NCBI GenBank assembly: GCA_938045585.1
Contig: CALIAU010000002.1
Location: 1-64,000 of the forward strand
Length of the DNA: 64,000 nucleotides
From: an uncultured Saprospiraceae bacterium
GTDB taxonomy: Bacteria; Bacteroidota; Bacteroidia; Chitinophagales; Saprospiraceae
Direction: 5' to 3'
Position 1 is the stretch's first letter; the number at the start of each line of letters is the position of its first letter. The notes beneath the pieces were generated by a model, which did no database searches, was not told the origin of the DNA, and saw only the letters and a program-made list of their open reading frames with translations. This document shows positions 1 to 64,000 of this stretch, piece after piece. Position numbers and translations under genes: made by a program.

Positions 1-330
1 GTCTCTAGCACCATCTATACTAAGTCTAACATCTGCAGCAGAGCCTGCCTCCTGCAAAAAATTATAAATAGTTTCGATCATGTACCAGTTCGCATAGAAC
101 TGTGGTGCTGAATTCGCAAACATCTCTGGAGATGTGGAAACTAACGGGTTTACATTTAAGTTTGTGTTGATAGTAACTAACTCCTGCCTTAGCGTCTGTA
201 GCGCATCAGCATTTGACATGTAATCTTGTGAAAATGATGTACTTACACCGAGAATAGATAGTATCGCGGTGAACATAATTGTACGTACTTTGGAAGAAAC
301 ATCGAGGTTCCTGAAGAATTTAACTTCCAT
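1..330 (-). CDS. Exported protein of unknown function, N-terminal part only
   Basis: This is an open frame from an ATG at 328-330 that runs off the left edge, giving 110 residues. A hydrophobic stretch at about residues 18-33 followed by SFSQD looks like a signal peptide, so the protein is probably exported. An internal Met at residue 19 would give a more compact signal peptide, so the true start may be near 276. The visible mature part is rich in Asn, Ala and Thr, and no family is recognised. The upstream region holds two hairpins (365-439). Confidence 0.6.
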   Translation of the reverse strand, partial: MEVKFFRNLDVSSKVRTIMFTAILSILGVSTSFSQDYMSNADALQTLRQELVTINTNLNVNPLVSTSPEMFANSAPQFYANWYMIETIYNFLQEAGSAADVRLSIDGARD

Positions 331-364
331 GAGATCAAGTTTTGGTTTTAATTAAAAATAAACA

Positions 365-439
365 ACCAACACCCAATCTCATCATTAGCGAGATAGGTAT
401 ATTCTCAGTGTTGGTAAATTGTGCGATGTTGGTTCGCAC
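365..439. other. Two adjacent intergenic hairpins
   Basis: An 8-base stem (365-372 with 408-415) encloses a 5-base stem (376-380 with 390-394). A second hairpin lies at 421-439 with stem GTGCGA/TCGCAC. Neither is followed by a T-run, so they do not look like terminators. They sit in the 224-base gap between divergent genes, closer to the minus-strand exported protein, and could be leader structures of that gene. Otherwise the gap from 331 to 554 shows nothing clear. Confidence 0.4.
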
Positions 440-554
440 GGTAAAATTATGAATAATTACTTAAAGAAATGTATAATACTGGTAAAAAGACGGTAACATA
501 TTCAATAAATACTTATATGAAGTTAAATAATGTAAGTTTTTCTACCTTTAGAGT

Positions 555-1955
555 ATGAAAACTTACATTTTATTCTTCCTCATTTTATTTTGCCTAATCG
601 GCAATAAAATCCAAGCGCAAACTTCTCTAAAATTTCTATCAAGCTGGTCCGACAGTACATTAATAGGATCAAACGCTTTTAATAACATTTACAATGAAGT
701 TTGGGGACTTTCTGTAAATGGAAGTGAATTTGCTGTACTTGGGTCAACTGCTGGTACCCATTTTATCAATGTATCAGATCCAGAAGACATATTTCAGGCC
801 TTTTTTGTGGAAGGTGGTACGTCTGGCGGTCAAATTATTCATCGTGACTACCATGATAATCGAGGCTTTTTGTACGCAGTAGCAGACGAAGGAGTAAATT
901 CAAGCTTACAAATCATAGATATCACTGATTTGCCAAATTCTATCCATGTTGTCTATGATTCTGGGAATCTTATAAGGAGAACTCATAATATGTTTATAGA
1001 TAGCACAAGTGACATTATGTATGCATGTATTAGTGCTGGTAATCAATTACCTTTTGCTAGATTACGTACTTTTGACATTTCAGATCCAATTAATCCTAAA
1101 GAGTTGCAAGTGTACTCATCTATAGGTGGCTTTTCGTTTCAACAAGTACATGATGCGTACGTAATTAGGGACACGGCTTATTTAAATTGTGGACCAAGCG
1201 GGTTTGCAATTGTCGATTTTTCGGATAAAGAAGATCCCGATTTGCTGTATGCTTTATCACCTGTTGATTACCCTCAATCTGGTTATAATCATTCTGGATG
1301 GCTTTCACCCGATGGCAACACTTATGTTATGGCAGATGAGGATCATGGCATGGACATGAAGGTATTTGATGCAACAGATAAACGTGAATTAGAACTCATT
1401 GATTTAATAAATGCAGGATCTAGCTCACCGTTTTCCATTCCTCATAATCAAATTATTCACGACAATTACTTATATGCGAGTTATTATTATGATGGAATCC
1501 AAATCTATAATATGGAAGATCCATTAAATATAACCCGTGAGTTTTATTTTGACACTTCCATTATAGATCACAGACAAAGTTATGAGGGTGCGTGGGGTGT
1601 ATACCCATTTTTGCCTTCAGGAAATATTTTGGTCTCTGATATGCAGACTGGCTTGTTTGTATTAAAATTCCCAGGCAATATCAGTTCGAATGAAAACTTA
1701 GAATTGAGTGTATCCGATATTCATATATATCCAAACCCATCCAACGGAGAAATTCAGGTAGACATTCCAGAAGAACTTGCCCAAGAAGAAGCATTGTTTA
1801 TTTTATATACTTTGGCTGGAAATAAGGTCTTAGAGAAAAAGATAAATACTAAATCCTCATCTCTTGAACTAAATCATTTAGAAAGTGCTTCATATCACTA
1901 TTCAATTAGATCTTCTTCCTATAGCAAATCTGGTAAGTTGATCGTTCTTAAGTAA
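555..1955 (+). CDS. Choice-of-anchor-B (LVIVD-repeat) secreted protein with type IX sorting domain
   Basis: The 466-residue protein opens with a signal peptide (about residues 1-21, cleavage after KIQA). The body has repeated beta-propeller-like units of the form 'xxIxDxSDPxxP', for example FINVSDPED, IIDITDLPN, TFDISDPIN and IVDFSDKED, which is the pattern of LVIVD repeats in choice-of-anchor-B proteins. The last 85 residues begin with IYPNPSNGE and end in GKLIVLK, a type A C-terminal sorting domain that directs export through the type IX system. It is therefore probably surface-attached or released. The molecular role is unknown. It ends 13 bases before the porin gene, so the two are probably co-transcribed. 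Confidence 0.75.
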   Translation: MKTYILFFLILFCLIGNKIQAQTSLKFLSSWSDSTLIGSNAFNNIYNEVWGLSVNGSEFAVLGSTAGTHFINVSDPEDIFQAFFVEGGTSGGQIIHRDYHDNRGFLYAVADEGVNSSLQIIDITDLPNSIHVVYDSGNLIRRTHNMFIDSTSDIMYACISAGNQLPFARLRTFDISDPINPKELQVYSSIGGFSFQQVHDAYVIRDTAYLNCGPSGFAIVDFSDKEDPDLLYALSPVDYPQSGYNHSGWLSPDGNTYVMADEDHGMDMKVFDATDKRELELIDLINAGSSSPFSIPHNQIIHDNYLYASYYYDGIQIYNMEDPLNITREFYFDTSIIDHRQSYEGAWGVYPFLPSGNILVSDMQTGLFVLKFPGNISSNENLELSVSDIHIYPNPSNGEIQVDIPEELAQEEALFILYTLAGNKVLEKKINTKSSSLELNHLESASYHYSIRSSSYSKSGKLIVLK

Positions 1956-1968
1956 AGAAAGATTGCAC

Positions 1969-3867
1969 ATGCGTATTCGACTTATTAGTATGTTTATTCT
2001 TGTACTCCATTTTCTTGGCAATGCACAATCTAGTACTAAACCTCCAGGGGTTGGTAGTGGTGGTGGCAATGAAGGTGCAAGTAGGCAGAATCCTACTTCA
2101 GGACTTTCTATAATATTTGGTAATACAGATAGCCTTTCTGCCCAATACTTCACCTTGGATAATTTAGAAAGTTTGCATACGTTCGATCCTATTTCTGAGA
2201 TGCATCCAAGTGCTCAATATGATCCTATTAAATTAGAACCCGTTGACTATGTGAATATTGGAAACATGGGTTCTTCCTCATTTCCGATTCACTATTCTTG
2301 GAAATCAAATATAAATTTTGATTTGGGCTATCATCAATTTGATGTGTATAAAAAGTCCTTAAAAAATACGCGCTTAGTGCAATCAAATGTCCCTCTTTCC
2401 AACTTAGGTTTTTCTCCATTATCTGGAAGACAAAACTTTATTGTAGATGCTCTTTTTAGTAACTCTTATAAAGAGGAATTATTACTTAATATTGATTATA
2501 GACGTATAAATCAAGACGGTTATTTCTTCAATCAAATTACCAGAGCAACAAATGTAGGCTTTCATCTATATTGGACACCAAAATCATCGTATCGTGCCCT
2601 TTTAAGTTTATTTGTAAATAACAATGGAGAAGGACAAAATGGAGGTATAACTACTGACACTTTATTTGGTCAAGATTTTTTTGAAAATCTAATCAATATC
2701 CCTGTCTTTTCTCAAGATGCATCATCACGGTATCAGGACAGGTCATTCTTAATAAATCAGTTTTACTCGCTTACCCAAGATTCCTCCTTGCTCAGGGTTA
2801 ATTTACATCATGAGATAGAATATCAAACAGGTTATTATAGATACTTTGACAATACAATTGAAGAATCTGAATATATACGTTATCCACAGTTTGTTACAGA
2901 CGATAGAGGTCTTAGACATATCATCCAATTCAATCGATTTAAGAACAAATTTGACTTTGAGACTAGTATGAGAGACAATATAGTTTTACTTTCAGGTCTT
3001 TCACAAAACTATTTTTCTTCTGAAGATGAAGTTATAGACTTTTCTGTAAATGAAATTTCAGTATATGGTGATCTAAGAATAAGATTACGTGAACAATTCC
3101 AACTTCAATCGAAATTAGAATTAGGTTTAGTTAGCAATAATGGTAATCTGGCATTTGAATCAATAGCACAAATCCAATTACCTGCAGAAAATAAAATAGA
3201 AGGTGGTTTTAATTTTTCAAGATATGCATCTAGCTATGTACATAGAAATCTTAACATCACACAAACTCAAGTATGGGAAACAGAATTCGCGAAACAAATA
3301 GAATCAGAGTTCTGGGCTTCTTTATTCCTAGGAAAATTAAATACAAAGATAACTGTATCGCAAATGCTATTGGACAATATCATTTACCTAACGGATGATC
3401 AAACTTATTTCCAAAACCCGGACATTCTATCATTCTCAAAACTGTTAATTGAGAATAAATTCAAATTGAAAAACATCCACTTAGATAATACATTCTTATT
3501 ACAATCATTTTCTGACAATATCTTTAACTTTCCAAACTATTGGTCAAGACATATATTATATGTGAATACACCCTTGTTCGGAGAAGTAGTGGACGCAAAT
3601 ATTGGAGTTGAAGCAAGGCTAAGTCCTAGTAGAAATCTGCGCTTTTATCATCCTATTTTGGGTGATGTATATTCTATAAATGAAAAAACTGATTTCTATC
3701 CAGAATTATCTCTTTTTAGTGTATTTGATGTAAGTGACTTTCGAGTTTTCGTACGAGCTGAAAATGTATTTCATGCTATCAGTAGCGATTTGCAATATCA
3801 TTTTCAATCCTATCCCCAAAATGAGTTAAAGATACGCTTTGGGTTCCGATGGCTTCTTGCCAATTAG
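1969..3867 (+). CDS. Putative outer-membrane porin (Porin_10-like)
   Basis: From the ATG at 1969 the protein has 632 residues. An earlier in-frame TTG at 1963 is less likely. A signal peptide ends at about GNAQS. A short Gly/Asn-rich spacer is followed by the segment LEPVDYVNIGNMGSS and many alternating aromatic/polar strands. That arrangement matches the large Bacteroidota putative porins, which form beta-barrels in the outer membrane. The last residues, RFGFRWLLAN, contain the aromatic-rich final strand usual for barrel insertion. Its stop codon overlaps the stop of the convergent LOG gene by four bases. The substrate is unknown. Confidence 0.65.
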   Translation: MRIRLISMFILVLHFLGNAQSSTKPPGVGSGGGNEGASRQNPTSGLSIIFGNTDSLSAQYFTLDNLESLHTFDPISEMHPSAQYDPIKLEPVDYVNIGNMGSSSFPIHYSWKSNINFDLGYHQFDVYKKSLKNTRLVQSNVPLSNLGFSPLSGRQNFIVDALFSNSYKEELLLNIDYRRINQDGYFFNQITRATNVGFHLYWTPKSSYRALLSLFVNNNGEGQNGGITTDTLFGQDFFENLINIPVFSQDASSRYQDRSFLINQFYSLTQDSSLLRVNLHHEIEYQTGYYRYFDNTIEESEYIRYPQFVTDDRGLRHIIQFNRFKNKFDFETSMRDNIVLLSGLSQNYFSSEDEVIDFSVNEISVYGDLRIRLREQFQLQSKLELGLVSNNGNLAFESIAQIQLPAENKIEGGFNFSRYASSYVHRNLNITQTQVWETEFAKQIESEFWASLFLGKLNTKITVSQMLLDNIIYLTDDQTYFQNPDILSFSKLLIENKFKLKNIHLDNTFLLQSFSDNIFNFPNYWSRHILYVNTPLFGEVVDANIGVEARLSPSRNLRFYHPILGDVYSINEKTDFYPELSLFSVFDVSDFRVFVRAENVFHAISSDLQYHFQSYPQNELKIRFGFRWLLAN

Positions 3868-4562
3868 AAATTATAGTTAGGACTTAATACATTGTCTGGA
3901 CTACTATCAGAATAAAAGTCACCTATTATTTTTGACACTTCTTCAGGAGTATCTACAACAGGAATTAAATCAAGATCTTTTGCTGAGATAGTACCTTCTT
4001 TCTCTAACATAGTTCCTTTTACCCAATCCAAGAGTCCTTTCCAAAAATCTGTACCAACTAAGACGACTGGAACACGTGTTATTTTTTTTGTCTGAATAAG
4101 AGTCAGTACTTCAAACAATTCATCCATAGTTCCAAATCCTCCTGGCATTACAATAAATGCTTGAGCATACTTTACAAACATTACCTTTCTTACAAAGAAA
4201 TATCTATGGTCAAGATTGTTTGAAGATTCAATGTAAGCATTGTGAGATTGTTCAAACGGTAGATCTATATTTAAACCTATTGACAAGCCATCGTTTTCAA
4301 ACGCACCCTTGTTAGCTGCTTCCATAATGCCGGGACCTCCTCCAGTAATAACACCAAACCCATCTTCTATCATGCGCTTAGCCATTGCTTCTGCTAGTTT
4401 ATAATATGGATGTTCTGGCTTGGTTCTCGCCGATCCAAAAATAGATACACAGGGTCCTAGAGTATTTAATTTTTCAAACCCATCAACAAATTCTGCAATT
4501 ACTTTGAACATAGTCCAAGCATTTTCTCCTTTTAACTGGGTCCATTGTTTAATTTCTGCCAT
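3864..4562 (-). CDS. LOG-family (TIGR00730) nucleoside monophosphate phosphoribohydrolase
   Basis: This is a Rossmann-fold protein of 232 residues. It carries the two family signatures: GGGPGIMEAANKGA (nucleotide binding) and PGGFGTMDELFE (catalytic Glu and phosphate binding). Family members cleave the N-glycosidic bond of nucleoside 5'-monophosphates, such as AMP or cytokinin nucleotides, and act in the cytoplasm. The start is placed at the ATG at 4562. An upstream TTG in the same frame lies inside the terminator of the preceding gene and upstream of the promoter box at 4580-4587. The true substrate cannot be read from sequence. Confidence 0.85.
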   Translation of the reverse strand: MAEIKQWTQLKGENAWTMFKVIAEFVDGFEKLNTLGPCVSIFGSARTKPEHPYYKLAEAMAKRMIEDGFGVITGGGPGIMEAANKGAFENDGLSIGLNIDLPFEQSHNAYIESSNNLDHRYFFVRKVMFVKYAQAFIVMPGGFGTMDELFEVLTLIQTKKITRVPVVLVGTDFWKGLLDWVKGTMLEKEGTISAKDLDLIPVVDTPEEVSKIIGDFYSDSSPDNVLSPNYNF

Positions 4563-4579
4563 TCTTTTTAATTTTTGTA

Positions 4580-4608
4580 CAAAAGTAAAAAAACCTACCC
4601 TACACAAA
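4580..4608 (-). promoter_or_regulatory. Bacteroidota-type promoter for the LOG gene
   Basis: On the minus strand TTTG (4605-4608) is followed after 17 bases by TACTTTTG (4580-4587), a match to the TTTG / TAnnTTTG promoter pattern of Bacteroidota. The chosen ATG lies 17 bases downstream. The promoter overlaps the terminator of the upstream regulator gene. Confidence 0.6.
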
Positions 4609-4622
4609 GCAGAATAGGTTTA
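4581..4622 (-). terminator. Rho-independent terminator of the response-regulator gene
   Basis: On the minus strand an 11-bp stem (AAACCTATTCT with AGGGTAGGTTT, two G-U pairs) is followed directly by a T-run. It begins about 20 bases after the stop of the regulator gene. Confidence 0.65.
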
Positions 4623-4640
4623 TTAACTAAATAATATTAC

Positions 4641-5915
4641 TTAAGATAAAACCGACCTGTAATTCTTAAATTCTTTTGAGATAAATTGTTTCAATTTATC
4701 AATGTCATCATATTTTTCAAAAAGTAGTTCCAATTCAGAGTGCGATTTATTCCCAAGAGAAACATAATTATTAATATCTTTCTTAGTAATCGCATCTTGG
4801 CTTAAAATAATTAATCGTTCTACCACATTTCTAAGTTCTCTTATATTCCCTGTCCAATTGTATGCCTGCAAGGCTTTTATAGCAGCAGGCTCAATTTTCT
4901 TATGTTTAGAGCCGTACTCTTTACTTATCATTTTGGAAAAGTGTTCGACTAATTGGGGAATGTCTTCTCTTCTATCGTTCAGAGATGGAACATGCATTAT
5001 TATAACTGCGAGTCTATGATATAAATCTTCTCTAAATCTTCCTTGAAGTATTTCTTTCCTTAAATCTTTATTTGTTGCGGCAACGATGCGCACATCAACA
5101 GAAATCTCTTTTTCTCCCCCGACTCTTGTAATTTTATTTTCTTGAAGAGCTCTTAACACTTTAGCCTGCGCACTCAAACTCATATCACCAATTTCATCTA
5201 AAAATAAAGTCCCACCATTTGCTTGCTCGAATTTTCCAATGCGTTGTTTATGCGCAGAAGTGAACGAACCTTTCTCATGACCAAACAATTCGCTTTCTAT
5301 GAGCTCACTTGGAATGGCGGCACAATTTACTTCTACAATTGCAGCCTTGTTTCTTTTACTTTTTTCATGTACCCATCTTGCGACAAGTTCTTTGCCCGTT
5401 CCGTTCTCACCAGTAATCAAAATTCTAGCTTCTGTTGGTGCTACTCTTTCTATCGTATCCTTAATAAACCCAATCTTTTTAGATTTGCCTACTATAGCTT
5501 GGACCTTTGATTTAACAATTCTTTTTTGAAGGACTTTCTTTTCACTTATCAGAGAAGATTTATCTAATGCATTACGAAGAGTAATAAGTAGTCTATTTAA
5601 ATCAGGTGGTTTTTGAATAAAGTCAAAAGCTCCTTTTTTTACAGCCTCCACAGCTGTGTTTATATCTCCATGCCCGGAGATCATAATGACAGGAATATCA
5701 GGATAAAGATTTTGGATACGCTCCAGAGTATCCATTCCGTCCAATTTTGGCATTTTAATATCCAAAATTAAAATATCAAATTTTCCTTGTTTTAGCTTAA
5801 CTAGACAATCTAAGCCATCTGTAGCCTCTCCTACTTCATATTTTTCAAATTCTAGAATATCTCGTAAAGTCCTACGGATACTCTTATCGTCATCTGCAAT
5901 TAAAATCTTAGACAT
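4641..5915 (-). CDS. NtrC-like sigma-54 response regulator without a C-terminal HTH
   Basis: The 424-residue protein has a receiver domain (residues 1-120, phosphoacceptor Asp52, DDD at 8-10, Lys102). An AAA+ sigma-54 interaction domain follows (about 140-370), with Walker A GENGTGKE at 169-176, Walker B LFLDE at 237-241 and an arginine-finger region. The sigma-54 contact loop is GSFTSA (216-221) rather than the canonical GAFTGA. After the AAA+ domain only about 45 residues remain, ending KNYRSVLS, with no Fis-type helix-turn-helix. The other frames downstream do not encode one. It may activate without specific DNA binding, or have lost the domain. The cognate kinase is not adjacent; the NtrY-like kinase at 23681 is a candidate. 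Confidence 0.85.
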   Translation of the reverse strand: MSKILIADDDKSIRRTLRDILEFEKYEVGEATDGLDCLVKLKQGKFDILILDIKMPKLDGMDTLERIQNLYPDIPVIMISGHGDINTAVEAVKKGAFDFIQKPPDLNRLLITLRNALDKSSLISEKKVLQKRIVKSKVQAIVGKSKKIGFIKDTIERVAPTEARILITGENGTGKELVARWVHEKSKRNKAAIVEVNCAAIPSELIESELFGHEKGSFTSAHKQRIGKFEQANGGTLFLDEIGDMSLSAQAKVLRALQENKITRVGGEKEISVDVRIVAATNKDLRKEILQGRFREDLYHRLAVIIMHVPSLNDRREDIPQLVEHFSKMISKEYGSKHKKIEPAAIKALQAYNWTGNIRELRNVVERLIILSQDAITKKDINNYVSLGNKSHSELELLFEKYDDIDKLKQFISKEFKNYRSVLS

Positions 5916-5949
5916 TGGTACTTTTTCTATTGTGTTTCGTTAATGATCC

Positions 5950-5964
5950 TTAGCCAAAGGCTAA
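5950..5964. other. Small dyad upstream of the sigma-54 regulator gene
   Basis: TTAGCC-AAA-GGCTAA is a perfect 6-bp inverted repeat about 35 bases upstream of the regulator start. It has no T-run on either strand, so an operator or leader hairpin is more likely than a terminator. The 112-base gap holds no other clear signal. Confidence 0.35.
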
Positions 5965-6027
5965 TATACATTAAAAAAATATCTAATACCTAAGAAATTG
6001 CTTATTAAGTAATTACAAATTACATAA

Positions 6028-7215
6028 TTAAGCCATATGTTTTGAGTTCATATATGCTGAATATGCCATAAATCCTGCACCGATTTTTAGAGCCTTTTCA
6101 TCCACATCAAAGGTACTTGTGTGGACTGGAGATGTAATTCCTTTTGCTTGGTTACCTGTCCCTAACCTATAAAAACAGGCTGGTAATTCTTGAGAAAACC
6201 AGCCAAAATCCTCTGAAGTCAAGCGAATTGGTAAATCTACAACGTTCTCTGCCCCTAAATAGTCTACGGCATATCTTCTAATACGAGCTGTCAGATCTGG
6301 TTCATTGACTACGCAAGGATATCCTACTGCAATATCTACTTCACACTCTCCGCCCATCATCAAGGCTGTCTCTTGTGCTATTTTACTAATCTTTTGGTGT
6401 GCGGCCTTTCTCCAAGATTCATTCATCGTTCTGAAAGTACCTTCGATATGGACTTCATCAGGAATTATATTTGTTGCTCCACCCTCTGAATAGATCTTAC
6501 CAAAAGACAGAACTGTTGGCATAGAGGGATTCGCGTTTCTGGCAACTATTTCTTGCAAGTTTAACAATATTCTTGCTGCAATAAGTAGCGTATCTACACA
6601 GTTTTGAGGGAGAGCTGCATGACCTCCCTTCCCTATTACACGCAGTCTAATTTCGTCAGCAGATGCCATATATTTTCCTGGTCTAAATCCAAGTTTACCT
6701 ACTTCCAATGGTGGATGTACATGTTGTCCGATCATGTACTTTGGATTTGGATCATTTAAAACACCTTCTTTAATCATGATTGAAGCACCTCCAGGTAATT
6801 TCTCCTCTCCTGGTTGGAAAATTAGTTTAACACAGCCATCCAATTCATCCTCAATTTCTTTTAAAATCATAGCAGCTCCTATCAAAGAGCTAGTATGCAC
6901 ATCATGTCCACATGCATGCATTACACCTTCATTCCTAGATTTATAGGTGTGTTCATTTGTTTCCAAAATAGGAAGGGCATCAATATCCGCACGCATAGCA
7001 TAACAAGGTTTTGATGGATCTCCAATAAGAGCTACTATTCCTGTACCAGCCCAGCCACTAGTAAAGGGAACTTTTAATTCAGTAAGTATAGACTGAATAT
7101 ATTTACCAGTACTTACCTCTTGAAAAGACAATTCAGGATACATATGAATATGCCTTCTTATTTCAACAAGACGCTTTTGATATTTTTCTGCAAGTGCTTG
7201 AATCTTATTTTTCAA
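6028..7215 (-). CDS. M20 family metallo-amidohydrolase (amino-acid amidase/carboxypeptidase type)
   Basis: The 395-residue cytoplasmic enzyme has the M20D layout. It carries the metal-binding segment MHACGHDVHTSSLIGAA near residue 100, the catalytic segment QPGEEKLPGG, a His in GQHVHPP, and a C-terminal SEDFGWF segment with the last metal ligand region. Relatives (IAA-amino-acid hydrolases, HipO, N-acyl-amino-acid amidohydrolases) hydrolyse N-acylated amino acids. The substrate here is unknown. Its start overlaps the end of the glycosyltransferase gene by four bases (ATGA), so it is translationally coupled as the last gene of the recR operon. Confidence 0.85.
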   Translation of the reverse strand: MKNKIQALAEKYQKRLVEIRRHIHMYPELSFQEVSTGKYIQSILTELKVPFTSGWAGTGIVALIGDPSKPCYAMRADIDALPILETNEHTYKSRNEGVMHACGHDVHTSSLIGAAMILKEIEDELDGCVKLIFQPGEEKLPGGASIMIKEGVLNDPNPKYMIGQHVHPPLEVGKLGFRPGKYMASADEIRLRVIGKGGHAALPQNCVDTLLIAARILLNLQEIVARNANPSMPTVLSFGKIYSEGGATNIIPDEVHIEGTFRTMNESWRKAAHQKISKIAQETALMMGGECEVDIAVGYPCVVNEPDLTARIRRYAVDYLGAENVVDLPIRLTSEDFGWFSQELPACFYRLGTGNQAKGITSPVHTSTFDVDEKALKIGAGFMAYSAYMNSKHMA

Positions 7216-9134
7216 AATAATGCTTTTATGATTTGTTCAATTTCTGAATACAAGCTATGATTCTTTGCAAACGAAATGCAGTATAAATCTTCTTGTTCTT
7301 CATTTAAATATGTCCCTACTAAGCTAAACACTCCATCCTTTATACGTGGAAAATTTTGTAACTGAATTGCATTTTCATTATAGGATATTATTGTTTTGGT
7401 TCCTAGTATTGCTGAGACTAATTTAGGAAGATGAGAAAATTCTAATTTAGATATAATTAGCAGAATTGGACTTAAGCATATAAGTAAGAAACCCATAAAA
7501 ACATCAAGTCCACGTTTTATCCTTTTATTTACAGCATCATCAATTTTAAATCCAGTTTGGATAGTATATATACTTCCTTTTTTATTTGCAAAATTACTAG
7601 AAAGTAAACTCATTGAATCTTCAGATAAAATTTTGTAATCATACTTACTTCCTAGTTTTGCCATTTGCTCTTGCATAAACTTATAATCCACATCTTTTGC
7701 TGCAAATACCAGCTCATCAACTGGGATTTCTCGCAGAAGTTTATCTAGGTTGGAAACCCCACCCAGACTTTCATTATCAGCATCATCCACATAACCAATA
7801 AGAGCTGAGTCTAATGCATTACCCTTAGAAAGTGCTGTATAACTTTCTGATGATTTTTTAGAACCTACAAGTATAGCGGCCTTATGTGAAAATACTTGCA
7901 AGCCTAATTTCCCTTTATTCCAATAATTTTGGATTGAGAGTGTAAGGGTGAATATTAGCAAACTGACAAAACTGCCAGCTCCAACTAAGATTCTAGAGAA
8001 CCTAAAATTGGTAGGTAACATTGCATAGCATAAAAATACAATGGACACAGAAATAATAAAGCCCAGAAATATATTTCTAAGTTTATACTTCTCATCATAC
8101 TTCCCAAAAAGATATTGAAAGAAAACTAGTATTAAACTAAACCCAATAATAACAATTAAGACATTTCTTTCATCATAATATTCTAAATCCTTATAATAAA
8201 ATCGTTCCCAAAGATTCTTTAGAAATACTTGGGCAAAACAAATTAAAACAAAGTCAATAATAGGCTTAATTAAATTTCTAATTATACTTGATAAAAACGT
8301 CAAGCCTGCTTTCAATACTATCAAGACAGAAAAAAAGGGTAGGAATAGTTTTTCAAAAAAACCACTGCTATGTTTACGTAAAAATATATGCATTGCTCCA
8401 TAAAAAGATCTTACGTATCTACTATCAACCCGTCTTCGACTTTCTCCTTTATAATGAATAATAGAGCTATTGGGATAATAAACTATTGATCTATTAGATT
8501 CTGTAATTCGATAGGATAGATCAATATCCTCTCCGTACATAAAAAATGCCTCATCAAATCCACCCAAGTTCTTAAACAAATCACTTGGCATGAACATAAA
8601 AGCACCACATAAAATCTCTACTTCTGCCAAATCATCTTCAGAGATATGGCCTTGATAATACCCATTAAACACTTTGGACTTAGGGAAAAACTTGTAAAGT
8701 CCAGTCATCTTACAAATAGAAGACCAGATACTCGGATAACCTCTTTTGGATTCTTTATGGAAATTACCAGCTCCATCCAACATTTTTACACCAAGAGCAC
8801 CAACTTTTGAGTTTGCTTCTAAATAATTAAAGCATACGTTCAAGGTATCTTCAGACAGAAGTGTGTCTGGATTCAAAATGAGAGTATACTTTCCGCGTAT
8901 GTGATTTAATGCCTGATTATTTGCAGCTGAAAATCCCAGATTTTTATCATTTGCTATAAGTAAGACATTCGGAAAAAATTCCTTAAGCATTGCATTAGAA
9001 TTATCAGAAGATGCATTGTCTACAACTATTACTTCAATACAGAGATTGCCTGCAGATTTATAAATTGAGTTCAAACATTGACGGAGAAAGAACTGGACGT
9101 TATAATTTACTATGACAATACTAATATCTACCAA
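7212..9134 (-). CDS. Family 2 glycosyltransferase fused to a membrane and sugar-transferase-like region
   Basis: Residues 1-250 form a GT-A glycosyltransferase: IVIVNYNV at the N-terminus, VVDNASSD, LNPDTL as the nucleotide-sugar/metal site, and GEDIDLSYR as the catalytic-base region, resembling rhamnosyltransferase-type GT2 enzymes. After this come several hydrophobic helices (about 255-300 and 325-405). Next is a Rossmann-like segment (AAILVGSKKSS, ALIGYVDD) like the nucleotide-binding part of polyprenyl-phosphate sugar transferases. Then comes RIKRGLDVFMGFLLICLSPILL, which resembles the start of a bacterial sugar transferase domain, but the catalytic part is absent or very diverged. It probably acts at the inner membrane in surface polysaccharide or glycolipid synthesis. 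It lies 6 bases after recR. Confidence 0.75.
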   Translation of the reverse strand: MVDISIVIVNYNVQFFLRQCLNSIYKSAGNLCIEVIVVDNASSDNSNAMLKEFFPNVLLIANDKNLGFSAANNQALNHIRGKYTLILNPDTLLSEDTLNVCFNYLEANSKVGALGVKMLDGAGNFHKESKRGYPSIWSSICKMTGLYKFFPKSKVFNGYYQGHISEDDLAEVEILCGAFMFMPSDLFKNLGGFDEAFFMYGEDIDLSYRITESNRSIVYYPNSSIIHYKGESRRRVDSRYVRSFYGAMHIFLRKHSSGFFEKLFLPFFSVLIVLKAGLTFLSSIIRNLIKPIIDFVLICFAQVFLKNLWERFYYKDLEYYDERNVLIVIIGFSLILVFFQYLFGKYDEKYKLRNIFLGFIISVSIVFLCYAMLPTNFRFSRILVGAGSFVSLLIFTLTLSIQNYWNKGKLGLQVFSHKAAILVGSKKSSESYTALSKGNALDSALIGYVDDADNESLGGVSNLDKLLREIPVDELVFAAKDVDYKFMQEQMAKLGSKYDYKILSEDSMSLLSSNFANKKGSIYTIQTGFKIDDAVNKRIKRGLDVFMGFLLICLSPILLIISKLEFSHLPKLVSAILGTKTIISYNENAIQLQNFPRIKDGVFSLVGTYLNEEQEDLYCISFAKNHSLYSEIEQIIKALF

Positions 9135-9140
9135 AGTATA

Positions 9141-9755
9141 TTAGTCTATTGTAAGGGAATAAGGCGTTCTTGCCAAAATAGATCTCCCCAAAGTAATTTC
9201 ATCTGCGTATTCTAGTTCGCCGCCAAATGAAACACCACGTGCGATTGTACTTATCTTGACATTTGTATTTTCTAAGTTTTTAGAAATAAAGTAAGATGTG
9301 GTATCACCATCTACAGTTGGACTTAGAGCCAAAATTAGTTCTTCTATTTGATTTTCTTTAATCCGAGTAAATAGTGTGTGCATATTAAGTTGTTCTTGTC
9401 CAATTCCGTTTAAGGGTGAAATAACACCTCCTAAGACATGATATAATCCGCTATATTGGTTGGTATCTTCGATCGCCATAACATCTCTAACAGATTCCAC
9501 TATACATAGCGTTGTTTTTACTCTTTCTGGTGATAAACATATATCGCAGGTATCCCTATCAGAGTAATTAAAGCAAGATGTACAAGTCTTCAAGTTTTCT
9601 TTCAAGTCTTGGAGAGAATGCACGATTTTATCCACTTTGCCCGTATCATCCTTTAACAAATGAAGTATCAGCCTTAAAGCCGTTTTTTTACCTACAGAGG
9701 GCAAGGAGTTTAAGGCTAAGACTGCATCTTCTAATATACCTGACGAATACTTCAT
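9141..9755 (-). CDS. recR: Recombination mediator RecR
   Basis: The protein has 204 residues, the usual length. It has an N-terminal helix-hairpin-helix region (LNSLPSVGKKTALRLI), a four-Cys zinc site (Cys58, 61, 70, 73) and a Toprim domain with CIVESVRDVMAIE and YHVLGGVISPLNG. RecR works with RecO to load RecA onto SSB-coated single-stranded DNA at gaps. It is the first gene of a three-gene minus-strand run with the glycosyltransferase and amidohydrolase, which have no obvious link to repair. It is divergent from the pdhC gene. Confidence 0.95.
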   Translation of the reverse strand: MKYSSGILEDAVLALNSLPSVGKKTALRLILHLLKDDTGKVDKIVHSLQDLKENLKTCTSCFNYSDRDTCDICLSPERVKTTLCIVESVRDVMAIEDTNQYSGLYHVLGGVISPLNGIGQEQLNMHTLFTRIKENQIEELILALSPTVDGDTTSYFISKNLENTNVKISTIARGVSFGGELEYADEITLGRSILARTPYSLTID

Positions 9756-9872
9756 TTGAACTTCAAATTATATCTGAAAATAATACTATTTATTTGCTAA
9801 AAACAACACGATTAAGCCACTGCTGATAGTAAATATAGAGTATAGTTATTACTTTTATACAAAATTAAAAGA

Positions 9873-11138
9873 ATGGCTGAAATTATAAGAATGCCCAGGC
9901 TGAGTGATACTATGGAAGAAGGTAATATTGTATCATGGGAGAAGAAGGTTGGTGATGAAATCAAAGTAGGCGATATCCTTGCTGAAGTAGAAACGGATAA
10001 AGCAACTATGGAATTAGAGTCTTTTAACAAAGGTACACTCTTGTATATTGGTGTAGATGAAGGCACAGTCCCAGTAGATGGAATTATTGCCATTATAGGA
10101 AACAAAGGTGAAGACTACAAAAAAATACTAGCTGAGGCTGAGAGTGTTCCTGTAGTTAAAGAAGAGCCTGCAAAAGTGAAAGCCCCTGCTGAAACTGCTG
10201 CTTCTAAGCCAATTACCGCTCCCCCGCCAACGTCACAACCGGTTATCGTTGAAACATTAGAGACTAATCATAATACAGATCGAATATTTGCATCTCCACT
10301 TGCAAAAAAACTTGCTTCTTCGCAAGGTATTGATATGCAGCAACTTAGAGGAAGTGGTGATGGCGGACGCATTATTAAAAAGGATATAGAAAATTATATT
10401 AAATCAGGAGGAAATAATGGGAATAGAGGATCAATTGTCCCTAAAGCACTTGCTGACTTTAAATATGGTGAACATCCCGTAAGTCAAATGCGCAAGGTGA
10501 TTGCTAAGCGTTTAGGGGAAAGTAAATTTACATCTCCACATTTCTACTTAACAGTCGAAATCAATATGGATAAGACCTTGGGGGCAAGAAAGGCGATTAA
10601 TGAAGATGCACCACCAAAAATTTCAATTAATGATTTTGTTCTTAAAGCTGCAGCTGTAGCTTTAAGGAAAAATCCTAAGATCAATTCCTCTTGGCATGGT
10701 GACAAAATCGTTTATCATCAAAATATTAATATAGGTGTAGCTGTTGCAGTTGATGATGGACTAGTTGTACCTGTGGTAAAAGATACTGATCAAAAGTCCT
10801 TGGGCGCGATTAATCAAGAAGTAAGGTCATTAGCAGGCAAAGCAAGGTCTAAAAAAATAAGACCTGAAGAAATGCAAGGAAATACCTTTACTATTTCTAA
10901 CCTAGGAATGTATGGTATAGAGGAGTTTACGGCAATTATCAATCCACCTGATGCATGTATATTGGCAGTTGGTGGAATACAGAAAAAACCTATTGTAAAG
11001 AACGATGCAATCCAGATAGGCAGTATGATGCGTGTTACTTTATCAAGTGATCATAGAGTGGTAGATGGAGCAACGGGGGCAGAATTTCTTAATTCCTTTA
11101 AATCATATTTAGAGAACCCAATCAAGTTATTTGTCTAA
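9873..11138 (+). CDS. pdhC: Pyruvate dehydrogenase E2, dihydrolipoamide acetyltransferase
   Basis: The 421-residue protein has one lipoyl domain (about 1-78, lipoyl-Lys in ETDKATMELES). An Ala/Pro-rich linker follows (about 95-130), then a peripheral subunit-binding domain (ASPLAKKLA to KKDIENYI) and an acyltransferase core with the active-site motif DHRVVDG near the C-terminus. The N-terminal line AEIIRMPRLSDTMEEG is typical of the pyruvate complex rather than the 2-oxoglutarate complex. It transfers the acetyl group from E1 to CoA. No E1 or E3 gene is adjacent. TACTTTTA about 20 bases before the start is a weak -7 box. Confidence 0.92.
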   Translation: MAEIIRMPRLSDTMEEGNIVSWEKKVGDEIKVGDILAEVETDKATMELESFNKGTLLYIGVDEGTVPVDGIIAIIGNKGEDYKKILAEAESVPVVKEEPAKVKAPAETAASKPITAPPPTSQPVIVETLETNHNTDRIFASPLAKKLASSQGIDMQQLRGSGDGGRIIKKDIENYIKSGGNNGNRGSIVPKALADFKYGEHPVSQMRKVIAKRLGESKFTSPHFYLTVEINMDKTLGARKAINEDAPPKISINDFVLKAAAVALRKNPKINSSWHGDKIVYHQNINIGVAVAVDDGLVVPVVKDTDQKSLGAINQEVRSLAGKARSKKIRPEEMQGNTFTISNLGMYGIEEFTAIINPPDACILAVGGIQKKPIVKNDAIQIGSMMRVTLSSDHRVVDGATGAEFLNSFKSYLENPIKLFV

Positions 11139-11174
11139 AGAAAAATAGCTAAGTTAAATAAACCATTTAAGATC

Positions 11175-11214
11175 AAAAAGAAAGGTATCGCATGACGCGA
11201 TACCTTTCTTTTTG
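11175..11214 (+). terminator. Terminator of pdhC
   Basis: A long perfect hairpin (stem AAGAAAGGTATCGC with GCGATACCTTTCTT, 5-base loop ATGAC) is followed by T residues, about 40 bases after the pdhC stop. The complementary A-run also makes it usable from the minus strand. From here to 11448 no gene is seen. Confidence 0.85.
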
Positions 11215-11445
11215 TCTATAGAAACAAACTAACAATAGTTAAGCAACAATCCTCTTATTTAAATTTTAAACACATATCTGAAAAGTAAAAATGATTGATA
11301 CTTAAAAAAGACTCAAACTGAACCGACTAGTTATTAAAGAGTTGCTATTAATGAGTGTCTTTCATATTTAGTATCTAGTTGAATATAAAGAAATGGATAC
11401 CTTCCAAGCAGATTTAAAGTATTCAAATTTTCATAAAATGGATAA

Positions 11446-11487
11446 ACAAAAAAAAGGGTCGCAATTTAATTGCGACCCTTTTATATT
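11446..11487 (-). terminator. Terminator of the OmpA-family gene
   Basis: On the minus strand the stem AAAAGGGTCGCAATT pairs with its complement and is followed by eight or more T residues, about 20 bases after the stop of the OmpA-family gene. Confidence 0.85.
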
Positions 11488-11504
11488 TTTTACTTAAGAT
11501 ACTA

Positions 11505-13271
11505 CTAGTATCCTGAGCTTTTGTTTCCATTGTAGTAGCTACCTGAATTGATAGTTGAGTTTGTTGAACTCGCACCTGAAGGAGCACCCATTGAGTAATC
11601 TCCAGATCCACATACTCTAAATTCAACTCTTCTGTTCATATAGTTACTTGCAGAAGTCTTGATTAGAGGAGCATCTTCTCCACCGTACATAACTTTGAAT
11701 CTTGATCTGTCGATTCCGTATGTAGTTGCAAGGTACTCAACTGCACTGTTAGCTCTATTATAAGAAAGAACAGTATTATAGTTATTTGTATTTCTTGCAT
11801 CAGTGTGTCCGTGTGCTGTTACACAAATTTCAGGACACTTTTTCATAACTTCAGCAACATGGTGTAGGTGACCATAATATTCTGCTTTGATAGCTGATTT
11901 GTCATTATCAAAGTGAATCATTGGTAAGTACCATTCTCCACAACCAGTTCTTGTTACAACCTGAGGCGCAGCTACTGGTCTTGCATCAATCATTCTCTGA
12001 ACATCAGCTTCTTCAAGCATATCAGGCTTAGGACATTGAGCAACTCCTTTTCCATCAACAGGACAACCTGGAGGAGAGTAAATCTCTGCATCTTTACAAT
12101 CTGCAAGTCCGTCACCATCACTATCAAGAGTTACACCTCTTGTATCAACAGGACAATCATTAGCTGTACCTGGCTCTTGATCCATAAGATTTAGTACACC
12201 GTCACCATCATCATCTGCGATATCAAGTACAGGTCTATTCTTAAGGTTTGCTATATCATTAAATGTTCCATCTAAAGGATTCAACCAATATAATGGTTCA
12301 GTTACATTATCGAAGTTACCTAAGTTAATTCCTAATCTAAGGTTAGTAAAATGACCTATATCAGAATCATTTGTTTGATCAAATACAGTTCTATACTCAT
12401 GACCATCCCACTGATCGTAGTCACCAGCCATTAATTGATGCTCAAGTGTTAGATTAAATCTTTTAGAAAACTTTCTTGAAACTCCTAAAGATCCTACAAA
12501 TACTGGGAATAACTCACCACTATCATGTAAAAATCCTGGCACATTTCTATCGTTTTCAAATGTAGACTCATAGTCTCCATCAAGCATATCTGCTACAGCA
12601 TTTCTTTTTGCTCTAGTATTTCCTTCGCCAGCGAAATCAGCCTCAATCTGAGCAATGCCATCATAAGCACCATTTTCACCATTAAAGTAATCCATCTTAA
12701 CATCTGTACCTACAACTCCTAAACCAAGACCTACATAGATATTCCACTTGTTTCTTTCTTTGTGGAATAACATGTTACCTAAGTTCCAAAGAATGGAAAG
12801 GTTACCATGAATGTTAGTTGTTTTGAAGTTTCTGTACATGCCACCTCCTGGGTAAACATTTGAAACTCCGATGCCTCTGTTATCAAGATCTAAAACTCTA
12901 GATGATTGAAGTCTTGCATCAAGTCCTTTCGTGCTGTGATACTGTCCTTCTAATCTCCAAGAAAACATGTAGTTAATTGCCTTTCTAATGTGAAGACCTA
13001 TTCCGTAACCTGAAGGTAAATCAGAAACAACGTCACCGTTAATGTGGAAATGTCCTAGTGCGATTCCTAATTCCCAAGCATTTTTTGGCTTGGCGGAAAA
13101 TTTGGATTCACCCATTCTCCATTGCTTGTTTTGATCTGAATCAACAGTCATTTCATCAGTTACAAGAGGAGTCCTCCATGTGTCATTGTAATCTTCATTT
13201 TGCTCTTCTTGCGCAAAACCGGAAACACAGAGAAATAAACTAAAAAAACAGAAGAGTAATGTACGTGTCAT
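11505..13271 (-). CDS. OmpA-family outer-membrane protein with thrombospondin-type-3 repeats
   Basis: The 588-residue protein has a signal peptide (to about GFAQ) and a large N-terminal region with alternating strands likely to form a barrel (about 65-330). A run of Asp-rich calcium-binding type 3 repeats follows (DDDGDGVLNLMDQEPG, LDSDGDGLADCKDAE, about 355-415). The C-terminal OmpA domain (about 455-560) contains IHFDNDKSAIKAEY and the peptidoglycan-binding segment GHTDARN...NRANSAVEYL. It anchors the outer membrane to peptidoglycan. The tail is Ser/Gly/Asn/Tyr-rich and of low complexity. The mRNA has an unusually long structured leader. Confidence 0.88.
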   Translation of the reverse strand: MTRTLLFCFFSLFLCVSGFAQEEQNEDYNDTWRTPLVTDEMTVDSDQNKQWRMGESKFSAKPKNAWELGIALGHFHINGDVVSDLPSGYGIGLHIRKAINYMFSWRLEGQYHSTKGLDARLQSSRVLDLDNRGIGVSNVYPGGGMYRNFKTTNIHGNLSILWNLGNMLFHKERNKWNIYVGLGLGVVGTDVKMDYFNGENGAYDGIAQIEADFAGEGNTRAKRNAVADMLDGDYESTFENDRNVPGFLHDSGELFPVFVGSLGVSRKFSKRFNLTLEHQLMAGDYDQWDGHEYRTVFDQTNDSDIGHFTNLRLGINLGNFDNVTEPLYWLNPLDGTFNDIANLKNRPVLDIADDDGDGVLNLMDQEPGTANDCPVDTRGVTLDSDGDGLADCKDAEIYSPPGCPVDGKGVAQCPKPDMLEEADVQRMIDARPVAAPQVVTRTGCGEWYLPMIHFDNDKSAIKAEYYGHLHHVAEVMKKCPEICVTAHGHTDARNTNNYNTVLSYNRANSAVEYLATTYGIDRSRFKVMYGGEDAPLIKTSASNYMNRRVEFRVCGSGDYSMGAPSGASSTNSTINSGSYYNGNKSSGY

Positions 13272-13329
13272 AGAAATATCGTTTTTCTTAAAATTTCGTT
13301 TGCATAAAAATAATAAATAAAATGAGCTT

Positions 13330-13378
13330 AACGTCTATTGAGACGCTAAAATCACAAAAGGAGTACAATAAACACTCC
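13330..13378 (-). promoter_or_regulatory. Two stem-loops in the leader of the OmpA-family mRNA
   Basis: In the minus-strand transcript a hairpin GGAGT-loop-ACTCC (13360-13378) is followed by a hairpin AGCGTCT-CAAT-AGACGTT (13330-13347, one G-U pair). Both lie between the promoter box at 13408 and the start codon at 13271. Neither has a T-run. They could stabilise the mRNA or control its translation. Confidence 0.45.
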
Positions 13379-13407
13379 AAAATAAAATTCCAGCACTTAA
13401 GTAGGCG

Positions 13408-13415
13408 CAAAGATA
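13408..13415 (-). promoter_or_regulatory. -7 box for the OmpA-family gene
   Basis: TATCTTTG on the minus strand matches TAnnTTTG. It would give a leader of about 130 bases. No convincing -33 TTG is present at the usual distance. Apart from this box and the two leader hairpins, the gap from 13272 to 13499 shows no other feature. Confidence 0.5.
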
Positions 13416-13499
13416 TACTTTTTAAAGGAATTGATTAAAGAATGTTTTAAATATCTTTAAAATGAAAGGAGTAAATAATATATTGTAAAAAATTATAAT

Positions 13500-14459
13500 A
13501 TGTTATCTAGCTGGCTCTCAAATACCTCTACTAAACGACTACGTGTTCAAAATGTAGATGTTGATTCGGATAATCTTTGTAAAAAATTTGACATTTTCCT
13601 TATTAGCACTGTTGATCGCGACGAAAATTGCAGGATTTCGCATGCATTTTCTGGTTTTAAAATAAATTTTAATAAAATTTCTTTCCTTGATTTAGGTTGT
13701 ATCAATTTAGATGCCAATGACAGTTTAACTAAGATTAAGGAGTTTCTTAAGGCCAAAAACAAGCATCTCATTATCCTTGACCCAGATTTTAAAGGAAATT
13801 ATAAGAATAATGCCATTTTAGTTTCTTCCCACCCTGGATTGCTTGACTTCAAATCCAAAGACATTAGATGTATCTCTTACCAAAGACACTATATATCTAA
13901 AGAATTGGAGCTAAATAATAGTATTCATAAATCTCTAGGTGAAATAAATAAGAATATAGCAACTGTCGAACCTATGCTGAGAAGTTGCTCTTCATTGTAT
14001 TTTGAATTATCCTCCATAAAATCAACTGAATTTTCTGAATTCGGAGAAAATTTCAATCCAGTTGGTTTAAGCATATTGCAAGCTTGTCAAATTGCTAGAT
14101 ATTGTGGGTTCTCTAAAAATTTAAAAGAAATTACTATTTCAGACTTTAGAATGGATTCTATAGCGCAATGCCATACTATTGCTTTATGGACATGGTATTA
14201 TATAGAAGGACGAGATTTAGATAGCCAAGCAGAACTTGAATTCTCAAAAGATGTTACTTCGTACATAGTTAATTCGAGTATCCTTGATACTGAAATAGAA
14301 TTTATAAAAGAAAATAAGAGTGAGCGCTGGTGGCTAGTAGATCCGGAGAATATAGATGCAAAAATACCTTGTATGTATGAGGATTACCTTGCAGTTATTA
14401 ATGAAGATTCTGAAGATAAAATATTAGAGCTCCTCAAAAGCGGAGACAATGCTCTCTAA
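13500..14459 (+). CDS. Degenerate arginase/formimidoylglutamase-fold protein
   Basis: The 319-residue protein resembles the divergent ureohydrolase-like protein of Bacteroidota, mainly in the C-terminal half: NPVGLSILQACQIARYCGFS, then IALWTWYYIEGRDL, then SERWWLVDPEN and PCMYEDYLA. The metal-binding motifs of active ureohydrolases (GGDHS, DAHxD, SxDxD) are not visible, so it is probably not a manganese hydrolase. There is no signal peptide. The gene converges on murF and overlaps its 3' end by 36 bases. Function unknown. Recognition rests on motif memory, not an alignment. Confidence 0.6.
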   Translation: MLSSWLSNTSTKRLRVQNVDVDSDNLCKKFDIFLISTVDRDENCRISHAFSGFKINFNKISFLDLGCINLDANDSLTKIKEFLKAKNKHLIILDPDFKGNYKNNAILVSSHPGLLDFKSKDIRCISYQRHYISKELELNNSIHKSLGEINKNIATVEPMLRSCSSLYFELSSIKSTEFSEFGENFNPVGLSILQACQIARYCGFSKNLKEITISDFRMDSIAQCHTIALWTWYYIEGRDLDSQAELEFSKDVTSYIVNSSILDTEIEFIKENKSERWWLVDPENIDAKIPCMYEDYLAVINEDSEDKILELLKSGDNAL

Positions 14460-15710
14460 TTTGATAGATCTTGAGCCTTTTAAGAATATTTTTTGACCTT
14501 TAAAGCTTTCTAAATCAAAGGATTCTAAAAATTCAGAGACAGAATTATAATGGGTTATATATGTCGAAGGTATGGAAGCAAAAATTTCTCCTATCAAATA
14601 GATTTCACCATCAAAATCCTTTGGAATGCTTGCTAATATTTCTTCATGAAATTTTCGCTCCTCTGGCCCTAACTCCTTCATATCTCCCAAAATCATAATT
14701 TTGGATCCTTCAAGGGAAACAAAATTAGAAATACCTAGAACCATGCTGCTGGGATTAGCGTTATAGGCATCTATATAAAAGTTTGCACCATTAATCTCTG
14801 TGATCTGAGAGCGCATTAGATTTGGAGTATATCTTTCGATTGCTTTATGTATTTTTTCTTGTTCAACTCCAAAGTACCCAGCAACATCAATACTTACTAT
14901 CAGATTTTGCAAATTGTAGTTGCCAAATAATTTTGTTTCAATCCATTGATCCGCCTTTATTGAAGACTTTTTAATTTTCAATAAGCCTATCTTATTATTT
15001 GCAAAATCATATTCATGTCTATTATATAGAACCATTTCTAGTCCTGTAGGTGCTCTTTGCATAAGTACTGAATCTTTGGCATTAATAAAGGCAATGCCAT
15101 TCGTCTCATATAAAAAGTCATATAGCTCCCCCTTAGTCTTTGCGATTCCTTCAACACTTCCAAAGCCTTCTAGGTGTGCTCGACCAATATTTGTAATAAT
15201 GCCAAAGTCTGGTTCAGCTATATGACATAATTCCTTTATATCTCCTTGCTTATTCGCCCCCATTTCTATGATTGCAAACTCCGTTTCCTCTTTTATTCTA
15301 AGAAGCGAGAGTGGTACCCCTATATGATTATTCAAATTACCCAGAGTTTTTAAAACATTGAATTTTTCTGAGAGGCTTGTATACAAGAGTTCTTTTGTGG
15401 TTGTTTTCCCATTTGTTCCTGTTATACCAATGATGGCTGCATCTACAGTATTTCTATGAAAATTCGCAAGTTCTTGTAAGGTGTGTAAAACGGAATCCAC
15501 TAGTATGATTTGCTCATTCCCTTTCGCTATATGGGGATTATCTGAGATTGCGTATGCAGCTCCTTTTTCCAAAGCATCCGCTATATGCTTGTTTCCATCA
15601 AAGTTTTCACCCTTTAAGGCAAAAAACATTTGGTTTTTTTTGATTGTTCTTGTGTCTGTAGATACACCTTCAGATTCATTGAAAGCCTTATATATTTCTT
15701 CTATCTCCAT
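14424..15710 (-). CDS. murF: UDP-MurNAc-tripeptide D-Ala-D-Ala ligase
   Basis: The 428-residue cytoplasmic Mur ligase adds D-Ala-D-Ala to complete the peptidoglycan pentapeptide precursor. The N-terminal domain has STDTRTI and FFALKGENFDGN for the UDP-sugar. The ATP loop GITGTNGKTTT is at about 95-105, and AIIEMGANKQGDI and the central NIGRAHLEGFG follow. The C-terminal domain has YIDAYNANPSSM and ILGDMKELG. It is normal in length and intact. It sits outside the usual mur cluster, next to gldJ, with a hairpin terminator between them. Confidence 0.95.
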   Translation of the reverse strand: MEIEEIYKAFNESEGVSTDTRTIKKNQMFFALKGENFDGNKHIADALEKGAAYAISDNPHIAKGNEQIILVDSVLHTLQELANFHRNTVDAAIIGITGTNGKTTTKELLYTSLSEKFNVLKTLGNLNNHIGVPLSLLRIKEETEFAIIEMGANKQGDIKELCHIAEPDFGIITNIGRAHLEGFGSVEGIAKTKGELYDFLYETNGIAFINAKDSVLMQRAPTGLEMVLYNRHEYDFANNKIGLLKIKKSSIKADQWIETKLFGNYNLQNLIVSIDVAGYFGVEQEKIHKAIERYTPNLMRSQITEINGANFYIDAYNANPSSMVLGISNFVSLEGSKIMILGDMKELGPEERKFHEEILASIPKDFDGEIYLIGEIFASIPSTYITHYNSVSEFLESFDLESFKGQKIFLKGSRSIKLESIVSAFEEL

Positions 15711-15718
15711 TGCTAAAT

Positions 15719-15757
15719 ATAAAAAGGCTCAAGCATATTACAGCTTGAGCCTTTTAA
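15719..15757 (-). terminator. Terminator or attenuator between gldJ and murF
   Basis: A 13-bp perfect stem (AAAAGGCTCAAGC with GCTTGAGCCTTTT, loop of 8) is followed by T residues on the minus strand. It lies just after gldJ and only about 10 bases before the murF ATG, so it may control how much gldJ transcription reaches murF. Confidence 0.75.
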
Positions 15758-15773
15758 ATTTTATTTGAGATGC

Positions 15774-17282
15774 TTAGAATCTTCGTTCAACTTTACTTCC
15801 CTCTTTAAATTGTAGACCTCCTCTATCTTCATTTCCAGTACTACTGCCAACTCTAATCATAGCACATCTAAATCCTAAAGATCTATCTGATTTATCTTCA
15901 TCTTTAAATCGTCTTGTACCTGGAGAAAGCCAATAGAGTCTATCTGCCCAAGATCCTCCTTTAATTACTCTAGCCTTGTCACTAATAAGCGTGTATTCGC
16001 CATAACCGTATTGAACAAACTCTTCATTATCTCCATCTTCGTAATTTCGAAGATCACCATTTCTATAATTTTCTCTTATTCCTAAGGTATCATCAGCAAC
16101 AGGTTGCGTTTTAAGACGACCTAGACTATCTTTTTGTACAGGTTTCCCATCTTCGTCTAGAACTAATTCAGTAAATCTATTTCCTCTAAATGGGTTCAAA
16201 TCATGATTTTCAGAATCGCTTAGTGTAAGCGATGTCATAGGTCTATATACATCTTCTGTCCATTCGCTCACATTTCCCGCCATATTAAATAGACCAAAAT
16301 CGTTAGGATAGTATGCATCAACTGGTCCTGGCGTTGAAGCTGCATCATTTAATCTTCCTGCCATACCCATGTAATCTCCTCTTCCTCTTTTAAAGTTAGC
16401 TAACTTTTGCCCTTGCTGTCCATTTCTAGTTTTATAGATAGCTGTGTTACCATCCCAAGGAAAATATCTTCTATCTGTAATCAATTCATCTTTACTAGAA
16501 GACTGCTTGCCTTGCAATGCTAACGCAGCGTATTCCCATTCTGCTTCCGTCGGAAGTCTATAATCAGGCTGCATTATACCATCTTCAAAACGCACATTTC
16601 TCTCTCCTCCCGTCTTCTTATCTTCTAAATTCTTTCTTACACTTGGAGTATACTGTCCAGCTAAATATGCTTTTGTATTAAATGATTCGGAATCTTTTTG
16701 ATCTGCCATATTAGGATTCGTAATTCCTTTTTTGATCAAAAGACCTTCATTTACTCTATCAGATCTCCAGACACAGAAATCCTGAACTTGTAACCAACTT
16801 ACACCCACAACTGGATAATCATCATAGGATGGATGTCTCAAGTAACTTTGCACTAAAGGCTCATTAAATGAAAGTTCCTCTCTCCAAATAAGAGTATCTG
16901 GTAGAGCATCTACATATGCTTCTGGGTAAGAAACATAAACACTTCTTAACCAGTATAAGTATTCTTTCCAGTCAATATTTCTAACTTCTGTTTGGTCCAT
17001 GTAGAATGAAGACACTGTTACTCTTCTTGGAACATTATCCCATTCATATGTAACATCTTCCTGAACAACTCCCATCATAAAAGTTCCTCCCTGAATTTGC
17101 ACTAGGTTAGGACCTGCAGTTTGGCCTTCATAGTCAAGTTTTTCAAAACCACCCCATTCTAGGTTATTGTACTCCCATCCTGTGGCAGTTGATGATTCTG
17201 CATTTTTCTTACCGCATGACGGTAACAATAGTGCAAAACTTGCTAAAGTGAGTATAAGACCGAAAATATTTTTCATAGACAT
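15774..17282 (-). CDS. gldJ: Gliding motility / type IX secretion lipoprotein GldJ
   Basis: The 502-residue protein has a lipoprotein signal ending LLPSC (Cys23). The mature protein is related to formylglycine-generating enzyme: VQIQGGTFMMG, SSFYMDQTEVRNIDWKEYL, YRLPTEAEWEYAA, NMAGNVSEWTED, VIKGGSWADR and SLGFRCAM. The segment TGWEYNNLEWGGF after the lipidation site is typical of GldJ rather than GldK. GldJ is needed for gliding and for stability of the GldK part of the machine. The catalytic Cys pair of true formylglycine enzymes is not evident, so the fold is probably structural. A second Met at codon 3 is an alternative start. Confidence 0.9.
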   Translation of the reverse strand: MSMKNIFGLILTLASFALLLPSCGKKNAESSTATGWEYNNLEWGGFEKLDYEGQTAGPNLVQIQGGTFMMGVVQEDVTYEWDNVPRRVTVSSFYMDQTEVRNIDWKEYLYWLRSVYVSYPEAYVDALPDTLIWREELSFNEPLVQSYLRHPSYDDYPVVGVSWLQVQDFCVWRSDRVNEGLLIKKGITNPNMADQKDSESFNTKAYLAGQYTPSVRKNLEDKKTGGERNVRFEDGIMQPDYRLPTEAEWEYAALALQGKQSSSKDELITDRRYFPWDGNTAIYKTRNGQQGQKLANFKRGRGDYMGMAGRLNDAASTPGPVDAYYPNDFGLFNMAGNVSEWTEDVYRPMTSLTLSDSENHDLNPFRGNRFTELVLDEDGKPVQKDSLGRLKTQPVADDTLGIRENYRNGDLRNYEDGDNEEFVQYGYGEYTLISDKARVIKGGSWADRLYWLSPGTRRFKDEDKSDRSLGFRCAMIRVGSSTGNEDRGGLQFKEGSKVERRF

Positions 17283-17307
17283 TCTATTCTTTTTCTAGTA
17301 AGGCTGA

Positions 17308-17315
17308 CAAATATA
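17308..17315 (-). promoter_or_regulatory. -7 box for gldJ
   Basis: TATATTTG on the minus strand matches TAnnTTTG about 25 bases before the gldJ start. It suggests that gldJ has its own promoter in the 77-base gap after the porP-like gene. Confidence 0.5.
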
Positions 17316-17359
17316 AACATTAAGCGTATAATCAGGAATAAATATTGCATAAATCGTAC

Positions 17360-18382
17360 CTATCTGAACAGGCTTAAACAGTCATTGTATTTAGATTTCT
17401 TTGGCGCTAAGCGTTCTAGGGCCATTTTTATCGAAATTTCATGTGTTCCACCCGTATCAATACCCAATTCAGATATGGTATAATCGTAGCTATACTGCAA
17501 TTTGATGGTTTCTAATTTTGCACCAGCAGTAAAAATAACAGCATCTGAATTATTGAAAGTAGTTCGGTACCAAATTCCTAGGAGGAGATTTTTAAAACTA
17601 CCATAGGAACCAACGTTCATCTGGTGAAACCCTCCTTGCTTGAGCAGCAGTACATTTGGAGAAATAAACGAGCCCTCATCCTTTTTATTGCCTCTGTCAA
17701 AGTTTATTTGTAAGCCGCCATGAAGTGAAATACGTGTTGGCAGCCCTACAAAGCTATCCGATGATCCTAAAAAGCCATTTTGAGGTGTATTTAAGTGTTT
17801 AAAACTGATACCTACGTAATATAGCGGGTTATAAAAAAGTAAGCCTGTTGAAACATCAAGTACCCCATTGCTTAATTGTTCTGGTTGCGTTTCCGTACTC
17901 GGAATAACTGTACCTCCACTTGTAATGACCCCTGTCGCTGGATCAATTTGATCGCTGAAAAGCAATTTATCCCAATCAAGTCGGGTTTGAATATAACCAG
18001 CTTCTAATCCTATTTTTAGATTGTAATCATCATTGAATCTTATTCTATAAGAGTAAATACCAGCTAGTTTTACGTTTTTCAATATCCCATTGCCAGCATC
18101 ATCAGATAACACTGTAAATCCTAGTCCACTACTGGTTCTGTCGAAATATTGGTCATAGGTAGCCGAATAGGTCGTATATGCCTGTGCAATAGAGGGCCAT
18201 TGTAAGCGATAATTAGCATGAAACAAGGGATAATCTGTATTTCCAGCGAAGGCGGGGTTTAATTGCAATGGAGCAGCATAATATTGCGAATATATTGGGT
18301 CCTGTGCATCCACATTAAATGCTACTAAAACCAATAGTAACACATAAATCTTTGTAAATTGTCGTCTCAAATTTAATCTCAT
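17360..18382 (-). CDS. PorP/SprF family outer-membrane protein
   Basis: The 340-residue protein has a signal peptide (to about NVDAQ) followed by DPIYSQYYAAPLQLNPAFAG. That is the family hallmark, as is the continuation with alternating strands such as YDQYFDRTSSGLG and NLKIGLEAGYI. PorP/SprF proteins are outer-membrane barrels linked to type IX secretion, often partnering a specific large adhesin. No adhesin gene is adjacent; its neighbours are gldJ and divergent porU. Whether this copy is a core component or a client-specific SprF cannot be told from sequence. The intergenic 65 bases to porU must hold both promoters, but no clear box was found. Confidence 0.88.
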   Translation of the reverse strand: MRLNLRRQFTKIYVLLLVLVAFNVDAQDPIYSQYYAAPLQLNPAFAGNTDYPLFHANYRLQWPSIAQAYTTYSATYDQYFDRTSSGLGFTVLSDDAGNGILKNVKLAGIYSYRIRFNDDYNLKIGLEAGYIQTRLDWDKLLFSDQIDPATGVITSGGTVIPSTETQPEQLSNGVLDVSTGLLFYNPLYYVGISFKHLNTPQNGFLGSSDSFVGLPTRISLHGGLQINFDRGNKKDEGSFISPNVLLLKQGGFHQMNVGSYGSFKNLLLGIWYRTTFNNSDAVIFTAGAKLETIKLQYSYDYTISELGIDTGGTHEISIKMALERLAPKKSKYNDCLSLFR

Positions 18383-18447
18383 AGTCGCTTTTCAGACAAT
18401 AGTGTAATACCAATAACGTTAGTTTAGTGTCAAACCTTACGTACACC

Positions 18448-21400
18448 ATGAAAAAATTACTTCCACTTCTTACTTTGGCCGTATTTTCATTCCATCTTTT
18501 AGATGCTCAGAAAATTAATTCTGTATTGAATGAGGGCGAAATATACAAACTTACAATCAAGGAAACCGGCATTTATAAGTTGGATAAATCTTTTTTTGAT
18601 ACAAACAATATAAATCTGTCTGCTGTAAATCCAAAAAACATAAAAATTTATGGCAACGGTGGTGGAACAGTACCAGAACTTATTTCTACTTCTAGACCTG
18701 CAGATCTCTTTGAAAATCCAATTTTAGTTGTAGGGGAATCTGACAATAGTTTTGATGCAGATGATCATATCCTCTTCTACGGTCAGGGACCTGATGTCTA
18801 CAGAGCAGAGGAAACAGAAATGCGTTTTGACAAAAACATCTATGATGAATCCAATTATTATTTCTTAGTAATTTCATCAGGAGAAGGAAAGCGGATAGAA
18901 TCTATGCACGCAACTCCCCCACCGGCACCTGATCAAAGTTTTTCATATTACAATAAACGGGTGCGTTCTGAGGAAGATAATGTAAATTTATTAGGAGCAT
19001 TCAGCTCTACCCATGGAACAGGACAAAGATGGTTTGGAGAAATACTAACTAATGAAACGACAAAGGATTTCAGCTCTTCCTTTAACATAGAAAATATAGT
19101 CCCGGATTCAGAGCTTAAATTAAGTACGGTTCTGGCTGCAAGAAGTAGTAGATCCGCTTCATTTCAAATAGAGTTAAACAATCAAAGTTATTCTATTGAA
19201 ACGAATCAAGTCGACATTTCTGACATAGAGGACCCTTATGCTGACCTTGTGTTTTACGATCAAACTATTACTGATGTAAGCACAATCAATAATCTAAAAG
19301 TTTCATTTGATAAAGAAGGTGTAAATACCGCTGAAGCTTGGTTAGATTTTATAGAATTAAACGCACTTGTAGAAAACAGATATGCAGGTCAAGCCTATCA
19401 CTTTAATGTAGAATCTAGTGTAGATGATCTTGCCACAGAATTTAAAATAAATAGTGCAATTGATTTAAGTGTATGGGATGTAACCGAACCCTATAATGTA
19501 TCATTTGCCCCTACTACATTTGCTGGAAATACGATTTCATTTGTAGCAGTGACTAATTTTTCTTTAAAAAATTATTACGCATTTAATCCATCTTCAAATG
19601 TGATGTCCCCTTCTTCGGTTGAGCGTTTAGAAAATCAAAACATACATGATATAGATTATGCCAATTTTGTTATCATATATCATCCTCTATTCAAAGAAGC
19701 AGCAGAGCGTTTGAAAGAGCATAGATCAAACGTAAATGCAATTAGTACTGAAATTGTGAATATAGAAGATATTTACAATGAGTTTTCTTCAGGAAGGTGT
19801 GACCCTACTGCTATTCGTGATTTTGCACGTTATTTAAGAGGAGTAAATCCTGAGTTCAATTATATGTTGCTAATGGGTGATGGGAGCTACGATTATAAAA
19901 ACATCAGAGCTAATAATATAGATCAGAATTTTATTCCTGTATATGAAACAGAAGAATCTATTGATCCCATCAATGGATTTCCTTCAGATGATTATTATGC
20001 ATTGCTTAGTGACAACGAAGGGTTATCAAATCTTCGTGGAGCCTTAGACATAGCTGTAGGAAGAATGCCTGTAAAAACCTTAGAGGAAGCAAACGACATC
20101 GTGGATAAAATAATTCATTATGAGACTTCCCCAAGTACTCTAGGCGACTGGAGACTGCGCATTGGATTTACTGCTGATGATGAAGATTCAAATTTACATA
20201 TAAATCAGGCTGATGAAATAGCCAGGAAGGTGGAAGGCAACGAACCTGTTGCTAATCAAGAGAAAGTTTACTTTGATGCTTTCCAACAAATCTCTACGCC
20301 TGGCGGACAGAGATATCCTCAGGCTGAAACAACTCTGAAAGAAAATATATTTAAAGGGCAATTGATATTAAACTACTTAGGGCACGGTGGTAATAATGGT
20401 TGGTCGCAAGAACGTGTGTTGAAATTAAGTGATATTGAAGAGTGGAATAACCCGGATAAAATGCCCGTCATAATTACCGCGACCTGCTCATTTACTAGCT
20501 ATGACGACCCCACCATTGTTTCAGCAGGAGAAGCTGCGATATTAAGAAAGAATAGTGGTGCAATAGCTCTATTCACAACTACCAGAGCGGTCTATGCATC
20601 ACAAAATAAAAGGCTAACAGAGGCCGCTTTTGATACTATATTCGCGGCACAAAATGGTGTGAATATTCGATTAGGTGAAATTTTACGCAGAGCAAAAAAT
20701 TCTGTTGATACAATAAATGTGAACTCAAGAAAATTTGCTTTAATTGGAGACCCAACTATGCGTCTTGCCTTTCCACAAAACAAGATTACTATTGATGAAA
20801 TAAATGGTAAAACTTTAGCTGAAGTTGCACAGGATACCTTTGGCGCATTACAGAGAATAGAGATTACGGGTAAGGTAACTGACCATGCCAATGCTATCAT
20901 GTCAGATTTTAATGGGCGTCTAGATTTAACCTTATTTGATAAGCATAGAAATGTGAACACCTTAGAGAATGATCCGTCAAGCAAGGCCAAAGTATTTAGA
21001 ATACAAAATAGCATTCTCTATAAGGGAAGTGCGAGTGTAGAAAATGGTGTATATAAGATTGATTTTTATTTACCTCAGGATATTGATTTTAGTTTTGGTG
21101 AGGGAAAGGTAAGCATGTATGCAACAGATGAACAAAGTATTGATGCAGCTGGATACTATGACAAGATTATTATTGGAGGTTCTAATCAGGTTGATTTAGA
21201 AAATGATGCACCACCACAGGTAAAACTGTTCATGAACACGTTAAATTTTAAAGATGGTGGAATCACAAATGACTCCCCAATTTTACTAGCCGAGATTGAA
21301 GATGATTTTGGGATTAACTTAAGTGGAACAAGTATTGGACACGATTTGACTGCAATTATTGATGGAGAAACGTCAAATACTATAGTACTCAATAATTTTT

Positions 21401-21843
21401 ATGAGCCAGAGAAAGATAATTTCACAAAAGGTCTGGTAAGATTTCCTTTATCTGGTTTAAGTCCAGGTGAGCACACGATAGAAGTTAAAGCTTGGGATAT
21501 AGCAAATAATTCTGCAACTGGAGCCATTCGATTCCGTGTGGTAGACAATTCTGAGGGTAATATCAAAGTGCATGCATTCCCTAATCCTTCAGTAGATGTT
21601 CCTATATTTGCGGTCGAACATGATTTAGCTGGACAGGATATTGAGATTGAATTAGAGGTATATTCCATAACCGGTCAATTAGTACAAGAATACTCTGAAA
21701 CAAAATATTCCGCTGGTTTTAGAGAAAATATAGAAATTGGTACTAATCTTGCACCTGGTATATACTTATTTAAGGCAATACTACGTTCATTAGATGGCAA
21801 CGAAATACGCCAAAGCGATTTTTCCAAGTTTGTCAAGATTTAG
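18448..21843 (+). CDS. porU: Type IX secretion system sortase PorU
   Basis: From the ATG at 18448 the protein has 1131 residues. An in-frame GTG at 18427 is less likely because the signal peptide begins at MKKLLPLL. The C25 gingipain-like peptidase domain has the catalytic His in NYLGHGGNN (His646) and Cys in TATCSFTSYDDP (Cys680). A C-terminal segment with HAFPNPSVD ending in KFVKI is itself a sorting-type domain that is kept. PorU cleaves the C-terminal signal of cargo and attaches the cargo to anionic lipopolysaccharide at the cell surface, in complex with PorV. porV follows after 28 bases. Confidence 0.93.
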   Translation: MKKLLPLLTLAVFSFHLLDAQKINSVLNEGEIYKLTIKETGIYKLDKSFFDTNNINLSAVNPKNIKIYGNGGGTVPELISTSRPADLFENPILVVGESDNSFDADDHILFYGQGPDVYRAEETEMRFDKNIYDESNYYFLVISSGEGKRIESMHATPPPAPDQSFSYYNKRVRSEEDNVNLLGAFSSTHGTGQRWFGEILTNETTKDFSSSFNIENIVPDSELKLSTVLAARSSRSASFQIELNNQSYSIETNQVDISDIEDPYADLVFYDQTITDVSTINNLKVSFDKEGVNTAEAWLDFIELNALVENRYAGQAYHFNVESSVDDLATEFKINSAIDLSVWDVTEPYNVSFAPTTFAGNTISFVAVTNFSLKNYYAFNPSSNVMSPSSVERLENQNIHDIDYANFVIIYHPLFKEAAERLKEHRSNVNAISTEIVNIEDIYNEFSSGRCDPTAIRDFARYLRGVNPEFNYMLLMGDGSYDYKNIRANNIDQNFIPVYETEESIDPINGFPSDDYYALLSDNEGLSNLRGALDIAVGRMPVKTLEEANDIVDKIIHYETSPSTLGDWRLRIGFTADDEDSNLHINQADEIARKVEGNEPVANQEKVYFDAFQQISTPGGQRYPQAETTLKENIFKGQLILNYLGHGGNNGWSQERVLKLSDIEEWNNPDKMPVIITATCSFTSYDDPTIVSAGEAAILRKNSGAIALFTTTRAVYASQNKRLTEAAFDTIFAAQNGVNIRLGEILRRAKNSVDTINVNSRKFALIGDPTMRLAFPQNKITIDEINGKTLAEVAQDTFGALQRIEITGKVTDHANAIMSDFNGRLDLTLFDKHRNVNTLENDPSSKAKVFRIQNSILYKGSASVENGVYKIDFYLPQDIDFSFGEGKVSMYATDEQSIDAAGYYDKIIIGGSNQVDLENDAPPQVKLFMNTLNFKDGGITNDSPILLAEIEDDFGINLSGTSIGHDLTAIIDGETSNTIVLNNFYEPEKDNFTKGLVRFPLSGLSPGEHTIEVKAWDIANNSATGAIRFRVVDNSEGNIKVHAFPNPSVDVPIFAVEHDLAGQDIEIELEVYSITGQLVQEYSETKYSAGFRENIEIGTNLAPGIYLFKAILRSLDGNEIRQSDFSKFVKI

Positions 21844-21871
21844 TGCAATAAATACATAATTAAAGAGTGCA

Positions 21872-23131
21872 ATGAAAAAAATTATTCTTTTTGTTTTAAT
21901 CGTATCAGGAATGGCGCAAAGTGTTCATTCTCAAATATTTGATCCCGCCAGAGGTTGTGTGGTCAATAAGGCGAATGAAAGCCAATGTCTTTCAAACACG
22001 CAGCTAACAGCTATGCCATTTTTGCGCATTGTTCCAGACGCTCGTGGTGGTGGAATGGGAGATGTAGGAATCGCTGTACCATCTGATGCAAATTCAATGT
22101 TCTATAATGCTTCCAAATTAGTCTTTGCAGATCAAGATGTTGGTCTAGCAGTAACGTATACGCCATGGTTAAGAAATTTAGGCTTAGATGATGTGTACAT
22201 GGCATATTTATCAGGATACAAGCAAATTGATAACTTTTCAGCAATAGGGGTAAGTATGCGTTTTTTCTCTCTTGGAGATATCACATTTACAAATGAAAAT
22301 GGTGATCCAGCCGGTGAAGGAAGACCTCGTGAAATGGAACTTGCTCTTGCCTATTCTAGAAAATTAGGATCAAATTTTTCTGCTGGTTTGACTGGTAAGT
22401 ATATCCGTTCGAGTTTAGCAAGTGGACAGGTTGTAAATGGAGTAGAGATTGTTCCAGCTACGGCTTTTGCTGCAGATGTATCTATGAACTGGTTTAAAGA
22501 AGGAGATATGGTTGCAGGTGGAAGTAAGTGGAATTTTGGCCTTGCCTTAACTAATGTTGGTTCTAAAGTGAGTTATACAGGAAATGACCTCAAAGACTTT
22601 ATCCCGGCGAACTTAGGTATTGGTACTGCATTAGAGTTAAATTTTGATGAATTTAACGCTATCACAATTGCTCTAGACTTTAACAAGCTATTGACACCAT
22701 CACCTATTTCTTCTAGAATACTTGATGAAAACGGAGACGAAATTGATAATCCTGATTATGATGCGGATAACAATGAGATTGCAGACTTTAGAGAAAAGAG
22801 TTTGTTTTCAGGCGTTTTTGGGTCGTTTACAGATGCACAAGGAGGATTTAGTGAAGAGCTTAGAGAAATCAATTATTCATTAGGATTGGAATATTGGTAT
22901 GATAAGCAATTCGCAGTAAGAGCTGGTTATTATTTTGAAAACCCTACTAAAGGTGATAGACAATTTTTGACAGTAGGAGTAGGTATCAAATACAATGTGT
23001 TTGGAATAGATTTATCTTACCTTACACCTACTAACAATAGAAGAAATCCATTAGATAATACACTTAGATTTTCATTAATATTTGACTTTGCCCAAGGAAA
23101 CATTTTCAAGGGTGATGCTATTGAAAATTAA
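21872..23131 (+). CDS. porV: Type IX secretion outer-membrane shuttle PorV
   Basis: The 419-residue protein has a signal peptide (to about SVHSQ) and the PorV signature FLRIVPDARGGGMGDVGIA near residue 50. A FadL-like barrel continues to the final aromatic strand LRFSLIFDFAQG. PorV collects folded cargo from the translocon by its C-terminal domain and delivers it to PorU. porU-porV gene order is conserved in the phylum. A bidirectional terminator closes the operon. Confidence 0.93.
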   Translation: MKKIILFVLIVSGMAQSVHSQIFDPARGCVVNKANESQCLSNTQLTAMPFLRIVPDARGGGMGDVGIAVPSDANSMFYNASKLVFADQDVGLAVTYTPWLRNLGLDDVYMAYLSGYKQIDNFSAIGVSMRFFSLGDITFTNENGDPAGEGRPREMELALAYSRKLGSNFSAGLTGKYIRSSLASGQVVNGVEIVPATAFAADVSMNWFKEGDMVAGGSKWNFGLALTNVGSKVSYTGNDLKDFIPANLGIGTALELNFDEFNAITIALDFNKLLTPSPISSRILDENGDEIDNPDYDADNNEIADFREKSLFSGVFGSFTDAQGGFSEELREINYSLGLEYWYDKQFAVRAGYYFENPTKGDRQFLTVGVGIKYNVFGIDLSYLTPTNNRRNPLDNTLRFSLIFDFAQGNIFKGDAIEN

Positions 23132-23152
23132 TCGAAAGATCTCATATAGATA

Positions 23153-23188
23153 TAAAAAAAGCGCTCCAAATTTGGAGCGCTTTTTTAG
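23153..23188. terminator. Bidirectional terminator between porV and rnpB
   Basis: A perfect stem AAAAAAGCGCTCC with its complement (loop AAATTT region) carries A- and T-runs on both sides. It can end porV on the plus strand and rnpB on the minus strand. Confidence 0.9.
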
Positions 23189-23189
23189 T

Positions 23190-23545
23190 ATACAATAAGC
23201 CGGATCCTGTTAGAAATTGCGAAACAATCTCCCTCTATCATTTATCTAATCTGCCTACCCCTTTTGGCATGCTTAACATTCTGGCGAGAAACCATTTTCC
23301 TGACGGAACCAAAATATACATGACATTTCAACTTATAGGGTTTGTCCCACACAGTTGTTGCCAACTGTACGTGTGAGCTCTTACCTCACATTTTCACCCT
23401 TACCATTTATTAAAATGGCGGTTTAGCTTTCTGTGACACTTTCCATATTCTATTCTAAAATAGAACTCCAACTGTTAGTTGGTGTAACTCTCTACGTTGT
23501 CCAGACTTTCCTCCTTTTACTTAAAAAAGGCGATAGAGTATATAC
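23190..23545 (-). ncRNA. rnpB: RNase P RNA
   Basis: The minus strand contains the conserved RNase P core: GGAGGAAAGTCTGGACAACG near the 5' end, GGTAAGGGTGAAAATGTGAGG followed by GTAAGAGCTCACACG in the middle, and GGATCCGGCTTAT at the 3' end. The length of about 355 bases fits a type A bacterial RNA. It is the ribozyme that matures the 5' end of tRNAs. The ends are estimated from the promoter box and terminator. No protein gene occupies the gap between porV and the sensor kinase. Confidence 0.93.
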
Positions 23546-23551
23546 CTAGTA

Positions 23552-23559
23552 CAAATATA
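23552..23559 (-). promoter_or_regulatory. -7 box for rnpB
   Basis: TATATTTG on the minus strand, a TAnnTTTG match, lies just upstream of the predicted 5' end of the RNase P RNA. Confidence 0.55.
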
Positions 23560-23680
23560 CAGAGAAACTATAAGTATGGTACTCAATACACTAAAACAAG
23601 AGATATAACTAGTAAGAAATATCAAGATTGCTACATATTAAAACCTTTTATAATATGTAAAATGTTAATTTAGTAGTCAA

Positions 23681-26600
23681 ATGCAAAGAGCAAGTACATA
23701 CTTAAGCATATCTATCCTCGGAATAATAGCCTCTATTGCTATTGCATTTTTTTTTAATAGTATGCCTTTCCATAGTGTGAAAAATGTTCAAGATGACAGT
23801 CGTAATCATCTTGAAAAGAAATTTAAGCAAGTAAATAATCTGTATGAAAAGTTGCAATCAAAATCAAATGATGCTATTGCAGAAGAGATATCCGAACTAG
23901 AATCTGGTCACATGCAATTATTTGTGTTTGGTAAAGACCGAAAATTAAAAGTCTGGTCACATAAGGACATTCCTTTGTTAAAAAAAGAAGAATGGTGGAT
24001 AGAGAAAGAGGCTTCTAGAATATGTTATAGAATTGAGAACAACAACACTCCAATAATCGGTTGTGAGCTGATACCCTTCAACAAGATTAAAGAAATTCAC
24101 CAAGAAACAAATGGCTTGGAGAATTACCAAGAATCAAATTCTACTGCGGAAATATTTAAGTTTTCTTTATTCTTCCTTGGCTTTTTGTTTGCCTTCTTCT
24201 TTTTGGAAGAAACAATATATAAGGAGGAAGAGCCATCCACCTTATTCTTTATCTCAGGTTCTCTTCTACTATGCATCTTTGGATATCTCTCTGAATTCCT
24301 GTTTGATAATATTTCTATTTTTAATAGCGCTAACTATGGAGATGCAAGTATAATTTCCCCAGCAAGTCTTTTCTTTAGTTCTGTATTTATTCTTCTTCTC
24401 TGTATAAGTTTTAGTAAAAATAAGTGGAAAGAGACTCGGACTAATTATCAGGCAATATATTTTCTTTTACCAAGCGTACTTCTTGCTCTTTTTCTAAGAG
24501 GTTTAGAATTTTTGTTTTCTGCAGAATCTGAAATACAATTTGAAAATATAAGCTTTGGACAGTTTGAATTATGGGGCTACAGTCTGAGTGCTATTGTAAT
24601 ACTCTACTCTATTCATCTTTTATTTCAAACGTGTATTGCACAAAGTAATTTCAAGAAAGGGGCAAGTAGATATTCTATTCTGGCTACTATTCTAATAACG
24701 TATCTAATTTGTCATTTAGCCCTTGGCACTGCTATACCCTGGTACCTGATGTTATTGTATTTATTGTGTTATTATTTTTCATTGGAGTTGAATGGAGAGA
24801 GTCTAAGTTCAAAACTGATATGGTCAATATGGTTTTTAATTTTAAATGCAGGGCTACTTTCTTCCACATTATATTACTATACTATAAAAAAAGATATTCG
24901 TCAGACGCAAGAGTATTTGCAAAATTTATATACAGTTAAAGATGGCACTGAATTAAAAACTATTGCAGGTATCAAATCTAAGATTGAAAATTCATCTGCT
25001 TTTAAAAGTATTTTTTCTCTCGGATCAGACGATAAGTTTCATAAGAATGATTTACGCACTTATTTAAATACTGCTCTTGAGGGTTCTTCTAGTTTAGACA
25101 TTGAAGATGTTTTTTTATACAAAAAGGATGGTGAAAGTAGAATTATCAATGAAGACAAAAGTAAAAGTACCGTAGTTAGTCCCTATATAAGCCAATTAGA
25201 TTCAAATTCATCTATTTTATATAATCCTATCAGCAATAAATTATTATTCACATTTGACGGTCAGCGAGACTTCCTCTACTTGGCTTTGTCTGAGTCTAAT
25301 ATTCAAAAGAAAAAGAAAAAGAAAAATGTGTCTTATGGTCTATTTTCAGGTAGAACATATCGTCATGGAGATATTAAAAGATTACCTGAAATAGCAAGGG
25401 AAGAGTACGTGCATAAAGGGAATACCATAATTCAAAAAGATGCAGTATCCCATATTTTTCATTCAATTAATAATCAGGATGTGCTCTATGCGCAAAAAAC
25501 ATATTCAAATTTACTGAGACCAATTTCTTTATTCTCATTCATTTTCTGTTTGTCTGGAATATTTGTCTTCTTTATAAGTCTACTTAGCCTAAGGTTTGAG
25601 GTTTTCAAATCACCCTTCTTATACATAGCTAGTTTTGCATCATTGAGTACAAAGATTCAGATGGTGATTATATTTCTCATCTTGGTTTCTTTCTTATCAA
25701 TCGCTGTTGTTACAAGTTTGTATTTTAAGCAAATTCTAAAAAACAATCAAGAGAAAAGTATTTCAGCAAAAGTTGTAACTATAAACAATAGTTTACAAAA
25801 TAGACTTGCAGAAATAACAGATATGCAATCTGCTTTGAACTTAATAGAAACAGAACTTCCGAGGTTGTCTGAGATTAACAATCTAAGTTCCAGTCTTTAT
25901 AATAAAGAAGGCTTGAGTCTTAGCGATACAAAGCAAATACTAGCCTACCCTTTTTATCCATTCTACCAACATAAAGCGCATGGTAAAAGGGAAAGTTTTA
26001 CATTACAGTCAGACAACAATGTAAGTGCGTACTTTCCAATCACCCATCCTGTACTTGGAAATATTGGTTATATTTCTTTAGATGACAAGAACAATGCAAA
26101 TGATTCTGTAAGATCCAGTATTTCTGAGTTCCTAAGTTCTATGCTTAACTTATATGTCTTCTTATTTTTTATTGCAGGTGCTCTTGCGATTGCTATCTCA
26201 AAATCAATTACACGCCCATTGACCGCATTACAATTGCGGTTAAAATCTATAAAATTTGGTTCAAAGAATGAGGCTATTGCCTGGGAGGCAAATGATGAAA
26301 TTGGTGAGCTGATTACTAGTTATAACGACATGTTAGGTAAATTGGAAAAAAACCTAGAATTATTAGCTAAGACGGAACGTGATACTGCTTGGAGGGAGAT
26401 GGCAAAACAAGTTGCTCATGAGATAAAGAATCCACTTACTCCCATGAAATTAAGTATTCAATATCTTAAGCGCGCTATTCAAGCAGATCCAGCACAAGGA
26501 GAGGCATTAGTAGATAAAATTTCTAATACATTAATCGAACAAATAGATAATCTGGCAGACATTGCAAATGCATTTTCAAATTTTGCTACGCTACCTCAAG

Positions 26601-27088
26601 CTAACAATGATAAGATTGTATTAAACGAAGTTGTAGAAGTAGTGCATGATTTATTTAGAAAAAGAGATGACATGGAGATCAAGTTATTTGAACCCTTAAA
26701 TGCAATAGAGGTCTTTGCAGATAAAAACCACATGATACGCATATTGAACAATCTTGTTAAGAATGCGATTCAGTCCATTCCAGAAGAACGTAAGGGAGTA
26801 ATTTCTATCAGTTTGTATAAAGATAAAGATACGGCGATTATCAAGGTAGAAGATAATGGCACAGGAATTCCGAAGGCATTGCAAGAAAAAGTATTTACCC
26901 CATACTTTACAACTAAAACCTCGGGCACTGGTTTAGGACTTGCCATTTCAGCAAATATGCTCAATGCGTTTGATGGTCGTATTCACTTTGATACTACCGA
27001 GGGAAAGGGTACTTCTTTCTTCATAGAAATTCCCTTAATGCGGGAGACATATAAGTATCATGCAGGAGAAAAATTGATTCTAGATTAG
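23681..27088 (+). CDS. Large NtrY-like sensor histidine kinase
   Basis: The 1135-residue inner-membrane protein has an N-terminal transmembrane helix, an extracytoplasmic segment (about 30-150), a block of six or more transmembrane helices (about 160-400) and a second sensory region (about 415-610). Two more helices lie around 615-640 and 660-685, a third sensory loop follows, then a helix at about 815-835. A HAMP domain begins ITRPLTALQLRLKSI. The kinase core has phosphoacceptor His913 in VAHEIKNPLTPMKLS, N-box NNLVKNAIQSIP, and G-boxes VEDNGTGIP and GTGLGLAI. The HEIKNPLTP form is characteristic of NtrY/NtrB-type kinases that pair with sigma-54 regulators. No regulator is adjacent. Confidence 0.9.
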   Translation: MQRASTYLSISILGIIASIAIAFFFNSMPFHSVKNVQDDSRNHLEKKFKQVNNLYEKLQSKSNDAIAEEISELESGHMQLFVFGKDRKLKVWSHKDIPLLKKEEWWIEKEASRICYRIENNNTPIIGCELIPFNKIKEIHQETNGLENYQESNSTAEIFKFSLFFLGFLFAFFFLEETIYKEEEPSTLFFISGSLLLCIFGYLSEFLFDNISIFNSANYGDASIISPASLFFSSVFILLLCISFSKNKWKETRTNYQAIYFLLPSVLLALFLRGLEFLFSAESEIQFENISFGQFELWGYSLSAIVILYSIHLLFQTCIAQSNFKKGASRYSILATILITYLICHLALGTAIPWYLMLLYLLCYYFSLELNGESLSSKLIWSIWFLILNAGLLSSTLYYYTIKKDIRQTQEYLQNLYTVKDGTELKTIAGIKSKIENSSAFKSIFSLGSDDKFHKNDLRTYLNTALEGSSSLDIEDVFLYKKDGESRIINEDKSKSTVVSPYISQLDSNSSILYNPISNKLLFTFDGQRDFLYLALSESNIQKKKKKKNVSYGLFSGRTYRHGDIKRLPEIAREEYVHKGNTIIQKDAVSHIFHSINNQDVLYAQKTYSNLLRPISLFSFIFCLSGIFVFFISLLSLRFEVFKSPFLYIASFASLSTKIQMVIIFLILVSFLSIAVVTSLYFKQILKNNQEKSISAKVVTINNSLQNRLAEITDMQSALNLIETELPRLSEINNLSSSLYNKEGLSLSDTKQILAYPFYPFYQHKAHGKRESFTLQSDNNVSAYFPITHPVLGNIGYISLDDKNNANDSVRSSISEFLSSMLNLYVFLFFIAGALAIAISKSITRPLTALQLRLKSIKFGSKNEAIAWEANDEIGELITSYNDMLGKLEKNLELLAKTERDTAWREMAKQVAHEIKNPLTPMKLSIQYLKRAIQADPAQGEALVDKISNTLIEQIDNLADIANAFSNFATLPQANNDKIVLNEVVEVVHDLFRKRDDMEIKLFEPLNAIEVFADKNHMIRILNNLVKNAIQSIPEERKGVISISLYKDKDTAIIKVEDNGTGIPKALQEKVFTPYFTTKTSGTGLGLAISANMLNAFDGRIHFDTTEGKGTSFFIEIPLMRETYKYHAGEKLILD

Positions 27089-27123
27089 TCCAGTTTCTTT
27101 CAAAAAATATTCCGTTCATATAG

Positions 27124-27131
27124 TATCTTTG
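27124..27131 (+). promoter_or_regulatory. -7 box immediately before crtZ
   Basis: TATCTTTG matches TAnnTTTG and ends only four bases before the crtZ ATG. If it is used, the transcript would begin at or next to the start codon. Confidence 0.45.
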
Positions 27132-27135
27132 GAAT

Positions 27136-27615
27136 ATGAGTGATACCCTTCTATATTTTCTCATCACATTTGGCGCTTTTGCAGGTATGGAGTTTGTTGC
27201 ATGGTTTGCACACAAATACATTATGCATGGCTTTTTGTGGAGCTGGCATGAAGATCACCACAAACCGCATGAGAAAGATGGCTTTTTTGAAAAGAATGAT
27301 TTATTCTTTATTGTATTTGCCATTCCAAGTGCTACTTGCTATATGCTAGGTGGGTTATATGAGGGCTACTTCCCTTTACTGTTTGTAGGAATTGGAATTT
27401 CCATCTACGGACTTACTTATTTTCTTATTCACGATGTGTATATCCATAGAAGATTCAAATGGTTTAAACAATTGGATAATACTTATTCAAAAGGAATACT
27501 TAGAGCGCATGGTGCCCATCATGCAAAAACTACCAAGGAGGATTGTGAATCCTTCGGACTACTTATCGTAGGCAGGCAGTATTTTCAGAAAAGGAAAAAG
27601 GGGGCTAGACGTTAG
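27136..27615 (+). CDS. crtZ: Beta-carotene hydroxylase CrtZ
   Basis: The 159-residue integral membrane di-iron hydroxylase has the expected histidine clusters: HKYIMH (26-31), HEDHH (38-42), HDVYIHRRF, and HGAHH near residue 133. Hydrophobic segments at about 5-23, 53-72 and 76-98 form the membrane part. The enzyme adds 3-hydroxyl groups to beta-carotene to form zeaxanthin. The length is normal. No other carotenoid gene is adjacent; the polyprenyl synthase at 53260 may supply precursor. The stop codon lies within the first copy of a short repeat. Confidence 0.88.
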   Translation: MSDTLLYFLITFGAFAGMEFVAWFAHKYIMHGFLWSWHEDHHKPHEKDGFFEKNDLFFIVFAIPSATCYMLGGLYEGYFPLLFVGIGISIYGLTYFLIHDVYIHRRFKWFKQLDNTYSKGILRAHGAHHAKTTKEDCESFGLLIVGRQYFQKRKKGARR

Positions 27616-27650
27616 ATACTAGACGTTAGACGCTAGAATTTAGACGTTAC
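27605..27650 (+). repeat. Three copies of TAGACGTTAG downstream of crtZ
   Basis: TAGACGTTAG occurs at 27606 and 27620, and TAGACGTTAC at 27641, separated by variants such as TAGACGCTAG. The first copy includes the crtZ stop codon. A short hairpin (AATTTGC-ATTTC-GCAAATT) follows at about 27653-27671. The role is unknown. Confidence 0.6.
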
Positions 27651-27709
27651 GTAATTTGCATTTCGCAAATTATTAAAGCAGAAAAGTATATGAAAAAGGC
27701 TTAAGAGGC

Positions 27710-28582
27710 TTAGGCTTTTAGAGCATTTGCCATTGTGATACCAATGTCTGCAGGAGATTGTACTACGTGAATACCACAACTTTCCATGATGCGCATTTTA
27801 GCTTCTGCCGTATCGTCTGCTCCACCAATAATTGCTCCAGCATGTCCCATAGTTCTTCCCTTAGGTGCAGTCTGGCCGGCTATAAAACCAACAACAGGCT
27901 TGGTTGCGTTTTCTTTTACCCAGTAGGCTGCATCCGCTTCCATGCTTCCACCTATTTCTCCAATCATGATAATTCCGTCCGTATCTGGATCGTTCATTAG
28001 TAGTTCGACAGCATCTTTAGTCGTTGTACCTACAATAGGATCTCCTCCAATTCCGATACAAGTGGATTGTCCCATACCAGCTTTAGTAACTTGGTCTACT
28101 GCTTCATAGGTGAGTGTACCTGATCTAGATACAATTCCGATTCTCCCTTTTCTGTGAATGAATCCTGGCATGATTCCTACTTTGGCTTCCTCAGGAGTCA
28201 TAACACCTGGACAGTTAGGTCCTACTAGTCTACAATCGTAGTCTTCAATATATTCTTTCACTTTCACCATGTCTTGGACTGGAATTCCCTCAGTGATGCA
28301 AATAATCACCTTAATTCCAGCATCTGCTGCTTCCATGATTGCATCTGGCGCAAATCTAGGTGGCACAAATATTATACTTGTATCAGCGCCTACTTTAGAT
28401 ACTGCTTCAGCAACTGTATTAAATACAGGTTTACCAATATGTTCTTGTCCTCCTTTTCCTGGTGTAACACCACCTACTACATTGGTTCCATAATCGATCA
28501 TCTGACCTGCATGGAATGTTCCTTCTTTACCGGTAAATCCTTGGACTATAATTTTTGAATCTTTGTTTACGAGAACGCTCAT
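27710..28582 (-). CDS. sucD: Succinate-CoA ligase, alpha subunit
   Basis: The 290-residue subunit has a CoA-binding Rossmann domain ([21 protein letters not shown]) and a ligase domain with [13 protein letters not shown] and the phosphohistidine in GHAGAIIGG (His247). With the beta subunit SucC it converts succinyl-CoA to succinate, making ATP or GTP, in the TCA cycle. sucC is not adjacent. It starts 2 bases after the FtsB-like gene and is probably co-transcribed with it. Confidence 0.95.
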
Positions 28583-28584
28583 TT

Positions 28585-28890
28585 CTATTCTTTTTCTATA
28601 TAAAATACTTGTTCGTTTTTAGTATGCATAAAGTAATTATCTCGTGCATACTTTTCCGGATTTCTTTCGAGATCCTTCTGTTGTTGGAGAGCAATTTTAT
28701 ACTTATCAGTAAATTCGGCTTTTTCCTTTTTCAATGCGTCTATTGAATGGCTTAGCTGCCTTTGTGTTCTCCAACTATGGCGGTCAAAGATAAGCATCCA
28801 AACTAAAAAGAAGATTAGACAAAGCAAATACTTATTGAAAAACCATGGTTTTCTTGCTGCTTGTTTTTCTTTTTTGCTCTTTTTGCTCAT
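28585..28890 (-). CDS. FtsB/DivIC-family septum formation initiator
   Basis: The 101-residue single-pass membrane protein has a Lys-rich cytoplasmic N-terminus, a transmembrane helix at about 22-38, a coiled coil at about 45-75 ([15 protein letters not shown]) and the family ending [22 protein letters not shown]. The family links divisome proteins FtsL and FtsQ/DivIB. It lies downstream of eno, as in many Bacteroidota, but here a GC-rich repeat separates them. Confidence 0.85.
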
Positions 28891-29019
28891 ATTACAAATA
28901 TTTATAATATGTAAATATAGTTAAAATCTAAAATCGTTTGTGCTTATCCCACAATAAAACTGGAATGAATGGTTAAAAACTAGCTACTTTAAGCTTGATT
29001 TATGAGTAAACTAATCAAT

Positions 29020-29150
29020 GGTGGTCAAGCCACCGCGTGAGTGGTGGGAGCAGTCCGTAGGAGTCCGAAGGACCTGGCTGCGGACGACACGACCTGCCTG
29101 CATGCGTCAGCAGGTAGGCACCTATTCTTGAATAGGTCTAGGGCACGCCC
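29020..29150 (-). repeat. Intergenic structured repeat, copy 1
   Basis: A GC-rich block lies between eno and the FtsB gene, unlike its AT-rich surroundings. Read on the minus strand it begins GGGCGTGCCC and contains hairpin CCTATTCAAGAATAGG. It then has a second stem (CCTGCCTGC with its partner) and GTCC-TTC-GGAC, and ends GGACTGCTCCCACCA then CTCACGCGGT, followed by a GGTGG/CCACC hairpin at 29020-29034. The core at 29032-29150 is 119 bases. The same ordered blocks recur at 53076-53194. Confidence 0.7.
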
Positions 29151-29158
29151 TAACTCAC

Positions 29159-31551
<2,393 letters not shown>

Positions 31552-31581
31552 ATAACAGATTAGAGATTTTAATAATTTGTG

Positions 31582-31589
31582 CAAATATA
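31582..31589 (-). promoter_or_regulatory. -7 box for the carA-eno operon
   Basis: TATATTTG on the minus strand matches TAnnTTTG, about 30 bases before the carA ATG. No good -33 element is present at the normal distance. Confidence 0.5.
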
Positions 31590-31669
31590 AAACATATCTA
31601 AAAAGTACCGTCTTTCAATTCATATATCTCAGCTATATAGGCTATTTTGGCTAAATAAATCTGTTTCAT

Positions 31670-33901
31670 ATGCCTTTTAGGTTTAATCTCTTGTTTTTCA
31701 TGTTTTGTATCGTCTTTAGTTTTTCTCAATGCAAAGAGGAAAAGTTAGTATCCTTGCCTAGTTCAAAGATGGTTCAAAAGAGCATGGTGGATAGTATCTC
31801 TCAAATTATTCGCAAATCGAATCTAAGTGAAAGTATATACGACAATACGATTAGATCTAAGATGATGAAAGAACAACTTGATCAAAGCTATGATCCTATG
31901 TTGCATTTTAATTATGCTAGAGAGCTCTTAAATAGTGGAAAAACGCAGGAAGCGATAAGTATCATTTCCAGCATTATTAACAGCAGCGCAGCACTAAAAA
32001 ACATAACTCAAAAAAGTAAGGTCTTACACGATTTTCTTGCCATCTGTTATCTGCGCTTAGGTGAGCAAGAAAACTGCCAGCACAATCACAATGATGCTTC
32101 CTGTATCATTCCAATCCAAGAAAAAGGGATTCATATTAAACCCATCGGATCTGAAAAAGCAATAGAAAAGTATTCTGAAATTCTTGCAGTATTTCCTGAT
32201 GATTACCAAAGCAGATGGTTGCTCAACTTGGCATATATGACGCTAGACAAACATCCAAGTGAGGTGCCTAGCAAATTTCTGATAAACATAGGAACTAAGA
32301 GTAGTTCGGCTAGCTTTCAAAATGTTGCCAGTCAAATGGGTATAGATATGTTTGATCTTTCAGGAGGAGTTATCACGGATGATTTTAATAATGATGGTCT
32401 TATGGATATAATGACTTCGTCATGGGGGATGCAGGGTACTATTAAATATTATATAAACAAGGGGGAATCGGGATTTGTGGATGGGACTGCGGAGGCTGGA
32501 TTAGATAAGATTAAGGGAGGATTAAACTTAAAACAAGCCGATGTTGATAATGACGGAGATTTAGATTTTATAATACTGCGGGGAGGCTGGAGACCAAAAT
32601 TGGAATGGGGTGTTTTACCAAATTCTTTGATGATAAATATGGGTGATGGCAAGTTTGAAGATCAGACTATTGAGCGTGGCATGTATAGTGTACGTCCAAC
32701 ACAGAGTTCGGAATGGTTTGACTTTAACAATGATGGATGGATTGATTTATTTGTGGCAAATGAGACTAATACTTTGAGCACTCAAAATTTTCCGTGTGAA
32801 TTATTTATAAATGATGGCAGAGGTAGTTTTAGCAATGAGGCTTTAAATTTAAATGCAGCACAGATAGGATACTTTAAAGGAGTAAGCAGTGGTGATATGA
32901 ACAATGATGGTTTTAGAGATATATTTCTTTCAAATCTTGATGGTCCTAATGTTTTATTACAAAATGAAGGAGGCAGGGTATTTAAAAATGTAAGCGCTAC
33001 TGCTAATGTTTCAGACCCCCAGTATGCATTCCCGTGTTGGTTTTTTGATGCGAATAATGATGGTTGGGACGATCTGTTTGTTGCCTCTTATAGCTCAGAA
33101 GCATTTCTAGATCAAGGAGGTCAATTTGCTAGAGATGTATTAGGTCTTCCCGTTAATTCTGAAGCTACAAGGATTCATATCAATACAAAGAAAAATAGTT
33201 TCAGAGACGAGACCAAAAGCTATTTGAAATACTCAGCACTATCCACTATGGGCTCCAATTATGGCGATATTGATAATGATGGTTATTTAGATCTATACCT
33301 AGGTACAGGTGCTCCAGATTACAGAGCTGTGGTTCCAAATCGATTTTTCACGAATAAGGGAGGAACACGTTTTGAGGACCAAACCTTTCAATTAGGTCTT
33401 GGCCACATTCAGAAAGGACATGGAATTGCTTTTTCTGATTTAGACAATGATGGCGATCAAGATATTTATGCTGTTATGGGTGGAGCCTTTGAGGGAGATA
33501 TTTTTCCCAATGCCTTATTTGAGAATCCTGGAAATACGAATCGATGGATAAAGCTAAAGCTGGAGGGAACGGAATCGAATCGATCAGCCATAGGTGCTCG
33601 CATACAAATCATTTGTACTTCAGAAAATAAAGAGCAATCCATTTTTCATACTGTAAATTCTGGGGGAAGTTTTGGTGCGAATTCGCTTACAGCCCATATA
33701 GGAATAGGAAGTGCTGAGACTATACAACGAATAATTGTCACTTGGCCTAATGCCCAGCATAGTAAACAAGAATTTATTAACCTGGAGACTAACGCCATGT
33801 ATCTAATAGAGGAGAACAATCCAAATGCTCAAAAGCTGGCATTCCAATCTTTTGTATTCAACAAGAATAACTCCTCTGGTCATGCGCACCATCATCATTA
33901 G
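31670..33901 (+). CDS. FG-GAP/ASPIC-UnbV (CRTAC1-like) lipoprotein
   Basis: The 743-residue protein has a lipoprotein signal ending SFSQC (Cys20). A TPR-like helical region follows (about 60-200, ARELLNSGKTQEAISII). Then comes a beta-propeller of Asp-rich FG-GAP repeats: DFNNDGLMD, DVDNDGDLD, DFNNDGWID, DMNNDGFRD, DANNDGWDD, DIDNDGYLD and DLDNDGDQD. An ASPIC/UnbV domain comes last (SNRSAIGARIQI, then IIVTWPN). It is probably on the cell surface, binding calcium and possibly a polysaccharide; the ligand is unknown. The protein ends in a natural His-rich GHAHHHH. It is inserted in opposite orientation between rplQ and carA. Confidence 0.82.
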   Translation: MPFRFNLLFFMFCIVFSFSQCKEEKLVSLPSSKMVQKSMVDSISQIIRKSNLSESIYDNTIRSKMMKEQLDQSYDPMLHFNYARELLNSGKTQEAISIISSIINSSAALKNITQKSKVLHDFLAICYLRLGEQENCQHNHNDASCIIPIQEKGIHIKPIGSEKAIEKYSEILAVFPDDYQSRWLLNLAYMTLDKHPSEVPSKFLINIGTKSSSASFQNVASQMGIDMFDLSGGVITDDFNNDGLMDIMTSSWGMQGTIKYYINKGESGFVDGTAEAGLDKIKGGLNLKQADVDNDGDLDFIILRGGWRPKLEWGVLPNSLMINMGDGKFEDQTIERGMYSVRPTQSSEWFDFNNDGWIDLFVANETNTLSTQNFPCELFINDGRGSFSNEALNLNAAQIGYFKGVSSGDMNNDGFRDIFLSNLDGPNVLLQNEGGRVFKNVSATANVSDPQYAFPCWFFDANNDGWDDLFVASYSSEAFLDQGGQFARDVLGLPVNSEATRIHINTKKNSFRDETKSYLKYSALSTMGSNYGDIDNDGYLDLYLGTGAPDYRAVVPNRFFTNKGGTRFEDQTFQLGLGHIQKGHGIAFSDLDNDGDQDIYAVMGGAFEGDIFPNALFENPGNTNRWIKLKLEGTESNRSAIGARIQIICTSENKEQSIFHTVNSGGSFGANSLTAHIGIGSAETIQRIIVTWPNAQHSKQEFINLETNAMYLIEENNPNAQKLAFQSFVFNKNNSSGHAHHHH

Positions 33902-33910
33902 GAGTGAAAT

Positions 33911-33952
33911 AAAAAAAGGCCAACAGAGAACTGAAGGCCTTTTAATTTTTTA
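33911..33952. terminator. Bidirectional terminator between the ASPIC lipoprotein and rplQ
   Basis: The stem AAAAGGCC with GGCCTTTT (33914-33921 with 33936-33943, inner CAG/CTG pair) has A- and T-runs on both sides. It ends both the plus-strand lipoprotein gene and the minus-strand ribosomal superoperon. Confidence 0.8.
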
Positions 33953-33965
33953 TAAATAGGAAATT

Positions 33966-34448
33966 TTATTCTTCCTCTTGGTTTGCTGCTGCTGCTGTCG
34001 CTGCTGCAGCCTTTGCTGCTCCTCCTCCACTCTTCTTCTTTCTACGCGTTCTACCTGTTGACTTAGGTTTAGAAGCTTTTGTGTATACCTCATTGAAATC
34101 GACAAATTCTATCATTGCCATTTCTGCTGCATCTCCTTTTCTGAATCCAGTTTTTATTATTCTGGTGTAACCACCTGGTCTGTCTGCTACTTTATCAGCT
34201 ACAGTACTAAATAATTCTTTTACTGCATCTTTACTTTGGAGATATTTGAATGCAACTCTTCTTGAGTGTGTTGTATTTTCTTTAGACCTTGTAACAACGG
34301 GTTCGATGTATACTCTGAGGGCTTTTGCCTTCGCTAAAGTTGTATTAATTCTTTTGTGCTCAATAAGTGCACATGAAAGGTTTCTAAGTAGAGCTGTTCT
34401 GTGCCCTTTTTGTCTTCCAAGATGGTTGACTTTTTTTCCGTGTCTCAT
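33966..34448 (-). CDS. rplQ: Ribosomal protein L17
   Basis: The conserved core is [24 protein letters not shown] with the later [18 protein letters not shown] segment. At 160 residues it is longer than the usual 115-130. The extra C-terminal part is Lys/Arg then Ala-rich and ends NQEEE, very like the end of L15 in this genome. It is the last gene of the superoperon. Confidence 0.96.
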
Positions 34449-34562
34449 GACAATGTTAGTTATGCATCACTGTTTCGAATTTCAAGTACGACCTTTGATT
34501 TTTTTCGAAATGGTAATATGCTATTTTAAAATAGGGTCCAAGCTGGGCTTGGGTCGTAGTGA

Positions 34563-35561
34563 CTAATCTTCGTCTAACTTATATTTTCCAAGATCCATAC
34601 CAAAGGTAAGTCCCTTGTTCTGTAGTAATTCTTCAATCTCTACAAGTGACTTCTTACCGAAGTTTCTAAATTTCAATAATTCGTGTGTGTCATACTTCAC
34701 CATTTCTCCAAGAGAATTGATTTTTGCTGCCTTAAGACAGTTGTATGCTCTTACAGATAGATCTAGATCTTCCAATGAAGTCTTAAGAAGCTTTCTCATG
34801 TGTAAGATATGCTCATCTACTATATTGTCCTCTCTGCTTGTAGCGTCTTCGAATGTGATGTTTTCATCTGTGATCAACATAAGATGTTGGATCATTATTC
34901 TTGAAGCCTCTTTAATCGCATCTTCTGGATGTATAGTACCATCTGTCTGCACTTCAATAGTAAGCTTTTCGTAATCTGTCTTCTGTCCTACCCTTGTGTT
35001 TTCTATTTCGTAAGAAACACGTTTGATAGGAGTATATATTGCATCAACAGGTATGATTCCGATTGGTGCATCTTTAGGTAGATTTTCATCTGCAGGAACA
35101 TATCCTCTTCCTTTAGTTATAGTAAACTCAATTTCTAAGTTTACAGAAGGATCCATTCTACAAATTACTAGGTCAGGGTTCATTACTTTGAAGACATTGG
35201 TATATGCTTCTAGGTCACCTGCTTTAAATTCTTCTTGACCACTAATAGTCAAGTATATTTTTTCTTCAGCGCTGTCTAGGTCTTCGATATTTGGCTTAAG
35301 TCTAGTTTGCTTAAGGTTCAAAATAATATCTACTACATCTTCTACAACACCTTTTATAGTTGCAAATTCATGTTCTACTCCTGCTATTCTAATTGCAGAG
35401 ATAGCATACCCTTCTAAAGAAGATAAAAGTACCCTTCTTAGTGAATTACCAACTGTCTGTCCAAATCCTGGCTCAAGAGGTTTAAATTCAAATACTCCTT
35501 CAAACTCATTTGCTTTCTGTAATAAAATCTTATTAGGCTTCTGAAAACTGAGGATACTCAT
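34563..35561 (-). CDS. rpoA: RNA polymerase alpha subunit
   Basis: In this 332-residue subunit the N-terminal dimerisation domain carries [28 protein letters not shown]. The C-terminal DNA-binding domain (about 255-325) has [21 protein letters not shown] and [13 protein letters not shown]. It nucleates the polymerase and contacts activators and UP elements. The gap of 114 bases to rplQ is among the larger ones in this operon and has no hairpin with a T-run. Confidence 0.97.
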
Positions 35562-35613
35562 ATATATGTCTGTTTTAAAAAGTAGATTAAGAAGATGAAA
35601 TGATCGAGAGAGC

Positions 35614-36225
35614 TTACTTAGAGTAGAGTTCTACAATTAGCTGCTCATTAATTTTCTCTGGAATTTTTTCTCTTTCTGGAAGTTCTAAGAACTTTCCTTC
35701 CATTTTATCAGGATTCCATTCTAACCAAGCCCATTTTCTAACATCTTGCATTGTAGATATAGAATCATGGATGGTAGATAGGTGTCTTGATTTATTTCTT
35801 ACAGAAACGACATCACCCGGTCTTAGTTGGTAAGACGGAATGTTCGTCAATTTCCCGTTCACTAAAATGTGCTTGTGATTCACTAGTTGTCTAGCTGCAC
35901 GTCTAGTAGGAGCGATTCCAAGTCTAAATACCGTGTTATCCAGTCTTGCTTCTAAGAATTGAAGAAGTACTTCACCAGTAACACCTTTATTTCTACTTGC
36001 TTTTTCGAATAGATTAGCAAATTGTCTTTCGAGTAAACCATAGGTGTACTTCGCTTTTTGCTTTTCCATTAATTGGATCTTATAATCAGAGTTCTGCTTT
36101 CTTCTTCTTCCACCACCATGCTGGCCTGGAGGATACTTTCTTTTTTCGAAAGCTTTATCGTGCCCGAAGAGAGATTCTCCGAGTGCTCTTGATTTTTTTG
36201 TCTTTGGACCTGTATATCTTGCCAT
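35614..36225 (-). CDS. rpsD: Ribosomal protein S4
   Basis: The 203-residue small-subunit protein initiates 16S assembly. The RNA-binding S4 domain is [20 protein letters not shown] followed by [11 protein letters not shown]. The N-terminal region lacks the Cys zinc knuckle seen in some S4 proteins. It sits between rpsK and rpoA as in other alpha operons. Confidence 0.97.
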
Positions 36226-36257
36226 TACTTATAAACTAGCTAGTCGTTAATTGAAAA

Positions 36258-36638
36258 TTAAACTCTTCTTCTTTTTGGTGGTCTACACCCGTTATGTGGA
36301 ATAGGAGTCATATCATTTATCCTAGTCACTTTTATACCACAACCGTCAATTGCTCTGATTGCGGATTCTCTTCCTGAACCTGGACCTTTCACGTATACTT
36401 CAGCGTAACGCATACCAGCATCATAAGCAACCTGTGCAGCATCTTTTGCTGCTATCTGTGCTGCGTATGGTGTATTTTTCTTGGAACCTCTAAAACCTGC
36501 TTTACCAGCTGATCCCCATGAGATCACCTGTCCTGACTTGTTTGCCATGGAAACAATAATATTGTTAAAGCTGGCGTGGATATATGCTACTCCTTCTGGA
36601 GCAACCGTTACCTTTCTTTTTTTTCTAGTTTTAGCCAT
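36258..36638 (-). CDS. rpsK: Ribosomal protein S11
   Basis: This platform protein of 126 residues has the signature [20 protein letters not shown] and the usual end [12 protein letters not shown]. It binds near the mRNA exit region with S7 and S18. Length and ends are normal. Confidence 0.97.
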
Positions 36639-36661
36639 AAGATCAGCCTAAGATTTATTTA

Positions 36662-37039
36662 TTATTTAGTTGCTTTCTTTTTGTTTGCTACAGTCTTCTT
36701 TCTACCCTTTCTAGTTCTTGCATTGGTCTTTGTTCTTTGACCATTAACAGGAAGACCTTTTCTATGACGAAGACCTCTGTACGAAGCAATATCCATTAAA
36801 CGCTTAATGTTTAACTGGATTTCATTTCTCAAATCTCCTTCTACTTTATATTCGTCTTGGAGCATTCTTGCTATTTCTTTGATGTTGTCATCTGTCCAAT
36901 CTTTGATTTTGACATTTTCATCAATCTTAGCGCGTCCTAAGACTTCTGCAGCTTTGCTGCTACCAATACCAAAGATGTAAGTAAGTCCTACTACACCTCT
37001 TTTGTTTTTTGGTAAATCAACTCCTGAAATTCTTGCCAT
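36662..37039 (-). CDS. rpsM: Ribosomal protein S13
   Basis: The 125-residue head protein contacts the large subunit and P-site tRNA. It has [20 protein letters not shown] at the start, the conserved [20 protein letters not shown] motif, and a basic tail that reaches toward tRNA. It is normal in length. Confidence 0.97.
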
Positions 37040-37042
37040 ATC

Positions 37043-37159
37043 TTATCCTTGTCTTTGTTTGAATCTAGGATTCTTTTTGTTAATCACATAAAGCTTCCCC
37101 TTTCTTCTAACGATCTTACAATCTGAAGATCTTTTTTTTATGGATGCTCGTACTTTCAT
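37043..37159 (-). CDS. rpmJ: Ribosomal protein L36 (zinc-free form)
   Basis: A 38-residue frame fills the gap between rpsM and inf[21 protein letters not shown], continuing to the end NPRFKQRQG. The family zinc site is normally CxxC...C...H. Here only one Cys remains, with Ser, Asn and Phe at the other positions, so this is a non-zinc L36. It stabilises 23S rRNA near the base of the L7/L12 stalk. Confidence 0.93.
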
Positions 37160-37166
37160 AATTCTT

Positions 37167-37385
37167 TTATTTATATCTGTAAGTAATACGTCCCCTAGAT
37201 AAATCATATGGAGACATTTCTACAGCTACCTTATCACCAGGGAGGATTCGAATGTAATGCATTCTCATCTTACCTGAAATGGTTGCAACAAGTAAATGAT
37301 CGTTTTCTAGACGTACACGGAACATAGCGTTTGATAGTGCTTCTTCAATGATTCCGTCTTGTTTAATAAGTTCTTGTTTCGCCAT
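37167..37385 (-). CDS. infA: Translation initiation factor IF-1
   Basis: The 72-residue single OB-fold protein carries [39 protein letters not shown] and [18 protein letters not shown]. It blocks the A site during initiation and aids IF-2 and IF-3. It starts 23 bases after map and lies inside the superoperon. Confidence 0.97.
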
Positions 37386-37408
37386 AAATTTTTTCGGACT
37401 GCAAATAT

Positions 37409-38218
37409 CTAATTTTTTAATGAAATTTCCTTAAGTTCTGGGTTATTTTTGACAGCTTCTTCTACTATAACATGATCTGATAAAATATCAGTTCCCTCCG
37501 CTTTTATGGCTACTGTATGCTCATAATGCGCTGAAGGCTTGTTATCTCGGGTAATAATTGTCCAACCATCGTCTGCTTGGCGTACTTCTTTAACGCCTAA
37601 ATTGACCATGGGCTCGATAGCTATTACCAAACCTGTCTTAATAACTGGGCCTCTGCCCCGTTTGCCATAGTTAGGAACTTCTGGAGATTCATGTAAGTTT
37701 TTCCCTATTCCGTGCCCTACTAATTCTCTTACAACTCCGTATTTGTGCAGTTTTTCAGCGTGATTTTGTACAGAATAGCCAATATCGCCTATTCTATTCC
37801 CCACTTTTGCTGATTCAATTGCTTTATACAATGAATCTTTTGTCGTTACTAAAAGTTCCATTGTTTCTTCATTTACCCCATTTAATGCGAAAGTAAATGC
37901 TGCATCCCCGTAAAATTCATTCATAATTACGCCACAATCCACGCTCACTATATCTGTATCTGTAAACTCTTTGTCATTTGGAATTCCGTGTACAACCTGT
38001 TCATTAACAGAAATGCACAATGTTGCAGGAAATCCGCCATAGCCTTTAAATCCGGGTATGGCTTTATGATCGCGTATAAATTCTTCTGCTTTTGTGTCTA
38101 AAAACGTACCTGTAACTCCTGGTTTCAGATGAGAAGCTACTAGGGTCAATGTTTTGCTTACAAGAAGACAGCTAGCTCTTATCAGCTCAATTTCCTCATC
38201 TGTTTTGTAATACACCAT
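37409..38218 (-). CDS. map: Methionine aminopeptidase, type I
   Basis: The 269-residue metallopeptidase removes the initiator Met from nascent proteins. Metal ligands are visible in [20 protein letters not shown] (Asp pair), [18 protein letters not shown] (His), AIEPMVNLG (Glu) and HYEHTVAI (Glu region). There is no N-terminal zinc-finger extension. It is located between secY and infA, as often seen. Confidence 0.95.
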
Positions 38219-38229
38219 AAAAAATGATA

Positions 38230-39579
38230 TTACATAGGAGACCCGATGGTCTGCATTCCGCTACGTCCTTTAATCTTTCCAGATTTTACTAAACCATCAT
38301 ACTTACGCATTAGTAAGTAACTTTCAATTTGCTGTAAGGTATCAAGTACAACCCCTACTAGGATAAGTAATGACGTTCCTCCAAAGAATAGAGCAAATCC
38401 ATCACTTACACCAAATGAAGCAACTATGGCTGGAAGTATAGATACGAAGCCCAAAAAGATGGAACCTGGTAATGTTACTCTTGTCGTAAGAGAATCAATA
38501 AATTCCTGCGTTTGCTTTCCTGGCTTAATACCTGGAATGAACGCATTTTGTCTTTTTAGGTATTCTGCATACTGTTGTGGATTTACTAATAATGCTGTGT
38601 ACACATAGGTAAACAAAACAACTAGGAAGAAGAATAGTATGTTGTATGGAATAGATTTCCAATCACTTAGACTTAATAATAAATCACTAGGAGCACCGTC
38701 GCTCAACCAGTTTCCAACTGTCATTGGTAAAAACATGATTGCTTGTGCGAAGATAATTGGCATTACCCCTGCTGCATTTACCTTTAAAGGAATGTAGTCT
38801 CTCACACCTGCTACAGGAATCTGTCCTGATCCTCTCCCTACCATCCGCTTTGCAAATTGGGTAGGAATACGTCTTACCCCCTGAACTATCAATACACATA
38901 AAAGTACTGTAAAGAAAAGAGCCGCTAATTCAATAATTAGTAACAATGGATTATTAGCAAACTGTGTAGACACTTCTGCAATAAAAGAAGTAGGAAGTGT
39001 TGCGATGATACCAATCATGATTAATAGAGAGATACCGTTACCAATTCCTTTGTCTGTTATTTTTTCACCTAACCACATTGCAAATACAGTACCTGCGGAA
39101 AGGATAATAATATTACTGATCCAGAACACGCCCATATCTACAGATGGATCAATTGCACCAGAACTTTGTATCATTTTTAAGTAACCACCTCCTTGTACAA
39201 GGGTAATGGCAACTGTAAGCATTCTTGTAATCTGTGTTATCTTCTTTCTACCTGCTTCTCCTTCCTTTTGTTGTAGTCTTTGGAAGTATGGTACGGCAAA
39301 TCCCAATAACTGAATGATAATCGATGCTGTAATGTAGGGCATGATACCCAATGCAAAGACAGCTGCATTATTAAATGCTCCACCTGTAAAGGCGTTAATT
39401 AGACTTAACAAATCATTGTTTCCAGCAGATTGTGCAAGCTCCAAGGCTTGTGGGTTCACACCTGGAAGAACAACATAACAGCCAAATCTATATATCAATA
39501 GAATAAAAAGAGTAAAAAGGATACGTTCCCTTAGCTCTTTAATGTTCCAGATATTCTTTAGCGTTTCAATAAATTTCAT
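38230..39579 (-). CDS. secY: Preprotein translocase subunit SecY
   Basis: The 449-residue protein with ten predicted transmembrane helices forms the Sec channel. Visible landmarks are the N-terminal RILFTLFILLIYRFGCYV, the plug region after LSLINAFTGGAFN, the cytoplasmic loop with PFFQ-like YFQRLQQKEGEAGRK, and the C5 loop FIPGIKPGKQTQEFI. It is essential for export of all the secreted proteins in this window, upstream of type IX secretion. Confidence 0.97.
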   Translation of the reverse strand: MKFIETLKNIWNIKELRERILFTLFILLIYRFGCYVVLPGVNPQALELAQSAGNNDLLSLINAFTGGAFNNAAVFALGIMPYITASIIIQLLGFAVPYFQRLQQKEGEAGRKKITQITRMLTVAITLVQGGGYLKMIQSSGAIDPSVDMGVFWISNIIILSAGTVFAMWLGEKITDKGIGNGISLLIMIGIIATLPTSFIAEVSTQFANNPLLLIIELAALFFTVLLCVLIVQGVRRIPTQFAKRMVGRGSGQIPVAGVRDYIPLKVNAAGVMPIIFAQAIMFLPMTVGNWLSDGAPSDLLLSLSDWKSIPYNILFFFLVVLFTYVYTALLVNPQQYAEYLKRQNAFIPGIKPGKQTQEFIDSLTTRVTLPGSIFLGFVSILPAIVASFGVSDGFALFFGGTSLLILVGVVLDTLQQIESYLLMRKYDGLVKSGKIKGRSGMQTIGSPM

Positions 39580-39607
39580 CCTTCTGTCTTATGAATTAAT
39601 CAATCAA

Positions 39608-40126
39608 TTATTCTTCCTCTTGAGAAGCTGCTGGTGCTGCTTTTGCAGGTTTTGCTTTTACTTCTTTTACTTCTTTCACTATCAACGCAGTAACACTTCC
39701 ACCCTGCGCTTCAATTTTAGATTTTGCTGTCGCAGAGATAGCATGTGCAGTAACATTAATACCCGCTGAAAGTTCGCCTGTTCCCAATACTTTAATCTTA
39801 TCTCCTTTCCTACAAACGCCTGCTTGCACAAGAATTTCTGGAGTAATTTCTTTCAATTTGTACTTGTCTACTATTGTTTGTAGTCTTCCAAGATTAAAGG
39901 GTTCAAAGCTTACTCTATTTGGGCTTTTAAAACCTCTTTTAGGAATACGCATTTGCAAAGGCATCTGACCTCCTTCGAATGCTCTTTTACTACTGTAACC
40001 AGATCTAGACTTAGCACCTTTATGACCTCTCGTGGAGGTTCCACCTCTACCAGATCCCTGTCCTCTTGCGATTCTTTTTCTAGATGATACTGAACCTTTT
40101 GCAGGCTTTAAATTATGTAGTCCCAT
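39608..40126 (-). CDS. rplO: Ribosomal protein L15
   Basis: The core begins MGLHNLKPAKGSVSSRKRIA, with GQGSGRGGTSTRGHKGAKSR and MPLQMRIPKRGFKS. At 172 residues it is longer than the usual 145-150. The extra tail is Lys/Ala/Pro-rich and ends SQEEE, strikingly like L17 here. One base separates it from the rpmD stop. Confidence 0.96.
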   Translation of the reverse strand: MGLHNLKPAKGSVSSRKRIARGQGSGRGGTSTRGHKGAKSRSGYSSKRAFEGGQMPLQMRIPKRGFKSPNRVSFEPFNLGRLQTIVDKYKLKEITPEILVQAGVCRKGDKIKVLGTGELSAGINVTAHAISATAKSKIEAQGGSVTALIVKEVKEVKAKPAKAAPAASQEEE

Positions 40127-40127
40127 G

Positions 40128-40307
40128 TTATGCTTCTTCTACAGTTACTAAATGTTCAATTTTCTTAACCATCCCAAGTATTTGTGGGTTGACTTCTTTT
40201 ACCACAGACTGGTTCATTTTTCTTAAGCCAAGCGCTATCATCGTATCCTTCTGTCTCTTAGATCTATCGATTACGCTTTTAATCTGTGTTATTTTGATCT
40301 TTGCCAT
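40128..40307 (-). CDS. rpmD: Ribosomal protein L30
   Basis: A 59-residue frame lies between rpsE and rplO. It reads [20 protein letters not shown], continues [13 protein letters not shown], and ends with VTVEEA. This is the bacterial L30 pattern (two-strand, two-helix fold). It is of normal length. Confidence 0.93.
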
Positions 40308-40331
40308 TGTGCAAATTTTTTAAACGTTTAA

Positions 40332-40847
40332 TTATCCTTTAAAAACCTTCTCTAAAGGAATCCTTCTTTGTTTAGCAATAGTTTCTGGACCTCTCAACAA
40401 CTGAAGTGCATTAATTGTTGCTTTCACAACGTTATGCGGGTTAGAAGATCCTTGTGATTTTGCAAGTACATTTTGTACTCCAGCAATCTCTAGTACGGCT
40501 CTCATTGCTCCACCTGCGATTACCCCGGTACCATCAGAAGCTGGTTTGATGAGTACTTTTCCAGCACCATACTTTCCTTTTTGCTCATGTGGTATAGTTC
40601 CTTTATATAATGGAACTTTCACTAAACTTTTCTTAGCATTATCAACGGCTTTTGCAATTGACTCAGAAACATCTCTTGCTTTACCAAGACCGTGTCCTAC
40701 GGTACCCTTTCCGTCACCAACTACAACTAGAGCGGAGAAACTAAATGTTCTACCCCCTTTCGTTACCTTCGTTACTCTTCCAAGATGAACTAACTTTTCT
40801 TTAAGTTCGCTTGCATCTTTAGCGCGTATTCTTTGATTATCTGCCAT
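40332..40847 (-). CDS. rpsE: Ribosomal protein S5
   Basis: The 171-residue protein affects decoding accuracy and the mRNA entry tunnel. The double-stranded RNA-binding domain has [20 protein letters not shown] and [14 protein letters not shown]. The C-terminal domain has [20 protein letters not shown]. It is normal in length. Confidence 0.97.
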
Positions 40848-40856
40848 AATACTATT

Positions 40857-41198
40857 CTAAAATTTTAAACCTGATTCTCTTGCGGAATCAGCCAATGCTT
40901 TAATTCTACCGTGATAAATAAAACCTGATCTATCAAATACAACATCAGAGATGTCTTTTGATTTAGCAAGTTCTGCAATCTTTTGACCTACTTCCTTTGC
41001 TTGATTCATTTTTCCTTTTGTAGAGGATTCTAATGATGAAGCGCTTGCCATAGTAACACCTGCAGTGTCATCTATTAGTTGGCAGTAGATACTTTTGTTG
41101 CTTTTAAACACAGAAAATCTAGGCTTCGCTGCAGTTCCAGTGATGCTCTTTCTAATTCTGTGTTTTATTGTTTTTCTTCTTTGTGCTTTACTTTTCAT
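40857..41198 (-). CDS. rplR: Ribosomal protein L18
   Basis: The 113-residue protein binds 5S rRNA with L5. It has a basic N-terminus ([19 protein letters not shown]) and the conserved RPRFSVF-like [20 protein letters not shown] and [20 protein letters not shown] segments. It is normal in length. Confidence 0.97.
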
Positions 41199-41225
41199 AG
41201 TAAGACAACTTATTATATTAAAAAA

Positions 41226-41777
41226 TTAACCAGCAGTTTTACCTGCTTTCTTTCTAACCACTTCGCCTTTAAATCTTACTCCCTTACCTTTGTATGGTTC
41301 AACTTTTCTAAACGCTCTTATTTTTGCAGCCACCTGTCCAATGAGTTGTTTGTCATTTGACTCCAAAATTATTGCAGGCGCCTTTCCTTTTTCCATTGCA
41401 GATGTCACTTTCACCTCAGCTGGTACTACGAAGTAAATTGGGTGAGAATACCCAAGTGTTAATTCGAGCATATTTCCAGTATTCGCTACTCTATAACCTA
41501 CACCTACAAGTTCGAGTTCTATTTTGTACCCCTCAGTCACTCCAACAACCATGTTGTTAATAAGAGATCTATATAAACCATGCAAGGCCTTATGTCTCTT
41601 TTGTTCTGTTGGACGTACTAGCTGCATGCTTCCATCTTCAATATTCATTTTGAAGTCTGGATCAATTTGTTGTGTAAGTTCACCTTTAGGACCCTTCACT
41701 GTTACAAGACCTGATGGGCTCATATCTAATGTTAATCCACTTGGTATTTCAATTATCGAATTTCCTACTCTAGACAT
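41226..41777 (-). CDS. rplF: Ribosomal protein L6
   Basis: The 183-residue protein has two similar domains: an N-terminal half with VTVKGPKGELTQ and a C-terminal half with YKGKGVRFKGEVVRKKAGK. It lies near the factor-binding site by the sarcin-ricin loop. It is normal in length. Confidence 0.97.
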   Translation of the reverse strand: MSRVGNSIIEIPSGLTLDMSPSGLVTVKGPKGELTQQIDPDFKMNIEDGSMQLVRPTEQKRHKALHGLYRSLINNMVVGVTEGYKIELELVGVGYRVANTGNMLELTLGYSHPIYFVVPAEVKVTSAMEKGKAPAIILESNDKQLIGQVAAKIRAFRKVEPYKGKGVRFKGEVVRKKAGKTAG

Positions 41778-41789
41778 AATACTTATATT

Positions 41790-42194
41790 TTAGTATACGT
41801 AGCAAAGGAGTTCACCTCCTACGTTCTGACTTTTTGCTTGTTTATCCGTCATTACTCCTTTTGAAGTAGAGACGATGCACACTCCTAGACCATTAATAAT
41901 TCTAGGAATTTCTTGTGATTTGGAATATTGTCTCAAACCAGACTTACTAATTCTACCACACTTCTTGATCACAGGATCTTTAGTAATAGGATCATACTTC
42001 AAGGCTATTTTAATTAGTCCTTGTTTTCCTGCTGCATCATCAAATGTATATTTATAGATATACCCTTGATCGTAGAGGATCTCAGTGATCTTTTTCTTAA
42101 GATTAGAAGCAGGAATTTCCACAATTCTGTGTCGTGCTAATTGTGCATTTCTGATTCTTGTCAAGTAATCTGCTATTGGATCTGTAACAGCCAT
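41790..42194 (-). CDS. rpsH: Ribosomal protein S8
   Basis: The 134-residue 16S-binding protein has TDPIADYLTRIRNAQLA at the start and the C-terminal GLGVCIVSTSKGVMTD core with the closing GGELLCYVY. In enteric bacteria S8 represses the spc operon by binding an mRNA site near L5; such a site was not identified here. Confidence 0.97.
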   Translation of the reverse strand: MAVTDPIADYLTRIRNAQLARHRIVEIPASNLKKKITEILYDQGYIYKYTFDDAAGKQGLIKIALKYDPITKDPVIKKCGRISKSGLRQYSKSQEIPRIINGLGVCIVSTSKGVMTDKQAKSQNVGGELLCYVY

Positions 42195-42214
42195 ATTCTT
42201 TTCTTATTATAAGT

Positions 42215-42484
42215 TTACCAACTTGCTTTAGTTACTCCAGGAATTTTTCCTGATAGCGCCATTTCTCTAAATGTCACTCTATTAATTCCAAATTTTCTCA
42301 TGTAGCCCTTAGGTCTTCCAGTCAATCTACATCTATTATGCAATCTGATTTTACATGAGTTTTTAGGCAACTTGTCTAATTCTTCCCACTTGCCTTCTTT
42401 TTTCAATTGAGCTCTAAGAGCAGCGTACTTTTTTACAAGTTTTCTTCTCTTTTCTTCTCTTGCTATTAATGCTTTTCTAGCCAT
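42215..42484 (-). CDS. rpsN: Ribosomal protein S14 (zinc-free long form)
   Basis: This is the 89-residue long type. The C-terminal region has [19 protein letters not shown] and [12 protein letters not shown]. Only two Cys are present, not the four of the short zinc form. Its start overlaps the end of rplE by 8 bases, so translation is likely coupled. Confidence 0.96.
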
Positions 42485-43046
42485 TGACTGCTGTAGTTTG
42501 ATTTTTAAATGGTAGTCCCAATAATTTTAATAATTCTAATGCCTCACTATCTGTCTTTGCACTTGTAACAAATGTTATATCCATTCCAGTAATCTTAGCA
42601 ACGTTGTCAAGATTAATTTCTGGAAATATAATTTGCTCCTTTATACCGAGCGTATAGTTTCCTCTTCCATCAAAACTTTTATCACTGATTCCTCTAAAGT
42701 CACGTACCCTAGGTAGAGCAACTGCAACAAGTCTATCGAGAAATTCATACATCTGATGTGCACGTAATGTAGTTCTTGCTCCGATCACCATTCCTTCTCT
42801 CAATTTAAAGTTTGATACAGATTTCTTTGCCTTAGTAGGCACTGCTTTTTGACCTGCAATTACAGTAAGTTCTTTAAGTGCATTATCAGCCAGCTTTTTA
42901 TCCTGTGTTGCAAGACCAACTCCTTGATTGATTGAAATCTTTTCCAATCTTGGGCATTGCATGATTGTCTTGTAGCCAAATTTTTCCATTAGCTTAGGTA
43001 CAATCTCATCTTTATATTTGGCTCTTAACCTTGGTGTATAACTCAT
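42477..43046 (-). CDS. rplE: Ribosomal protein L5
   Basis: The 189-residue 5S rRNA-binding protein has [20 protein letters not shown] at the start and [15 protein letters not shown]. Later come [19 protein letters not shown] and the Asp/Thr-rich [16 protein letters not shown]. It starts on the last base of the rplX stop (TAATG). Confidence 0.97.
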
Positions 43047-43381
43047 TACTTAATAATTTCTCCAGAGTTTTTAGAATATCTTGTTGATTTCCCATCCACT
43101 ATCTTTCTTCCTATTCTTGTCGGCTTTCCTGATTTAGGATCGATAAGCATAAGGTTTGAGATATGTATAGGTGAAGCCATTTCGCTGATACCACCTGGGT
43201 TATCATTTGAAGGCTTCGTATGCTTTTTCACCATGTTCCATCCTTCTACGATAGCTCTATACTGCTTAGGGAAAATTTCTAGAATAACGCCTTCCTCATT
43301 TCTGTGTTTTCCAGCAATGATTCTTACTTTATCTCCCTTTTTAATATGTATCTTTTTAGGTACAGATTTATTCTTAATCAT
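43046..43381 (-). CDS. rplX: Ribosomal protein L24
   Basis: The 111-residue assembly-initiator protein has the KOW motif [19 protein letters not shown]. The C-terminal segment [20 protein letters not shown] is typical of bacterial L24. It is normal in length. Confidence 0.96.
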
Positions 43382-43391
43382 GATTCAAAAT

Positions 43392-43757
43392 TTAAAGCAC
43401 CTCAGGTGCTAGTGATACAATTCTCATGTAATCTTTATCTCTCAATTCTCTTGCCACAGGTCCAAAAATCCTTGTTCCTCTTGGCTCGTCATTTGGTGTT
43501 AACAATACAACTGCGTTGTCATCAAAACGGATGTAAGAACCATCTTTTCTTCTTATCTCTTTCTTTGTTCTTACGATCACTGCTGGTGAAACCAATCCTT
43601 TCTTCACACCACCTGGAGAACTTTGCTTAACGGAAACTACAATCTTGTCTCCTACAGAAGCGTATCTTCTTTTAGATCCTCCTAGCACACGGATACAAAG
43701 TACCTCTTTGGCACCTGAGTTATCGGCTACTTTTAATCTGGATTCTTGCTGTATCAT
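43392..43757 (-). CDS. rplN: Ribosomal protein L14
   Basis: The 121-residue five-stranded barrel protein sits at the subunit interface. It has [40 protein letters not shown] and the ending [12 protein letters not shown]-like [12 protein letters not shown]. It is normal in length. Confidence 0.97.
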
Positions 43758-43765
43758 TTAAAATA

Positions 43766-44026
43766 CTATTTTGCTTTTTCAATAATTTCTACCAAAGACC
43801 AACGCTTTCTTTTACTCAAAGGTCTTGATTCGATAATCTTAACTGTGTCACCTACGTTGCACTCATTCGACTCATCATGGGCAAGAAACTTTTTAGATTT
43901 CTTTACAAACTTTCCGTAGATAGGGTGTCTAAGTCTTCTTCTAACTAATACTGAGATGGTTTTATCCATGGATGTACTAGAGACAACACCAATACGTTGT
44001 TTTTTATTTGTTGTAGTATTTTCCAT
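43766..44026 (-). CDS. rpsQ: Ribosomal protein S17
   Basis: The 86-residue OB-fold 16S-binding protein has [20 protein letters not shown], then [14 protein letters not shown], and [18 protein letters not shown]. Its ATG shares one base with the rpmC stop. Confidence 0.96.
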
Positions 44027-44277
44027 TATCTTCTTGCGCGTTTTTTGGATCTTTTAAGTTGAGCTTTTTCATCTAATGCAGCTACCTCTCTTCTTCTCAC
44101 CTCTGTTTTCAATCTTGCGATATCTCTTCTTACCTCTTTTAGAGTTAAAGGATTATCCAATCCTCTTACTTCATGATCAAATCTCATTTTTCTAAACTGA
44201 GTTACTGTCTCCGTTAGTTCGTTGCTAAGATCTGCATCTGAAAATTCCTGCAATTCTAAAAATTTCTTTGAAGGCAT
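44026..44277 (-). CDS. rpmC: Ribosomal protein L29
   Basis: The 83-residue two-helix protein lies by the nascent-peptide exit. The core is [20 protein letters not shown], then [19 protein letters not shown] and [16 protein letters not shown]. It is slightly longer than usual because of a basic tail. Confidence 0.95.
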
Positions 44278-44283
44278 AATGTA

Positions 44284-44703
44284 TTAATCTTGGTAATCTA
44301 ATCTTGTTACTGTCTTAGTCAATACTGGTAACTTCTGTGCTGCCAGTCTTAATGCTTCAGTTGCAATCTCTCTAGAAACACCGTCCAATTCGAACATGAT
44401 TTTTCCAGGTTTGATAACTGCAACATAATGATCTAGAGCTCCCTTACCCTTTCCCATCCTTACCTCTGCAGGCTTACTGGTCATAGGCTTATCAGGAAAA
44501 ACACGGATCCAAACTTTTCCTTCCCTGTTCATGTATCTCGTCATGGCAATCCTTGCAGCTTCAATCTGTCTACTTGTCAATCTTCCTCTTTCCACTGACT
44601 TAAGGCCAAATGAACCGAAAGCAACTGTGCTACCTCTGAGTGCCATTCCCTTGTTCCTTCCTTTGTGCGTCTTTCTGTATTTCGTACGTTTAGGTTGTAA
44701 CAT
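44284..44703 (-). CDS. rplP: Ribosomal protein L16
   Basis: The 139-residue protein organises the A-site region of 23S rRNA. It has [25 protein letters not shown]-like [29 protein letters not shown]-like [13 protein letters not shown] and [19 protein letters not shown]. It is normal in length. Confidence 0.97.
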
Positions 44704-44740
44704 TTCTTTATTTTATTTCTGTGTCTCTAAATCTAATTAA

Positions 44741-45505
44741 TTAACGTCTTCCTCCGCCTCTGTTATCTCTTCCTCTTCCACCACCACGGTTATCTCTTCC
44801 TCTTCCTCTTCCACCACCGCGGTTATCTCTTCCTCTTCCACCTTTTTGGTCAACACCTACGTTAGGTGATAAGTCTCTTTTTCCTAATACTTCTCCTTTA
44901 CAAATCCACACTTTAATGCCAATCTTCCCATATACTGTTTGCGCTTCTTGTAAAGCGTAATCAATATCTGCTCTAAAGGTTTGTAAGGGTGTTCTACCAT
45001 CTTTAAATTCTTCAGAACGTGCCATCTCTGCTCCATTTAATCTACCTGAGATTCTCACTTTAATACCTTCTGCACCTGCTCGCATTGTAGATTGGATAGC
45101 CATCTTAGTAGCTCTTCTATAGTTAACTCTTCCCTCTAATTGCTTCGCAATTGATTCACCAACAATGTTCGCATCTAATTCAGGCTTTCTGATTTCGATG
45201 ATATTAATCTGCACATCAGAACCAGTTAACTTCTTGAGCTCTTCTCTTAGTCTATCAACTTCTGAACCACCTTTACCAATTATGATACCTGGTCTTGAAG
45301 TATGGATAGTAACCGTAATTCTCTTCAAAGTTCTTTCGATCACAATTCTTGCGATACCACCTTTAACGATCCTTGCTTTGATATATCTTCTGATCTTCTC
45401 GTCACCTATCACATTATCAGCAAAGTTCTTTCCACCGAACCAGTTAGAGTCCCATCCCTTGATGATGCCTAATCTGTTACCTATTGGATTTGTTTTTTGA
45501 CCCAT
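44741..45505 (-). CDS. rpsC: Ribosomal protein S3 with an RGG-repeat tail
   Basis: In this 254-residue protein the N-terminal KH domain has [20 protein letters not shown], and the C-terminal domain has [20 protein letters not shown]. The last 32 residues are three or four repeats of GRGRDNRGG, ending GGGRR. Bacterial S3 tails are variable, but this eukaryote-like RGG/RGRD array is unusual and would be strongly basic. S3 shapes the mRNA entry and helicase site, so the tail may reach mRNA there. Confidence 0.96.
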
Positions 45506-45530
45506 ATATGGATTATCTTAAGTGTTTAAT

Positions 45531-45914
45531 TTATTCTGTTTCTGTTTCAACTCCCTCGTTCTCTATCTCCTTCTTGTTCTCTACTATCAACGTCACGTGG
45601 TTTGTTCTTTTTCTAATTCTATGTGCTCTACCGTGTGGTGCTGGTCTAAATCTTTTTAAGAATGTTCCACCATCTACTTTTGCAATCTTCACAAAAAGAT
45701 CATAGTCATCCGCATTGTATGCCATGTCCAATTTACCTTCCCAGTTAGATATTGCAGAAAGCAATACTTTTTCTAACCAACCTCCAGCTTCTCTTTTGCT
45801 AAACTTGAGGATATTCAATGCCTCGTCTACATTTTTACCACGTATACTATCCACTACCAATCTCATCTTTCTGGCAGACATCGGACAATTTTTAAGTTTT
45901 GCTACAGCTTCCAT
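45531..45914 (-). CDS. rplV: Ribosomal protein L22
   Basis: The 127-residue protein has a globular domain beginning KLKNCPMSARKMRLVVDSIR and the extended loop RFRPAPHGRAHRIRKRTNHV, which lines the exit tunnel and is the site of macrolide-resistance changes. The tail is acidic (IENEGVETETE). Confidence 0.96.
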   Translation of the reverse strand: MEAVAKLKNCPMSARKMRLVVDSIRGKNVDEALNILKFSKREAGGWLEKVLLSAISNWEGKLDMAYNADDYDLFVKIAKVDGGTFLKRFRPAPHGRAHRIRKRTNHVTLIVENKKEIENEGVETETE

Positions 45915-45935
45915 GTTGTATTAATTTCTAATGAA

Positions 45936-46202
45936 TTACTTTCTGTTTCCAGAATGACCTCTATACGTTCTTGTTGGTGAAAATTCACCTAATTTATGTC
46001 CTACCATGTTTTCTGTTACATACACAGGAACAAATGTTTTTCCATTATGTACTGCAATTGTAAGTCCAACCATGCCAGGAATAATCATTGAAGATCTTGA
46101 CCAAGTCTTAATTACAGACTTTTTGTTAGACTCTTGCGCCGCTTCAATTTTCTTAAGCAGCTTGTTAAAAACGTATGGACCTTTTTTTACTGATCTAGCC
46201 AT
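45936..46202 (-). CDS. rpsS: Ribosomal protein S19
   Basis: The 88-residue head protein pairs with S13. It has [39 protein letters not shown] and the end [18 protein letters not shown]. It is normal in length. Confidence 0.97.
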
Positions 46203-46209
46203 TCTTTAA

Positions 46210-47037
46210 TTATTTCTTACGTTTTGTAATTATCAATTTTGAAGACGGTTTGTTCTTATTTCTCGTTTTCTGACCCTTTGCCATCACACCAGTTCTTGAT
46301 CTCGGGTGTCCTCCTGAAGATTTACCTTCACCACCACCCATCGGGTGATCTACTGGGTTCATCGCTACCCCTCTTACTCTCGGTCTTCTACCTAACCATC
46401 TTTTTCTACCTGCCTTTCCAAATACCTGCTGACCGTGATCAGGATTAGAAGTTGTTCCCATTGTTGCTTTACACGTAAGTAAGATTTTTCTTACTTCACC
46501 AGAAGGTAATTTCACAATAGCGTACTTTCCTTCTTTCCCCATAAGAACACCATTTGTTCCTGCTGATCTTGCAAGTACTGCTCCTCTTCCTGGTTCTAAT
46601 TCTATAGCATGAATACTAGAACCTAAAGGAATTGCGCTTAAGAACATTGCATGTCCAACATTTGGTAATGCATTCTCACCTGATAATATCTCGTCTCCCA
46701 CATTAATTTTGTCTGGAGCAATAATATATCTCTTCTCACCATCCGCATAGTTGATCAAAGCAATGTATGCTGATCTATTTGGATCGTATTCTATAGTAGC
46801 AACTTTTCCAGGAATGTTATGCTTATTCCTTTTGAAGTCGATTACTCTATATTTTCTTTTGTGTCCACCACCTATGTTACGCACGGTCATTTTACCGTCA
46901 TGGTTTCTACCACCAGACTGTGTCTTACCCTTAACAAGTTTCTTCAAAGGCTTATTCCCCTGAGACAACTCTTGGAAGGTATTAGACACTCTATGTCTAA
47001 GTCCTGGTGTAATTGGATTATACTTTTTTACTGGCAT
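46210..47037 (-). CDS. rplB: Ribosomal protein L2
   Basis: The 275-residue protein is needed for subunit joining and peptidyl transferase structure. It has [21 protein letters not shown] and the conserved [20 protein letters not shown] segment with the key His. It is normal in length. Confidence 0.97.
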
Positions 47038-47050
47038 CTTTATCCTTTAT

Positions 47051-47347
47051 TTATATATCTCCGAAAAGATCTATAGTTTCCCCTGTTGCCAGGGTTACAA
47101 TTGCTTTTTTATAAGAGCTCACCATACCTTTGATTACTCCTGATTTTGTGTTTCTGCTTTTTCTTTTACCAGGTACTACCATAGTATTTACAGAAGAAAC
47201 ATTTACACCATAGAGTGCCTCCACAGCAGATCTAATTTCGATCTTGTTTGCTCTTTTATTTACGATGAAGCTATACTTTCCAGAATTCTCACTTAGTGCG
47301 TCAGACTTCTCAGAAATAATAGGTTTTATCAATACGTTCTTATTCAT
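47051..47347 (-). CDS. rplW: Ribosomal protein L23
   Basis: The 98-residue protein provides the docking site for trigger factor and SRP at the exit tunnel. It has LIKPIISEKSDALSENSGKY, then FIVNKRANKIEIRSAVEALY and VNTMVVPGKRKSRN. It is normal in length. Confidence 0.96.
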   Translation of the reverse strand: MNKNVLIKPIISEKSDALSENSGKYSFIVNKRANKIEIRSAVEALYGVNVSSVNTMVVPGKRKSRNTKSGVIKGMVSSYKKAIVTLATGETIDLFGDI

Positions 47348-47354
47348 CCTAAAA

Positions 47355-47981
47355 TTATTTATAAGACTCTTTAAGTTTTTCTATAGCACCTTCTGAGAAC
47401 ACGATAGTTTTAGCATTCATGATATCATACACATTCAAATTCTGTGCTGGTACTACTCCTGACTTTGCAATATTTCTTGCTGACAGGTATAAATTTTTAT
47501 CTACATCGGAAGTAACAAATACAGTCTTTTGTCCATTCAAAGCAAGGTTTGAAATAACATTAGTCATTTCGCTTGTTTTAGGTTGGTCAAAAGTAAAGTC
47601 TTCGATTACTTTAATTTCTCCGTTGTTCATTTTCTGAGACAATGCTGAGGCTCTTGCTAAGGTTTTCACCTTCTTATTCAACTTCACGCTATATGTTCTT
47701 GGTCTAGGACCAAACATTCTACCTCCCCCTTTAAAAACACCACTCTTGATAGAACCTGCTCTTGCCGTACCGGTGCCCTTCTGTTTCTTGATCTTCCTAG
47801 TTGAACCAGCAATCTCACCTCTTTCTTTGGCTTTATGCGTTCCCTGTCTCTGAGCAGCATTATACGACTTAACTGCTAAGTAAATAGCATGTTCATTTGG
47901 CTCTAGACCAAATATATTGTCAGGTAAATCAATTGATCTTCCTGCTGCTTGTCCGTTTATATTTAATACGTCTACTTTCAT
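47355..47981 (-). CDS. rplD: Ribosomal protein L4
   Basis: From the ATG at 47981 it has 208 residues. A TTG six codons upstream would overlap rplC and is less likely. The tunnel loop is seen in GSTRKIKKQKGTGTARAGS and GVFKGGGRMFGPRPRTY. In E. coli L4 represses its own operon by acting on the S10 leader; no such leader exists in front of rpsJ here, but see the rpsJ-rplC hairpins. Confidence 0.96.
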   Translation of the reverse strand: MKVDVLNINGQAAGRSIDLPDNIFGLEPNEHAIYLAVKSYNAAQRQGTHKAKERGEIAGSTRKIKKQKGTGTARAGSIKSGVFKGGGRMFGPRPRTYSVKLNKKVKTLARASALSQKMNNGEIKVIEDFTFDQPKTSEMTNVISNLALNGQKTVFVTSDVDKNLYLSARNIAKSGVVPAQNLNVYDIMNAKTIVFSEGAIEKLKESYK

Positions 47982-47988
47982 TTTCGAA

Positions 47989-48609
47989 TTACTTTTCAAT
48001 AATTACTAATGAACCCTTAAAACCCGGAACAGCTCCTTTTACTAGTAAGAGGTGCTTTTCTGGCATTATTTTTAAGATTTCTAAATTTTGAATCTTTACT
48101 CTATTTCCACCAGTTCTTCCGCCCATTCTCATTCCCTTGATAACTTTCGAAGGAGTAGAGGCTGCACCGATGGAACCAGGAGCTCTTTGTCTGTTATGCT
48201 GACCGTGTGTTGCATCTCCAACTCCTTTAAAATTGTAACGCTTTACAACCCCTTGGAATCCCTTTCCTTTCGTTGAGCCTATTGCGTTCACAATATCTCC
48301 CTCTTCAAACACCTCATCAACGGTAATAGCATCTCCTTCTTTCTTCTCAAGAGTGCTATCACGTAATTCAGTGATCTTTTGGCCTGCTGCAACACCTGCC
48401 TTTTTATAATGCCCTAACAGAGCATTTGATACGTTTTTCTCTTTACGCGAACCAAAAGAAACCTGAATAGCATTGTAGCCATCAGATTCTGATGTTTTGA
48501 CCTGCGTAACATAGTTAGGTAGTGCCTCAATGATGGTACATGCCACATTGGATCCTGACGCATCATAGATGCTTGTCATACCTATTTTTTTACCGACTAA
48601 ACCGTTCAT
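47989..48609 (-). CDS. rplC: Ribosomal protein L3
   Basis: The 206-residue protein reaches the peptidyl transferase centre. It has MNGLVGKKIGMTSIYDASG, the loop GVVKRYNFKGVGDATHGQ with HNRQRAPGSIGAAS, and RMGGRTGGNRVKIQNLEIL. It is normal in length. Confidence 0.97.
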   Translation of the reverse strand: MNGLVGKKIGMTSIYDASGSNVACTIIEALPNYVTQVKTSESDGYNAIQVSFGSRKEKNVSNALLGHYKKAGVAAGQKITELRDSTLEKKEGDAITVDEVFEEGDIVNAIGSTKGKGFQGVVKRYNFKGVGDATHGQHNRQRAPGSIGAASTPSKVIKGMRMGGRTGGNRVKIQNLEILKIMPEKHLLLVKGAVPGFKGSLVIIEK

Positions 48610-48620
48610 CTATATATCTT

Positions 48621-48657
48621 GGTTTAAGTTAAACCATATATCAGCCGCACAAGTGCG
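48621..48657 (-). other. Two hairpins between rpsJ and rplC
   Basis: In the 79-base spacer, CGCAC-TT-GTGCG (48646-48657) and GGTTTAACTTAAACC (48621-48635, extended by TATAT/ATATA pairs) form two successive stem-loops on the transcript just before the rplC start. Neither has a T-run. This is one of the larger gaps in the superoperon and may be a regulatory or processing site. Confidence 0.4.
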
Positions 48658-48688
48658 CCCGAAATTTATTTATTATTTAATAACCAGA

Positions 48689-48997
48689 CTAGGTAAGTTT
48701 GACCTGAATATCTACTCCGCTAGGCAGTTCTAATTTTGACAATGCGTCAACCGTTTTCTGCGTTGGTGTGTAGATTTCAATAAGTCTTTTGTGCGTGCGG
48801 ATCTGGAACTGCTCTCGAGCTTTCTTATTTACGTGTGGAGATTTCAACACAGTAAATACTTCTTTCTCGGAAGGCAGCGGAATCGGTCCAGAAATAACGG
48901 CACCACTTGATCTTACCGTCTTCACAATCTTCTCCGTTGACTTATCGACCAAATTATGGTCGTAAGAGCGAAGTTTGATTCTGATTTTTTGATTCAT
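48689..48997 (-). CDS. rpsJ: Ribosomal protein S10
   Basis: The 102-residue protein has [20 protein letters not shown], then [20 protein letters not shown] and [20 protein letters not shown]. Besides its ribosomal role it is the NusE transcription factor. It directly follows fusA with a 62-base gap and no tuf gene between. Confidence 0.97.
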
Positions 48998-49059
48998 AAC
49001 CTAGTTATATTGTTAAAATGAGGCGCGAATATACGACTCTTTTATTATTTACAAATTTA

Positions 49060-51195
49060 TTATACACTTACTTCACCTCTAGCCTTCTCGATAACCTCTT
49101 TGGCTATACCCTTAGGCGCAGGTGCGTAATGAGAAAATTCCATAGTACTACTTGCTCTACCTGAGGTAATGGTACGTAACTGAGTTACATAACCAAACAT
49201 TTCAGATAATGGCACTTCAGCTTGGATTGCGACTGCTCCACCCGTTCTTGTCTCTTGTCCCTTTGGCAAACCTCTTCTTCTGTTCAAATCACCAATAACT
49301 GCTCCAACATATTCATCTGGCGTTACAACCTCTAATTTCATTGTAGGCTCTAGCAAAACTGGCTTACAGCCTTTTGCAGCCTCTTTGAAACCTTCTTTTG
49401 CACATAATTCAAAGGCAATAGGCTTGGAATCCACGTTGTGTGTCTGTCCATCATATACTCTTACCTTCATGCTATCCATACCATAACCGGCAAGAATACC
49501 ATTGTCCATCATTGCTGAAAAACCTTTTATAATAGACGGGAAAAATTCTTTTGGAATGGAACCCCCGAAAATATCATTCTTAAACTGTAGTCTAGCTTTA
49601 CCTGACTTGAACTCCTCTGATTCTAAGAATTCCTCATCTGCAGGACCTACTTCGAAAGACATCTGTGCAAATAAACCAGAACCCCCTGACTGCTTCTTCA
49701 ATCTCTCCGTGTGATCTACAGTAGCTGTTAAAGCCTCTTTATAGTTCACCTGAGGTGCACCCTGGTTACACTCTACCTTAAATTCTCTTCTAAGTCTATC
49801 TACAATTATTTCTAAGTGAAGCTCACCCATACCACTAATAATGGTTTGGTTCGTGTCTTCATCATATCTTACTTTGAACGTTGGATCTTCTTCCGCTAGC
49901 TTCGCAAGACCCATACCTAGTTTGTCAAAATCTTTCTGACTCTTAGGCTCTACTGCAACTCCAATTACTGGATCTGGGAAGGTCATACTTTCCAAAACGA
50001 TAGGCTTACCTTCTACAGAAAGTGTATCTCCTGTTCTAAGGTCTTTAAAACCTACACCTGCAGCGATATCACCAGCCTCTACTCTATCAATAGGGTTTTG
50101 CTTATTCGCATGCATTTGGTAAATCCTAGAGATTCTTTCTTTCTTCCCTGTTCTATTGTTCAGGATATAAGAACCTGCATCTAATGAACCAGAGTATACT
50201 CTAAAGAATGCTAATCTACCTACGTAAGGATCTGTTGCAATTTTAAATGCAAGAGCTGCAAACGGCTCATTTACGGAAGGCTTTCTCGTTTCTACCTCCT
50301 CTGTATCTGGGTTTGTTCCTTCAATCGCTTCTATATCCAATGGAGAAGGCAAGAATGCACATACTGCATCAAGAAGTGCCTGTACTCCTTTATTTTTAAA
50401 TGCTGAACCACACATCATAGGTGTGATACTCATATCAATTACTGCTGCACGGATGGCAGCTCTAATTTCGTCTGCTGAGATAGAGTTTGGATCTTCAAAA
50501 TATTTTTCCATGATCTTTTCATCATACTCTGCAACAGATTCTAATAACTTCTCTCTGTATTCTGCAACTGTATCTTTAAGATCTTCCGGAATATCAATCA
50601 CTTCAAAGGTCATCCCCATATCATCTTCGTTCCAAACAATCGCTTGGTTCGTAATAAGATCGACCACACCTTTAAATGTCTCTTCTGCTCCGATTGGAAT
50701 CTGAAGAGGCACTGCATTCGCTCCTAATTTTTCTTTTACATCATTTACAACATGTAAGAAATCTGCACCAGATCTGTCCATTTTGTTGACAAATCCAATT
50801 CTTGGTACCTTATATCTGTCTGCCTGTCTCCATACAGTCTCAGACTGAGGCTCTACACCAGAAACGGCACAGAATAAGGCCACTGTTCCATCAAGAACAC
50901 GTAGTGATCTTTCTACTTCTACAGTAAAATCAACGTGACCAGGCGTATCGATGATATTAATATGGTAATCATCCTCCGCGTATTTCCAATTTGTTTTAGT
51001 GGCAGCCGATGTAATAGTAATACCTCTTTCTTGCTCTTGCTCCATCCAGTCCATTGTCGCAGCACCATCATGCACCTCTCCAATCTTGTGGCTGATACCT
51101 GTATAATATAATACACGCTCAGTTGTGGTTGTTTTTCCTGCATCAATGTGCGCAGCGATACCAATGTTCCTTAAATATTTTAAATCTTTTGCCAT
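49060..51195 (-). CDS. fusA: Elongation factor G
   Basis: The 711-residue translocation GTPase has the G1 loop [20 protein letters not shown]2 [13 protein letters not shown]3 DTPGHVDF and G4 [10 protein letters not shown]. The domain IV/V segment is [20 protein letters not shown]. It is a full-length canonical EF-G rather than a truncated paralogue. It lies between rpsG and rpsJ in the str part of the operon. Confidence 0.97.
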
Positions 51196-51225
51196 TTCTA
51201 TTTATTAAAGCAGATGTTATTATTA

Positions 51226-51693
51226 TTAAACTCTAAAATGCGCATAAGCCCTATTAGACTCAGCCATTTTGTGTGTATCCTCTTTTTTCTTAACTGCAGC
51301 TCCTTCTCCTTTGCTCGCTGCTAATACCTCACTAGCTAATTTTTCCGCCATTCCTTTACCATTTCTAGCTCTAGAATACTTAATCAACCATTTCATACCA
51401 ATACTAGATCTACGCTTAGGTCTGATCTCTGTTGGAATCTGAAACGTTGCTCCACCCACACGCTTAGATCTTACCTCTACAGCAGGCGTAATATTAAGCA
51501 GCGCTTGTTTGAAGATATCATGTGGGTTCTCTCCTGACTTTTCCTTTATGATATCCATTGCATCATAAAAAATCTTGAAAGAGGTTGTTTTCTTTCCACC
51601 CTTCATTAGGTTGTTAACAAACTGAGTTACTACCTTATCTTGAAATCTAGGATCTGGCTGTATGATTCTCTGTTTTGGCTTTCTTTTACGCAT
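51226..51693 (-). CDS. rpsG: Ribosomal protein S7
   Basis: The 155-residue head-assembly initiator has MRKRKPKQRIIQPDPRFQDK, then VTQFVNNLMKGGKKTTSFKI and the core VGGATFQIPTEIRPKRR. It ends AESNRAYAHFRV. It is normal in length. Confidence 0.97.
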   Translation of the reverse strand: MRKRKPKQRIIQPDPRFQDKVVTQFVNNLMKGGKKTTSFKIFYDAMDIIKEKSGENPHDIFKQALLNITPAVEVRSKRVGGATFQIPTEIRPKRRSSIGMKWLIKYSRARNGKGMAEKLASEVLAASKGEGAAVKKKEDTHKMAESNRAYAHFRV

Positions 51694-51709
51694 AGTCTAC
51701 CTGCTTAAA

Positions 51710-52084
51710 TTATTTTTTAGGTCTCTTAGTACCATATTTTGAACGTGACTGTAATCTATCAGTTACCCCTGCTGTATCCAATGCACCCCTTACGATAGTA
51801 TATCTAACTCCCGGTAAATCTTTTACTCTACCACCTCTGATAAGCACAATAGAGTGCTCTTGTAGGTTGTGTCCTTCCCCTGGTATGTAGGCAATTACCT
51901 CCAAACCGTTGGTAAGTCTAACCTTCGCAACCTTTCTCAATGCTGAGTTAGGCTTCTTTGGCGTCGTTGTATATACTCTAGTACATACACCACGTTTTTG
52001 TGGAGATCCTTCTAAGGCTCTAGATTTACTCTTGGTAATTATCTTCTTTCTACCTTTTTTTACTAACTGATTAATAGTAGGCAT
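51710..52084 (-). CDS. rpsL: Ribosomal protein S12
   Basis: This decoding-centre protein of 124 residues has [20 protein letters not shown] and [20 protein letters not shown]. Both lysines where streptomycin-resistance substitutions occur are the usual Lys, so the protein looks wild-type at those sites. It is the first gene of the superoperon, and its promoter is visible upstream. Confidence 0.97.
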
Positions 52085-52106
52085 ATTCCTATTTTACTTG
52101 TTTATT

Positions 52107-52123
52107 AGCTAAATATTTTAGCT
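52107..52123 (-). other. Palindrome in the rpsL leader
   Basis: AGCTAAA-ATA-TTTAGCT is a perfect 7-bp dyad between the predicted transcription start (about 52133) and the rpsL ATG. It could be an mRNA hairpin. Confidence 0.35.
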
Positions 52124-52139
52124 CTCGTCAAAAGAGTTG

Positions 52140-52170
52140 CAAATGTAAGATTAATTTTTGCCATTTACAA
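52140..52170 (-). promoter_or_regulatory. Promoter of the ribosomal-protein superoperon
   Basis: On the minus strand TTG (52168-52170) is followed after 20 bases by TACATTTG (52140-52147), a full match to the Bacteroidota TTG / TAnnTTTG pattern. It lies 55 bases upstream of rpsL. Confidence 0.7.
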
Positions 52171-52346
52171 TGGCTGAGCTATATATAAATCAATAAAAAT
52201 AGAACTTGACAAAAGCAGGCCATAAAACCTGAAAAATCCCCATTTTTATTGGGCTATCTTGAAGAATAAAATCAAAATATAGCTCTAATTTTGGATCAGA
52301 TTCCTTGCAAAATCCAATTTCATAGAGCACAAAACGAAAAATTATC

Positions 52347-52790
52347 ATGCATATCAGCATCAGACCGGCAAAATCGCCAGATATCCCTGCCATTTTAGGC
52401 TTGGTCCAAGAATTAGCAGAATTTGAAAACGAACCAGATGCCGTTTTAGCAAGTTTAGAAGACTATAAAAGACATTTTCAAGAGGGTTTGTTCCAGTCGC
52501 TGGTAGCTGAAAAGGAGGGTGAAATTGTCGGAATGGCCATATTCTACGATACGTTTTCTACTTGGAAAGGGAAAATGTTGTATTTGGAGGACTTTGTGGT
52601 CAGCGAAGCCTATAGAAAGCAGGGAATTGGTCAAATGATTTTTGATGCCGTTCTAAAGGAAGCGCGCTCAAGGGGTGCCAAATTAGTGAAATGGCAGGTG
52701 CTTGATTGGAATACGGGTGCAATACAGTTCTACAAGAAAAATAAGGCAACCATAGAACAAGAATGGTGGAATGGCAAAATCGTCTTCTAG
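52347..52790 (+). CDS. GNAT-family N-acetyltransferase (SSAT-like)
   Basis: The 147-residue protein is a single GNAT domain. Motif A is LEDFVVSEAYRKQGIGQMIF (acetyl-CoA pyrophosphate loop), and motif B is KWQVLDWNTGAIQFYKKN. The N-terminal SIRPAKSPDIPAILGLVQEL and the ELAEFENEPD segment resemble diamine (spermidine/spermine) acetyltransferases. The substrate is not certain. It is divergent from the ribosomal superoperon. A possible small-RNA region follows it. Confidence 0.85.
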   Translation: MHISIRPAKSPDIPAILGLVQELAEFENEPDAVLASLEDYKRHFQEGLFQSLVAEKEGEIVGMAIFYDTFSTWKGKMLYLEDFVVSEAYRKQGIGQMIFDAVLKEARSRGAKLVKWQVLDWNTGAIQFYKKNKATIEQEWWNGKIVF

Positions 52791-52939
52791 AACATAAGCT
52801 AGGCTTTTCTCTGTGAATTCGAAACGTTAAAAGTACATTGCAAGTGTATTATCATGTGCATTTTCTTTAACTTACCTACACACTCTCGCACATTAAAACC
52901 CTTACATTATTGTTAAATTTACTTATTGTTTTCCCAAGG

Positions 52940-53047
52940 AATGAGTCGTGTTTTAGTATGCTGGATTTTTAAATAGGAACTGCTGAACAGGAAAAATTAG
53001 GACAGTTTCTATAAAGAGAATTGCAAATGAGTTGCAGTTCTCTTTTT
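52940..53047 (+). ncRNA. Candidate small RNA with strong terminator
   Basis: A stem AGGAACTG/CAGTTTCT (52975-52982 with 53003-53010, one mismatch) is followed by a 14-bp terminator hairpin (53013-53026 with 53032-53045, one G-U) and a run of seven T. It lies over 200 bases after the acetyltransferase stop, so it may end a separate transcript rather than that mRNA. No clear TAnnTTTG box was found, so the 5' end is a guess. A long 3' UTR is the alternative. Confidence 0.3.
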
Positions 53048-53048
53048 T
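53013..53048 (+). terminator. Rho-independent terminator
   Basis: The stem AAAGAGAATTGCAA pairs with TTGCAGTTCTCTTT, with loop ATGAG, and is followed by T residues. It is the only clear terminator downstream of the acetyltransferase gene. Confidence 0.8.
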
Positions 53049-53075
53049 TATTGAATCATAAGCTAGTAGTTACTT

Positions 53076-53198
53076 GGGCGTGTCCCCTCTGTCTGCTAAT
53101 GCAGACTTTCAGGGTCGCTCCCTTTCAGGCTCCCTATTCGGTCGGCCCCATACTGGGTCTGGACTGCGTCCACCTTCCAGGCAGCTCACGCGGTACAC
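53076..53198 (+). repeat. Intergenic structured repeat, copy 2
   Basis: A GC-rich block begins GGGCGTGTCC and has hairpin GTCTGC-TAAT-GCAGAC at the same relative place as the first hairpin of copy 1. It continues with GGGTC/AGGG-type short stems and GGACTGCGTCCACC, and ends CTCACGCGGT. The core is 119 bases, the same as copy 1, in the opposite orientation. No coding frame in it looks real. The remaining gap between here and 53259 holds nothing else. Confidence 0.7.
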
Positions 53199-53259
53199 AC
53201 AAAGATACTCCCCTAGGCTAAACGTATTTGATCATGCTGTGCAATAGGATTCTACCTAC

Positions 53260-54237
53260 TTAGACTGTTCTACTCTCCAAGAATGCGACAAGAGAGAGTA
53301 AGGGGGTTTTTCTGTCTTCCGGTAGGTCTATTGCCCTAAGGTGTGAAATAGCAAGGTCTCTGTAATTAGCCTTGAGTTCGTCCGCATACGTTTTTACATA
53401 ACAGCCCTTGAAAATCTCTTGGACGGTTTGAATTTTTTCTTCTTCTGAACTTGGATTATTATTCTGATACAACTGTAATAATTTTTCCTTTTGGTCTGCC
53501 TCACATAATTCCAAAGCCTTTAGATACAGATAGGTTTTTTTATTTTGAATAATATCTCCTCCTATACGTTTACCTACACTTGCTTCCTTTCCAAATGTAT
53601 CTAAAACATCATCTTGCACTTGGAAGGCAATGCCAAGGTTTTTTCCAAAATTATAGATATGATCTTGATCCGCTTTTGAAGCACCTGCTACTATTGCTCC
53701 CATCTGCAAAGAACAGGCAAGCAGCACAGAGGTTTTAAGCGTTATCATTTCTATATAGTCATAGATTTCTACCTCTTGGGCAGTTTCGAAATCGATATCC
53801 ATTTGTTGTCCGATACAAACTTCCTTAGCTGTCTTGGAGAACAATTGAAAGAGATCTTTACAGGTATCAGCTGGGTAAGAACTCAGTTGATCATAGGCCT
53901 CAATCAAAATCATATCGCCTGAGAGAATACCCGTATTAATATCCCACTTTGTATGGACAGCAGGCTTTCCTCTGCGTAGAGCTGCCTTATCCATGATATC
54001 ATCATGCACTAAAGAAAAATTATGGAACAACTCTACAGCAAAGGCAACAGCTAAGGCGTCCTTAGATTCTTTGCCAAAGAGTTCTGCTGCAGCGAGGGCT
54101 AAAACCGGTCTAATTCTTTTTCCACCCAATTGCAAAATATAGTTGACTGGTGCATAGAGATTTTTAGGCTTCTCTTCAAAACTGTGCGCATCTAGATATG
54201 CTAAAAACTCCTCTTTTAATAACCCTATATCTTTCAT
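53260..54237 (-). CDS. Polyprenyl diphosphate synthase (FPP/GGPP type)
   Basis: The 325-residue all-helical isoprenyl transferase has the first Asp-rich motif DDIMD at 79-83, followed by RRGKPAVHTKW, and the second, DDVLD, at 209-213. GGKRIRPVL near residue 40 binds the diphosphate. It condenses IPP with allylic diphosphates to make FPP or GGPP for carotenoids, quinones or undecaprenol. Product length is not certain. It is a monocistronic minus-strand gene. TATCTTTA just upstream is a near match to a -7 box. Confidence 0.9.
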   Translation of the reverse strand: MKDIGLLKEEFLAYLDAHSFEEKPKNLYAPVNYILQLGGKRIRPVLALAAAELFGKESKDALAVAFAVELFHNFSLVHDDIMDKAALRRGKPAVHTKWDINTGILSGDMILIEAYDQLSSYPADTCKDLFQLFSKTAKEVCIGQQMDIDFETAQEVEIYDYIEMITLKTSVLLACSLQMGAIVAGASKADQDHIYNFGKNLGIAFQVQDDVLDTFGKEASVGKRIGGDIIQNKKTYLYLKALELCEADQKEKLLQLYQNNNPSSEEEKIQTVQEIFKGCYVKTYADELKANYRDLAISHLRAIDLPEDRKTPLLSLVAFLESRTV

Positions 54238-54361
54238 ACTTGCGCTAAAGATAAGTTTTAGATTTGGAAACTAAGGATAGTAAGTTGGAGGCATTTTTAG
54301 GCTAACAAAGGGAAAATCTTATCTTAGATTATATTCACGCGAACTATCTTAAAGACCTACA

Positions 54362-56056
54362 ATGAAAGCTATGCGCCTTATACCCCTCTTACTCGTTTTA
54401 ATTTTTGTTTCGTGTAAAGAAGAACGACTTTCCGAAATGATTATTTATGGCTCTAATATCTATACTGTAGATGATCAAAATTCTAAAGTAGCAGGCATAT
54501 ATATCAGAGACGGATTGATTGAAGCTACTGGTACTAAGGATGAAATTTCAAACTACGAAAAAGAAGGGGTAGAAATTCTTAATGTTGGAAATGCATTTGT
54601 GATTCCAGGATTGATTGAGGGTCATGGTCATTTCAGCGGCATGGGTAACATGCTTCAAAATCTGGATTTCTTGCAATCAAAATCTTGGCAAGATATAGTT
54701 AAGCAGGTAGAAGGATCAGTAGCAAAAAGTGAAACAGGTGAATGGATTTACGGAAGAGGCTGGCATCAGGATAAATGGAATAAGGCTCCTGACCATAATT
54801 TTAATACCTATCCAAAACATACAGACCTCAGTGAAATTTCGCCTGACAATCCAGTCATTCTTATTCATGCGAGTGGTCATTCGCTTTTTGCAAATGCAAA
54901 GGCGATGGAGATAGCTGGTATCACACAGGAAACACCCGATGTGGGCGGAGGTCATATTGTGCGCGATGAAAATGGGGAAGCCATAGGGGTATTTGAAGAG
55001 CGTGCTATGGGTCCTATTCGCAAGGCGTATCAAGAATTCTTAGATAAGAGATCGCAACAAGAAATTGATGCAGCTTGGAACAAGAGTATGGAGTTAGCCA
55101 TGCAAGAATGTCTTGAAAACGGTATCACTTCTTTTCAAGATGCCGGGGCAAAATTTCATGAATTAAAACGGTATCGTCAAATGGCTGAAGATGGAGAATT
55201 TAAAATTCGACTTTGGACCATGGTTAGACATAGTTCGCAGGAGATGGAAGGCAAACTGGCGCAGTATAAGGTAATCGATGCAGGAGATGGATTCTATACG
55301 TGCAATGCCATAAAGACAGAATTAGATGGAGCGCTTGGTTCGTATGGTGCTTGGTTACTAGAGCCTTATAATGACAAGCCAAATTTTACTGGACAAAATA
55401 CGACGTCAACGGAAGAAGTACAATCTATTGCTTTACTAGCGCGCAACAATGACATGCAACTGTGTGTGCATTCTATAGGTGATCGTGCGAATAGAGAAAC
55501 GTTGCATATATTTTATAACACGGTCCGCGCTGAGGAAGATAGGCGCTGGCGTATTGAACATGCGCAACATTTAGATCCTGCTGATTTTGATAGATTTTTG
55601 GAGTCAGGTACCATCGCTAGTATACAGGCAATTCATTGCACCTCAGACGCTCCCTTTGTCATTGACAGGCTTGGTGAAAAACGTGCAAGGGAGGGTGCCT
55701 ATCCATGGAGAAGTCTTATTGATCATGGGATACCTATCGTTAACGGCACGGATGTACCCGTAGAGGATATTAATCCTATGGAAAACTACTATGCTTCGGT
55801 AACGCGCAAGCGATCTGACACCTATATGGAATTCTTTCCGGAGCAAGCTATGACCCGTCTAGAAGCATTACGATCTATGACTATTGACGCTGCCTTTGCT
55901 GGTTTTCAAGAGGACAAGAAAGGTTCTTTAGAAAAAGGAAAGTATGCTGACATTACCATACTTGATCGCAATCTACTAGAATGCAGTAACTCAGAAATTT
56001 TGAAAACGCAGGTCTTATATACTATCGTTGATGGTGATATAGCTTATAAAAAATAA
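54362..56056 (+). CDS. YtcJ-like amidohydrolase lipoprotein
   Basis: The 564-residue protein has a lipoprotein signal ending IFVSC (Cys19). The amidohydrolase-3 fold has N-terminal strands with IIYGSNIYTVDD, the metal site GLIEGHGHFSGMG, and GHSLFANAKAMEIAGI. DELDGALGSYGA-like TELDGALGSYGAW, CVHSIGDRANRE, WRIEHAQHLDP and the final Asp in VNGTDVPVEDINP follow. Family members hydrolyse unusual amides or carbamates. The substrate is unknown. Lipidation places it in the envelope, where metabolic amidohydrolases are less usual but common in Bacteroidota. Confidence 0.85.
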   Translation: MKAMRLIPLLLVLIFVSCKEERLSEMIIYGSNIYTVDDQNSKVAGIYIRDGLIEATGTKDEISNYEKEGVEILNVGNAFVIPGLIEGHGHFSGMGNMLQNLDFLQSKSWQDIVKQVEGSVAKSETGEWIYGRGWHQDKWNKAPDHNFNTYPKHTDLSEISPDNPVILIHASGHSLFANAKAMEIAGITQETPDVGGGHIVRDENGEAIGVFEERAMGPIRKAYQEFLDKRSQQEIDAAWNKSMELAMQECLENGITSFQDAGAKFHELKRYRQMAEDGEFKIRLWTMVRHSSQEMEGKLAQYKVIDAGDGFYTCNAIKTELDGALGSYGAWLLEPYNDKPNFTGQNTTSTEEVQSIALLARNNDMQLCVHSIGDRANRETLHIFYNTVRAEEDRRWRIEHAQHLDPADFDRFLESGTIASIQAIHCTSDAPFVIDRLGEKRAREGAYPWRSLIDHGIPIVNGTDVPVEDINPMENYYASVTRKRSDTYMEFFPEQAMTRLEALRSMTIDAAFAGFQEDKKGSLEKGKYADITILDRNLLECSNSEILKTQVLYTIVDGDIAYKK

Positions 56057-56200
56057 AGCTGTAGATATATACAATTGCTTAAGCTTTAATCGTTTAATTC
56101 AAAAGATTCTTGGCATTCTTCTGGTGTCTATGGAAATATATTCTTAAATTCCTACAAGCATTCGTCCTTCCCACATTTTATAATCTTTAAACTATATATT

Positions 56201-57061
56201 ATGAAATACGCTAAATTTCTTTTAGCACTCCCTGTGCTATGCTTTGCATTATTTATCAGTTCATGTGTGCAAGAAAGCGATCCTATCCAAGAGGACGTTG
56301 TAGAAGAAGGATTCCAAGGCGAATTAAGTGCGGACCAAATTGACATGGTTGAATCACTTGATTACAATTTGGAAGATGCTGTATTACAAGATTTTGTATA
56401 CCCTGATGGGACTACAGAAAAGCAATATATTATTGAAGGAGATATTGCAATGACGATAGAAGAGTTTGAAAAACTACAAGCCTCGCCAGAAGAATTAGAA
56501 GCTACTATACGTCAGTACAGAACGTATAACTTATGTGATGCTCCTCAGACCATCAACGTTATTGGCTACACGGGTGGTGGTGGATATGGACTGACTAACA
56601 AAATGCAAACTGCTTTAGGTTGGGCAATCAACAACTATAATAACATCAACACCTCTTTAAGCTTTACACTTACCTATGGTACGAACTTCAACCCATATGA
56701 TATCGTTGTATACCGTGTACCAAATGGTCAGGTAGGAGGTGTTGCTGGCTTCCCAGATAGCAATGGAAATCCGTATAAGTGGGTACAAATATTCTCAGGA
56801 ATGGATAACTACAATACAAACACGAACGAACATGTAATTACACATGAAATAGGGCATTGTGTAGGCATGCGTCATACAGACTGGTGGAATAGAGCGAGTT
56901 GCGGCGGCGGTTCAGAAAGTGCTAATCCAGATGGAGCTGTACATGTAAGTGGCACACCTACAAATATAGATTGGAATTCTGTTATGCTTGCTTGTTTTGG
57001 ATCCAATGAAGATGGAGAATTTGGTTTTTACGACAAGGTTGCACTCGAGTACCTTTACTAA
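56201..57061 (+). CDS. M57-like HExxH metalloprotease, lipoprotein
   Basis: The 286-residue protein has a lipoprotein signal ending FISSC (Cys22). An acidic N-terminal propeptide-like region follows (about 25-100). The protease domain has the zinc motif HEIGHCVGMRH (His215, Glu216, His219, His225) and a Met-turn-like SVMLACFG further on. This matches the Bacteroidota M57 (dual-action HEIGH) peptidases, related to astacin/matrixin metzincins. Its targets are unknown. It follows the YtcJ-like gene by 144 bases, probably with its own promoter. A strong terminator lies after it. Confidence 0.85.
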   Translation: MKYAKFLLALPVLCFALFISSCVQESDPIQEDVVEEGFQGELSADQIDMVESLDYNLEDAVLQDFVYPDGTTEKQYIIEGDIAMTIEEFEKLQASPEELEATIRQYRTYNLCDAPQTINVIGYTGGGGYGLTNKMQTALGWAINNYNNINTSLSFTLTYGTNFNPYDIVVYRVPNGQVGGVAGFPDSNGNPYKWVQIFSGMDNYNTNTNEHVITHEIGHCVGMRHTDWWNRASCGGGSESANPDGAVHVSGTPTNIDWNSVMLACFGSNEDGEFGFYDKVALEYLY

Positions 57062-57073
57062 AATCATCTAAAC

Positions 57074-57113
57074 AAAATAGAACTAGGGATAGTAACCCTA
57101 GTTCTATTTTTTC
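57074..57113 (+). terminator. Terminator of the M57 protease gene
   Basis: A perfect 15-bp stem (AAAATAGAACTAGGG with CCCTAGTTCTATTTT, loop of 7) is followed by T residues. It overlaps the last codons of the convergent YdeI-like gene and can serve both strands. Confidence 0.85.
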
Positions 57114-57706
57114 ATATACTTATCATTCAAAGATTTACCAGCTTGTATGAGGGGGATGATTTTTTCCAACCTACGTTCTTTCGTCTTTAGCTGTTTCGCA
57201 TTTGCAATATATTCAGCATACTCTCTGCGTTTAGCCAGGCTGAGTTTTTTGAATTCAAGATCCAATTTCTTATTTGACTTTAGGGTCTTTTTTAACAAAG
57301 CAGGTATGACAACTGGTTTCGTATTTGCTTTTGCAGCCTTAATTATTTTGCCTGCCTTATGATTACGGATTGTCTCCTTAATATATTTCTTTAGTATTGT
57401 TTTCTTGATATCTTTTGCACTTTCGAATTGCCACTGGCGCATTGCTTTTGTTTTCCCCTTTTGCGCATTTAATAATTTGGACTCGTTATCCGCTAATAAG
57501 GCACCTTGAAAAAACCAAAGTCCTACATAAGACTTCGTAGCGCAAATTGAAATCAGATTTTTCCCTTCCATAGAATAGGTAGGAAATTGCCATTTTATCT
57601 CCTCATCAAAGCTAAATTCCAAGAGTATATCTCTAAGTTTCACTATGCTATCCTGCCATTGTGGATATAATTTAATGTAGGCATCTACAGACTTAGGCGC
57701 TGGCAT
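57104..57706 (-). CDS. YdeI/OmpD-associated (OmdA) family protein with DUF1801 domain
   Basis: In the 200-residue cytoplasmic protein, the N-terminal DUF1801-like part has PQWQDSIVKLRDILLEFSFD, then EIKWQFPTYSMEGKNLISIC and YVGLWFFQGALL. The C-terminal OmdA-type part has PALLKKTLKSNKKLDLEFKK and LAKRREYAEYIANAKQLKTK. Family members are linked to peptide resistance or metal handling in other bacteria, with weak evidence. It starts one base after the VPS10-like gene stop, so the two are tightly coupled. Confidence 0.8.
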   Translation of the reverse strand: MPAPKSVDAYIKLYPQWQDSIVKLRDILLEFSFDEEIKWQFPTYSMEGKNLISICATKSYVGLWFFQGALLADNESKLLNAQKGKTKAMRQWQFESAKDIKKTILKKYIKETIRNHKAGKIIKAAKANTKPVVIPALLKKTLKSNKKLDLEFKKLSLAKRREYAEYIANAKQLKTKERRLEKIIPLIQAGKSLNDKYMKK

Positions 57707-57707
57707 C

Positions 57708-60700
57708 TTATTCGATTTTAATTTTTTCTACTTCCTTAAATAATACTGGAGGAATTTTTTCTACTCTGTCTTGATAATTTTTCCAATCGGATTCAAAAAA
57801 CGTATTTACACCATTAATAATTTCAGTTGCTTTTGTGTGGAAATTATTGAGTTGAATTTGGGTATTAGGTGTTGGACCATCATAGCTAGAACGCAGATAA
57901 TTTCTGGTAGGCCACATCATTGCACTCAGGGTACTTGGATTTCTTTGAATACCCTTTCTTCCTTCTGGATCGTTAAACAAATTCATCAGACTATCAATCT
58001 GCGCCATTTGATCTTTACCTAAATTTTTGATTTCCATCTTGATAGAATCTTCCTGATTTACCATCATCTTATCTACTAAACTTATAGTTTTCTTAGCTTC
58101 TTTTAGTTGATTGAAAGATTTGGTTACGGCATCTACTTTTTTATTAAAGTTCTTCTGAGATTCCGCCAATTGAGCAAATCCTCCAGGCCTGATTGTCAAA
58201 CGAGGATCTGGTTTTACGTGCACAAAGGATGAGTCCTTCTTGTCTCCACTTACGAGGACAACTTTGTATTTACCTGGCACAGTGCCCACGCCACCCGGTT
58301 CTCTGTCAGACCATCTTCCTCCTTCTGATCTGGATGGAGTTTTCACACCTTTCTGATCTAGTCCCCAGTAGACAGTATTATAGCCATCTTTGAGTTCAGG
58401 CTGAAGAGTTCGAATAGTATCACCAGCCGAATCAATGACATACATTTTTGCTTTACCGCCCTTTTTCTTTCCTTTTTTCTCCCCCATTTCTTTATTAGCA
58501 TCTTTGTCTTTTTTCTTGCTATCGTCTTTCTTCTTTCCTTTCATCTTGACTTTATCCTTTTTCTCACTTGGTTTTTTCCAAACAGGAATCAATGCAGCTA
58601 GAGATTTATTGTCCCCTTTGAACTCTGCTTGTGCTACAAAACGAATACCCTGATATGATCTACTCTCTGTAAGATAGCCATCTGTTTCAGAGAGAATTTT
58701 GAGGTCCTGATTCATTACGTTTCTTTCTCTGGACAGTGTACGTAAAGATTCTACATCGTCAAGAATCCAGAAAGCACGTCCGAAGGTGCCAATAATAAGA
58801 TCATCAAAGTCTGTATTGAAGGCAAAATCTCTTATTTGTACAGAAGGGAAACCCTTTCCCCATTTAGTCCAAGACTGACCGTGGTCTAATGAAAAATAAA
58901 GACCTACGTCTGTTCCCATAAATAGAAGATTTTCTTCTTCTGGATCTTGTAATACACTACAAATAAAACCATCAGTATTAGAGGCATTGGCAATTCTTCT
59001 GAAGCTTGCTCCATTGTCTTTTGAATGATATAAATAGGGAGTCCAATCATTCATTCTGTAGTTATTCACTACAACAAAAAGTTCTCCCTTATTAATTTTA
59101 GAAATATGAATTTGCGGAATCCAACCAAAGGCTGGTGCTCCTGGTAATTTGTTATATACATTCGTCCAATTCTGACCACCATCAGTTGTGTGTTGCAATT
59201 TTCCATCGTCTGTTCCTACCCATATATCTCCTTGTTTATGATAGCTGGGTCCTATCGCTAAAATCGTTGTATGATTTTCTGCAAAGGTTGCATCAATTGT
59301 AAGGCCTCCACTTTTATCCTGCTGTTGTTTCTTAATATCGTTTGTTGTTAAGTCAGGAGAAATTGTTTCCCAGCTTTCTCCGCAATCTTTCGAGTAGTGT
59401 ACAAATTGGCTTCCGAAGTAGGCACCACAATCATTAAAGGGATCCTGTGCTAGGGCTGCATTCCAATTATAGCGTAGACGCGTTGTGTCTGCTATGACAG
59501 GTTTGATAAATTTAGTGTAGCCCGTTTCTCTATCATAATATCCGATATTTCCACCCTGCGACATAGCATAGCCATACCTACTATCTTTAGGATGTGGAGA
59601 CACATCAAAGCCATCTCCAAAATACAGCTCTTGCCAGTCATGATTTGTGATTCCACCAGATTTTAGAGCAAAGCCTGGACCAACCCAAGAACCATTATCT
59701 TGCATTCCTCCATATACATTGTAGGGAAAATCGTGGTCCACATTGACATGATAGAATTGTCCTACGGGAAGGTTTGAAACGAAGCGCCATGTATCTCCCC
59801 CATCTCTTGAAATATTCATACCACCATCATTCCCATCTATCAGATAATTTGGGTCTGTGGGTGATTGCCAAAACGCATGATGATCTGGGTGTACTGAGTT
59901 ACCATAATCTGCAATTTGCTTAAATGATTTTCCACCATCCTCTGATCGTGATAAATAGGTGTATAGATTAAATAACCTGTTTTCATTCTGTGTATCTACG
60001 TAGAGCTCTGCGTAATAGAAGGGTCTGTTTCCAATATTTTTCTTGGAGATAAGATTCCATTTGTATCCTCCATCCGTGGATTTAAAGAGGGCATTTTCTT
60101 CTGCTTCGATAAGTGCGTAGACGATATTAGGTTTTGAGTGAGAAATTGCAATTCCCATTCTACCTAGATCACCTTTTGGCAGACCATCTTCATCCGTCAG
60201 CTTATCCCAATTTGTCCCACCATCGATAGTTCTATACATGGCTGAACCTTTGCCACCGGAAACAAAATCCCAGGGAGTTCTTCTAAAATCCCACATGGCT
60301 ACAAATATTTTATTTGGGTTGACAGGGTCCATGACCATATCCGCTACTCCCGTCCTTTGGTCTACATATAGAATTTTGTTCCAAGTTTTGCCACCATCTG
60401 TTGTCTTAAAAACACCACGGTGTTGTGTATCTCCCCAGGCAGGTCCGAGAGCCCCTGCATAGACAATATCAGAATCCTCTGAACTGATAAGAATTCTGTG
60501 GATTATTTTAGTTTGCTCTAAGCCCATCAGTTCCCAGTTCTTCCCTCCATCTAGGGTGCGATATATGCCCCCCCCAGAGTTGTGTGAGTTCCTGGGGTTT
60601 CCCTCGCCTGTTCCTACCCAGATCTCGTCCGGATTATTCTGATTAATCTTCAGCGAACCTATGGACTGTGTTGCTGCTTCATCAAAAAGAGGTTCCCAAG

Positions 60701-60923
60701 TTATGCCTCCATTTTCTGAGGACCATACCCCACCCGAAGCTGTTCCGATAAAGATTCTATCCTCATCGCTCAGGTCTACATCTATAGCCGTTACCCTTCC
60801 ACTCATCCCAGCTGGACCTATATTTCTAATTTTGATTTTTTCAAGGAGATCCTCGTGCATGTCTTGTGCAATCAAAAAAGATCCAAAACAAACAAGTGTG
60901 AGAACGACGAATAGCTTTTTCAT
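57708..60923 (-). CDS. VPS10/sortilin-like BNR-repeat exported protein
   Basis: The 1071-residue protein has a signal peptide (to about FLIAQ). A very large Asp-box beta-propeller pair follows (about 35-740), with many repeats of the form SxDGGxxW, for example SSENGGITW, TTDGGKTW, SEDGGKSF, SRDGGDTW and SLDHGQSW. A low-complexity Lys/Asp/Glu-rich insert at about 785-828 precedes a beta-rich and coiled-coil C-terminal part. No catalytic residue can be assigned. Relatives are annotated as glycosyl hydrolase or VPS10 proteins, but hydrolase activity is not shown by the sequence. It is probably periplasmic or surface. A good promoter lies upstream. Confidence 0.82.
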   Translation of the reverse strand: MKKLFVVLTLVCFGSFLIAQDMHEDLLEKIKIRNIGPAGMSGRVTAIDVDLSDEDRIFIGTASGGVWSSENGGITWEPLFDEAATQSIGSLKINQNNPDEIWVGTGEGNPRNSHNSGGGIYRTLDGGKNWELMGLEQTKIIHRILISSEDSDIVYAGALGPAWGDTQHRGVFKTTDGGKTWNKILYVDQRTGVADMVMDPVNPNKIFVAMWDFRRTPWDFVSGGKGSAMYRTIDGGTNWDKLTDEDGLPKGDLGRMGIAISHSKPNIVYALIEAEENALFKSTDGGYKWNLISKKNIGNRPFYYAELYVDTQNENRLFNLYTYLSRSEDGGKSFKQIADYGNSVHPDHHAFWQSPTDPNYLIDGNDGGMNISRDGGDTWRFVSNLPVGQFYHVNVDHDFPYNVYGGMQDNGSWVGPGFALKSGGITNHDWQELYFGDGFDVSPHPKDSRYGYAMSQGGNIGYYDRETGYTKFIKPVIADTTRLRYNWNAALAQDPFNDCGAYFGSQFVHYSKDCGESWETISPDLTTNDIKKQQQDKSGGLTIDATFAENHTTILAIGPSYHKQGDIWVGTDDGKLQHTTDGGQNWTNVYNKLPGAPAFGWIPQIHISKINKGELFVVVNNYRMNDWTPYLYHSKDNGASFRRIANASNTDGFICSVLQDPEEENLLFMGTDVGLYFSLDHGQSWTKWGKGFPSVQIRDFAFNTDFDDLIIGTFGRAFWILDDVESLRTLSRERNVMNQDLKILSETDGYLTESRSYQGIRFVAQAEFKGDNKSLAALIPVWKKPSEKKDKVKMKGKKKDDSKKKDKDANKEMGEKKGKKKGGKAKMYVIDSAGDTIRTLQPELKDGYNTVYWGLDQKGVKTPSRSEGGRWSDREPGGVGTVPGKYKVVLVSGDKKDSSFVHVKPDPRLTIRPGGFAQLAESQKNFNKKVDAVTKSFNQLKEAKKTISLVDKMMVNQEDSIKMEIKNLGKDQMAQIDSLMNLFNDPEGRKGIQRNPSTLSAMMWPTRNYLRSSYDGPTPNTQIQLNNFHTKATEIINGVNTFFESDWKNYQDRVEKIPPVLFKEVEKIKIE

Positions 60924-60984
60924 ATTTCTTTTTTAGTAGTAGGTAAAGTACCTGCGTCTCTAATTTATAAAAGGCATGTTAATA

Positions 60985-61016
60985 CAAACATATATTTCTT
61001 GGCTTTTTAGTCACAA
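60985..61016 (-). promoter_or_regulatory. Promoter of the VPS10-like gene
   Basis: On the minus strand TTG (61014-61016) is followed after 21 bases by TATGTTTG (60985-60992), a TTG / TAnnTTTG pair. It lies about 60 bases before the start codon. Confidence 0.6.
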
Positions 61017-61133
61017 TTCTGATTTTCAAGGATTTTATAGACTAAATATGTCTGCAGGATTGTTTTAATCAATAAAAACCAGCAGAATTCTACTTAGATA
61101 AGTAATTTTACTCTGAGCTAACTAAACAAAGAA

Positions 61134-64000
61134 ATGCGGGTCAGGAATCTTATAACACAAATCTCTATATTTTGTCTTTTCACATTTCATGGGACTGCTC
61201 AGCTTACGAATGGCCTTTTAGTCAACTATAATTTCAGTAATAATTATGAGGATAGTACTCCAAATAATTTTGATGGAACAGCCTTTGGCACTGCATTTAC
61301 TGAGGACAGATTTGGAAATGCAAATGCAGCCTTGTTTTTTGACGGAACAGATGACTTTGTAGAATTTCCAAACGATGATATTCTAAGGCCGCAATTTCCT
61401 TTTTCAGTTTCTTTATGGATAAATTCTGAATCCTTACATGATCCGAGTAATACTGCGGCATACGGAATATTTGATAATTGTTTTGTTCCAGACAACTACC
61501 ATGGCCCTTGGTTGAGCTTTGCCAATAATGCCAACAAATTACTAGATACAAGTTATGGAGATGGTTCAGGCTGTACAAGTGTAAGTTGCAGAAGAACAAC
61601 AACCGCAACATGCAGCTTGAGAGAAAACATTTGGATTCATATTGTAGCAGTTTGGGAATCTGAAACTTTAACTAAAATTTACATTAATTCAGAATTACAA
61701 CCGAGCACAACTAGTGGGACAGGCAGTTTAAACATGGCTTACATCGATGCCCCAGGAGTTTTAGGCAAATCGGATAGTAATAATGTACCAGGCACTTTAG
61801 AAAACCATTATCATGGAGCTATAGATGATTTTTATATGTGGAACAGAGTCCTGACTGAGGAAGAAATAGCAGAACTTTACGACTTTAATGCGGCTCCCAT
61901 CATTGAATTTACTGCAAGTACGGATTCCGTAACCTGTAATATTGAAGAAGTAGATCTTGTAATTTCCGCGAGTGAAACATATAGCTACACGCTTAATGGT
62001 AGTCCGATCAGTTTAAACAATTTACCAAAGTTGCCTGGCGGCAGCTATACGATTGAGGCTACTGACGGCACATGTAGTGCCACCCAAATATTGGAAGTGC
62101 CTTTTGACACTATCGTTCCAGTACTTGATATTACTATAGGAAATATAACTTGTAAAAATCCAGCTGCAGAATTGTCAGCTTCTTTTCATCCTGAAATATT
62201 AAGTTATAATTGGTGGAGTGTGAATGGTTCTTTAATTGCACAGGGAGAGGATGCGACCATAGATGAAGTTGGTAATTACTTCTTAATTGCAGTCGCAGAC
62301 AATGGATGTACTCAGACCTATGAATTTGAAGTTGTGGAAGACTTAGAAGAGCCTATTTTTGATGTAAGTGCAACCGAGATTACTTGTACTGATCTCGCTC
62401 TAGTGGAAGCAACAAAAACAAATCCTGACTATGTAATTTCTTGGAATTTTGCTGGACAGGAGGTTTCTGACGCTTTTAGTTTTACTACTGATCAGGCAGG
62501 CAGTTATGTTGCTACTGTTACGGATACAGTGAATGGTTGCAGTGATGCTTTGCCTATTGAAGTAATGGGTAATATTGTGCCTATAACAGGAGTAGATTTT
62601 GACTTAATCCAGGACTGCGGTGACACCCAAGCATTGTTCAATTTCAATTTTGCAATAGGTGGTGTAGGTCCATACACTCTCAGCTCCACTGCTGTAGAGA
62701 TGCAGGGAGATCAGTTTTTTAATTTCGGAGAAAACAGCATTACAATTGTGGACAGTCAGGGTTGTGCTTATGACAGTGTTTTTATGGTTGAACAAATAGC
62801 TGGAATAACATCATTCTCTTATCAAATTGAGGAGGACTGTGACAAGCTATTAAGCAAAGTAGAAAACATTTCAATTCTTGGAGGAACAGCAGACTTTAAT
62901 ATACAACACAGTGGTACAGAAATAGACGGTGAGATATTTTTTGAAGAAGGAAGTCAATGGATAGCTGTAGTAGATGCAAATGGTTGCACGGTAGTAGATA
63001 GCTTGACTATTAACCCAGTTACACAGGTGGGTTTTTTAGAATTTACTTGGGAAGGAGAATGTGATGGGGACGCACTCTTTCTAACTGGCGTATTTGATAC
63101 GGTTAACCAAAATATGCCTTGGTATAATGATACTTCTGGCGAGCCTTTTTCTATGCAAAATATTTTACCTATCCGATTTGAGGCTGGGGAACATTTTCTA
63201 AGTGTGCGCAGTTTTGAAGGCCAATGTGACTATGATACAACATTTACCGTTACACCTCTGATGGGCATTAGTGCGGTAGAATTTAATTTAAATCAGGGCT
63301 GTGCTTCAGGTCAGGCTGAGCTTTCCATTGATAATATTATAGGAGGCACCGCACCTTATACAGTAGAGGCAGGCACAGGTGTACAAATAGACGATCTATA
63401 TTTATTTGATTCAGGCATACACACGGTAAATGTTGTGGATGCAAACGGCTGTTCTTTTGCATTTGATATTGATGTGAGTCCGGCCACTGCAATTAGTTTA
63501 ATGGATATTCCAGATATGATGATAGAGTGGCCTGAAGAAGTGTTCCTAGATATTGTTACAAACAGAGACACCAATCAAATTTCTAGTATTAGTTGGTCTG
63601 GATATAGTGGGTTGTCTTGTATCGATTGTTATAATACTTCATTGACTCCAGATGCAGATGTACTGATACGTTATTCTATTGAAGATATCTTTGGTTGTAC
63701 AATAGAGCAAGAAGTATTGATACGCGTTAATAAAAGCATAGACATTTTTACGCCAAATATTTTTTCTCCAAACAATGATGGTCAAAATGACTTTTTTAAT
63801 GTCTTTGTAAATCCAGAAATTTTACAACGTGTAGATGCTCTTCTCATTTATGATAGATGGGGGAATCTAGTCCATGATGGAGGCAACAATATTGATCTGG
63901 CCAATTATGAGGGTTGGGATGGAACAATGAACAATACAGATGTCGCTGCTGGTGTGTATGTATATTATTATGAAGCTGTTCTCATAAACAACGAGACAGT
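61134..64000 (+). CDS. Large LamG/CHU_C surface protein, 3' end beyond the window
   Basis: The frame is open from the ATG at 61134 to the window end (955 complete codons). A signal peptide runs to about GTAQL. A LamG/concanavalin-like jellyroll follows (about 25-255: FDGTDDFVEFPNDD, DDFYMWNRVLTEEEIAELYD). Then come about eight Ig-like/SprB-type beta modules, each with a Cys pair and phrases such as ITCKNPAAEL, VADNGCTQTYEF, VVDANGCTVVD and NVVDANGCSFAF. At about 880 the text FTPNIFSPNNDGQNDFFNVF, then LLIYDRWGNLV and AAGVYVYYYEA, marks a gliding-motility C-terminal (CHU_C) type B sorting domain. It is a likely type IX client adhesin. Only some tens of residues should be missing. Confidence 0.85.
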   Translation, partial: MRVRNLITQISIFCLFTFHGTAQLTNGLLVNYNFSNNYEDSTPNNFDGTAFGTAFTEDRFGNANAALFFDGTDDFVEFPNDDILRPQFPFSVSLWINSESLHDPSNTAAYGIFDNCFVPDNYHGPWLSFANNANKLLDTSYGDGSGCTSVSCRRTTTATCSLRENIWIHIVAVWESETLTKIYINSELQPSTTSGTGSLNMAYIDAPGVLGKSDSNNVPGTLENHYHGAIDDFYMWNRVLTEEEIAELYDFNAAPIIEFTASTDSVTCNIEEVDLVISASETYSYTLNGSPISLNNLPKLPGGSYTIEATDGTCSATQILEVPFDTIVPVLDITIGNITCKNPAAELSASFHPEILSYNWWSVNGSLIAQGEDATIDEVGNYFLIAVADNGCTQTYEFEVVEDLEEPIFDVSATEITCTDLALVEATKTNPDYVISWNFAGQEVSDAFSFTTDQAGSYVATVTDTVNGCSDALPIEVMGNIVPITGVDFDLIQDCGDTQALFNFNFAIGGVGPYTLSSTAVEMQGDQFFNFGENSITIVDSQGCAYDSVFMVEQIAGITSFSYQIEEDCDKLLSKVENISILGGTADFNIQHSGTEIDGEIFFEEGSQWIAVVDANGCTVVDSLTINPVTQVGFLEFTWEGECDGDALFLTGVFDTVNQNMPWYNDTSGEPFSMQNILPIRFEAGEHFLSVRSFEGQCDYDTTFTVTPLMGISAVEFNLNQGCASGQAELSIDNIIGGTAPYTVEAGTGVQIDDLYLFDSGIHTVNVVDANGCSFAFDIDVSPATAISLMDIPDMMIEWPEEVFLDIVTNRDTNQISSISWSGYSGLSCIDCYNTSLTPDADVLIRYSIEDIFGCTIEQEVLIRVNKSIDIFTPNIFSPNNDGQNDFFNVFVNPEILQRVDALLIYDRWGNLVHDGGNNIDLANYEGWDGTMNNTDVAAGVYVYYYEAVLINNET

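Follow-up and report, generated by a model that had tools for sequence, protein, structure and literature searches.

A dispersed DNA element of about 110 nucleotides in Bacteroidota whose fold is kept while its letters vary

The intergenic block behind eno in the window, by which we mean the whole 64,000-nucleotide stretch of Saprospiraceae DNA that was analysed, belongs to a dispersed folded DNA element of about 110 nt that is present in about 100 copies in this genome and whose fold is kept while its letters vary. Relatives of the element are also present elsewhere within Bacteroidota. The analysis demonstrates a family, a covarying fold, a strand polarity, an intergenic scatter, the presence or absence of copies in two species of the same genus, and at least one site that has persisted with compensatory changes. 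The earlier note had proposed a multi-copy intergenic family with selection on structure, and had held that a total of two copies or a lack of covariation would speak against it; with about 100 copies and covarying helices, the proposal is supported.

A pattern scan of the 4.31-Mb genome finds 98 sites for GGGCGTGYC versus 5 for the reversed pattern, and a covariance model of the element (R1) returns 112 genome matches at E ≤ 1 from the 150 candidates scored out of 367. The element runs from GGGCGTG to CTCACGC plus a purine. We fetched and parsed 94 of the 98 sites, leaving out four on small contigs. A CTCACGC-type end is present in 81 and absent from 13, seven of which look by eye like chance matches within genes and six like truncated or decayed elements. 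A simple rule parsed 78 of the 81 copies into the helices P1 and P2 described below, and the other three are excluded from all counts of 78. The parsed copies are 83–185 nt long (median 113.5), and 97% of them carry CTCACGC plus a purine at the 3′ end. This common end bears out the conserved far-end block of the earlier note in part; however, the conserved portion is limited to these letters, as CACGCGGT occurs in only 7 of the 78. The sequence CTCACGCGGT has six occurrences in the 4.31-Mb genome, every one of them terminating an element 97–169 nt behind GGGCGT.

Both blocks described in the window exist where they were placed, share both ends and lie in opposite orientations (Table 1). Their cores, given as 119 bases each, are indeed equal in length, but each is 116 nt and the equality is chance, given the 83–185 nt span of the family. 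A further proposed common block, GGACTGC followed by CCACC, occupies a different part of the fold in each copy and is therefore probably coincidental. The claim that hairpin positions are kept while their sequences differ holds for both copies and, through covariation, for the whole family. Copy 1 starts 8 bases behind the stop codon of eno (identified by Pfam; ORF end at 29159), within the nine bases claimed. By eye, the two copies belong to different sequence subfamilies. The inner hairpin loops of copy 1 read GAA and GTA on the complement. Folded as single sequences with short flanks, copy 1 has a z of −1.1 and its complement −3.7, and copy 2 has −1.6 and its complement −1.8, which taken alone is weak evidence. 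A third copy lies at positions 64089–64209 of the same contig (C2), starting 89 bases past the end of the window.

Table 1 Features of the two element copies in the window (P0, P1 and P2 are the helices of the three-way junction).
Feature	Positions	Strand	Basis or detail
Copy 1 (subfamily A), between eno and a DivIC-like gene	29035..29150	-	R1 27.8 bits, E 0.00087 in window; parsed ends
Copy 1 P0 5′ arm GCGTG	29144..29148	-	Parse; P0 covaries between genomes
Copy 1 P0 3′ arm CACGC	29035..29039	-	Parse
Copy 1 P1 junction arm, CCT/AGG base	29093..29142	-	Hairpin within 29120-29138; nested CCTGC..GCAGG palindrome 29093-29114
Copy 1 P2 5′ arm GTG	29088..29090	-	Parse; P2 covariation 66/78
Copy 1 P2 3′ arm CAC	29041..29043	-	Parse
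Copy 1 two adjacent inner hairpins	29054..29073	-	GTCC TTC GGAC 29063-29073; TCC TAC GGA 29054-29062
Copy 2 (subfamily B), between convergent GNAT-like and polyprenyl-synthase-like genes (names by eye)	53076..53191	+	R1 85.2 bits, E 3.2e-15
Copy 2 P0 5′ arm GCGTG	53078..53082	+	Parse
Copy 2 P0 3′ arm CACGC	53187..53191	+	Parse
Copy 2 P1 arm CCC/GGG	53084..53114	+	Contains hairpin GTCTGC TAAT GCAGAC 53091-53106
Copy 2 P2 5′ arm GCT	53117..53119	+	Parse
Copy 2 P2 3′ arm AGC	53183..53185	+	Parse
Copy 2 inner hairpin GGAC TGC GTCC	53161..53171	+	Complement loop GCA

The fold is a three-way junction, made of a closing stem P0, a variable hairpin P1 and a stem P2, which leads to P3 and a set of short hairpins. 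Read along the GGGCGTG strand, P0 (GCGTG/CACGC) is followed by one pyrimidine, the sequence-free hairpin P1, the letters TC and then P2 (G-N-N/N-N-C). Inward of P2 come a mismatch, two pairs, an internal loop, P3 and two to three short hairpins, and a single T sits between P2 and P0. All helices covary, P0 mainly between genomes. P2 is found as GGG/CCC, GTG/CAC, GCT/AGC, GTT/AAC, GGT/ACC, GGA/TCC, GTA/TAC, GCG/CGC and others, and both of its variable pairs are Watson–Crick in 66 of the 78 copies. Reshuffling the partners in 2000 trials gives 12.6 such copies on average and never more than 24, a comparison in which the observed value is favoured because the parse takes the best-pairing end.

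Covariation was scored on three alignments. In a MAFFT alignment of 20 hand-picked copies of subfamilies B and D, 88.9% of the cells of 26 pairs are paired versus 73.6% when shuffled, and the covariation score is 0.394 versus 0.145 shuffled and at most 0.097 slid, the structure being favoured over its slid versions because it was drawn by eye from the same 20 copies. In alignments fitted to the model, and thus biased towards the structure by construction, 90.2% of cells are paired in 90 copies from this genome versus 70.2% shuffled, with 415 versus 134 cells changed on both sides; 68 distinct rows from other genomes give 88.0% versus 64.3%, with 415 versus 139 such cells. In all three alignments, sliding the partners by one to three columns abolishes the covariation. 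P0 is fully paired in 63 of the 68 other-genome rows (same genus included) with 11 different sequences, among them GCATC/GATGC, GCGCC/GGCGC, GTGTC/GACAC, GTGCG/CGCAC, GCGTT/AACGC and GCGAG/CTCGC, and five rows are not fully paired as aligned. Within this genome, 78 of 90 rows have GCGTG/CACGC, the rest including single cases of GTGTC/GACAC and GCATG/CATGC and four rows with an alignment gap.

The two strands of the element are not equivalent. In 52 copies of at most 125 nt each, the complement of the GGGCGTG strand folds better against its own shuffles, with a mean DNA z of −2.62 versus −1.56 and a lower value in 49 of the 52; RNA parameters give −2.54 versus −1.38 (lower in 47 of 52). The loops are polarized in the same way. 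Hairpins with a stem of at least four pairs and a triloop number 115 in the 78 copies, and the inner hairpin loops are mostly TNC triloops, which are GNA on the complement and vary at N. C-GNA-G triloops occur 46 times on the complement (as C-TNC-G on the GGGCGTG strand) versus 1.2 expected, and once on the GGGCGTG strand versus 0.75 expected. UNCG and GNRA tetraloops are not enriched on the GGGCGTG strand of the 52 copies, with no UNCG (2.1 expected) and one GNRA (1.0 expected); the complement has seven GNRA (3.1 expected). GNA triloops closed by a C-G pair are unusually stable in DNA. As the same triloops could serve an RNA, a DNA fold is favoured and not proven.

The element is patchy across the phylum. 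R1 matches at E ≤ 0.01 are found in 10 of 60 genomes and, with only nine candidates scored per genome, in 16 of 395 phylum members (this genome included in both counts). Fuller scoring of 22 genomes at E ≤ 0.05 gives at least 115 matches in G014, 60 in G010, 27 in G031, 18 in G211, 12 in G431 and 1–7 in each of the other 17. As R1 is tuned to this genome and misses distant forms, a genome with no matches is no proof of absence. A scan of genome contigs with a 16-mer that is itself non-specific gave 110 stretches, and two of the 80 loci tested match R1, both named records being contigs of one Saprospiraceae MAG. Searches with one query copy each returned three partial matches of 37–39 nt (E 0.2) from plasmids and no match from phages, and two scans of viral contigs gave six and zero pattern matches, none of the six fitting R1.

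Within the window, no Rfam family exceeds its gathering threshold on the element, and permissive mode on eight element loci gives five weak matches, the best at E 0.11. Rfam places a class A RNase P RNA elsewhere in the window, at 23181–23549 on the minus strand. A literature search, with subscription papers and supplements outside its scope, gave no recognisable description of the element among the top-ranked papers. This is a real family of dispersed folded intergenic elements that was not found named in the searches made here.

To see how copies come and go, we placed 42 copies of a same-genus species (G001) against 2.06 Mb of this genome (G000). Nine have homology on both sides; a G000 element fills the gap in three of them and is missing from six, as R1 confirms. 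The remaining 33 have one-sided or no homology, and five of these adjoin a G000 copy (L367, L384, L413, L414 and L415). L384 is the only clear ortholog in a side-by-side comparison, and its fold is maintained through compensatory change: in P2, TT/AA has become CT/AG, and in the P5 stem GTAC/GTAC has become GTCC/GGAC, while the loop differs only at the N of GNA. By eye, independent insertion may account for L379 and L380, and L413 and L415 hold different subfamilies in the same gap; the G001 copy at L414 shows a mismatch in P2. At L383, one of the six sites without a G000 element, the difference in gap length is 100 nt, which fits the 106-nt copy. The eno site of G001 lacks the element, with no R1 match in the loci, and the flanking genes are about 225 bases closer; more than the element is missing, so this is not a clean empty site. 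The G000/G001 comparison yielded neither an empty site that is exact to the base nor a clean target-site duplication, and without a base-exact site no duplication can be named. Near-identical copies (93–98% alike) are found at three places with differing outer flanks, and two of the three also share the 8 nt before the element, so that their surroundings are in part alike.

The scatter of the copies, the sites that are not shared, the close likeness of copies at different places and the strand polarity fit a non-autonomous element that is handled as a folded single strand. Our leading explanation, held tentatively and at somewhat less than an even chance, is a dispersed element of about 110 nt that is non-autonomous, probably works as one folded single strand of DNA and is moved in trans by an enzyme. 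The working strand would be the one complementary to GGGCGTG, folded into a closed three-way junction, with C-GNA-G loops capping its hairpins and an internal loop that is structured. This fold would form in single-stranded or extruded DNA rather than in RNA, an enzyme acting in trans would move the element, and insertion would take place behind ATTT, as the conserved left flank suggests. That flank has T at 77–92% at positions −3 to −1 and A at 62% at −4, and the right neighbour is a purine. Bacteroidetes promoters carry the box TAnnTTTG; reading the ATTTG flank as a promoter was rejected, as the TA of the box is not conserved. The first 20 nt behind CTCACGC, checked in 40 copies for a longer unit with a 3′ tail, have a GC content of 0.43 versus 0.21 and no clear common sequence. 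Some copies (e.g. L075, L088, L095 and L047) have short degenerate repeat tracts (ACGGAC.., GAAACCGTGATACC..) behind the 3′ end. Against the mobile-DNA reading, the triloops and the energy asymmetry would likewise suit an RNA transcribed from the complement strand, no enzyme that moves the element was found, and there is no clean duplication or empty site. Known single-strand elements often favour the lagging strand, and a hand count with contig-level GC skew shows no side bias here (23 of 41 copies).

By analogy, the element may work like a REP or attC-type single-strand substrate, while departing from both in the features by which these are recognised. Integron attC sites maintain a single-strand fold while their sequence changes and end in the motifs RYYYAAC and GTTRRRY. 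The element likewise keeps its fold while its sequence changes; unlike attC, it is scattered rather than in arrays, and the attC end motifs occur in 0 of the 78 copies. It shares a covarying multi-branch fold with the structured RNAs of Rfam, but no family there reaches threshold on the element in the window. Like MITEs, of which Porphyromonas gingivalis (PMC4596501) and Cardinium (PMC9769881) provide Bacteroidetes examples, the element is short, non-coding, dispersed and non-autonomous. It seems to differ from MITEs in having only a 5-bp covarying closing stem (the P0 arms, which vary in sequence) instead of conserved terminal inverted repeats; its entire interior is folded with covariation, and no parent transposon was seen for it.

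A distinctly less probable explanation is that the copies are a cis-acting RNA or DNA element of the host, a transcript-end, stability or termination structure that has spread by rare copying events. Using crude gene calls (ORFs of at least 300 nt), 61 of 64 copies on the contigs examined lie outside ORF calls, and the three ORF calls that contain a copy (309–351 nt) are probably not genes. Of the 61 copies, tandem gaps hold 33, convergent gaps 21 and divergent gaps 7, versus 55, 18 and 27% of intergenic bases, with convergent gaps enriched (p 0.0015; p 0.0024 for divergent gaps). In 20 of 34 cases the GGG end follows a same-direction stop codon by at most 32 nt, whereas the other end is that close to a facing stop codon in 4 of 41 cases (Fisher p 1e-5, at a cut-off chosen after inspection of the list). 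This proximity is the best evidence that the element acts at gene ends, or else inserts preferentially there, and it speaks against a neutral reading pure and simple. Taken with this clustering, the compensatory changes that keep P2 and P5 intact in the L384 pair suggest use in place and not only past insertion. However, copies in tandem gaps have no orientation bias (13 sense and 20 antisense, p 0.30; 17 and 15 in a count over the 78 copies), there is by eye no run of T behind the fold, and the strand that would be present in those transcripts is the less stable one. The lack of an orientation bias weakens a general role at transcript ends, which had been offered as an alternative from the outset; it keeps some plausibility from the closeness of the GGG end to stop codons.

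It is improbable that the copies are REP/BIME-type elements moved by a RAYT, a Y1 tyrosine transposase, possibly as atypical repeats of Bacteroidetes subclass 2.6, and the earlier suggestion of this kind is not supported. The element resembles the REP/BIME and RAYT (TnpA-REP) system in having about 100 dispersed intergenic copies that are folded, share common ends and avoid genes, and Y1 genes are found in 18 of 24 element-bearing genomes, this one included. Additionally, PMC6006769 describes atypical structures flanking the Bacteroidetes TnpA-REP genes of subclass 2.6, and further copies of these structures in other parts of the genome. A REP is a palindrome of 20–40 nt (PMC3733652), unlike this multi-helix junction of about 110 nt. 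Nor is a foot conserved: with 8 nt of flank counted in, 20 of the 78 copies have GTAG or GTGG no more than 18 nt from one of their ends, and 2 have CGTC. We found no mobilising enzyme for the element among the Y1 genes, the obvious suspects, which were examined at 20 loci in seven genomes; none of them is bordered by copies, so the RAYT gene flanked by a copy that the earlier note proposed to look for did not appear. The single convincing R1 match at these loci (L389, E 0.0011) is separated from the gene by about 660 nt, and a weak partial match at L388 (E 0.18) is a different tandem repeat beside the Y1 gene. In 14 further genomes, coordinates compared by eye give no Y1–element neighbours among the matches listed. 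Six of the 24 element-bearing genomes have no Y1 match: G014, with its at least 115 element matches, G346, G121, G141, G029 and G058.

The two Y1 genes found in this genome both lack a bordering copy and lie near palindromes of their own. The first (L098:900-2950), which is RAYT-like, is accompanied within 2.1 kb by three CCTGCCTGC palindromes; it also has a block of 140 nt with CAAGGGGTCATGACCCCTTG that is duplicated. A lone GGGCGTG beside it was considered as an element and rejected, as R1 finds none there. The second (L097:1335-2153; 150 aa, motif YIKEQEQHH) is bordered by long inverted repeats TGTACCTATAGACAGGGAT... and looks like a unit of its own. In G008, the Y1 gene of L388 has a different repeat on both sides (1320-1500 and 1970-2000; GGGCAGCGCCCATA / GAGCCTGAAAGGCTC and GGGCATCGCCCATA). 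The loops of many copies enclose another palindromic repeat, CCTGCCTGC...GCAGGCAGG (29093–29114 in the window; also L016, L030 and L048, for example). Its strict pattern occurs 18 times in 2.06 Mb, six of them inside elements covering 0.4% of that sequence, and the L098 Y1 gene may be its mover.

Two otherwise identical 95-nt copies (L031:1511-1527 and the minus-strand copy L046:2068-2162) carry P1 hairpins that are exact reverse complements of each other, so hairpins can flip, and mutation alone may explain part of the P1 variation; it hardly explains the variation of P0 and P2. Least probable of all is that the covariation as a whole arose from hairpin-perfecting mutation by template switching between arms rather than from selection on the fold: this P1 inversion is a mark of in-hairpin inversion, but the arms of P0 and P2 still match while lying far apart (in elements of up to 185 nt) with other helices between them, the inner loops are mostly of one type, and some junction letters are conserved across copies.

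If the element is indeed a mobile single-stranded fold, it could belong to a class, spread across the phylum Bacteroidota, of single-stranded DNA folds that move or recombine with the help of an enzyme family whose link to them is yet to be made, an extension that we regard as possible but rather doubtful. The recognised object would then be the three-way junction with its C-GNA-G-capped arms and a closing stem that may be of many sequences if paired. Some Bacteroidota genomes hold 60 to more than 100 copies, no Rfam model matched the loci tested here, and the covariance model now makes the copies countable. Through the strand polarity it can be tested directly whether large single-stranded DNA folds are used by bacteria beyond integrons and REP elements, and gain, loss and selection become measurable in species pairs that have some copies in common and others not. 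Mobility would mean that a new enzyme link awaits discovery; a role in the host would be one common to about 100 sites of a single genome.
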